A DNA stretch of 36,525 nt from an uncultured Bacilli bacterium (GTDB taxonomy: Bacteria > Bacillota_I > Bacilli_A > RF39 > UBA660). The stretch covers positions 1 through 36,525 of the forward strand of contig CALVRH010000012.1 in the NCBI GenBank assembly GCA_944358535.1. The letters are read 5' to 3'. Below are positions 1-36,525 of this stretch, piece after piece; position 1 is the first letter of the stretch, and each line of letters starts with the position of its first letter. The notes beneath the pieces are model-generated. The model did not search any database. It worked only from the letters and a program-made list of their open reading frames with translations, and was not told the origin of the DNA. The translations under genes were made by a program, and so were the position numbers.

Positions 1-36
1 GTTTTAGTACTATCTAAGATGACATAGATCTAAAAC
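1..36 (-). CRISPR. Leader-proximal CRISPR repeat (type II-A); array continues past the left edge
   Basis: This 36-nt unit has the usual type II-A repeat length and begins GTTTTAG on both strands. The crRNA sense is inferred to be the minus strand (GTTTTAGATCTATGTC...), for two reasons. The preceding minus-strand bases are the type II-A leader anchor ATTTGAG (37-43). The plus-strand tracrRNA anti-repeat near cas9 copies the complement of this unit almost end to end. Only one repeat and no spacer is visible, so array size and targets are unknown. The unit has CTAT/ATAG self-complementarity in its centre. Confidence 0.9.
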
Positions 37-112
37 CTCAAATTAAATTAGACCATGCCTTTACCAATACATAGAAATTTGGTTTACTTAGATAGTGCCT
101 ATGTCACCTTAA
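37..112 (-). promoter_or_regulatory. CRISPR leader between csn2 and the first repeat
   Basis: This is 76 nt between the csn2 stop and the first repeat. On the minus strand it ends ATTTGAG directly against the repeat. In Streptococcus type II-A loci this leader-anchoring sequence directs Cas1-Cas2 integration to the first repeat. The csn2-proximal part (87-110) contains two blocks matching the repeat in swapped order (see findings). I could not find a convincing -35/-10 pair inside the leader, so the array may be transcribed from the cas operon or from a non-consensus promoter. Confidence 0.8.
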
Positions 113-790
113 TTATAACATAAATTCATCTAAATCATTATCAATTATTAATTTTTGCTCATTTTGCAATGTGCTTTGATAGCTTTTGTTTTCTATTAAT
201 AATATTTTTATTTTATTATATATACAATATTTATAAAATTCTTCAACTTCTTCTTTTGTTAAATACTGTTTTAAATTTACAAATACTAATATTTTATTGA
301 TATTAAATGTTTTTTCTAAATCTATGATTAAATATAAGTTATTAAGTAAACTTTTACTAGTTTTAATTGTAGGTTTTATAAATTTAACTATTTGTTCTAA
401 ACTAAATTCATCATTAAAATTAATTGAAAAATCTATACTTTCAAAGGATTTCTTTATTTTTTCTATGAACTTTTTATATAATATAGCTAAGTCATTTACT
501 ATTTCTTCATTCGTATTCTCTATAATCATTTTTTGCAAATGAGTAGAATATTTTTTTAAAACTATGTCAAAATTAAAGTAATCAGTAATTAATAATATTT
601 TATTAAATAATTTAATTTCTTCTTTCTGATTATCAAAAAAATAAAAATCTTCAATCAATTCTCCAGCACTAATTTGAATAAAATTTACTATTGTTCGATA
701 AAAACATCCTTTGTTTTCTATTTCTAATGAAATTATTTTATCATCTGTTATTGGTAATATATTATCTAAATAATTTATTTTTATATTCAC
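113..790 (-). CDS. csn2: Csn2, type II-A spacer-acquisition protein
   Basis: At 225 residues this matches the short Csn2 family, a toroidal double-stranded-DNA-end-binding tetramer that works with Cas1, Cas2 and Cas9 during spacer acquisition. Identification rests on length, lysine/isoleucine-rich composition, the ending ...NDLDEFML and position as the last cas gene before the leader. Csn2 proteins diverge widely in sequence, so context carries most of the weight. The start is GTG at 790-788, overlapping the cas2 TGA stop by 4 nt (GTGA), a sign of translational coupling. Its presence makes the locus subtype II-A. Confidence 0.88.
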   Translation of the reverse strand: MNIKINYLDNILPITDDKIISLEIENKGCFYRTIVNFIQISAGELIEDFYFFDNQKEEIKLFNKILLITDYFNFDIVLKKYSTHLQKMIIENTNEEIVNDLAILYKKFIEKIKKSFESIDFSINFNDEFSLEQIVKFIKPTIKTSKSLLNNLYLIIDLEKTFNINKILVFVNLKQYLTKEEVEEFYKYCIYNKIKILLIENKSYQSTLQNEQKLIIDNDLDEFML

Positions 791-1092
791 AAAATTATTA
801 ATTTATCTTCGTTATTTATAATTTTTGTTGTAGAATTACCAATAACATATTCTATATTTGCATATTGTTTTTCCGTAACTGTTAACATTTGAATAATGCC
901 TTTATTAGGGGCATTTTTTCTAATCCTGTCTTCTAAGTAATTACTTTGAACTGAATTTAATGTTAATTTAGAATATACTGATTCTTGCATCATAATAAAT
1001 CCCTCATTTATTAAAAACTTTCTAAATTTATTATAATTTCTTTTATCTTTTGAATAAACATTTGGTAAATCAAAAAACACGATTGTTCTCAT
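787..1092 (-). CDS. cas2: Cas2, CRISPR adaptation protein
   Basis: The product is 101 residues starting MRTIVFFDLPNVYSKDKRNY, the ferredoxin-like Cas2 opening with the first-strand acidic residue in the FFDLP motif. Cas2 dimers bridge two Cas1 dimers in the integrase that inserts spacers. A longer reading to 1140 exists, but the ATG at 1092-1090 is preferred. It gives the normal family length, and the last codons of cas1 (GAGGGATAG) supply its ribosome binding site, so cas1 and cas2 are tightly coupled. It ends in TGA, overlapping the csn2 GTG start. Confidence 0.93.
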   Translation of the reverse strand: MRTIVFFDLPNVYSKDKRNYNKFRKFLINEGFIMMQESVYSKLTLNSVQSNYLEDRIRKNAPNKGIIQMLTVTEKQYANIEYVIGNSTTKIINNEDKLIIL

Positions 1093-1096
1093 AGCT

Positions 1097-1969
1097 CTAT
1101 CCCTCATAAAATACAAAATCCTTATACTGAGTATTGTCATCTAAGCATTGTAGTGTATTTTTAACGTAAAATGATATTATATCTTTTAATGTGTATTTTC
1201 TATTATTATAATTATATTTTGCGTTAAAAAGATTTACCAAGGATAATTTATACTCTGTATTAAAAGGTTGTTGTTGATTAAAATATACAAAGTTATCAAT
1301 TACAACTCTAAATGGTTCCATTAAATCACATGTTAAATTAAACTTATTATATTCGCTCTTGTGGTTTATTCCAACTTGTGTTAAATATCCATTACTGATT
1401 ACTTCTTTATTAATTGTCGAAAGTAAGATGGCATATCCATAATTTAGTTTGGCATTTATTTCATCATCTGCATTTCTTACAAATTTCTTAGTAAATAATG
1501 AATTAAAATATACTTTTGAGGCATGGGCTTCTCTATTGGTTTTATCATTTTCTGTTACTTCATCAATATATTTCATAAGTAAATCTGAATTTTCTGAATT
1601 AATTTTCTTCAATAAAAGCATTTGATTCATTATTTTATTTTTAACAATTAATTTCCACAAATTAGCTTTTTTCTTCTTTTCCCACTTTATTTGATTAGCT
1701 ATTTTTTTACTGGAATTATGGCAAATACCATATGGTGAAAGTTCTCCAAATGGATTATGCTTTTCATCACAAAATATAATATTTATTTTATTTGTTGCAA
1801 GTTCTTTTAAAAGATAGCTTGAGATAGATACTGAAATAGAATCAACTATTAAAGTATCTATCTCAGATAAATGAATGTATGTTTCATCCATATCATCTTT
1901 TACTACTAGAAAACGGTTTTTATAACTAATCTTATTGGCTTTATTAATGACTACTGTTCTAAAACTCAT
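1097..1969 (-). CDS. cas1: Cas1, CRISPR integrase
   Basis: This 290-residue Cas1 of type II starts MSFRTVVINKANKISYKNRF. It has the N-terminal beta domain motifs (IHLSEIDTLIVDS, then NIIFCDEKHNPFGELSPYG) and the C-terminal helical catalytic domain. Candidate metal ligands are visible in the regions around NREAHASKVYF (E/H), GINHKSEYNKFNLTCDLMEPFR (H and D/E), typical of the family E-H-D triad. Length is normal. The gene overlaps the cas9 end by 11 nt and is followed after 4 nt by cas2, in the canonical cas9-cas1-cas2-csn2 order. Confidence 0.95.
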   Translation of the reverse strand: MSFRTVVINKANKISYKNRFLVVKDDMDETYIHLSEIDTLIVDSISVSISSYLLKELATNKINIIFCDEKHNPFGELSPYGICHNSSKKIANQIKWEKKKKANLWKLIVKNKIMNQMLLLKKINSENSDLLMKYIDEVTENDKTNREAHASKVYFNSLFTKKFVRNADDEINAKLNYGYAILLSTINKEVISNGYLTQVGINHKSEYNKFNLTCDLMEPFRVVIDNFVYFNQQQPFNTEYKLSLVNLFNAKYNYNNRKYTLKDIISFYVKNTLQCLDDNTQYKDFVFYEG

Positions 1970-4900
1970 TTTTTACCTCATATATACCTGTTACTGATTT
2001 ATTTATTATTGTTGCGTGTGGAATATTTTTGTGATGTTTTCTTCCAAATGCCATAGAATATTTTGAATTTAATCCTTTTAAGTTAGCTGTTAAACTATTT
2101 GTTTTTAACAAATTAAACATCTGCTTAATTATTATTTCTTTTTCTTCCATAGTTAATGAATCAATATTATTAGTTTTAAACATTTCTTCCATGCTAGGAA
2201 GTAGATTTTCATATAATTTGTATTCTTTTTTTACCTTATTCACAATATACAGAACTATTTCTGACAAATCATTATTATAAATATTTTCCAAATCTTCTAC
2301 TGAGCAGTTTAATTTTTCAGATAAATATTTAGAAGAAAATTTTTGATTATTTAAAAGTTTACTTAATGTATATTTCCACTTATCTAAATGTTTGGAATCA
2401 ATTATAAATTCTTTGGCATTACATACTTCGACTGTATCGGTTGCTCCAACAAGATAACATATTTGATCTTCCCAATTTAATAATGTGTTAAAAGGAATTT
2501 TATCTTTAATAATGGTTACTCGATCATTTTCATTTAATTTTAATAAATCTTTAATATAATTTATTTTAATATTTTTATCATTTTTGCTTTGTTTATCAAT
2601 ATATATTGGAATACCTATCATTTTCTGATTTTCTTTTCCTTTATATTCGTAATTAACTTCTACAGCATAGCTAGGATTTTTTCCGCTATATGATCCATAC
2701 ATATTATAATCTAATCCTTTATGTAAGCTAGCACCTTTAGTTCCTTTTTTGGATATATTTTGTTCAAAAAATTCACCGGCTTTAATTTCTGTTTTTTTAC
2801 TAATTAGTCCATCAAAATGATGAAGATTTTTAATTACTGTATTGACAAATTTATTTCCTTCTACTATTACTTCTCCAGTATTTTTATCATATAGTGTTAT
2901 GCTTGGATCAATATTATTTACTACATATCCATATTTTTTTTGATATTTATAAGTACCATTTTTATAATTATTGTAATTTTCCTCTTTCAAAACATCAAAG
3001 TCAACTTTCTTTTTGTTTAGGAAATAAGTAACATAATAACCCATAGTTACTGCTAGATAAGCATCATGCATATGATGAAAATTATTTATATCACGAAATT
3101 TAAATTGCTCAAATTTTTTCCTGAATTCTGTTGATAAACTAGCCTTAAGATATATTACATTTGTATGTTTATAATAATTTTTTAAAATATTGGCAACATG
3201 TTTTACTATTTGACTCGTTTCAACAATTTGTCTATTGATAAATCCATTAATATCTTCTTCGCTATAACTATAACGCTTTAATCTTCCAATCTTTTTATCG
3301 GACATTAATCCACATTTTTTCAAATGATCCCACCAATAGAAATTAACCTCAGTTCTAAATTTTTTAGGTAAAATGAAACTAGCTGCTTTTTCTTGATTTT
3401 CTTCTCTTAATACTAATGCTTTATTATCTATTGAATCATCTTTGATAAGAGTTCTAGGAATGATATGGTCTACTTCGTAGATGCTTAAATTATTAATATC
3501 TAAAGGTATTCCTGAATATAAGCTTTTTCCTTCTTGTAAAAAATATAGATATAATTTTTCATCGTTAAATTCTTTTTCTTCACGTTGTTCTACCTCTTTT
3601 ATTAGAGTCTCATAATTATTTAATGTTGATTTTTGGTTTTTATACCATTCAAGAATTTTTTCTTTACGACTTTGTGTTCTTATTTTTTCTCTATTTTCTC
3701 TTGTCATTTCTACCATGATGTTTTCTGGTTCATAACCCATATATTTAACTATTTCATCTACAACTTTTAATGCTTGGTAAATACCTCTTTTGTTAGCCGG
3801 AGAAGTAGCTAATTCAGCAACTACTGAATAGTCTAATTTATTACTATCTTTTAGGCTATTAAAACTATCAATCATATTTTGAAATTTGTATTTAGGATTA
3901 TTAATTATTTGCATAAAGTTTTCATTGGTAGTTTCTAACAAATCCATTATAGATTTCTTTTCATTTTCTTCAGGATTTAGATAATATTTTGTTGTTAGAA
4001 GTTCTTTTGAAAGATGGCTCCATCCTTTATATTTTTTTGATAAGATTTTTTTAATTTGTTCATCACTTAGTTCAGAATAATTTTGATGAAGCTTTCTTTC
4101 TAAGATTGTATTATCTTCAAATATAGTTCGCCATTCAATAATTTCTTCAGCATTTTCCAATGTATAATTTGTTTTATCAAAAATGCCATTTTCGCCAAAA
4201 AAGTCGATGTAAGGTTTCATATTATTTGCAAATTTTTTATTGGCACTATAACCTGTAATTTCTGGAGTTTCTGAAGTTAAAAAATGTGTTGATGATTTTA
4301 TGTAATTTTTAAATTTTGTATCTGTAATATTTTCACTTGTTTTTAAAAATAAGTTTTTATAGATGTCATCAATTTGCTCTGGTAATAATCTTTGACCGGA
4401 TATTTTTATTTGTTTTAATTCATTTAATACTTTAAATTTTGAATATAAAATAGAATTAGCTGGTATAGCTGGTTTTCCGATTAAATATGTACATGTTGAA
4501 ATCATTCTTTTTATAAATAGTTCAGCGGATTTATCAAGATCAACTACTTCTTCAAAATTGTATGGAGTTATTTTGACATTTTCTTTTTTTCTGACCATCC
4601 AATAATTCTGATTATCTATATTTTGTTTATCTGTGTTTTTGCCAAGAGGACCTACATAGTATGGAATTCTAAATGTTAATAGTTTTTCTAATTTATATGT
4701 TCCGTTTACTTGCTGCTTAATAAATGGATAATATTTTCCTTGATTTTCAATTATTTCTAACAGTTCATATTTGTTTAGTTGGTATGGATATTTACCATTA
4801 TCAGAATCAGTAATTCTAGGCATAAAATCATCGTTTGCTATTCGACTTAAAACTTTATTATATTTACTTTTTATTTGTTCATCATTTAAATCAATAGAAT

Positions 4901-6032
4901 TATCTATAGCTTTAGTTATTATATTGGCAAATTCGCGAGCGCTAATTTCGTTACTTATATATTGGTCATATGAACATACATATTTGTCCTTAGTCCTGAA
5001 AATTTTATTATATTCTTTGCGATTATTGCGAAGTATTTCTTTAAGTGACTCTAAATCCTTTTTGTGTGTATTATATTTTGAAACCATGAGCTTAGATATA
5101 GATGTGTGCTGCTCTCCTTTAAATAATTCTTTAAGAAAAATCATGTCATAAAGTTCTTTAAATTCTTCTAAAATTTCAATGTTTTCACCTAATTGTTCTG
5201 ACAATTTATCAAAATTGTCCTCATAATTGCTTCCCTTAAAGGTTACTGATAGTTTTTCATCAGTTTCAATTAAAAATAATTTATTTAAATTGGCTTTATT
5301 TCCAATCATTAGTTTTGTAAATTCACTTGTAAATTCTTTAGTTGCATAGTCTTTTATTAAATTTTTTATTTTTAATTCTTTATCTTTTTTTGAGGTTTCT
5401 AAAAATGCATTACTTAATTTGCCAAAGTCTATTAATTCTACCGTTTCTGCATTTAAACCAAGTGAGTTTTCTTGACTTACAATGTTTATAAATATATCTT
5501 TAACTTTTTTCTCAATATTTAAATCTCTTACATTAAAGTCTCCAGCATATAAAAAATTACCTCTATTTTTTATTATATGATGAAGTCCTAAATATAATAA
5601 TCTTACATCTATTTTTTCTTGGCTTTCCATAAGTGCGGAACGCAAATGATATATTGTTGGATATTTTTTATTATATTGTTTTATTAATTCTTTTTCTTGT
5701 TTTGTAATTTTTATCGTTTTGTTTATAGTGTCTTTTTCATTATAAAAAGATTCTTTCATTTTTGTGAAAAAATTGCTATCTACTTTATTTATTTCATCTT
5801 CAAAGATCTCTCTAAGTAATTTTATTCTTTCTCTTCTTCTATCAAATCTTCGGCGGGCACTTCTAAATAAACGTCTACTAGCTGCTGTTTGTGCTTCATC
5901 AAATAATCTTACACCCCAAAGTTTTTTATTTCCCTTTCTTATTATATTAAAATTGCTTGAGCCTACAACTGCCCATCCCACTGAATTTGTTCCAATATCT
6001 AATCCAATATTGTATTTTTGTTTTTCTAACAT
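1959..6032 (-). CDS. cas9: Cas9, type II-A RNA-guided endonuclease
   Basis: This 1357-residue Cas9 is close to the size of the Streptococcus pyogenes enzyme. Visible elements in order are RuvC-I with D12 (NIGLDIGTNSVGWAV), the arginine-rich bridge helix (about 51-75), a long alpha recognition lobe, RuvC-II with E775 (NIMVEMTRENR), HNH with H856 (YEVDHIIPRTLIKDDSIDNK), RuvC-III with H987 and D990 (HHMHDAY), and a C-terminal PAM-interacting domain. All nuclease residues are present, so both DNA strands should be cut. The segment aligning with the Sp RKR PAM-reading motif reads FGRKHHKN (R1331, K1332, H1333). The second arginine is replaced by histidine, so the PAM is probably not plain NGG. SD AAAGGAG precedes the ATG. 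Confidence 0.97.
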   Translation of the reverse strand: MLEKQKYNIGLDIGTNSVGWAVVGSSNFNIIRKGNKKLWGVRLFDEAQTAASRRLFRSARRRFDRRRERIKLLREIFEDEINKVDSNFFTKMKESFYNEKDTINKTIKITKQEKELIKQYNKKYPTIYHLRSALMESQEKIDVRLLYLGLHHIIKNRGNFLYAGDFNVRDLNIEKKVKDIFINIVSQENSLGLNAETVELIDFGKLSNAFLETSKKDKELKIKNLIKDYATKEFTSEFTKLMIGNKANLNKLFLIETDEKLSVTFKGSNYEDNFDKLSEQLGENIEILEEFKELYDMIFLKELFKGEQHTSISKLMVSKYNTHKKDLESLKEILRNNRKEYNKIFRTKDKYVCSYDQYISNEISAREFANIITKAIDNSIDLNDEQIKSKYNKVLSRIANDDFMPRITDSDNGKYPYQLNKYELLEIIENQGKYYPFIKQQVNGTYKLEKLLTFRIPYYVGPLGKNTDKQNIDNQNYWMVRKKENVKITPYNFEEVVDLDKSAELFIKRMISTCTYLIGKPAIPANSILYSKFKVLNELKQIKISGQRLLPEQIDDIYKNLFLKTSENITDTKFKNYIKSSTHFLTSETPEITGYSANKKFANNMKPYIDFFGENGIFDKTNYTLENAEEIIEWRTIFEDNTILERKLHQNYSELSDEQIKKILSKKYKGWSHLSKELLTTKYYLNPEENEKKSIMDLLETTNENFMQIINNPKYKFQNMIDSFNSLKDSNKLDYSVVAELATSPANKRGIYQALKVVDEIVKYMGYEPENIMVEMTRENREKIRTQSRKEKILEWYKNQKSTLNNYETLIKEVEQREEKEFNDEKLYLYFLQEGKSLYSGIPLDINNLSIYEVDHIIPRTLIKDDSIDNKALVLREENQEKAASFILPKKFRTEVNFYWWDHLKKCGLMSDKKIGRLKRYSYSEEDINGFINRQIVETSQIVKHVANILKNYYKHTNVIYLKASLSTEFRKKFEQFKFRDINNFHHMHDAYLAVTMGYYVTYFLNKKKVDFDVLKEENYNNYKNGTYKYQKKYGYVVNNIDPSITLYDKNTGEVIVEGNKFVNTVIKNLHHFDGLISKKTEIKAGEFFEQNISKKGTKGASLHKGLDYNMYGSYSGKNPSYAVEVNYEYKGKENQKMIGIPIYIDKQSKNDKNIKINYIKDLLKLNENDRVTIIKDKIPFNTLLNWEDQICYLVGATDTVEVCNAKEFIIDSKHLDKWKYTLSKLLNNQKFSSKYLSEKLNCSVEDLENIYNNDLSEIVLYIVNKVKKEYKLYENLLPSMEEMFKTNNIDSLTMEEKEIIIKQMFNLLKTNSLTANLKGLNSKYSMAFGRKHHKNIPHATIINKSVTGIYEVKNEF

Positions 6033-6051
6033 AAAACTTACTCCTTTTCTA

Positions 6052-6080
6052 TTGACAAGACAATATTTTTTTGATATATT
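6052..6080 (+). promoter_or_regulatory. Promoter of the tracrRNA
   Basis: A perfect -35 TTGACA (6052-6057), a spacer of exactly 17 nt and a -10 TATATT (6075-6080) place a start at about 6087, right at the anti-repeat. It lies in the 5' flank of cas9 and points away from it, so RNA polymerases on the two promoters may interfere. Confidence 0.85.
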
Positions 6081-6086
6081 TTATTT

Positions 6087-6181
6087 GTCTTAGTACTATT
6101 TAAGATGACATAGAGAGTTAAAATAAAGGTTTAACCCTAAATACTTATTTAATTAAGATGATGCGTTGGCATCTTTTTTTT
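6087..6181 (+). ncRNA. tracrRNA
   Basis: The anti-repeat (about 6087-6121) reproduces the plus-strand repeat with few changes and so pairs with the minus-sense crRNA. It keeps the bulge layout of the S. pyogenes duplex (ATAG-AGAG-TTAAAAT). After it come a nexus-like hairpin (AAGG-TTTA-ACCC, about 6127-6137), a small stem-loop (TAAAT-ACTT-ATTTA, 6138-6151), and a terminator hairpin (GATGC/GCATC, 6160-6173) followed by eight T. The RNA would be about 95 nt and would be processed with the pre-crRNA by RNase III. It is divergent from cas9. Confidence 0.93.
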
Positions 6182-6225
6182 GATAACTCTTACATTCATT
6201 TTATCACATAATGTTATGCTTTGTG

Positions 6226-6264
6226 AAAAAAAACTAGCACAAATCTATAAAGTCTGTACTAGCC
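6226..6264 (-). terminator. Intrinsic terminator after the membrane-anchored protein gene
   Basis: On the minus strand the arms CTAGTACA (6262-6255) and TGTGCTAG (6241-6234) form a stem followed by eight T. It ends transcription of the gene at 6341-7210 before it reaches the tracrRNA/cas9 control region. Confidence 0.75.
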
Positions 6265-6340
6265 CTTTATTACTTTTATTATAACATAAATTTAAAGGTT
6301 GTTGTTAAATATTTTGAGCCCTTTTTTATTGTTGATGTTT

Positions 6341-7210
6341 TTAATGCTTTTTAAATAATCTTTTTTTACTTTTATAATAATGGCTATTATTAATGTATCT
6401 CTTTTTATTTTTGATTGAGATAATTATTAAGATTAAAATGATTGGTGAAGTTAAAATTAATATTCCTATAATTGTTCCAATTATGTCTGATAAGACAAAA
6501 CTTTTATGATAGTTTATATAATATTCTTGAGTGTTTCCGCTTTCAGCTTTAGAAATTATAGTAATGGTGTTATCACCAGCTTTTAAATTATCATTACCCT
6601 TAATAGTTATTTTTGCGGTTTCATCTTCTGGAGTTATTTTTATGTTTAATGTTTTTTTATTGGATGTTATGAATAAATCATTTATTTTATTATCTTTAAA
6701 TTTATATTCTTTCCCATCTATAGTTATTTTTTTTATGTTATTGTTGGTACTTAATACTTTTTGTCTAATAATATTTAGTTCATAGGTTTTAGTTAAGCCA
6801 GCAGATCCAGTAATTTTTATAGAAATTACGTTATTTCCAATTTCTAATTTTTTATTTTGCTCATATTCGATTTTTGCGCCTTGATAATTTGGTGTAGCTA
6901 CAATGTTAGCTGTTTCATCATATGTTGTAAATTCCATTTTATCTGATACAGTGATGTTGTTTCCATTTACTGTTAGTGTTTTTAAAGTTGGATCATTAGA
7001 TGGTGTGCATGGGTATGTATTAATAGGGTCACCGGTTGCTATATACTGTCCATTTTGCTGTATGGCTTGGTGCCAATGATTATTATGTATACCATAGGTT
7101 ACACCAAAACATTCTCTTGGACTATATACTACTCCTTCATCGGCTTGAACTAGATTTATTGATAAGAATGATAAAAATATTATTAAAAAGATATAACTAA
7201 ATTTTTTCAT
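6341..7210 (-). CDS. Secreted, membrane-anchored protein with cadherin-like beta-sandwich repeats
   Basis: From the ATG at 7210 the product is 289 residues. It has a signal peptide (MKKFSYIFLIIFLSFLSINLVQA), a short His/Cys-containing region (SPRECFGVTYGIHNNHWHQA), two repeats of the Cadherin-like beta sandwich type (around TLKTLTVNGNNITVSD and NNIKKITIDGKEYKFKD, each ending in an N.I.I/Y.I.I strand pattern), a C-terminal transmembrane helix and a basic tail. It should sit outside the cell, tethered to the membrane. The region HNNHWH could bind a metal, but no known enzyme motif was recognised. A GTG 15 nt upstream is in frame, but the ATG directly begins the signal peptide and has GGTGAT upstream. 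Function unknown. Confidence 0.75.
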   Translation of the reverse strand: MKKFSYIFLIIFLSFLSINLVQADEGVVYSPRECFGVTYGIHNNHWHQAIQQNGQYIATGDPINTYPCTPSNDPTLKTLTVNGNNITVSDKMEFTTYDETANIVATPNYQGAKIEYEQNKKLEIGNNVISIKITGSAGLTKTYELNIIRQKVLSTNNNIKKITIDGKEYKFKDNKINDLFITSNKKTLNIKITPEDETAKITIKGNDNLKAGDNTITIISKAESGNTQEYYINYHKSFVLSDIIGTIIGILILTSPIILILIIISIKNKKRYINNSHYYKSKKRLFKKH

Positions 7211-7305
7211 TATACCATCACCCACTTCTTTTTTGTTTTAAAACTAAACTATATTATAGTATACAACAACTTAAATTTAATATCAAAAAAAATTATTATT
7301 TTTAT

Positions 7306-7332
7306 AAAAAAATGAGCTTTGAACTCATTTTT
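7306..7332 (-). terminator. Intrinsic terminator of metK
   Basis: On the minus strand AAATGAG, loop TTCAAAG, CTCATTT then a T run. The stem begins at the metK stop codon. Confidence 0.75.
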
Positions 7333-8353
7333 AGTTTGTAAAATGACCATATTTGGCTTTATCTTCATAGCATATATTATATAGATTTAAATCTTTAATT
7401 ATGTTTTTTGGTGTACATTCTTCATATAGTTTTTCTGGAACTTCTATATTTCCATTATTACTATCAATGTATATGGCAAGTGGTTTTTCTAGGCCAATAG
7501 CATAACTAATTTGAACTTGACACCATTTTAAGTTATATTTTTTTAAGTATTCTTTAGCTATTTCTCTAGCTTTATATGCGGCACTCCTATCTACTTTACT
7601 TGGGTCTTTGCCACTGAATGCCCCACCACCTACTTTCGCAAAGGAATGGTAGCTATCGACAACTATTTTTCTTCCAGTAAGTCCAGCATCTCCATCAAAG
7701 CCACCGATGTAAAACCTGCCTGTTGGATTGATTAAAAAGTTTTCTATTTCTATATTGTACTTTTTACATATATTGATACATTTTTCTTTTATTAAATTAT
7801 CAATGTAATCTCGGTGTTTTTCATCATTTTGGTATGAGATTGTAAAATATTTTATTTTTTGAAGTTTCATTTCATCATCGTAATAACCAGTGATTTGAGC
7901 TTTGCCATCTGGTTTTAAGTATGGGCATTCTTTTCTTTTATTATCATACCATTTACTTAAGGTTTGCAAGATAACCATGGCTGTTGGTAACATTTCTTCT
8001 GTGTCATTGCAGGCATAACCAAACATCATACCTTGGTCGCCGGCTCCTCCGACTTCGTCATTAGTACCTAATGCAATATCAGGGCTTTGAATGCCTAAGT
8101 TGTTTATTATTTCATAATTTGTGTCATAGCCAATGTCGGTTAATACTCTGTTAACTATATCTTTTATGCTTATACTTGCTTTTGAGGTTACTTCACCGGT
8201 AATAAAAATCTTACCTTTTCCTCCCATAACCTCAATACCACATCTTGAATGTGGGTCTTCTTTTAAATATGCATCTAATAATGCATCACTTATTTGGTCA
8301 CAGACTTTATCTGGATGACCACGAAATACAATTTCGTTTGAATATAATTTCAT
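7331..8353 (-). CDS. metK: S-adenosylmethionine synthetase (compact form)
   Basis: It makes SAM from methionine and ATP. Family signatures are all present: GHPDKVCDQISDA near the N-terminus, GAGDQGMMFGYA, FLINPTGRFYIGG, GDAGLTGRKIVVD, and the loop GGGAFSGKDPSKVDRSAAY. At 340 residues it is shorter than the usual 380-400. Some loops are trimmed, and it stops right after the KYGHF motif (KYGHFTN), lacking the usual tail with the FxWE motif. The ATG at 8353 is chosen because GGGAGG lies just upstream and the protein then starts MKLYSNEIVFRGHPDK. Expression is controlled by a SAM-I riboswitch directly upstream, a feedback loop on the product. Confidence 0.94.
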   Translation of the reverse strand: MKLYSNEIVFRGHPDKVCDQISDALLDAYLKEDPHSRCGIEVMGGKGKIFITGEVTSKASISIKDIVNRVLTDIGYDTNYEIINNLGIQSPDIALGTNDEVGGAGDQGMMFGYACNDTEEMLPTAMVILQTLSKWYDNKRKECPYLKPDGKAQITGYYDDEMKLQKIKYFTISYQNDEKHRDYIDNLIKEKCINICKKYNIEIENFLINPTGRFYIGGFDGDAGLTGRKIVVDSYHSFAKVGGGAFSGKDPSKVDRSAAYKAREIAKEYLKKYNLKWCQVQISYAIGLEKPLAIYIDSNNGNIEVPEKLYEECTPKNIIKDLNLYNICYEDKAKYGHFTN

Positions 8354-8384
8354 AATACCTCCCTCTATAATGAAACAGAATAAA

Positions 8385-8498
8385 GAAAAAAACAAGCGAG
8401 GAACTTGTTTTCTAGTTCCTTATCGTCCGGCTTTAGCACCTAACTTAATAGGTTGCTGTGATATCATAGGGCCAGTCCCTCCATCACTCTTTATAAGG
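8385..8498 (-). promoter_or_regulatory. SAM-I (S-box) riboswitch with transcription terminator
   Basis: Read on the minus strand, the leader carries the S-box core GGAGGGACTGGCCC (8482-8469), CAGCAACC, and GGTGCTAAAGCC, closed by P1 CCTTAT (8498-8493) with ATAAGG (8423-8418). The aptamer spans 8418-8498. An antiterminator AGGAACT (8420-8414)/AGTTCCT (8405-8399) excludes P1. The terminator AACAAG/CTTGTT (8409-8391) is followed by a T run. When SAM binds P1 forms, the antiterminator is lost and transcription stops. This is an OFF switch ahead of metK. Confidence 0.93.
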
Positions 8499-8513
8499 TT
8501 TCATTACATATAT

Positions 8514-8542
8514 ATTATATCATTTACTTTTGTTTTTGTAAC
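8514..8542 (-). promoter_or_regulatory. Promoter of the metK riboswitch leader
   Basis: Minus-strand -10 TATAAT (8519-8514) and a weaker -35 GTTACA (8542-8537) with 17 nt between. It overlaps the 3' end of the upstream Nudix gene and would start transcription about 9 nt before P1. Confidence 0.6.
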
Positions 8543-9033
8543 TGTTTTTGATTTAAACTTTTTTGAAAGTCGTGAAACATGTAATAATGTGATTTTTTAA
8601 ATTCACCTTTTTCGTATAAATCTTCTATTTCTTCTAATGTTAAGTATTTTACATCAGCTACTTCGCTTTCTTGCATGACTATGTCATTAAGGTCGATATC
8701 CTTTTTTAGGTGATATATATCACAGATAATTTTGTTATCTTGTTCAGTGGTAACTAATTTTAATTCTTCTTTATTAATATCTAAGCCTAATTCTTCTAAT
8801 ATTTCGGTATACATTCCGGTAAGTGAATCTTCACCTGATTTAGGATGACCTCCTGTTGTTCCCCATTTACCATCTTTTAGTTCTGATCTTTTTTGCATCA
8901 GAAATCTTCCCTCACTATCTTCCATGAAGCATACAACTACCCTGATATAATAGCCACTTGGAATTTCTTCTCCTTTAGCAACTATTTTCCCTGTTAAGTT
9001 CCTATCTTTGTCATATAAATCGCGATACTCCAT
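8524..9033 (-). CDS. Nudix hydrolase (YfcD/IPP-isomerase-like subgroup)
   Basis: The 169-residue product opens with a short domain (MEYRDLYDKDRNLTGKIV) typical of YfcD-like and IPP-isomerase-like Nudix proteins. The Nudix box GGHPKSGEDSLTGMYTEILEEL (split about residues 61-82) fits the GX5EX7REUXEEXGU pattern except that the R of RE is T. The EE pair that binds Mg is kept. Substrate is likely a nucleoside diphosphate derivative, but it cannot be read from sequence. SD AAAGGAG precedes the ATG. The stop is close to the metK promoter. Confidence 0.82.
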   Translation of the reverse strand: MEYRDLYDKDRNLTGKIVAKGEEIPSGYYIRVVVCFMEDSEGRFLMQKRSELKDGKWGTTGGHPKSGEDSLTGMYTEILEELGLDINKEELKLVTTEQDNKIICDIYHLKKDIDLNDIVMQESEVADVKYLTLEEIEDLYEKGEFKKSHYYMFHDFQKSLNQKQLQKQK

Positions 9034-9073
9034 AAGCTACTCCTTTCATTTTATCTATTATTTATATGTGAAT

Positions 9074-9346
9074 TCATTGTTGATCTTCTGATTTTGAATA
9101 TTTTTCAATTAGATGCTTTGCTAGTTCTTCTCCTTCTTTGGTTATGGAAACTGATTTGCTTTTATTTTTTGAATAATATAAATAGCCTTTATCTGTTAAA
9201 CTATTTAATGCATCAAAGGAGTAACCTTTCCAACTATGCTTGATTGTTCCTTTGTCTAAATTATCATTTTCATCATAAAAGTATCCTTCTTCATCCCATG
9301 CGGTTAAATACAGTAAAAGCATGGTTAGTTCTTCGATTTCGTTCAT
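9074..9346 (-). CDS. Small DUF6429-like protein
   Basis: This 90-residue protein has the pattern ELTMLLLYLTAWDE, HSWKGYSFDALNSLTDKGYL, then KSKSVSITKEGEELAKHL. It matches my recollection of DUF6429, a small winged-helix-like family of unknown role. It ends in TGA, evidence that UGA is a true stop here. The gene follows the pRiA4b-like gene after 2 nt, so it is the third member of an operon with the two genes at 9349-11386. Confidence 0.6.
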   Translation of the reverse strand: MNEIEELTMLLLYLTAWDEEGYFYDENDNLDKGTIKHSWKGYSFDALNSLTDKGYLYYSKNKSKSVSITKEGEELAKHLIEKYSKSEDQQ

Positions 9347-9348
9347 AA

Positions 9349-9945
9349 TTATTCACCATTTTCATAACCTTCTTTAATTTGTAATACTAATCCTTTTAAT
9401 AAGATGTTATCTGCTTCTTTATCATAGTTACGATAATCATATTTAATTGTTCTTTCATATCCTGGTGTAAAATCATAATCTGAAAAGCCTTTTTTATAAA
9501 TGTTATCGACTATTTCTTTTAATTCATAACCTGATATATCATCTAACATTCCCTTTCCTGCTCCATCAATAACATATGGGTAATGAGTACCATGACCTTT
9601 TTCCATGTTTCTAGTTTTTAAAAAGGTAATAATAAAGGTGGTTGGGGTGCCAATATCATAAGTCATGATTAATTTATCATTTTGTTTTAAGTTTAGATTA
9701 TTTAAATGTGTTGCTGTAGCATCGTATAATTTTTCATCATTATGATATTCATCTGGATATACCATGCAGTCATAAGTTTTATTATCATATTTTATATTAT
9801 ACAAGTGGTAAGCGAGAGAATCGAATGAGGCAAGAATTGTATATGCAAAGTCGGCTAATGTTTTTTTGTCACTGATTTCTATTTTTCTCCAAATTTTATC
9901 TTCTAATCCTTCAATTTCAATTTTAAATGTTAATACGTTTGTCAT
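9349..9945 (-). CDS. Plasmid pRiA4b ORF-3-like protein
   Basis: At 198 residues it starts MTNVLTFKIEIEGLEDKIWRKI, followed by TLADFAYTILASFDSLAYHLYNI and later DIGTPTTFIITFLK. This is the PF07929 pattern (beta-strand opening with a conserved IWR and an aromatic/His helix). The family is widespread, often next to transposons or in accessory regions, and its biochemical role is not settled. It lies 10 nt after the 476-residue gene and 2 nt before the DUF6429 gene. No transposase is present nearby, so the old label as a transposon passenger tells nothing here. Confidence 0.75.
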   Translation of the reverse strand: MTNVLTFKIEIEGLEDKIWRKIEISDKKTLADFAYTILASFDSLAYHLYNIKYDNKTYDCMVYPDEYHNDEKLYDATATHLNNLNLKQNDKLIMTYDIGTPTTFIITFLKTRNMEKGHGTHYPYVIDGAGKGMLDDISGYELKEIVDNIYKKGFSDYDFTPGYERTIKYDYRNYDKEADNILLKGLVLQIKEGYENGE

Positions 9946-9955
9946 TTTTTAACTC

Positions 9956-11386
9956 CTATTTTATTTTTAATATTTTTTTAATTAAATCTTTTATTTCATC
10001 GGCAATATAGTATGAATAATGATTACCATCTTTATATATGAAAACAAAAAACGATTCTATATCACTTGGATATGCGGTGATAGTGTCTGTGTTTTCATTA
10101 TCAATTAATTCTTGAAAGTATTTTTGGGTAAAAATATCATCTTTGGCATTATCCAAACAAAATTCAAACGTGTCGACTATATATTCCTTTAATTCATCAA
10201 TATCATCTAAGGCTTTGTCTTTTAACACTTTTTTTATGATTTTTTTATCTATGTTCTTTAAAGATGAAGCTAAATCTGTTTTACCTTTTTTTATTAAATA
10301 TTTTTCTATATCAGTTTTTATGTCGTTCTTTTTATTTTCATTATTTATTTTTGTTTGTTTTTTTAATAATTCTATTGGCGTCCAACCATTATTTATCCAA
10401 ATTTTCGAATTATTAAATATATCTATTAAATATGACATATATGTCTGAATGGTATTATCATTAATGTTTAGCCCATATTCTTCAAGCAATTGGATTGAAT
10501 AACCGATAAATTGATTACCTAGTCTATATGCCTTAACAATATCTTTTAGTAAGTTTTCAATGTTATTTTTTGAAATGTTTTTGGTTTTTAAATATTTTTT
10601 AAATTTTTTTATACTTTCATTTTCTTCATAATAATTATAATCAGTATATTTTAATAATTCATTTAAGGAAATTGGTTTTTTACTTATTTCATATTGTCTT
10701 TGGATTATTTCGTCTAGTATTGGCTCATATTCTTTGTGAACTAAAATACTATCTATGAAATAAAGTTCGTTTTCTATATACACTTGGTAAATATGGTCCA
10801 CTCTTTCACAAAAGTAAAGCGTCTCACACGGAATATCAAAATAATCAGTATAACCATAGTATTTATTATAGGCATCTATATAGTCATCTTCTGATACAAC
10901 ACCATACAATTCTACCATGGCTTTTACAAGATTATATGATTTCGTATTAGCTTCAATGGCTTTATCAAATTTAGATAAAGCGATTTTTTTAATAGTATTA
11001 TATACATCATTAGTTATTGAAATATAAAATTTATTGTTTCTTTTAAATAAAAATACTATCCCTACCATATATAAGAAATGATAGTCCTGAACATTTATAT
11101 TGTTATCTTGTAATGTCCCTTGGTTCTTCATTAGACGTTTTAATAAATTAAATTCTGTATCTATAAGTCGTGCGAAAACTTCAGATAATTTTGTTGTGTT
11201 TGTTAGTGTATTATAAATTATTTCAACTACTTCTTTTTTTCTTTTATTACTCAACCTTGTTATAAGAAATAAATCACCTATATGTTTTAAATCTTCTAGG
11301 GTTAGAGTATTTAAAAGTTCTTTTAAATCTTTTATAATTGACGTATTGGCGGCATTTTCTAAATTAAACTTTTCAATTTCATTCAT
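9956..11386 (-). CDS. Uncharacterised 476-residue helical protein
   Basis: Not recognised. The N-terminal about 70 residues (ELLNTLTLEDLKHIGDLF then RLSNKRKKEVVEII) look like a SAP/Rho-N-type helical module of the sort that binds nucleic acid. The rest is predicted mostly helical with many Asn, Lys and Tyr and only two or three cysteines, with no Walker, nuclease or membrane motif. It heads an apparent operon with the pRiA4b-like and DUF6429-like genes. Similar long helical proteins occur next to pRiA4b proteins in other Firmicutes in my recollection, so the trio may work together, but that is inference. Confidence 0.6.
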   Translation of the reverse strand: MNEIEKFNLENAANTSIIKDLKELLNTLTLEDLKHIGDLFLITRLSNKRKKEVVEIIYNTLTNTTKLSEVFARLIDTEFNLLKRLMKNQGTLQDNNINVQDYHFLYMVGIVFLFKRNNKFYISITNDVYNTIKKIALSKFDKAIEANTKSYNLVKAMVELYGVVSEDDYIDAYNKYYGYTDYFDIPCETLYFCERVDHIYQVYIENELYFIDSILVHKEYEPILDEIIQRQYEISKKPISLNELLKYTDYNYYEENESIKKFKKYLKTKNISKNNIENLLKDIVKAYRLGNQFIGYSIQLLEEYGLNINDNTIQTYMSYLIDIFNNSKIWINNGWTPIELLKKQTKINNENKKNDIKTDIEKYLIKKGKTDLASSLKNIDKKIIKKVLKDKALDDIDELKEYIVDTFEFCLDNAKDDIFTQKYFQELIDNENTDTITAYPSDIESFFVFIYKDGNHYSYYIADEIKDLIKKILKIK

Positions 11387-11443
11387 AAATCTTACTCCTA
11401 TTTTAGATGGCTTTTAGTAATGACATTTCTTTAATTTATTGTA

Positions 11444-13408
11444 TCATAATTTGCCTTTATAGAAAAATAATTTCATATCATTTTCTTCATAAGTAGGTTT
11501 AGAAATATCAATATCGAGAAAATTAGCTATATAATACATTAAATATTGAGAAGCAATTAGTAAATCATATTCACAAAGTAATCCATAATATTTACTTTCA
11601 ATGATTATGTTTTGATCATCTTTTAAATATTCTAGTAGTTTACTTTCGTAAAGAGAAGTATTTTTTGATTTAAAGTATATATTTTTCTTGGTGCTTAGGT
11701 GTTCATAGTTGATAAATCTTCCATGTGAAAAGTTTTTCTTTTCATGGATTATGCAATTAAATATTCCGGACTCTATTATTTTACTTTCTAAATCGGTAGA
11801 TGCAGATTCGGTGAAATCACCGGTAAATATATTAAAAGTACTACCTTTTGTCAAAAAAATTTTTAACTCTTTTTTATTCTCTTTAAAGTAATTTTTAAAA
11901 TATTTTTTCCAATAGCTAATACAATCTTTTATAAAATCTTCTACTTCTTCTTCTTTATTTCCATCAAAATATACTTTTAAAAATAAACTTGCAGGAGAGA
12001 GCGCTCCTTCAAAGGCTAGGAAACCACGTTCTTTTCCTTTATTTGTACTTGTCCTATATGTAATAACGTTAGATTTAGGTATGCCCATCTTAGTGACTAC
12101 TTTTTGCACTTCTCCTTTAGTAATGATATATTTCTTTTGATTATCTATGTTAGAGGTTCCAATATATAAATCATTGGTTGTTCCAGAGTAAGTAAATAAG
12201 AAAGTACTATCTATGGTACTGTTGTTACGATAGTATACATCTCTTGGAAGGATTGCTAAAGTGTTTGTACCATATAAATTATTAATAACTTTTGAGGCAA
12301 ACTTAGCTCCAGCAAATGAGCCTCCAGTTCCTACAAATAAACTGTTTTTCATATTTTTGAAATTAATTTCTTTTAATTTTGAAAAAGCTTTACTGTTTAA
12401 AGCATTTAATATTCTAGTTTCTAAATTATTTATATTTAAATTACATCTTTTAATTTGTTTTCTAACTGCAACTTCAAAATTTTGACAAGTACAAGAGTCT
12501 GCAACCTTTTTGATTTTATAAAGAGAATTAATATGTCCTCTAGCGCCAAAAGATTTTACCACCTTTTTAGTTAGCTTAGTGGCTTTTTTAAAAGTATCTT
12601 CTATAAATTTATGATTAATTATAAAATTATTTTTTATATATTCACTAATGAACATAGAGAAAAAGGCATCTCCAGCTCCTGTTGGGTCTATTTCTTCAGC
12701 TGGTTCTTCTAAATCCATAGTTACTTTAAAATCATGGCAGATAAAGTCTGAACCTTTTTTACCACGTGTTACAATTATCAAATTAGGATGAATTATTTTA
12801 TAGATGTCTTCTAAAGTATTTAAATTAAATCTATTTTTTAAATATTTTTCTACTCGTTCGTTTAGATTAATAATATCAAACTTTTCGGATAATTTATTTA
12901 TAATTTCTTTATCACTGTAATTATCAAGCTCAAAATATTGACCTAAATCTAACATTTTTCTGTTTTGTGATTTATCAATAATCTTTTGATTTTCTTCTTT
13001 TAGATTATCAAAGACTAATATATCATCTTGTTTTATACTTTTTAATATTTTATTAGAATCAATTTTACTTGATTCATACCATCTTTTTTCATTGCATATT
13101 GGGCATCTTTTCTTAGATTTGAATTCTAATTTTCCTTCATTTTCAAAGTATGATACATGAAAACATCTTGTATTTAAATTTTTAACTACTTGTATATTTT
13201 CTGTATTTACTCCAATATCACTTAAACTTTTAATAGCAATGTTTCCCGCCCTATCATCTCCACAAACTCCATATACTACAGTATCTAACTTCATTTTAGT
13301 AATATTGGCAATAACATTATGGGATGTCATACCACCATTTACACCAATTAACTTACCATTTTTATAATAAAAATCTGTGACTAAATCTCCTATACTTACT
13401 GCTCTCAT
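11444..13408 (-). CDS. PfkB-family sugar kinase fused to a SIS (sugar isomerase) domain
   Basis: The product has 654 residues. The N-terminal part (1-295) is a ribokinase/PfkB kinase: GDLVTDFYY opening, substrate loop NGGMTSHNV (23-31), and the catalytic DPTGAGDAF with base D247. An unusual CPIC pair (C102, C105) lies in the lid region. The C-terminal part (about 310-654) is a phosphosugar-binding SIS domain: GTGGSFAGA (360-368) and YSGTT (407-411), then a second half with ESKIIESGIFNC. A kinase that makes a sugar phosphate joined to a domain that binds or isomerises sugar phosphates suggests two consecutive steps. GmhA (SIS) and the HldE kinase (PfkB) of heptose synthesis do related steps as separate proteins. 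The adjacent WYL regulator probably controls it. Substrate unknown. Confidence 0.85.
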   Translation of the reverse strand: MRAVSIGDLVTDFYYKNGKLIGVNGGMTSHNVIANITKMKLDTVVYGVCGDDRAGNIAIKSLSDIGVNTENIQVVKNLNTRCFHVSYFENEGKLEFKSKKRCPICNEKRWYESSKIDSNKILKSIKQDDILVFDNLKEENQKIIDKSQNRKMLDLGQYFELDNYSDKEIINKLSEKFDIINLNERVEKYLKNRFNLNTLEDIYKIIHPNLIIVTRGKKGSDFICHDFKVTMDLEEPAEEIDPTGAGDAFFSMFISEYIKNNFIINHKFIEDTFKKATKLTKKVVKSFGARGHINSLYKIKKVADSCTCQNFEVAVRKQIKRCNLNINNLETRILNALNSKAFSKLKEINFKNMKNSLFVGTGGSFAGAKFASKVINNLYGTNTLAILPRDVYYRNNSTIDSTFLFTYSGTTNDLYIGTSNIDNQKKYIITKGEVQKVVTKMGIPKSNVITYRTSTNKGKERGFLAFEGALSPASLFLKVYFDGNKEEEVEDFIKDCISYWKKYFKNYFKENKKELKIFLTKGSTFNIFTGDFTESASTDLESKIIESGIFNCIIHEKKNFSHGRFINYEHLSTKKNIYFKSKNTSLYESKLLEYLKDDQNIIIESKYYGLLCEYDLLIASQYLMYYIANFLDIDISKPTYEENDMKLFFYKGKL

Positions 13409-13430
13409 TTATATATTCCTTTCTTTGTAA

Positions 13431-13482
13431 GTAAAAAATCCTACATAACGTTTTCTAATTTCATTATAACGTTTATGTAGGA
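13431..13482 (-). promoter_or_regulatory. Long inverted repeat with a -10 box in its loop, ahead of the PfkB-SIS gene
   Basis: Arms TCCTACATAACGTT (13439-13452) and AACGTTTATGTAGGA (13468-13482) are complementary except for one extra base. On the minus strand a T run follows, so it can act as the terminator of the WYL gene. The loop holds a perfect minus-strand TATAAT (13468-13463), so the arms also flank a possible promoter of the PfkB-SIS gene, as an operator would. Confidence 0.65.
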
Positions 13483-13494
13483 AATATTTAGTCT

Positions 13495-14091
13495 TTATTT
13501 TTCTTTTACTATTTTTATTCTACTAAATTCAAAATGTCTTATATCATTTCTGAGTTCACAAAAAGCTGTAACATAAAACCTATCTTCATATTTAAATATG
13601 TGCATAGGATGAATATATCTTTCTTTCCATACTCCTTTTAAGTTTTTATAAAGAATTAATACCTTTTCTTTATTGATAATCGCTTCATTTAAAGTGAAAT
13701 ATAGTTTAGAATTATCTTCTATTTTATTTGTAATAAAATATTTACTTTTTTCTTCCTCAACATCGCTAAGGTGTTTGATCTTAGAAATAAGTTTTTGCAA
13801 TTTATCTAAATTATTATAGTTTACCTTACTTAAGTTATTATAGATATCTTCTAATAATTCAATATCATATTTGTTAAACTGATTATATGTATCGCTTGTT
13901 TTAATAATATAATAACCACCATCGGGTCCCATAAAAGTTTCTATAGGAATATCGGCGTCTTCCAGTTCTTGCTTGTAATATCTGACCATTCTTTCAGTTA
14001 TACCTAGTTTTTGTGATAATTCTTTAACATTATATTTATTACCAGTATTTAAATAATTTAACATTTCAATGGCATTCGATATTTTTCCCAT
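13495..14091 (-). CDS. WYL-domain transcriptional regulator
   Basis: The product has 198 residues from the ATG at 14091 (SD AGAGGA; an in-frame extension to 14154 is not needed). An N-terminal helix-turn-helix of the HTH_11 type (KYNVKELSQKLGITERMVRYYKQ) is followed by a linker and a C-terminal WYL domain (KVLILYKNLKGVWKERYIHP, FYVTAFCELRNDIRHFEFSRI). WYL proteins sense ligands, often nucleic acid or nucleotides, and frequently regulate defence islands. This one sits between the PfkB-SIS gene and the PIN-helicase genes and ends just upstream of the palindrome ahead of PfkB-SIS, its most likely target. Confidence 0.85.
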   Translation of the reverse strand: MGKISNAIEMLNYLNTGNKYNVKELSQKLGITERMVRYYKQELEDADIPIETFMGPDGGYYIIKTSDTYNQFNKYDIELLEDIYNNLSKVNYNNLDKLQKLISKIKHLSDVEEEKSKYFITNKIEDNSKLYFTLNEAIINKEKVLILYKNLKGVWKERYIHPMHIFKYEDRFYVTAFCELRNDIRHFEFSRIKIVKEK

Positions 14092-14231
14092 AAGTATTCC
14101 TCTTTTCATAAAAGTAACTAATCTAATTATACTAGATATGGGGATAGTGAGCAAATGAAAAGAATACCTTGATGGATGCTATTGTGTTTAAAATAAAATT
14201 TTAAAAAAAATTACAACTATTTTACTTGATT

Positions 14232-15446
14232 TTATTTATCTTTATTATTTTTTGAACAATCTATATCATTTATATTTTTTAACAGTAATATGTTGTAATT
14301 TACTTCATTAATATCTGATATATATTTTTTTAGTGTTTCCGCAATGTTATAGGAATATTCACTATATATTTTAGATATTGAATTTCCAATTTTTGCTATT
14401 AATTGTTTAATATCATTAAAATAAAATCCAACATTATAAATTGTAAATGTCTCATACTTAAAATTATTATTATAATATTTAAAATATATTTTCATCTTTC
14501 CAAATAAAGGACTATTAAATTTTTCTTGGTTATTATCTAATGTATATTTTTTTGTTTTAAAGGACACTATTACCTCGTATTTATCTTCTATCTCATTAAC
14601 ATCCTCTATTATAAAATCATCATTTGTAAATTTGTCAAATAGTATATTTTTTAATTTTATAACTTGTTCTTCATTGGAATAAATCACATCTTTTGAATAA
14701 TTATAGCTAAATAATTTTATCGTCGTTAAAAGATGATCTTTATTATAAAGTTTTATCACATTAGTCTTTATTAGATGATTTTCTTCAATAATTGTATTTA
14801 AAGCATTTTGTCTTTGATTTCCATTCGACTCAAAATATCTTATTTTAAAATTTGTGTTAGGGTGTTGTTCTTTAAATTCGTTTGACAAATATTCTTTGTT
14901 TTCAATAAAAACCTTATCGGAAGAAAAGAAATAAAATTGTTCACATTCATCAATATCTTCTGATAACAAAATAGTTTCCCATATTAAGGCATCTTTAAAT
15001 CCAGCATCTGTTTTTTTCCCCTCAAAGGTTTTATCGAACGGTGGATTTTTTCTAATTGCATCAGAAATTAATTTTTGAAAAAGTTCATCGGTGTATTTCA
15101 AATCAATGACTTTATATTTTGATAAATAGTGTTCTTTTTCTTTTTGTAAAATTTCTTCTATATTATTTTGAGGCATTTCTCCTTTTAATGCATAATTCAT
15201 ATACTGAAATTTTTCTTTTAAATTATTATATTGCTCATTAAAAGCAGATCTCTTTTGAGAAAATAATTCTTCAATTATTAACCTAGGCATAAAATAAATT
15301 AATTGATTTTTTGATGCACCTTTATTTAAGGCATCTATATATTCAATGAATATATCTGTACTATCAAGTAAAGTGTTAGATGAATATAATTCTTCTTTTG
15401 TTTTTTTTAATAAATTTGTGTCTGTAGCAAAACCTATTTTTACCAT
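14232..15446 (-). CDS. PIN-domain (DUF4935-like) ribonuclease
   Basis: The product has 404 residues. Residues 1-190 form a PIN-like domain: first acidic residue D9 in GFATDTNLL, E59/E60 in RLIIEEL, D147 and D152 in KKTDAGFKDALIW, and D177 in FFSSDKVF. This is the acidic layout of the metal-dependent PIN RNase fold and the order found in DUF4935 proteins. The C-terminal 200 residues are beta-rich and not recognised. The ATG has a strong SD (GGAAGGAG). It follows the helicase-nuclease gene after 27 nt and is probably co-transcribed with it, which suggests a two-gene defence unit in which PIN is an RNA-cutting effector. Confidence 0.78.
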   Translation of the reverse strand: MVKIGFATDTNLLKKTKEELYSSNTLLDSTDIFIEYIDALNKGASKNQLIYFMPRLIIEELFSQKRSAFNEQYNNLKEKFQYMNYALKGEMPQNNIEEILQKEKEHYLSKYKVIDLKYTDELFQKLISDAIRKNPPFDKTFEGKKTDAGFKDALIWETILLSEDIDECEQFYFFSSDKVFIENKEYLSNEFKEQHPNTNFKIRYFESNGNQRQNALNTIIEENHLIKTNVIKLYNKDHLLTTIKLFSYNYSKDVIYSNEEQVIKLKNILFDKFTNDDFIIEDVNEIEDKYEVIVSFKTKKYTLDNNQEKFNSPLFGKMKIYFKYYNNNFKYETFTIYNVGFYFNDIKQLIAKIGNSISKIYSEYSYNIAETLKKYISDINEVNYNILLLKNINDIDCSKNNKDK

Positions 15447-15473
15447 AATTTAGCTCCTTCCATAATATAACAA

Positions 15474-17975
15474 TTATTTTAAATACTTAATAATTTCTTT
15501 TTCATTAGGTATACCATCTGTCTTACATCTAATTAAAGGTAATCTAGCTTTTTCAAATATTTGATTTTTAAGTTTATCATTATGCACTTGCCTACTATTT
15601 TGGGGATTAAATTGATTATGATAACCCCCATCTACTTCAATAGCTAAGCGGTATTCATGGGTTGCTCTATCTAAAATCAAAAAGTCAACATGTGTATTAT
15701 GATTCTTCTTATATTTCATCTCTTCTGCGGTTAATGAAGGTAAATCTGCTATGATTTCATCCAGTGGTACATGAGTAATAATATCATAGCCTGTTATATC
15801 GTTATTTTTTAACAAGCAGGATAATGTTTCATAAAAGATATCTTCACTTATAATACCTGTTATTTTAGCAATTTTCTTTCTTTCCTCATAATATTCTTTA
15901 TATAACAGGTCAAAACAACTTCTTAATTTGCTGTTCACTATTTTGCCATCTTGATATTTGATATATTTTATTAAGTCCTGGATATTACCATTATCATTTG
16001 TGATAGCTGAGTTATTTACAACTAAAATAAATTTCTTTATAGCTCTCGAAACTACAACATTTAATCTATTTGGTTGATCAGTAAAACTTTTGATTTTGTT
16101 ATCAACGCTAGAAAATATAATTATATCTTTTTCTCTTCCTTGAAATTTATCAACGGTGTCTGCTTGAATATTAGGGTTTTCTTTAAACTCTTTTTTTAGT
16201 AACTTACTTTGGTCTACATAGGGCGCAATAATTCCAATTGATTCATTATCCGTTAGTTTAATTGATGGAAGAATTTCATTTCTAATTATATCTATTTGTC
16301 TTTGATTGATATGATCTCTAGCATGATTTCCTTCATTAGTAATATACATCTCTAAAACATCTTTATATGGGGTTGTATCAGATAATATAATTAGTTCGTT
16401 GTTGTAATACTTTAGATTGCAAAAGTTTATTATTTTAGAATGGCACCGATAATGTTCTTTTAGCATTGTTTTAGTTATATTAGGATATAAGTCCATAATC
16501 GATGATAATAAACTGTGATCTTTAAATCTATATTCTGGATCAACCATATATTTTGACCAAATCTGATCAGTTAAAATTGCTTCTTCTCTTTTAACAACAT
16601 TTGAAAGTTGTTTTAGGTCACCAACAACAACTGCATTTTTAGCACATGAAAATGACAATACAGCTGTGACTAAATCAACTTGTGAAGATTCATCCACTAT
16701 TATATAATCATACATAACTTTGTTGGATAAACTTGAAACTAAAGAATAAGTTGTGCTTAATATAACTGGATAATCTTTAATAAATTCATTTGATTGTTTC
16801 TTTAAATCTGATTTTTCATATTTTTTTCGGTTAACGTTTTGATACCTTTTTGCGATGTTATGTTTAAATATTTCTAGTGACATTTCTGTATAATGTTTCA
16901 TTTCTTCATTAATATTATAATGATCTAGGCTATTTCTTAAATGATCAATTTCTTGTGTTAATTTTTCAATACGTGTTTTATAATACAGACATTTTAATTC
17001 AAGTATTACATCATTTTTATCATATTTAAAGATTTCAAAGGAATAAACACCGTACTTAAAAAAGTATTTTATTTTAGACCATAGTGTAATTTTATTTGTG
17101 TTTTCTAGTTCAATCCAAAATCTTAAAATACTTTTATAAGATATATTTCTCCACCATTTTATTTTAATGTTTTTTGATCTTGTTTTATAATATTCAAAGA
17201 AATATTTTGACTCTAATTTTAAAGCATCTAAATATTGAATATCTTGTGCGAGTTTATTTTGTTCTTCAAGCTTTTTGTTTAGTTCAATCTCTTTATTTAT
17301 TAAAATATTTTCTTTTTTTTTAGCTTGATTATCATCTAACAACCAAGACTCTAGATTAGGTAACTCTTTTTGATTTTCAATAAATTTTGTCTTATTTTTA
17401 TCTTTTCCTAAGAATGCTACTAAAAAATCCAGATTTCTATCTTTTAATTTATCATAAACATTTTGGATAGCTGGATTATTGTTAGAAACAACAGCAACTG
17501 TTTTGCCATCCATAATTAAGTTTGCAATAATATTTAATATTGTTTGAGTCTTACCTGTTCCTGGAGGGCCTTCAATAACACTTATTCTATTTTTAAGAGC
17601 TCTTTCTGTAGCTAATTTTTGACTTTGATTAAAGCCAAATGGAAATCTTACATGGCTTACTTGTCTATGAAAGGATGGTAATGTTCCCTTTAAATAAAAC
17701 TTAAGTATACTTTCTTTGTTTAGATTACTTAAATATTTATATCTATCTTCTAAAACATTGTAATTTTCAATAACAATACTGATTTTAGAAGCAAGTTCTT
17801 TAAAATATTTTAAGTTGTTTTGCCAACTGCTATTACCTTCTATTTGAACTCTTTTCTCTGAATAATTATATTTTTTATCACTATTTTTATACTTAATAGA
17901 ATAACCATTATTAATTGGTTCGCAACTTTCAATTTCTTTTGTTTTATCTACACTATCAATCAAAATTTTTACCAT
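15474..17975 (-). CDS. SF1 (UPF1/Dna2-like) helicase fused to a C-terminal DUF2726-type nuclease
   Basis: The product has 833 residues. It carries superfamily 1 helicase motifs: Walker A GPPGTGKT (136-143) after a Q-motif-like FGFNQSQK, motif II DESSQVD (428-434), motif III VGDLKQLSNV (451-460), HYRCHSKI (508-515), FQGREKD (611-617) and RLNVVVSRA (637-645). A helical insert with a tryptophan-rich patch lies at about 210-400. The C-terminus has HVDFLIL (D764), AIEVDGGYH (E780, D782, H786) and a final RCKTDG, the PD-(D/E)XK nuclease pattern of DUF2726. It should unwind and cut nucleic acid. It leads the operon with the PIN gene, has its own likely promoter, and is separated from mcrC by a terminator. 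Confidence 0.88.
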   Translation of the reverse strand: MVKILIDSVDKTKEIESCEPINNGYSIKYKNSDKKYNYSEKRVQIEGNSSWQNNLKYFKELASKISIVIENYNVLEDRYKYLSNLNKESILKFYLKGTLPSFHRQVSHVRFPFGFNQSQKLATERALKNRISVIEGPPGTGKTQTILNIIANLIMDGKTVAVVSNNNPAIQNVYDKLKDRNLDFLVAFLGKDKNKTKFIENQKELPNLESWLLDDNQAKKKENILINKEIELNKKLEEQNKLAQDIQYLDALKLESKYFFEYYKTRSKNIKIKWWRNISYKSILRFWIELENTNKITLWSKIKYFFKYGVYSFEIFKYDKNDVILELKCLYYKTRIEKLTQEIDHLRNSLDHYNINEEMKHYTEMSLEIFKHNIAKRYQNVNRKKYEKSDLKKQSNEFIKDYPVILSTTYSLVSSLSNKVMYDYIIVDESSQVDLVTAVLSFSCAKNAVVVGDLKQLSNVVKREEAILTDQIWSKYMVDPEYRFKDHSLLSSIMDLYPNITKTMLKEHYRCHSKIINFCNLKYYNNELIILSDTTPYKDVLEMYITNEGNHARDHINQRQIDIIRNEILPSIKLTDNESIGIIAPYVDQSKLLKKEFKENPNIQADTVDKFQGREKDIIIFSSVDNKIKSFTDQPNRLNVVVSRAIKKFILVVNNSAITNDNGNIQDLIKYIKYQDGKIVNSKLRSCFDLLYKEYYEERKKIAKITGIISEDIFYETLSCLLKNNDITGYDIITHVPLDEIIADLPSLTAEEMKYKKNHNTHVDFLILDRATHEYRLAIEVDGGYHNQFNPQNSRQVHNDKLKNQIFEKARLPLIRCKTDGIPNEKEIIKYLK

Positions 17976-18006
17976 ATTAAAACCCCATCAATATTAATCT
18001 GAAAAT

Positions 18007-18035
18007 AGTATATCACAATTGAGAAAAAACACCAA
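18007..18035 (-). promoter_or_regulatory. Possible promoter of the helicase-PIN operon
   Basis: Minus-strand extended -10 TGA-TATACT (18012-18007) with a poor -35 TTGGTG (18035-18030) 17 nt upstream. The -35 lies in the 3' arm of the mcrC terminator. Confidence 0.45.
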
Positions 18036-18050
18036 TTATTATATGGTGTT
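18024..18050 (-). terminator. Intrinsic terminator after mcrC
   Basis: Minus-strand AACACCA / TGGTGTT (18050-18028) with a T run. It closes the restriction operon before the helicase-PIN unit. Confidence 0.8.
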
Positions 18051-18123
18051 ATTATACTGTTTTCCTAGGTAAATGCAACTTTGTTTACTTTTAGGGTTGT
18101 GTTTAATTTTACATCTTACCATA

Positions 18124-19191
18124 TTATTTTTTTACCTCTATAATATTTAATAAATCCTTTTTTATTGTTCTCCAGTCATTCGATAAATCGATAGTTATAA
18201 ATTGTATGAAAGCATCCTTAACTTCATTATCTGATACAACTTTACCTTCATATATTTCATTTATTGGTTTTTCATTATAAGGTAACGGGTACAATAAAAT
18301 TCCTCTTAACTGGTTATTTGCTTTAATATTATTCATATAGGACATCATTTGATAAATATGATTACTTCTTAATTCTTTTTTATTAAAAGCATTTTCAATA
18401 AAATAATTTTTATAATATTTTGTATCAATAATTATGGTTTCCTCTTTAGATGTAATTAAAGTATCTAATTTCATAATTGGTAATAACGATTGATTTCCAC
18501 CATATAAATTCCAGTTTAAAACGCTTTGATATTTTACTTTATATTGTTTTGGTAACTCATACTGATAAAACTTGTTAATGAATAATTCAAAAATATTATT
18601 CATATTTTCATCAGAATTGAATAAATCAAAAAATGTATATTTACCATTAGATTCATTTAACATTTGGACATTAAATATTAATTCACATATTTTGATCATC
18701 ATAAAATAGTAACCATTAGATTTATTGAATTTTAAATTAATAAAATTAACTTTTTTCAATTCAATAAATGATACTTGATTAAAATATAAAATTATTTTAT
18801 TTAGTTTCTTTTTATTTTCTGGTGTTATATCAGATGATTTATATAAACGTATAGCTATACTTTTGATTATTTGATTGAAAATATTATCTTCTACAAGTTC
18901 ATCATAATCACAATATATTTTCGCATTTCGCAACGATTGTTTATTTATTGTTGACAAAAAGTCTATCTTTCCTTTAATCATGTTTAATGAATCATTATTT
19001 GTAATGTATGTTTTGTATAATCCACGCTTTAATATTTTTCTAATATTAATTAAAAATAATTCTACATATATATTAGAAGAATCAAAATCATCTTCCGAAG
19101 ATAAGTTAATGTAATCTTTATTATCTACTTTATCCCATATATAACTATACATAAATAAAGCATTTTTAATTGGTACTTTAAATTTGTTCAT
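18124..19191 (-). CDS. McrC-like restriction subunit (nuclease), R2 of a LlaJI-like system
   Basis: This 355-residue McrC-family protein has an N-terminal helical/beta region with the typical MIKGKIDF turn (71-78). The PD-(D/E)XK nuclease core is read as KLDTLI (D243) and IIIDTKYYK (D256, K258). McrC cuts DNA when docked on the McrB ring. The start follows the mcrB stop after 2 nt, so the two are coupled. In the LlaJI system the equivalent R2 works with R1 and two m5C methyltransferases, which are also present here, so it is more likely part of a modification-dependent cluster than a stand-alone McrBC. Confidence 0.88.
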   Translation of the reverse strand: MNKFKVPIKNALFMYSYIWDKVDNKDYINLSSEDDFDSSNIYVELFLINIRKILKRGLYKTYITNNDSLNMIKGKIDFLSTINKQSLRNAKIYCDYDELVEDNIFNQIIKSIAIRLYKSSDITPENKKKLNKIILYFNQVSFIELKKVNFINLKFNKSNGYYFMMIKICELIFNVQMLNESNGKYTFFDLFNSDENMNNIFELFINKFYQYELPKQYKVKYQSVLNWNLYGGNQSLLPIMKLDTLITSKEETIIIDTKYYKNYFIENAFNKKELRSNHIYQMMSYMNNIKANNQLRGILLYPLPYNEKPINEIYEGKVVSDNEVKDAFIQFITIDLSNDWRTIKKDLLNIIEVKK

Positions 19192-19193
19192 GT

Positions 19194-21239
19194 TTAAAGT
19201 AATTCCTCATATTCATTAACTTTGTTATCATCATCAAACCAATATTCTTCAAGTAACGGTTTTATTTCATATTCGATTATCGAATCATAAGATTCTTTAT
19301 AATTATTCGCATTAATAGAATCAACAAAATAACTATGACCAATTTCAAATCCTTTTCCTAAATCATCTTTTATTAACATATTTATCTTAGTAAATTTCGA
19401 GCATATTTCATTAATTTGATTTTCTTTAAGATTATTTTTTTGTAATAAATATTTTTTAAATTCTGGCCTTGAAAATGCTGGACTGACATGATAAAAAGCA
19501 AATCTTCTTCTAAGGGCATAATCTACCATTGATAATGATCTGTCAGCAGTATTCATAGTACCGATTATATATACATTTTCTGGAACAGTAAATTCTTCTT
19601 TTGAATATGGTAAAATGACATTTTCTTGACCTCTTTTATCACATTCAATAAGTTTCATTAATTCACCCAAAATCTTACTTAAGTTTCCTCTATTAATTTC
19701 GTCTATAATGCAATAGTAGTTTTTTTCTTTATCTTTTTTTGCTATATTTACAAAATCTTTAAAAACACCATTTGCTATTACAAATTCACCTTTTTCATTT
19801 GGCCTAATGCCCTCAATAAAATCTTCATAAGAATAACTTTGATGAAATTGAATAGATAATATTTGTCCATTTGCTTTTTTACCAATGATTGAATAGGCCA
19901 ATCTTTTTGCCAAAAATGTTTTTCCTACTCCAGGTGATCCTTGTAATATGATATTTTTTTTATGTTCTAACAAATTTACTAGTTTGTTATATTCACTCTC
20001 ATTCATGAATACATCGTTTAAAAAATCTTCTTTGGTATAAGTTTCTAATATATCATCTGTTTCTGTTTCAGTATCTGAATTAACGATATCTTTAATAAAC
20101 TGCCATAGTGAATCACCAATATATTGTGAATCATGTTTATTTACTTCTAGAATATCCCTTCTTATGTTTTTATTTAAAATAAAAGATAATTCTTCGGCTT
20201 GCATGTCCTTGCTATAATTATAATCAAAACATTTCATCAAAAGTTCTAAATTGTTTTTAGAGCATATATTAATAAACTTTTTAGGATAATAAAGATATAA
20301 TAGTTTTGTTAAAACCATGCTCATGCTTTTTAGTAATGGATATTTATCTATTACTTTAAATTGTTCTTCTACTTCACCATATTCTTTAATAAAAGAATAA
20401 AATTGATTTCTAAAATCGGTCCAAAACTCATCCACATTTTCTATAACATTTTTTCCATAAATATACTGATTTTCTAGATTCTTATATACTCCAAATTTTA
20501 TAGCTGAAAATCCACCTATTCCAGGTCCTGCATCTTTATATTCACCATATTCTAATTTATAAGATAAAGTGTCTTTATAGTTTTCTGTACCTAAGGCATA
20601 TTCATCTATAGTTAAAGTTTTTAATCTTTCAATAGGATATTCTTCAAGAAATTTATTTCTTAAAACAATTTTATTTTTTCCTTTTTCCTCTAAATCAGGT
20701 AATTTATTAAGATAATATTTTTTATACAAATCTAAATAACGATTTTCTTCTTGATAAGAAGACTCTAGTTGTGAAGCAATTTTTGATGGATTAATTTTAT
20801 TATCAATATTTAGTATTTTATTGTTTACATCATAACTGATAATAAAATTGGCGCCTTCATAATTATTATCATATAATTCTCTATACCAATTTAATTGTTG
20901 GCTTTCGGTATTATGATCATTTCTTCTTATTTGAAATTTATTATTAGTGGTTGTATGAACTAATATAATATTAGCGTCTATATTTCTGTATTCTTCACCT
21001 ATTAATGCTATAATTCCATCGCCAAATTTTATATGCACATTATCATTAAGCATATAATAAATATTTCCATCGTCTTCTCTATTTGCTAAAACAACTTTTT
21101 TTATTGCACCATTTTCATATAAATATTTTTCTAATTCAACCGATAGATTATACGAACTTTGTTGAGTAACATTTTTTCTCACTAACTTATATTTTGACTG
21201 CGATTCACTAATTTCTCTAACAAATGTATTATTATTCAT
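19194..21239 (-). CDS. McrB-like AAA+ GTPase restriction subunit, R1 of a LlaJI-like system
   Basis: The product has 681 residues. The C-terminal AAA+ module has Walker A GSPGVGKT (434-441), Walker B CIIDEINRGN (510-519) and the McrB hallmark MNTADRS (562-568), which replaces the usual sensor region and goes with GTP use. The N-terminal 400 residues hold a beta-rich domain (about 25-150) and a segment with GPGIGGFSAIKFGVYK, seen in many McrB-like proteins. These parts should read the DNA target. The gene overlaps the end of the PLD nuclease gene by 8 nt. It is longer than E. coli McrB (about 460), the extra length being the N-terminal target-reading part. Confidence 0.88.
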   Translation of the reverse strand: MNNNTFVREISESQSKYKLVRKNVTQQSSYNLSVELEKYLYENGAIKKVVLANREDDGNIYYMLNDNVHIKFGDGIIALIGEEYRNIDANIILVHTTTNNKFQIRRNDHNTESQQLNWYRELYDNNYEGANFIISYDVNNKILNIDNKINPSKIASQLESSYQEENRYLDLYKKYYLNKLPDLEEKGKNKIVLRNKFLEEYPIERLKTLTIDEYALGTENYKDTLSYKLEYGEYKDAGPGIGGFSAIKFGVYKNLENQYIYGKNVIENVDEFWTDFRNQFYSFIKEYGEVEEQFKVIDKYPLLKSMSMVLTKLLYLYYPKKFINICSKNNLELLMKCFDYNYSKDMQAEELSFILNKNIRRDILEVNKHDSQYIGDSLWQFIKDIVNSDTETETDDILETYTKEDFLNDVFMNESEYNKLVNLLEHKKNIILQGSPGVGKTFLAKRLAYSIIGKKANGQILSIQFHQSYSYEDFIEGIRPNEKGEFVIANGVFKDFVNIAKKDKEKNYYCIIDEINRGNLSKILGELMKLIECDKRGQENVILPYSKEEFTVPENVYIIGTMNTADRSLSMVDYALRRRFAFYHVSPAFSRPEFKKYLLQKNNLKENQINEICSKFTKINMLIKDDLGKGFEIGHSYFVDSINANNYKESYDSIIEYEIKPLLEEYWFDDDNKVNEYEELL

Positions 21240-22287
21240 TTATAACACCTTCCTTATTATTCCTCGAAAAATCAAAATAATATGTACTTTCACCAATTAA
21301 TTTTATGTTAATTGAATTTCTTCCATATTTTTTTAACATATCTTTTGTAATTATTTTATCTTTATATAACTTTATATGGGATTTAAAGTCATCTTTTGAA
21401 TTAGTAGGTATTATTAAATTTATACCAATAGCATTGCCAATTCTTTTTCTTAAATAAAGTCCTAATTCTTTTTTACTTTTGTATGTACTAATTTGTTTTG
21501 GGTATTCTATTCCATCTACTTCTTGCTTACCTTCCAACAACATTTGCATTTTAGTTCCGTCATCCCATATAACATCTATATATTCATTTGACTTATTGTT
21601 TTTTGGAGGAAACATTAGTGGATTCTTTCTTATTAATTCTATTGGTATTTTAATATATGCATCGTTAGGTAATGGTTCGCCGTTAGAAAATCCCCAGTTC
21701 AATCCTCCTGCTTTGTGTACATCTCCTGGATAGGTTGTTTCTCCTAATAAATTTGGTTTACCACCAGTTTTAGTGGCTAGCAAAGAAATTTCTACTTCTA
21801 TATCACTTATGGTTTTTGTATTTTCATCTATATATGCAATAGAAGAAAACTTTCCTGAATATTTTTCTATTGAATAACTATTATTTTTAATATAATTGAT
21901 GTATTCAGTTAATTGACTATAAGTACTATTCGGGATATCTCCTAGTACTTCTTTAAATGGTGTGTTTAATCCACTCATAGAAAAATTGGCTGAACCTATT
22001 AATGTTTTTATAATTTTTCCATTTTTTAGCCAAATATAGCATTTTGCGTGAATTAATACTCTTGTATAATTAATTTCGATTTTTTTATTATTTTGACTTA
22101 ATAATGTAGTGTGTAACACTTTACTGATGTTATTTCCATACATGCCAATATATATTTCTGTATTATACGGTAATTGATTTAAATCTTCAATAATTGCTGG
22201 TCCTATATATCCGGTTATAATTATTAGTTTATTGGCATCTATTTTTCTATCAAATACACATCCATACAAATCATCATAATTAAACAT
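21232..22287 (-). CDS. PLD-fold restriction endonuclease, NgoFVII-like
   Basis: The product has 351 residues. The phospholipase D nuclease motif is IHAKCYIW with H80 and K82, then GSANFS (S99, N101) and E113 in FKEVL. There is one HxK motif per chain, so a dimer would form the active site, as in BfiI. The pattern VLIHAKCYIW...LIGSANFSMSGLN is what NgoFVII-family restriction enzymes show. The C-terminal half (about 170-351) is a separate domain, probably for sequence recognition (GLNWGFSNG, NPLMFPP). It sits between the methyltransferases and mcrB, which is not part of the classical LlaJI operon. Confidence 0.85.
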   Translation of the reverse strand: MFNYDDLYGCVFDRKIDANKLIIITGYIGPAIIEDLNQLPYNTEIYIGMYGNNISKVLHTTLLSQNNKKIEINYTRVLIHAKCYIWLKNGKIIKTLIGSANFSMSGLNTPFKEVLGDIPNSTYSQLTEYINYIKNNSYSIEKYSGKFSSIAYIDENTKTISDIEVEISLLATKTGGKPNLLGETTYPGDVHKAGGLNWGFSNGEPLPNDAYIKIPIELIRKNPLMFPPKNNKSNEYIDVIWDDGTKMQMLLEGKQEVDGIEYPKQISTYKSKKELGLYLRKRIGNAIGINLIIPTNSKDDFKSHIKLYKDKIITKDMLKKYGRNSINIKLIGESTYYFDFSRNNKEGVINE

Positions 22288-22312
22288 CTAAAACACCCAC
22301 TTCTTTATTTAC

Positions 22313-22341
22313 ATTCTATCACATAACTTACTTATTTTCTA
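22313..22341 (-). promoter_or_regulatory. Possible own promoter of the restriction genes
   Basis: Minus-strand extended -10 TGA-TAGAAT (22318-22313) with a weak -35 TAGAAA (22341-22336), 17 nt apart, right behind the terminator that ends the methyltransferase transcript. Confidence 0.35.
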
Positions 22342-22344
22342 TAT

Positions 22345-22381
22345 AAAAAGATGATAATTTAATTATTCTGATTATCATCTT
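22345..22381 (-). terminator. Intrinsic terminator between modification and restriction genes
   Basis: On the minus strand AAGATGATAAT and ATTATCATCTT (11 bp, perfect) flank a 12-nt loop, followed by five T. The hairpin straddles the stop codon of the upstream methyltransferase (22359-22361), so its last codons form one arm. Confidence 0.85.
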
Positions 22382-23438
22382 GTTCTAATTTGTTATACAT
22401 ATTTTGTACTGCATTTGCCATTGACTGTGCTAATAGTGGAGGAACAGCGTTACCTACTTGTGTATATTGACTAGTCTTTGAACCTAAAAACACAAAATCA
22501 TCTGAGAACGACTGAATTCTAGCAGATTCTCTTACACTCGGAATTCTATTTTCTTTATAATGAAAATAATTTCTATGCCCACAATCAATTGTAGTAGAAG
22601 GTTCTTTACTATTCATTCTTTTAAAAGCAGAACTATAATTTCTAACTTTATAATATTCTTCTGGTAATGACTTTATATTACCCCCGTCAGGAATCATTGA
22701 AATAATTTTCTTCGTTTGTTCAGAATGATTAGTTACTTCATTATTTTTTATATTATTTGATTTTTCTCGCATTAGTTTTTGAAAGTTATTCTGTGGTTTT
22801 GTTTTATATTGTGTTGGATCTTCATGATTATCTAATGATGGTAAGTCACTAAGTGCTTCCTCAGTACCAACGATATGTTCTTGTGGTAAAGGATAATCAA
22901 AAAATTTATCTTTAAATTTATCTTTTCTTAAGCCTACAAAGAAAACCCTTTCTCTTTTTTGAGGAACTCCGTAATCACATGCTCTTAACACTTTATATGT
23001 TACGTTATACCCTAATTCTGAAAATCTTTCAATTATCTCTTTTTTAAAATAGCCTTTTTTTAGGGTAAGCAGCCCTTTGACATTTTCTAATATAAAAAAT
23101 TCTGGTTTGATTTGTTCTACAAATCTTACATATTGTAAATACAAAGTATTTCTTTCATCATTTGCTTCTCTTTTACCAACCATACTAAACCCTTGACATG
23201 GGGGGCCACCAATAATGCCGATAACATTATTTTTCTTTGCAAAAGATTTGATTTCATCATTCGTAAAATCATATATATTCTTTGTTACGCCTACAGGGTG
23301 CTTATGATTTACATTAAATGTTTCTATGGCATCATTCCAATTATCTATTGCCAATGCGACTTCAAATCCGGCATTTTCAAACCCTCTTGAAAATCCACCA
23401 CACCCGCAAAATAAATCAATTACTTTTTTGCTCTGCAC
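22359..23438 (-). CDS. DNA (cytosine-5)-methyltransferase, second of a pair
   Basis: This 359-residue m5C methyltransferase has motif I VIDLFCGCGGFSRGF, motif IV GGPPCQGFS with catalytic C81, motif VI FILENVKGLL, motif VIII QKRERVFFVG and motif X QVGNAVPPLLAQSMA. A short target-recognition region lies between VIII and IX. It transfers methyl from SAM to C5 of cytosine. It overlaps the other methyltransferase gene by 23 nt in a different frame and closely resembles it, including the ending (TTIDCGHRNYFH / VRESARIQSF), so the two look like an old tandem duplication. Paired m5C enzymes usually cover the two strands of an asymmetric site. Confidence 0.94.
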   Translation of the reverse strand: MQSKKVIDLFCGCGGFSRGFENAGFEVALAIDNWNDAIETFNVNHKHPVGVTKNIYDFTNDEIKSFAKKNNVIGIIGGPPCQGFSMVGKREANDERNTLYLQYVRFVEQIKPEFFILENVKGLLTLKKGYFKKEIIERFSELGYNVTYKVLRACDYGVPQKRERVFFVGLRKDKFKDKFFDYPLPQEHIVGTEEALSDLPSLDNHEDPTQYKTKPQNNFQKLMREKSNNIKNNEVTNHSEQTKKIISMIPDGGNIKSLPEEYYKVRNYSSAFKRMNSKEPSTTIDCGHRNYFHYKENRIPSVRESARIQSFSDDFVFLGSKTSQYTQVGNAVPPLLAQSMANAVQNMYNKLEQDDNQNN

Positions 23439-24489
23439 TGTCTAAAACCTCCTTAACTAATTCTGCTACTGCTTTTGCCATTAATGGAGGCACCGCATTG
23501 CCTACTTGTCTTAATTGGCTAGTAGGAGTACCAATAAATACAAAATCATCTGGAAAAGATTGTAATCTTGCGGATTCACGTACAGTTGGCACTCTATTAT
23601 AAATGGGGTGAAAATAATTCATGTGCCCAGTATCAATAGTGATTGATGGTTTATTTTCATCCAATCTTTTATAAGCAGATGAGTGTCTATTGTTTCTTTT
23701 TACTTTCCAAAGACATTCCGGAACATCACGCCAATTTCCTCCTTGTGGAACATAACTTATTCTTTCTTGAACTTCTTTGTTTGGATACTTAGGTTCATGA
23801 TTTATAATCAAATTATTTTTTGCTCTAACATATTTCTGAAACTTTGTTTGTGGCTTATTTTTAAGTTTCAAATTATGTTTATTTTCTAAATCATATAGTT
23901 CTCCTATAGCTTCTTTTACAGTAACTATTTTTTTTGTTTTCTTTATATTGTCATAATTAAAATTTCCTATTTCTTTTTTTATTCCAATAAACACTGCTCT
24001 ATTTCTTGTTTGTGGAACACCATAATCACTTGCGATTAAAACTCTAACATCTACATTGTATCCTTGTTCTTCTAAAATTTCAAATATTTTATTTTTTGCA
24101 AATCCATTATCTTTTGTTAATATTTGGCGAACATTTTCTATTACAATTGCTTTTGGTTGAAGAATTTTTACAAATCTAATGAATTCAAAGAAAAGTTTAT
24201 TTCTAGGGTCATTTTCTATTTGTTGTCTATTACCGGCCGAAAAGCCTTGACATGGTGGGCCTCCAATAATAACATCTACTTTATTAGCAAATAGTTCTTT
24301 TGCTTTATCATTTGTTATTTCTTTAATATCACCGCATATTGAAATACTATTTTTAAAATTTGCTTCATGCGTTTTGATGGCATCCTTTTGGAAATCAATT
24401 CCGCCAATAATTTTAAATCCGGCTAATTGAAATCCTAAGCTTAATCCACCTGCTCCACAAAATAAATCTAAAATTCTATATTTTGTCAT
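23416..24489 (-). CDS. DNA (cytosine-5)-methyltransferase, first of a pair
   Basis: The product has 357 residues with motif I ILDLFCGAGGLSLGF, motif IV GGPPCQGFSAGNRQ (catalytic C80), motif VI AIVIENVRQIL, motif VIII QTRNRAVFIG and motif X QVGNAVPPLMAKAVA. It is the promoter-proximal gene of the cluster, with a very strong SD (AGGAGGT), so modification is expressed first and well. It has about the same length as its neighbour at 22359-23438 and shares NYFHP...NRVPTVRESARLQSF. The target site cannot be read from sequence; LlaJI methylates GACGC and NgoFVII GCSGC, and either type of site would be a fair first guess. Confidence 0.94.
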   Translation of the reverse strand: MTKYRILDLFCGAGGLSLGFQLAGFKIIGGIDFQKDAIKTHEANFKNSISICGDIKEITNDKAKELFANKVDVIIGGPPCQGFSAGNRQQIENDPRNKLFFEFIRFVKILQPKAIVIENVRQILTKDNGFAKNKIFEILEEQGYNVDVRVLIASDYGVPQTRNRAVFIGIKKEIGNFNYDNIKKTKKIVTVKEAIGELYDLENKHNLKLKNKPQTKFQKYVRAKNNLIINHEPKYPNKEVQERISYVPQGGNWRDVPECLWKVKRNNRHSSAYKRLDENKPSITIDTGHMNYFHPIYNRVPTVRESARLQSFPDDFVFIGTPTSQLRQVGNAVPPLMAKAVAELVKEVLDSAEQKSN

Positions 24490-24539
24490 GATGTACCTCC
24501 TGTCTTGAAATGGTAGCTTTGTATTTTTCTTTCAATAAT

Positions 24540-24580
24540 ATTATAAATGTTTTCTAAGTAAAAATCAGCCCCCATTTTTT
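24540..24580 (-). promoter_or_regulatory. Proximal promoter of the restriction-modification cluster, with repeated -35 box
   Basis: Minus-strand -10 TATAAT (24545-24540), 17-nt spacer, -35 CTGATT (24568-24563). The -35 lies in a box AAAAATGGGGGCTGATTTTT (about 24580-24560) that recurs 59 bp upstream at a second promoter. Confidence 0.65.
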
Positions 24581-24598
24581 ATTATAAACACCTTTGTT

Positions 24599-24638
24599 AT
24601 TATAATTTGTTTTTAAAAAAAAGTCAGCCCCTATTTTA
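24599..24638 (-). promoter_or_regulatory. Distal promoter of the restriction-modification cluster, with repeated -35 box
   Basis: Minus-strand -10 TATAAT (24604-24599), 17-nt spacer, -35 CTGACT (24627-24622). It sits in a box AAAATAGGGGCTGACTTTT (24638-24619), nearly identical to that of the proximal promoter. The shared architecture suggests one protein recognises both. Confidence 0.65.
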
Positions 24639-24703
24639 ATGTTTTTTATTATTTTTATTATTTTTAGTATTTGGTATTTTTATGTATTTTTTTATCAATT
24701 GTT

Positions 24704-25171
24704 TTAATATTCTCTATAGACTATGTGTTCTAAAGTATTATTAGTTATTTCATTATTAGTAACTTTATCTTGTATTGGTTTAGCAAGTATATTATATTGA
24801 TCTAAATTATCTATAGAAACCCACACAAAATAACTATCACCATCCAATGATTTAAAATTGTTTGATATTAAATTTTCCTTTATTTGGGTTACAAAGTAAA
24901 AGCCTATTTCATGATATTTAGTTTTAGGTGATTTTATAAACATTTCCACAATATATTTTAAATTTAAGTTTGCTTTTAAATTTAACTCTTCGATTAATTC
25001 TCTTTCAATAGCTGTTTTACTTTCTTCATGAACGTCTATTCTACCACCTGGAAACATGTATCTTTTGTTGTGTTGGTTTTCAATTAGTATTTTTGTTTTA
25101 TCTTCATTATAAATGATTGCTCCTACTCTAGCATTAAATCTTGTACCTTCTTCTTGCATTGTTATGACCAT
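24704..25171 (-). CDS. Nudix hydrolase
   Basis: The product has 155 residues. The Nudix box GGRIDVHEESKTAIERELIEEL (about 42-63) matches GX5EX7REUXEEXGU with all catalytic Glu residues. The last G of the motif is N (EELNL). The opening (FNARVGAIIYNEDKTKILIE) and YMFPGGRID are typical of small ADP-ribose/NTP-pyrophosphatase-like members. SD AGGAG precedes the ATG at 25171. It lies upstream of the methyltransferase promoters in the same direction and behind a P-loop kinase gene. Substrate not determinable. Confidence 0.85.
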   Translation of the reverse strand: MVITMQEEGTRFNARVGAIIYNEDKTKILIENQHNKRYMFPGGRIDVHEESKTAIERELIEELNLKANLNLKYIVEMFIKSPKTKYHEIGFYFVTQIKENLISNNFKSLDGDSYFVWVSIDNLDQYNILAKPIQDKVTNNEITNNTLEHIVYREY

Positions 25172-25232
25172 AATTTCACTCCTATCTTTTTATTTGTAAC
25201 AATTTTTACTCAAGAAATAACTGAATATTTTT

Positions 25233-25793
25233 TTAACTTTTTTCTAGTTTATTTTTAGTCCATGTTAGTAAATCTTTTAATACTTTTTCTCTATTAAATG
25301 AAGTATCTACAAACTTTAAATTATATTTTTTACATTCCTGAAAAAACTGTTTGCTTTCATTAATTGTTCTCTGGGCTTTATTCAAGAGTTCTTCATCTGT
25401 TTTATGTAATGTCCAATCATTAGGCTCTATATAGGTTCGCCAATTATTTAAGCAATCTTCTTTTGTCAGCTTTGGATAACCAAAAACTATAATTAAGCTA
25501 TTTTCAAATAATTTATAATCTTTTGGCTTAAAATCAACAGTATCTAAAATGGTATAAATACTATTATCATACTTAATGGTATAATCAAAATATGATTTTA
25601 AGAAGTTTTTATATTCGGGAATTTCTTTCATTAAACTTGCTTTTATATTTTTGTTTTTATAAATTTCATCTCTATAGGCGATTCTTACTAAGTCTCCTGA
25701 TATAATTTGGCATGATTTTAGTTCTTTTGATAGCATCCCTGCAAAAGTACTTTTGCCTGCTCTTGATGCACCAATTAAAACAATACTTTTCAT
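25233..25793 (-). CDS. P-loop kinase of the AAA_17/AAA_18 type
   Basis: The product has 186 residues. It starts with Walker A GASRAGKST (8-16), followed by a nucleoside/nucleotide-kinase-like layout: ISGDLVRIAYRDE (substrate-binding acidic residue), ILDTVDFKP, IIVFGYP (strand 4) and a Lys/Arg-bearing lid near NWRTY. No sequence to type it further. Small kinases of this sort phosphorylate nucleosides or small molecules, or act as repair kinases. SD AAAGAGG precedes the ATG. It lies between a Nudix gene and a DNA glycosylase fusion, which would suit nucleotide-pool or repair work, but this is inference. Confidence 0.75.
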   Translation of the reverse strand: MKSIVLIGASRAGKSTFAGMLSKELKSCQIISGDLVRIAYRDEIYKNKNIKASLMKEIPEYKNFLKSYFDYTIKYDNSIYTILDTVDFKPKDYKLFENSLIIVFGYPKLTKEDCLNNWRTYIEPNDWTLHKTDEELLNKAQRTINESKQFFQECKKYNLKFVDTSFNREKVLKDLLTWTKNKLEKS

Positions 25794-25892
25794 ATTTACC
25801 TCTTTCTAATTAACACGTTTTTGATGAAATTTTTATTTCATTATTATATTACTTACATTTTATCATTCTAACTTTATTTTTTCATAACATTT

Positions 25893-26804
25893 TTAATGGC
25901 CATTAATCTTGCTTTCTTTTAATTTTTCAAATATTGGTATATTACCTTTATAACTCTTTGGTGATATTGGACTTGGGTGATAAATAGGTAATACTTTAAA
26001 GCCTTCAACTTCATATATATTCCCTACTACATCGGAAAACTTACCAAATTTAAAGTTTAATAAATTTCTGGTTGGAAATTCGCCTAATGTAATAATCAAT
26101 TTAGGATTTAATATTCTTAATTGTTTTAACATTATATCTTTACAATATTTAGAACAAACTTTTAGATTTTTTCTTTCAAGTGGATAACATTTAACTGATT
26201 CTAAAAATGTTGTTTCAAAGATATCTCTATCTATGATATCAAATAATTTTTGTAATACTACCCCACTTGGTAATATTTTACCATTTATATCTTTCCAAAG
26301 CTGATGGCTTTTTCGCCAACCATTATTAGCTGGAGCTTCACCTACCAAAACTATATCATTATCTTTTCCTAGAAAAACCGTTTTGTCATTAGGAAACTTT
26401 TCAACTAAATTTTCACATTTATGGCAATTGTATACTTCTTTATCTATTTCACTTAATAACTTATTTATTAATTTTGATTTTAGTTTGTTATATCTTTGTT
26501 TAGTGCCTTTGGTTAACAATTTGTTTATACCAATAATTTGATAATTATTATAATTTATTTCATGTTTAAACTGACTAGAGGTTAAATCTACTACTTTATT
26601 ATCTATTATATTGAAATAGTGACTGATACCATCAACATGCATTTTACAAATATCTCCACCAAAATAGTCATTAATAATCAAAGAGGTTATAGCACACATA
26701 CCTAAACATTTATTATTTTCATTCCAATTATCTTGGACTTTATAATAACACATATCCTTTGAATAACACTCTAATAAAGCTTTTTTAATGGTTTTTATGT
26801 TCAT
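25893..26804 (-). CDS. YunG-like domain fused to a family-4-type uracil-DNA glycosylase
   Basis: The product has 303 residues. Residues 1-95 match the YunG pattern (QDNWNENNKCLGMCAITSLIINDYFGGDI, ISHYFNIIDNKVVDLTSSQF). Residues 120-300 match the uracil-DNA glycosylase superfamily: motif A VGEAPANNGW (154-163), ITLGEFPT (238-245), motif B HPSPIS (276-281). Cysteines C127, C130, C206 and C217 or C221 fit the 4Fe-4S ligands of family 4 enzymes. The glycosylase removes uracil from DNA. The YunG part has an unknown role, and its Cys-His pattern (C36, H62) resembles a cysteine-protease-like arrangement but is not proven. SD GAGGTAG precedes the ATG. Confidence 0.82.
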   Translation of the reverse strand: MNIKTIKKALLECYSKDMCYYKVQDNWNENNKCLGMCAITSLIINDYFGGDICKMHVDGISHYFNIIDNKVVDLTSSQFKHEINYNNYQIIGINKLLTKGTKQRYNKLKSKLINKLLSEIDKEVYNCHKCENLVEKFPNDKTVFLGKDNDIVLVGEAPANNGWRKSHQLWKDINGKILPSGVVLQKLFDIIDRDIFETTFLESVKCYPLERKNLKVCSKYCKDIMLKQLRILNPKLIITLGEFPTRNLLNFKFGKFSDVVGNIYEVEGFKVLPIYHPSPISPKSYKGNIPIFEKLKESKINGH

Positions 26805-26970
26805 GTTACTACCTCACTTTATAATATAAATTAACATATTTTAAAACAAGTAATTATTTAACTATAACTATTATAACATATCAGTATATAAACATAAATT
26901 TAAATTCATATGACTTAAATCTTTGATTTATATATATTTTAATTATATATGTAGCATCAAATATTTGTGA

Positions 26971-26976
26971 TATAAT
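26971..26976 (+). promoter_or_regulatory. Extended -10 ahead of the small charged ORF
   Basis: TATAAT preceded by TGA, forming an extended -10. No good -35 was seen. The SD AGAAAGGA begins 8 nt downstream of the -10, so the transcript leader would be very short. Confidence 0.5.
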
Positions 26977-27000
26977 CAAAATTAGAAAGGATTTAGATAA

Positions 27001-27204
27001 TTGATGGATTTTAATGATAAGCTTTTTGATTTTTTAGTTGCTACCGACCAGTTGGATAAATTTTTAGGTAAAAACAGTAAAGATAAGGAAAAAGAAAGCG
27101 ATTCTGAAACTAAAGCAATTAATTTACAAGAAGAAAATGTTGATAATATTAAACAAGATAAACAAAATAAGGAAAAACAGGAGGACTTTAGTTCTAAGAA
27201 TTAA
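27001..27204 (+). CDS. Small charged protein of unknown function
   Basis: The product is 67 residues from TTG at 27001 or 66 from ATG at 27004. It has an N-terminal hydrophobic/acidic helix (MDFNDKLFDFLVATDQLDKFLG) followed by a Lys/Glu/Asn/Gln-rich, probably disordered, tail. It is preceded by AGAAAGGA and an extended -10, and a terminator hairpin overlaps its stop codon, so it is a complete small transcription unit. No family recognised. Its support is that promoter, SD, ORF and terminator line up. Confidence 0.6.
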   Translation: MMDFNDKLFDFLVATDQLDKFLGKNSKDKEKESDSETKAINLQEENVDNIKQDKQNKEKQEDFSSKN

Positions 27205-27213
27205 AGTCTTTTT
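27182..27213 (+). terminator. Intrinsic terminator overlapping the end of the small ORF
   Basis: AGGACTTTA and TAAAGTCTT pair over nine positions (one G-T) and are followed by TTT. The TAA stop codon (27202-27204) is part of the 3' arm. Confidence 0.75.
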
Positions 27214-27227
27214 ATGTAAAGAAAACA

Positions 27228-27256
27228 ACAAAAAACTAGGAAATAATATCCTAGTT
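27228..27256 (-). terminator. Terminator after tRNA-His
   Basis: Minus-strand AACTAGGA (27256-27249) / TCCTAGTT (27241-27234) with a T run just beyond. Confidence 0.8.
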
Positions 27257-27267
27257 AATCTCCAATC

Positions 27268-27344
27268 TGGGGCGGAATATCGGGATCGAACCGATGCATA
27301 ACGGAACCACAATCCGCCGTGTTAACCACTTCACCAATTCCGCC
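27268..27344 (-). tRNA. tRNA-His (anticodon GTG)
   Basis: The minus strand folds as a cloverleaf with an 8-bp acceptor stem GGCGGAAT/ATTCCGCC. It includes the extra G-1 opposite C73 that histidyl-tRNA synthetase requires. The anticodon loop TTGTGGT gives GUG. The T loop is GGTTCGATCC. The CCA end is encoded (27268-27270). Confidence 0.96.
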
Positions 27345-27350
27345 ATTTGA

Positions 27351-27387
27351 AAGACAAATCTATTTTATCAGTAAATTTGTCTTTTTT
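27351..27387. terminator. Hairpin between the SNF2 gene and tRNA-His
   Basis: Arms AAGACAAAT (27351-27359) and ATTTGTCTT (27375-27383). A T run follows on the plus strand and a short one on the minus strand, so it can stop transcription from both sides, more weakly for the SNF2 gene. Confidence 0.55.
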
Positions 27388-27407
27388 CAAGTGTTTTTGG
27401 TAATTTG

Positions 27408-30400
27408 TTACTCATTATCCATAGAAAGTAACATTTTAATGTCATCTTCGGTAAGTTTAGAAAATTGATTTTCTGTATGGTTTTCATTATCAATTAATAG
27501 TTCAGCAAGTTTTCTTTTTTTATTTTGTAGTTCTAGTATACGTTCTTCGATAGTACCTTTGGTAATTAATCTGATAACTTCAACAGTATTTTTTTGACCA
27601 ATTCTATGGGCTCTATCGGTTGCTTGATTTTCAACTTGCGGATTCCACCATAGATCTAAATGAATAACAACGGTAGCGGATGTTAAATTTAAACCAGTTC
27701 CACCGGCTTTTAAAGTTATGATAAATACATCTGTGTCATCGTTATTAAATTTATCAACTAATTCCATACGTATTTTAGAAGAGACACTACCATCTATATA
27801 ATATGAAGATACGCCTATATTGTTTAGTTTAGGGATTATTAAATCTAAGGCTTTTTTATAGGTTGTGAATATTAACATTTTATGACCATTGGCTTTGGTT
27901 TCTTCTACTATTTTTAGAAGTTCATCTATTTTGGCACTTTCACCTTTATAGTTATCAAAGATGATTGATGGATCAATACATATTTGTCTTAATTTAGTTA
28001 GTAACTGAAGTATTTTAAATCTAGCTTTAGTCCAGCCTTCGGTTTGAATAAGTTCATCTAATTCTTCTTTAGTTTTTTGGACTTCAGCGGCATAAACTTT
28101 TTTCTGGGTTTTGCCCAAATCAATATAAATATTATTTTCGAGTTTATCAGGTAAGTCTTTAACGACATCTTTTTTCTTTCTTCTTAATATGAAGTAACTT
28201 ATTTGGGTATTTAATCTTTTTAGGTTATCTGTTTCTTCTTCAATGTCTTTGACACTATATAAGGAGTTGAATTTATCGCGGCTAGCAAGATATCCTGGCA
28301 TGATGAAGTCAAAGATACTCCAAAGTTCTAGTAAGCTATTTTCAATAGGAGTTCCAGTTAGGGCAAATTTAACATTGGCATTTAAGCTTTTTACGGCTTT
28401 TGATATACCTGTATTAGGGTTTTTGATGTTTTGCGCTTCATCGATGGCAATTAGTTCAAAGGATATTTTTTTATATTTTTCCAAATCATTTCTAATTAGG
28501 CCATAAGATGTTATCATGATGTTTATATCGTCTGTGTTTTCCAAATCGTTTAATCTTTGACTTTTATTTTCGGCAAATACTTTATATTTTAATTCTGAAC
28601 CGAATTTATCGAATTCTTTTTGCCAGTTATAGATAAGTGAAGTAGGGGCAACGATGAGAATTTTAGCTTTGGGATTTTCTTTGATGATTAATTTAGTTAA
28701 GTAGATTAATTGAATTGATTTTCCCAAACCCATTTCATCAGCTAAAATGCCACCAAAGCCTGTTTTATAAATGTTATATAACCATTTCACACCTGTTAAT
28801 TGATAGTCTCTCAAAACTTTGATTTCTTTTTTATCTAAAGTTATATCACTATCTTTATAGGTTAAGAATTTGTTGATTAACTCATCAAAACTATTATTAG
28901 TTTTAATTAGGGTAGAGTAGTTATTTTTTAGGCTATCTAGGTATAAGGCACGGTATTTAGGAATAGTGCCTTCTCCTTCGGTAATTTCTTTTTTAGTAAG
29001 GTCCAAATTGTCGGTTAGTTCACCTAGATTTTGCAAGTTAGTATCGGCATTTAAGTCAATGATGGCGCCTGATTTAAGGCGGTGGTAATGTTTTTTGGAT
29101 TTTAATGATGTTAAGACATCAGTTAGTTCATCTGATTCAATGCCATCTAGTTTAAAGTTATAGGATAGAATATTATCTTTACCAATAGAGAAGGAAACAC
29201 TGTTTTGGGTTTGCTTGACAATGTTTGTGTCTTTAATCTTTTTGGATGTGAATACTTCATATTCTTCACTGATTTCATAGACGCCTTTTTCTAAAAATTC
29301 ACCAATTTCATCGATGTCTTCTAATGTGATGTGCTCATTATTTACAGTAAAACCAAAATCCGATAATCTTTGAATTATGTTACCTTCGAATTCATTATCG
29401 TGAGCAATACCAGGATCTTTACTAAAGTAGTCAATTTCTTTATTTCCATAGGTTAATTTTATTTGACATTCTATGGCATTATAATAAAAATCAAAATATA
29501 GTTTAGCTGTTGGAGCGGTTGGTATGGTTATTTCCGTGATATTTTCAGCTAGATGTATGTTATCTTTTAATAAGGATAATAAGCCGCCGGTAAATTTACC
29601 TAAATCTTTTTTAGAAAACATAAACATTTCTAAATCATTATCAGCTAGTAATCTATAGAGTTTATAAATATTGCTGTCTACTTTATATACTTTTTTATTA
29701 TCGTAAAAATATGGAGTATCTTCAAGTAATGGTGTTATTTCTTTGATATTATCAATGTTTAAGGTATAGTTATCACCGTCTTTTGTAAGATTGATATGAA
29801 AAGGATTTTCTAAAGTATATCCACGATATCTTCTTGAATCTATAGTATAGTCTTTATCTTTTAATAGTTCCATAAAGCTATCTAAGTCGTTTGGTCTTAA
29901 GAGACATTCATAGAAACCTCTTTGAAATATATGAATATTATAATCAAGTATTTCTTTATCTATTTTATCAAAGTAGTGCTCATGAGGATCATAGGTTAAT
30001 TTGGTAGCTAGTTTGTATGGTCTATTTTGAGAGTATGCGTACATAAAATTATGATATTTGTTGTTTAAGGTATACATTCTATCTAAACCTATTTTATATT
30101 TTACTTTAATGTAATCATTATAGTAATAACTTTCGGATAGTTCTAGGTCAACGGTTAAATTTAATCTCTTTTTTATTGTGGATTTTTTGGGTTCATAAAA
30201 TTTATCTAAAATTTGCGAACCGATATTTAATTGATAGACAACAGGATCTAGTGGGTCATCCATAAATAATTCTTCTTGATATTTTAAAATGGCGGCAGCT
30301 ATATGTTTACAGGTGTCCATCTTTTCATATTGGGGACATGTGCATGAATAGTCATTTATAGTTTCATCATCTTTATCTACTAATACCTGCACGTCATAAT

Positions 30401-30557
30401 CACGGTTTATTCTTTCTGAAGTAACTTTAAAATAAGCCCTTCTTAAATAAGCAGTATCTTCCATTTTAATTAGTTTTATTTTGTTGGCTTGATAATTTAA
30501 ACCTTTCATAAAGTCAGTAGTGCCACAAATTTTGATAACTTTATCATAAAGACGCAT
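27408..30557 (-). CDS. SWIM zinc finger - SNF2 family helicase (Swi2/Snf2, HepA-like)
   Basis: The product has 1049 residues from the ATG at 30557 (SD GAGGTG). An N-terminal SWIM zinc finger (C72, C74, C83, H85 in CTCPQYEKMDTCKH) is followed by a long SNF2-associated beta-rich middle. The SNF2 motor comes next: DEMGLGKS (607-614), DEAQNIKN, LTGTPIENSLLELWS, TYKKALDLI, KAGGTGLNL, RAHRIGQ. It is a dsDNA translocase thought to remodel nucleoprotein complexes, possibly recycling RNA polymerase like RapA. Architecture and length match the usual Firmicutes version. It may be housekeeping rather than defence. It is divergent from the cotJ genes. Confidence 0.92.
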   Translation of the reverse strand: MRLYDKVIKICGTTDFMKGLNYQANKIKLIKMEDTAYLRRAYFKVTSERINRDYDVQVLVDKDDETINDYSCTCPQYEKMDTCKHIAAAILKYQEELFMDDPLDPVVYQLNIGSQILDKFYEPKKSTIKKRLNLTVDLELSESYYYNDYIKVKYKIGLDRMYTLNNKYHNFMYAYSQNRPYKLATKLTYDPHEHYFDKIDKEILDYNIHIFQRGFYECLLRPNDLDSFMELLKDKDYTIDSRRYRGYTLENPFHINLTKDGDNYTLNIDNIKEITPLLEDTPYFYDNKKVYKVDSNIYKLYRLLADNDLEMFMFSKKDLGKFTGGLLSLLKDNIHLAENITEITIPTAPTAKLYFDFYYNAIECQIKLTYGNKEIDYFSKDPGIAHDNEFEGNIIQRLSDFGFTVNNEHITLEDIDEIGEFLEKGVYEISEEYEVFTSKKIKDTNIVKQTQNSVSFSIGKDNILSYNFKLDGIESDELTDVLTSLKSKKHYHRLKSGAIIDLNADTNLQNLGELTDNLDLTKKEITEGEGTIPKYRALYLDSLKNNYSTLIKTNNSFDELINKFLTYKDSDITLDKKEIKVLRDYQLTGVKWLYNIYKTGFGGILADEMGLGKSIQLIYLTKLIIKENPKAKILIVAPTSLIYNWQKEFDKFGSELKYKVFAENKSQRLNDLENTDDINIMITSYGLIRNDLEKYKKISFELIAIDEAQNIKNPNTGISKAVKSLNANVKFALTGTPIENSLLELWSIFDFIMPGYLASRDKFNSLYSVKDIEEETDNLKRLNTQISYFILRRKKKDVVKDLPDKLENNIYIDLGKTQKKVYAAEVQKTKEELDELIQTEGWTKARFKILQLLTKLRQICIDPSIIFDNYKGESAKIDELLKIVEETKANGHKMLIFTTYKKALDLIIPKLNNIGVSSYYIDGSVSSKIRMELVDKFNNDDTDVFIITLKAGGTGLNLTSATVVIHLDLWWNPQVENQATDRAHRIGQKNTVEVIRLITKGTIEERILELQNKKRKLAELLIDNENHTENQFSKLTEDDIKMLLSMDNE

Positions 30558-30665
30558 AAAGCTCACCTCAAATGTTATCATACTAAAAAATTGTTATAAA
30601 AACAAGTCTTTTGCCTATACTTATGCATTTGATTTTCATAAGATATCACGAAAGGGGAAAGTTAG

Positions 30666-31190
30666 ATGAATAACTATACAAATATGGGAGGTATGTTTCC
30701 GAATGAATTTATGATTGCATATCCAGAAGCAATGCCTCAAGCAAAAATACCAGTTCAAAATAGTGAACTTAGTAAAAAATTAAGTGTGCAAGCTGGCGAC
30801 AATATGAATTTCAACAAGTGTGGTTTTGATGGCAAGACAACACCAAATGAATTATATGATGTATATAATGGCTTTATTAGAGGAAATATGTTTCCAAATT
30901 TATATAATCAATATAAACTTTCAAGGCCTTATGATGTGAATGGAATGAATGAACAAGCTGAGCTTTTAACAAAAGTTGATGCTTATTCTTTTGCGGCTCA
31001 TGATATCAATTTATACTTAGATACACACCCTAATGATAGAAATATGATTGATTTATTTAATCAATTTAGTGCGGATGCATGGACAGCTAAAAATGAATAT
31101 GAAAGTAAATATGGACCACTTTTAGTAAATTCAAATGAGGGTTATCCTTGGACTTGGAACAATATGCCTTGGCCATGGGAGAATATGTAG
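30666..31190 (+). CDS. Spore coat CotJA-CotJB fusion
   Basis: The product has 174 residues. The middle (PNELYDVYNGFIRGNMFPNLY) matches CotJA. The C-terminal part (LLTKVDAYSFAAHDINLYLD, HPNDRNMIDLFNQFS, YESKYGPL) and the tryptophan-rich tail PWTWNNMPWPWE match CotJB. In Bacillus and Clostridium these are two proteins; here they form one reading frame. They help assemble the inner spore coat with CotJC. SD AAAGGGGAAAG. It overlaps none of its neighbours and is followed by cotJC. Confidence 0.8.
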   Translation: MNNYTNMGGMFPNEFMIAYPEAMPQAKIPVQNSELSKKLSVQAGDNMNFNKCGFDGKTTPNELYDVYNGFIRGNMFPNLYNQYKLSRPYDVNGMNEQAELLTKVDAYSFAAHDINLYLDTHPNDRNMIDLFNQFSADAWTAKNEYESKYGPLLVNSNEGYPWTWNNMPWPWENM

Positions 31191-31199
31191 GAGGTTTAT

Positions 31200-31769
31200 A
31201 TGTGGAAATATGAAAAAAAATTACAGTATCCTGTAAATATTAAGAAGAAAAACTTAAAGATGGCAAAATGTATTTTGACACAATATGGTGGACCTGCAGG
31301 TGAGCTTGCAGCTGCATGGCAATATTTAGACCAAAGATATAATATGCCAGATGATAGAGGAAAGTCATTACTAACAGATATTGGCACAGAGGAACTTGCG
31401 CACGTGGAAATGATATCGAGTATGCTTTATCAACTTATGAAAGGGGCAACTAAGGAAGAACTAAAAGCAGCAGGATTAGATAGTCAGTATGCACAATTTG
31501 GTATGGATTTATTCCCATCTGATGCTTTTGGTAATCCGTTTAATATGACTTATATTAAAGTGTCTGGTGATTATATTGCAGATATTGAAAGTGATATGGG
31601 AGCAGAGCAAAGAGCAAGAGCAACTTATGAACATTTAATGGATTTAACTGACGATCCTGATATTTTAGGTCCACTATCATTTTTAAGGGAAAGAGAAATT
31701 GTTCATTATCAACGATTTAAAGAACTTCGTGATTATTATTTAAAAATTAAAAATAATACTTTAAAATAA
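31200..31769 (+). CDS. cotJC: CotJC, manganese-catalase-like spore coat protein
   Basis: The product has 189 residues with the manganese-catalase/CotJC ferritin-like pattern: AKCILTQYGGPAGELAAAWQYLDQ (metal ligand E), GTEELAHVEMIS (E and H), QRARATYEHLMDL and REREIVHYQRF (E and H). This gives a four-helix bundle with a dinuclear Mn site, so peroxide breakdown is likely. SD GGAGG lies 5 nt before ATG, and the preceding gene stops 9 nt upstream. Shows that the lineage has, or recently had, sporulation genes. Confidence 0.92.
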   Translation: MWKYEKKLQYPVNIKKKNLKMAKCILTQYGGPAGELAAAWQYLDQRYNMPDDRGKSLLTDIGTEELAHVEMISSMLYQLMKGATKEELKAAGLDSQYAQFGMDLFPSDAFGNPFNMTYIKVSGDYIADIESDMGAEQRARATYEHLMDLTDDPDILGPLSFLREREIVHYQRFKELRDYYLKIKNNTLK

Positions 31770-31788
31770 GATTTTTATTTAATATTTT

Positions 31789-31815
31789 ATACTTGTTTTT
31801 ACAAGTATTTTTTTT
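31789..31815 (+). terminator. Terminator of the cotJ operon
   Basis: ATACTTGT-TTTT-ACAAGTAT, perfect 8-bp stem, then eight T. Confidence 0.9.
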
Positions 31816-31849
31816 ATAAATAAATACATAATAATGATAGGTGATGTGG

Positions 31850-32524
31850 ATGCGCAAAATAATAGTGTTGCTGGTAATTTTTTTATTGGCCGGATGTTCA
31901 AGCACCTTAGATATTAATGGGAAAATTACAGAAATTAAATACAATGATATTTTAATTAATAAAGATGATTTTAATAAGGTCAAGAAACTAATTAATAATA
32001 CTTATGAAAAAGAGGAAGAAAAAGATTTAGCTAATAAACTGACAATTAAAACAACTGATGATATATATTATTTTTCCTTAAATGATGATAAGTTAAAATA
32101 TGGTGGAAAGGTTACAGAAAATAAAAAAATTAATAAGTATTTACAAAGTTTGACTGACAAGTATACAAATATGGACTTTTATACGATAGATTATATGAAA
32201 AATTATGAAGCTAATAACGATGAAAAGACAATTTTACTAGATAAGACTTCTAATTATATTGTTATAAATCTTGGTGAAAAGGTAAGAAATTTTAAAATTA
32301 ATGAAATTGAGCAAGCAAATGACAAGTATAGTGATGTGGATTTGGTTTATAGCTCGGATAATATAGATGAGAGTACGGTTATTATTAGAAAAAGTATTAA
32401 TTATGATATACCTGATATGAGAATATCTTTTGAAAATAAATATGGTTATGTAGTTTCTATTATTCCTAGATATAATAATGATACAGATAAAATAGAATTT
32501 GATACTTCTTTTGCCTCAAAATAA
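31850..32524 (+). CDS. Putative lipoprotein
   Basis: The product has 224 residues from the ATG at 31850 (SD AGGTG six nt before; GTG at 31841 and ATG at 31844 are in frame but cut into the SD). N-terminus MRKIIVLLVIFLLAGCSS is a type II signal with lipobox LAGC, so it is processed by Lgt and Lsp and anchored by the cysteine. The rest is Lys/Asn/Asp-rich with no family recognised. It reads in the same direction as cotJC but after a terminator. Confidence 0.75.
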   Translation: MRKIIVLLVIFLLAGCSSTLDINGKITEIKYNDILINKDDFNKVKKLINNTYEKEEEKDLANKLTIKTTDDIYYFSLNDDKLKYGGKVTENKKINKYLQSLTDKYTNMDFYTIDYMKNYEANNDEKTILLDKTSNYIVINLGEKVRNFKINEIEQANDKYSDVDLVYSSDNIDESTVIIRKSINYDIPDMRISFENKYGYVVSIIPRYNNDTDKIEFDTSFASK

Positions 32525-32553
32525 AACCCCGTTTATGATTAACGAGGTTATTT
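32523..32553. terminator. Bidirectional terminator between lipoprotein and surface-protein genes
   Basis: Arms AACCCCGTT (32525-32533) and AACGAGGTT (32541-32549) pair with one mismatch, and T-rich tracts follow on both strands. It serves two convergent genes. Confidence 0.7.
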
Positions 32554-32564
32554 TGTATTAACTA

Positions 32565-33890
32565 TTATATTTTTTTGTGTGCTAATTTTATAGCAGTAAT
32601 TATTGCAACTGATACACTAGCTAATAAAGTGGCAGCAATCAATAAAATAGAATCAGAAGTTTTTGGATTTTCTACTTTTTCACTGTTAGGATCATTTACA
32701 TTAATGGTCCAAACATAAGTTCCGCCGTCATAATTAGCAGTAATAGTGGCAGTTCCTGTACTTTTGGCTGTAATGATACCATCTTCTGTTACAGAAACAA
32801 TGTTTTCATCACTACTTGCAAAAGTTACTTTTGGAGCATTTGTTACAATAGAACCTTTGTCACCAAAATAATAATTTAACTTATATTCTTTATTTAATTC
32901 TAAGTCTATGTTTTTATCATCTGAATGTAAAACAAGGTTTGTTACTTGCATTAATGGAGCTTCATCAGTAACAACTACTGGTTTATAATCACTACTTGCT
33001 TCATTAGAAGTAGTACTTCTAGTATATACTTCTGTAGTAGTTCCTTCTTTGGCAACAATTTTATAATCATATAATGTGGCACTTGTTCTAGCACTGCCAT
33101 CAGCATTAGGCCTTGAGCCAATAATTACATCACCTTTACTGTTACCGGTAACATTTGTAAAATCACAGTTTTCTACTACAAATGATTCAATACTGGCTGG
33201 AGTGTTTTTATGACCTTGTGGGTAATATTTGATATCAGTGTTGATATCGTCAACACCACCTCTTTGGGTAACTTTAATTGGAGCATTTCCACCAGATTTA
33301 CCAGCAAATGTAGAATCTTTAATGGTAATTTTAGCATCTTGAACACCAATTAAGTTAACATCTAAGGCATAATCACCAGTACACCATGTTTGGGTAGTTG
33401 TAGCTAAATCATTAAATTTAACATTATCAATAAGTAAGTTTTTTATATTGGTTAAATAGATTCCTTTAGATGTATAGTTTCTAATAGTGGAATCAACTAC
33501 TGACAAAGTTAATTCGTTAGGTTTAGTTTCTTGATTTTGTGATTTGATAGCCATTCCTAATTTATTGTTACCATCCATAATTAAGTTTTTTATATTAAGG
33601 GTACTATTTTCACTAGATGTTGCATTTAATGAGAAACTGTAATTGACAGTATAGTTACCTCCATCAATAGTATAATTAGCTCCAGATGGAATATTAATGG
33701 TTGTAGGATTACCTATTTCATCACTACTAATTTTAAATGTGGCTGTTTTAGCACTTGTTTTAGTTATTGCTTCTTGTAAGTTATCATATTCTTGGCCGTT
33801 AACTAATGTTTTAGCATCAGCGTGTGTTAATGGAAATAAACAAGTACAAAAAGCGCACACTCCTAAAAATGTTTTAACTCCTTTTTTCAT
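32565..33890 (-). CDS. Cell-wall-anchored surface protein (NPKTS sorting signal, beta-helix, Big_2)
   Basis: The product has 441 residues. A signal peptide (MKKGVKTFLGVCAFCTCLFPLTHADA) is followed by a parallel beta-helix-like repeat region (about 60-280, with runs of DG/N-rich turns such as TIDGGNYTV and NLIMDGNNKL). A bacterial Ig-like Big_2 domain (about 315-400; VTFASSDENIVSVTEDGIITAKSTGTATITANYDG) precedes NPKTS (408-412), a hydrophobic helix and LAHKKI. NPKTS is a recognised variant of the sortase LPXTG motif. It should be covalently attached to peptidoglycan by a sortase not in this window. Likely a carbohydrate-binding or adhesive protein. SD GAGGAG. Confidence 0.82.
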   Translation of the reverse strand: MKKGVKTFLGVCAFCTCLFPLTHADAKTLVNGQEYDNLQEAITKTSAKTATFKISSDEIGNPTTINIPSGANYTIDGGNYTVNYSFSLNATSSENSTLNIKNLIMDGNNKLGMAIKSQNQETKPNELTLSVVDSTIRNYTSKGIYLTNIKNLLIDNVKFNDLATTTQTWCTGDYALDVNLIGVQDAKITIKDSTFAGKSGGNAPIKVTQRGGVDDINTDIKYYPQGHKNTPASIESFVVENCDFTNVTGNSKGDVIIGSRPNADGSARTSATLYDYKIVAKEGTTTEVYTRSTTSNEASSDYKPVVVTDEAPLMQVTNLVLHSDDKNIDLELNKEYKLNYYFGDKGSIVTNAPKVTFASSDENIVSVTEDGIITAKSTGTATITANYDGGTYVWTINVNDPNSEKVENPKTSDSILLIAATLLASVSVAIITAIKLAHKKI

Positions 33891-33911
33891 ATTTATATTT
33901 ACTCCTCTCTA

Positions 33912-33940
33912 AACAAGAATATCTTGTTAATTATATTATA
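33912..33940 (-). promoter_or_regulatory. Promoter with palindromic operator of the surface-protein gene
   Basis: Minus-strand extended -10 TGC-TATAAT (33940-33935) with no clear -35. A perfect 7-bp-arm palindrome AACAAGA-ATA-TCTTGTT (33912-33928) lies directly at the expected start site, a typical place for a repressor operator, or it forms a 5' hairpin in the mRNA. Confidence 0.6.
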
Positions 33941-34006
33941 GCATAAAAAAGATAATAATACATAAAATTAATATAAGGTTAATTTTAAAATGTAAAATTA
34001 TACATA

Positions 34007-34032
34007 AAATCTTTCCATTTTAGGAAAGATTT
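34007..34032 (-). terminator. Terminator of typA
   Basis: Minus-strand AAATCTTTCC / GGAAAGATTT with loop TAAAAT; the T run is short (TTTT). Confidence 0.7.
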
Positions 34033-34035
34033 GCT

Positions 34036-35853
34036 TTATTTTGAATTTTTCTTATTTTCGTATTTTTTTCTTTCGTTAGTGTTTAATATTTTCTTCCTTA
34101 ATCGATAAGTAACTGGAGTTACCTCAACTAATTCATCTTCATTAATATAGTCTAAACATACCTCTAAACTCATTTCTCTTGGTTTTTTCAATACAACGGT
34201 ATGATCTTTATTCGCACTTCTAGTGTTAGTTAATTGTTTGCCTTTTGTAACATTAACAGCTAGATCATTTTCATGATTATTTTCACCGACAATCATACCT
34301 TCATAAACATCAGTTCCTGGAGCAATAAACATTACACCGCGATCTTCTAAAGAACCTAAAGCATAAGCTGTTGACTTACCGTTGTCAATAGAGACTAATA
34401 CTCCGGCTTTTCTTTCACCAATATTACCAGTTGATAGTGGTTCATATGATTTAAAAGCATGGGATAATATACCATATCCTTTAGTTAAGGTCATAAATTC
34501 AGTTGTAAATCCTATTAATCCCCTAGATGGAACAGTGTATAATAATTTTGTTTGATTATCAAAAGCTCTCATATTTTCCATGGTTCCACCACGATTACCT
34601 AATGATTCAATGACTGAACCAACATATTCTTCTGGCACTTCAATTTCAACATCTTCATAAGGTTCACATTTTACACCGTCAATTTCTTTAATAATAATTT
34701 GTGGTTTTGATACTTCTATTTCATAACCTTCTCTACGCATGGTTTCAATTAAAATTGATAGATGTAATTCACCTCTACCTGAGACCATCCAAGATTCAGA
34801 GTCAATTTGTTTTACCTTTAAAGAAACGTCTTTTTCTGTTTCTTTCATCAATCTATCTTCGATTTGTCTAGCAGTTAAAAATTTGCCATCTCTACCGCTA
34901 AATGGACTGGTGTTGACACCAAAAGTCATTTGCAAAGTTGGCTCATCAATTCTAAGAGGTGGTAAAGCTTCTTCATGTCCTATTTCACATATTGTTTCAC
35001 CAACAGAAATATCTGGAAGACCAGCAATAGCAACAATATCGCCAGCATGAGCTTCGTTTACTTCTATTTTGTTTAGTCCTAGATAACCAAAAATCTTTTG
35101 AATTCTAAATTGTTTTTTTGTACCATCTAAACGCATACATGTTACGTTAGAGCCAACTTTAATATGTCCTCTTTTAACGACGCCTATACCAATACGGCCA
35201 ACAAAGTCGTTATAATCAAGTAAAGCCGGTTGAAATTGGAATGGGCCATTTTCATCAACTTTTGGCTTTGGAATATTTTCAATTACAGCATCTAAAATTG
35301 GTTCCATTGTTTTTTCTTGAGTACTTAAATCTGCTGATACACTAGATGTTCCATTTAAAGCTGATGCATATAAAACTGGAAATTCTAGTTGTTCTAATGA
35401 TGCTCCTAGTTCAATAAATAAATCCATTACTTCGTCAACTACTTGAGCTGGTCTAGCAGATGGTTTATCTATTTTATTGACAACAACGATTGGTGTAACA
35501 CCGGCAGCTAGGGCTTTTTTTAAAACAAATCTTGTTTGAGGCATAGTTCCTTCATAAGCATCTACCACTAATAAAACACCATCAACCATATTCATAATAC
35601 GTTCAACCTCGCCACCAAAGTCAGCATGACCTGGGGTATCTAATATATTTATACGATAGCCTTTATAGTTAATAGCTGTGGTTTTGGCTAAAATAGTTAT
35701 TCCACGTTCTCTTTCTAGGGCATTAGAATCCATAGCTCTAGTTTGAACTTCTTCATTTTCTCTAAACGTTCCTGAACTTTTTAATAATTGGTCGACTAAT
35801 GTTGTCTTTCCATGGTCAACATGGGCAATTATCGCAATATTTCTCTGTTTCAT
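34036..35853 (-). CDS. typA: TypA/BipA ribosome-associated GTPase
   Basis: The product has 605 residues. Translational GTPase motifs: G1 AHVDHGKTT (10-18), G2 RERGITI, G3 DTPGHADFGGEV, G4 NKIDKP, G5 near SALNGTS. Domain II, EF-G-like domains III and V (SGRGELHLSIL, GGTMENMRAF, PSRGLIGFTTEFMT) and the BipA C-terminal domain follow. It helps ribosome assembly and growth under stress. Length matches the family. SD GAGAGGT. Housekeeping gene. Confidence 0.96.
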   Translation of the reverse strand: MKQRNIAIIAHVDHGKTTLVDQLLKSSGTFRENEEVQTRAMDSNALERERGITILAKTTAINYKGYRINILDTPGHADFGGEVERIMNMVDGVLLVVDAYEGTMPQTRFVLKKALAAGVTPIVVVNKIDKPSARPAQVVDEVMDLFIELGASLEQLEFPVLYASALNGTSSVSADLSTQEKTMEPILDAVIENIPKPKVDENGPFQFQPALLDYNDFVGRIGIGVVKRGHIKVGSNVTCMRLDGTKKQFRIQKIFGYLGLNKIEVNEAHAGDIVAIAGLPDISVGETICEIGHEEALPPLRIDEPTLQMTFGVNTSPFSGRDGKFLTARQIEDRLMKETEKDVSLKVKQIDSESWMVSGRGELHLSILIETMRREGYEIEVSKPQIIIKEIDGVKCEPYEDVEIEVPEEYVGSVIESLGNRGGTMENMRAFDNQTKLLYTVPSRGLIGFTTEFMTLTKGYGILSHAFKSYEPLSTGNIGERKAGVLVSIDNGKSTAYALGSLEDRGVMFIAPGTDVYEGMIVGENNHENDLAVNVTKGKQLTNTRSANKDHTVVLKKPREMSLEVCLDYINEDELVEVTPVTYRLRKKILNTNERKKYENKKNSK

Positions 35854-35914
35854 AAATACTACCTCTCTTTGCTACTCGGATAATTATATCACGATTAAAA
35901 ACAATTGTAAATAT

Positions 35915-36469
35915 TTATTTTTCTTCGATTTTCTTACGTTTTAACACATAAATAGTATTTATCATTCTAACAATTATTTTGATGCACCACATAAACATAC
36001 TGCCAATATAAAGATCATTTATTACATCTTCTCTTTTAGAGAAATAATCGGACTTTAAAATCATTCGATTTCTAAAGGATAATAGGTTAAGTATTTTTAA
36101 ATCATCAAAGGTTATTACCTTACATCTTTTTTCAACTTCAGAGCAAGTAAATAATTTACAGGTTAGGTTTTTGGTTGTACATCCTTTTGAACTTTGATAT
36201 AAACACATTCTACAGCAACCGTTTATAGCTTTATTATTAAGTTTTTGCTGAACATAACATTTATTATTTTTGAAACCACAAATATTTTTATTTTGATAGT
36301 AGTCGTCTATTTGCTCACATGCTTTATCATATATATAAGTTATTCTTTGTTTTTTGTTTTTTATATTTAAGGCTTCAATTATGGGATTTAATTCATTATA
36401 ATGACTATCTAAAACAAACTTAGTTTTTTTAAACCAAAATCTTTTATAAAAAGTTGTGTTAAACTTTAT
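35915..36469 (-). CDS. Cysteine-rich protein of unknown function with apparent non-AUG start
   Basis: The first in-frame ATG (36208) starts in the middle of an evidently coding stretch. The frame stays open to 36475 and reads sensibly (KFNTTFYKRFWFKKT, then DSHYNELNPIIEAL), so the protein is about 185 residues and probably starts at ATA 36469-36467, nine nt after the upstream stop. It has a dense cysteine region (CGFKNNKC, GCCRMCLY, KGCTTKNLTCKLFTC) suggesting a metal site, followed by a helical C-terminus with a hydrophobic stretch (YIGSMFMWCIKIIVRMI). Not assigned to a named family. No SD is seen before the ATA, so translation may be coupled to the upstream gene. Confidence 0.55.
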   Translation of the reverse strand: MKFNTTFYKRFWFKKTKFVLDSHYNELNPIIEALNIKNKKQRITYIYDKACEQIDDYYQNKNICGFKNNKCYVQQKLNNKAINGCCRMCLYQSSKGCTTKNLTCKLFTCSEVEKRCKVITFDDLKILNLLSFRNRMILKSDYFSKREDVINDLYIGSMFMWCIKIIVRMINTIYVLKRKKIEEK

Positions 36470-36475
36470 GACTGA

Positions 36476-36525
36476 TTAATGATATTCAGCATAAGCAATA
36501 TTTAAATCAATAGGCATATCAATAG
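36476..36525 (-). CDS. C-terminal end of a gene running off the right edge
   Basis: The minus strand reads IDMPIDLNIAYAEYH and a TAA stop, immediately upstream and in frame with the cysteine-rich gene. Only 16 residues are visible; no identification is possible. Confidence 0.45.
   Translation of the reverse strand, partial: IDMPIDLNIAYAEYH

Follow-up and report, generated by a model that had tools for sequence, protein, structure and literature searches.

The leader of a type II-A CRISPR array in an uncultured Bacilli bacterium carries the two halves of the tracrRNA anti-repeat in swapped order. These halves are probably (at a probability of roughly 0.75) two arms of the leader RNA that pair with the array's own repeats, with arm A on a later repeat, likely the second (R2), and with the newest crRNA favoured as a result. 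The element is real, conserved and RNA-pairing, and is of a known kind; its permuted layout is explained, and a hairpin within the leader (H) is possibly a new part.

The window, meaning the whole stretch of DNA analysed (36,525 nucleotides), is one complete contig (G000:C12) of an assembly comprising 55 contigs and a 1.33-Mb genome. Its left end holds the locus on the minus strand, in the order cas9, cas1, cas2, csn2, leader and first repeat (R1). Assignment to type II-A follows from the cas9-cas1-cas2-csn2 set, a tracrRNA and an array adjoining csn2. The features are as follows.

1-36, minus strand: repeat R1, GTTTTAGATCTATGTCATCTTAGATAGTACTAAAAC; the contig ends here, with spacer 1 and R2 outside the window
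37-111, minus strand: CRISPR leader, 75 nt, with TTTGAG at its end, directly abutting R1
48-59, minus strand: arm C, GGCATGGTCTAA, facing the 5' half of R1 (cognate-repeat test; fold)
63-83, minus strand: hairpin H, stem ACCAA/TTGGT; loop (68-78) ATTTCTATGTA, complementary to tracrRNA ACATAGAG
87-96, minus strand: arm B, ACTATCTAAG, facing the 3' half of R1 (cognate-repeat test, p 1e-5; fold)
99-110, minus strand: arm A, AAGGTGACATAG, facing the 5' half of a downstream repeat, presumptively R2 (cognate-repeat test, p 1e-5; fold)
112-120, minus strand: extended -10 element, TGTTATAAT, overlapping the csn2 stop codon; predicted leader RNA start near 103-107
113-790, minus strand: csn2, stop codon 115-113 (TIGR01866, 116.9 bits)
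787-1140, minus strand: cas2 (TIGR01573)
1097-1969, minus strand: cas1, type II (TIGR03639)
1959-6032, minus strand: cas9 (TIGR01865, 798 bits)
6088-6179, plus strand: tracrRNA, with anti-repeat, nexus GTTAAAATAAAGG and terminator (RF02348, 33.1 bits, under the gathering score)

A promoter-like TTGACA-17-TATATT for the tracrRNA lies at 6052-6080. A search of the same genome for further repeats, including R2, returned the repeat in single copy only, at the contig end, and no relatives of csn2 were found in viral contigs. Elsewhere in the window, a SAM riboswitch (RF00162, 67.4 bits; 8417-8499, minus strand) is located upstream of metK (7331-8395).

Read on the minus strand, the region runs TATAAT (117-112), T, AAGGTGACATAG (110-99), GC, ACTATCTAAG (96-87), and the same halves occur in the tracrRNA in the order ACTATTTAAG-ATGACATAG. 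Letters, coordinates and swapped order are thus as the original prediction gave them, and its pairing figures are also correct: arm A matches the repeat part CTATGTCATCTT at 12 of 12 positions, with one G-U pair, and arm B matches CTTAGATAGT at 10 of 10. That prediction had placed the sequences at the end of the csn2 mRNA. They do adjoin csn2, but they begin just past its stop codon and not within its coding sequence, and so belong to the leader. When the leader was shuffled 20,000 times with dinucleotide composition preserved, a match at the level of A appeared in 8 shuffles, one at the level of B in 200, and both together in none; taken with the cognate-repeat test described below, complementarity of the leader to R1 exceeds chance. 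Measured against a tracrRNA, the leader element has its halves swapped where a continuous anti-repeat would be expected, and a nexus is absent 3' of it.

Relatives were taken from loci of the same genus, the same family and GTDB contigs whose Cas9 is about 40-79% identical, and yielded 43 distinct leaders, 42 of which entered the tests. The nearest ones in the public collection are labelled as uncultured Bacilli, Mollicutes or Tenericutes bacteria. Their common layout consists of an extended -10-like element, A, B, hairpin H (in most), C, TTTGAG and R1. The blocks that the original prediction proposed to look for in relatives are present: arm B reaches at least 7 bp in every tabulated system, and a search for arm A in the segment upstream of B gave a run of 7 bp or more in 35 of 42 leaders. 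Arm A is weak or missing in the other seven (G010, G451, G335, G356, L105, L128 and L202). Two genomes have two arrays apiece, with a leader copy at every one (L195 and L206 in G264; L202 and L208 in G447), and in L195 the sequence upstream is not a csn2 end, yet A, B, H and C-like segments are kept.

In the cognate-repeat test for co-variation, leader segments were scored on their own repeat and on the repeats of other systems. Across 42 leaders, the pairing score was 8.79 on the cognate repeat versus 7.08 on non-cognate repeats for arm A (z 8.1), 10.77 versus 9.29 for arm B (z 8.4) and 8.23 versus 7.10 for arm C (z 5.6), with p 1e-5 in each case, which is the floor of a permutation that ignores phylogeny. 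Since phylogeny lies outside the permutation, the independent co-variation events are fewer than the systems counted; nevertheless, shared ancestry by itself does not easily produce a better fit to a system's own repeat. A script counted the pairs by register, because a MAFFT alignment of the leaders misplaced arm A. In the resulting tables, two-sided changes face, for example, arm A at repeat positions 9, 15, 16 and 19 and arm B at positions 18, 19, 22 and 26; opposite arm A, repeat position 15 is A-T in 23 cases and T-A in 6. Individual systems illustrate the same point, with repeat CTATGACATC facing arm A GATGTCATA in G480, ATGACAATT facing AATTGTCAT in L119, and TTCTATGACATT facing AATGTTATAGAA in L115.

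These data bear on three other accounts of the element. The original prediction had offered, among others, a crRNA- or tracr-like element, which survives as a repeat-pairing RNA element, and a decoy or a recombination remnant, both of which are disfavoured by arms that are kept in the family and co-vary with their own repeat. Degenerate repeats are known beside arrays, G172 being an example, and a leader of this kind could in principle be a degenerate repeat or what repeat recombination left behind; with the layout kept in dozens of species and co-variation that indicates selection, there is next to no likelihood of this. (In L092, from G172, the leader seems to be replaced in part by a degenerate repeat and a spacer-like stretch.) Either half is able to pair with a repeat in trans, and the leader RNA might titrate crRNA repeats or mimic tracrRNA, damping Cas9. 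That is quite improbable, given that the swapped order precludes one continuous duplex on a single repeat, that nexus and terminator are absent downstream, and that arms and partners are in cis and some tens of bases apart; it also leaves C and H unexplained. An element acting in DNA, at which Cas1-Cas2-Csn2 would dock for spacer integration and the repeat-like inverted pieces would be protein sites, is marginally easier to entertain but still improbable. The TTTGAG leader end is conserved beside R1, and conservation of ATTTGAG at the end of II-A leaders is known (PMC5382924). A protein site, however, need not track changes in the repeat, many G-U pairs are tolerated in the arms, and the stem of H varies freely.

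The reading of the halves as arms on two repeats accounts for their order. For the window, whose own sequence ends in R1, leader-R1-spacer-R2 was folded with 20 random spacers. The two-repeat fold gave 0.95 for A with R2, 0.94 for B with R1, 0.93 for C with R1 and 0.01 for A with R1. Folds with real spacers agree for G030, G343, G404, G480 and others; the same picture was not obtained for G069, G428, G451 and G152. With three repeats, A is shared by R2 and R3 and hardly ever falls on R1, the equilibrium having no preference for R2. Within this nested model R1 is practically eliminated as the partner of arm A and R2 is not singled out; the order of synthesis would favour R2, and we infer that it is the likely partner. 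The arms A and B are swapped relative to the tracrRNA because nested pairing must face the 3' half of R1 and then the 5' half of R2, and the canonical order of the halves would cover R1 only. A pseudoknot that puts both arms on R1 was dropped on a geometric argument, as the partner halves are adjacent and almost no linker would be available across a 10-bp helix. In many of the two-repeat folds, judged by eye, the repeat bound by A keeps its 3' half unpaired, and it is possible that this half acts as a toehold for tracrRNA.

A leader-repeat structure and spacer prioritization have reportedly been described for the type II-A system of Streptococcus pyogenes by Liao et al. (2022, Nat Microbiol 7:530). 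The original prediction that nothing known in type II-A leaders calls for such an element therefore does not hold, as leader-repeat pairing in type II-A has been reported (Liao et al. 2022, as related in PMC13187072 and PMC12080349). According to those two accounts, pairing of the II-A leader RNA with the first repeat creates a hairpin; this hinders hybridisation of tracrRNA, blocks extraneous crRNA (ecrRNA) and makes the newest crRNA mature faster, possibly by direct contact with the second repeat. As related there, the S. pyogenes system shares with the window a II-A Cas9 locus, a leader directly upstream of R1, leader-R1 pairing and a possible contact with the repeat past the newest spacer. 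Compared by description, the window differs in having a separate, co-varying 5' arm A on a downstream repeat, an arm C on the remainder of R1, and a hairpin between B and C whose loop is complementary to tracrRNA. A repeat of the S. pyogenes type, sought as a positive control in 395 genomes of the class, had no match. In type VI (Cas13) arrays, too, the first repeat is hidden in a hairpin of the leader RNA, which stops ecrRNA; these arrays have a different effector and no tracrRNA, and the account given in PMC13187072 describes no arm on a second repeat.

More distant II-A loci (Lachnospiraceae, other Clostridia, Eggerthellaceae and others) commonly contain B-type complementarity, and among them the A-type match upstream of B does not reach significance. 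Two Clostridia leaders, L143 and L175, are complementary to R1, as here, but unlike the window's family they carry a nearly continuous anti-repeat in the canonical B-then-A order, on R1 only (partly judged by eye). From these sequences, the separate upstream arm A looks like a family-level variant. It may be that B and C alone matter, as a simple hairpin of leader and R1 that keeps ecrRNA from forming, and that A has an accessory role, taking up whichever repeat is exposed and not R2 in particular. Such a division of labour has a minor but real chance of being correct: B spans the distant II-A groups and A does not, 7 of 42 relatives lack a good A, and the three-repeat folds split A between R2 and R3. 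Against it, co-variation with the repeat is no weaker in the segment upstream of B than in B itself.

Whether arm A is available in full depends on where the RNA begins. The 75-nt leader is probably transcribed from the extended -10 box that overlaps the csn2 stop codon, and a TG followed by a -10-like hexamer is found at or near that codon in 36 of 43 relatives. An RNA start at G105 or later would leave arm A with at most 7 bp. When the 5' end was trimmed in the fold model, the bridge between A and its repeat survived loss of 6 nt and was abolished at 7.

In the two-arm reading, transcription of the leader RNA would begin just past csn2. As the pre-crRNA emerged, B and C would jointly sequester R1, and tracrRNA could therefore not use R1 for an extraneous, leader-derived crRNA. 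Arm A, lying 5' of B, would then take the 5' half of a repeat further on, most likely R2, forming a bridge with spacer 1 enclosed. If S. pyogenes is a guide, this bridge might help tracrRNA to load and RNase III to cleave at R2, and hence favour the newest crRNA. On the other side, a helix on R2 should itself compete with tracrRNA.

In the region of hairpin H, the motif CTATG occurs between B and C in 29 of 37 leaders, compared with a mean of 2 and a maximum of 6 in shuffles. It usually sits in a hairpin loop, on 34 distinct stems (the automatic choice took another stem in a few systems). The loop, with its conserved UCUAUG, is complementary to the tracrRNA around CATAGAG, and loops fit their cognate tracrRNA better than others at p 0.0042 over positions 16-36 and at p 8e-5 over positions 21-33, a range picked post hoc. 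Of the 31 systems with TCTAT, 30 have a pyrimidine (C or T) immediately 5' of it, matching purines of the tracrRNA. Where the tracrRNA departs from the usual sequence the loop follows: tracrRNA CATAGAAAG faces loop TTTCTATG in G361b, L109 and L114, tracrRNA CATACAG faces TTGTATG in L128, and in G356 the leader's TTAACTATG is the exact complement of tracrRNA CATAGTTAA. Neither mimicry of the repeat (p 0.3) nor a switch in which H pairs with arm A (p 0.76) was supported as the source of the match. Tentatively, the leader could recruit tracrRNA, with the YUCUAUG loop pairing over 7-9 nt at the 3' end of the anti-repeat and holding the tracrRNA near R2 for hand-over. We know of no role for a leader hairpin with a variable stem and a UCUAUG loop, and docking of tracrRNA by H may be regarded as a lead, short of a demonstration.

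An odd, permuted sequence is thus accounted for by simple folding geometry. The co-variation is evolutionary evidence in favour of a leader arm extending beyond R1, a contact put forward as "possible" in the accounts of the S. pyogenes work (PMC13187072, PMC12080349), and the relatives supply dozens of natural variants for testing. More broadly, the findings suggest that in Cas9 arrays the leader RNA may have a structure that sets two repeats, and perhaps tracrRNA as well, in an arrangement favouring the newest spacer.
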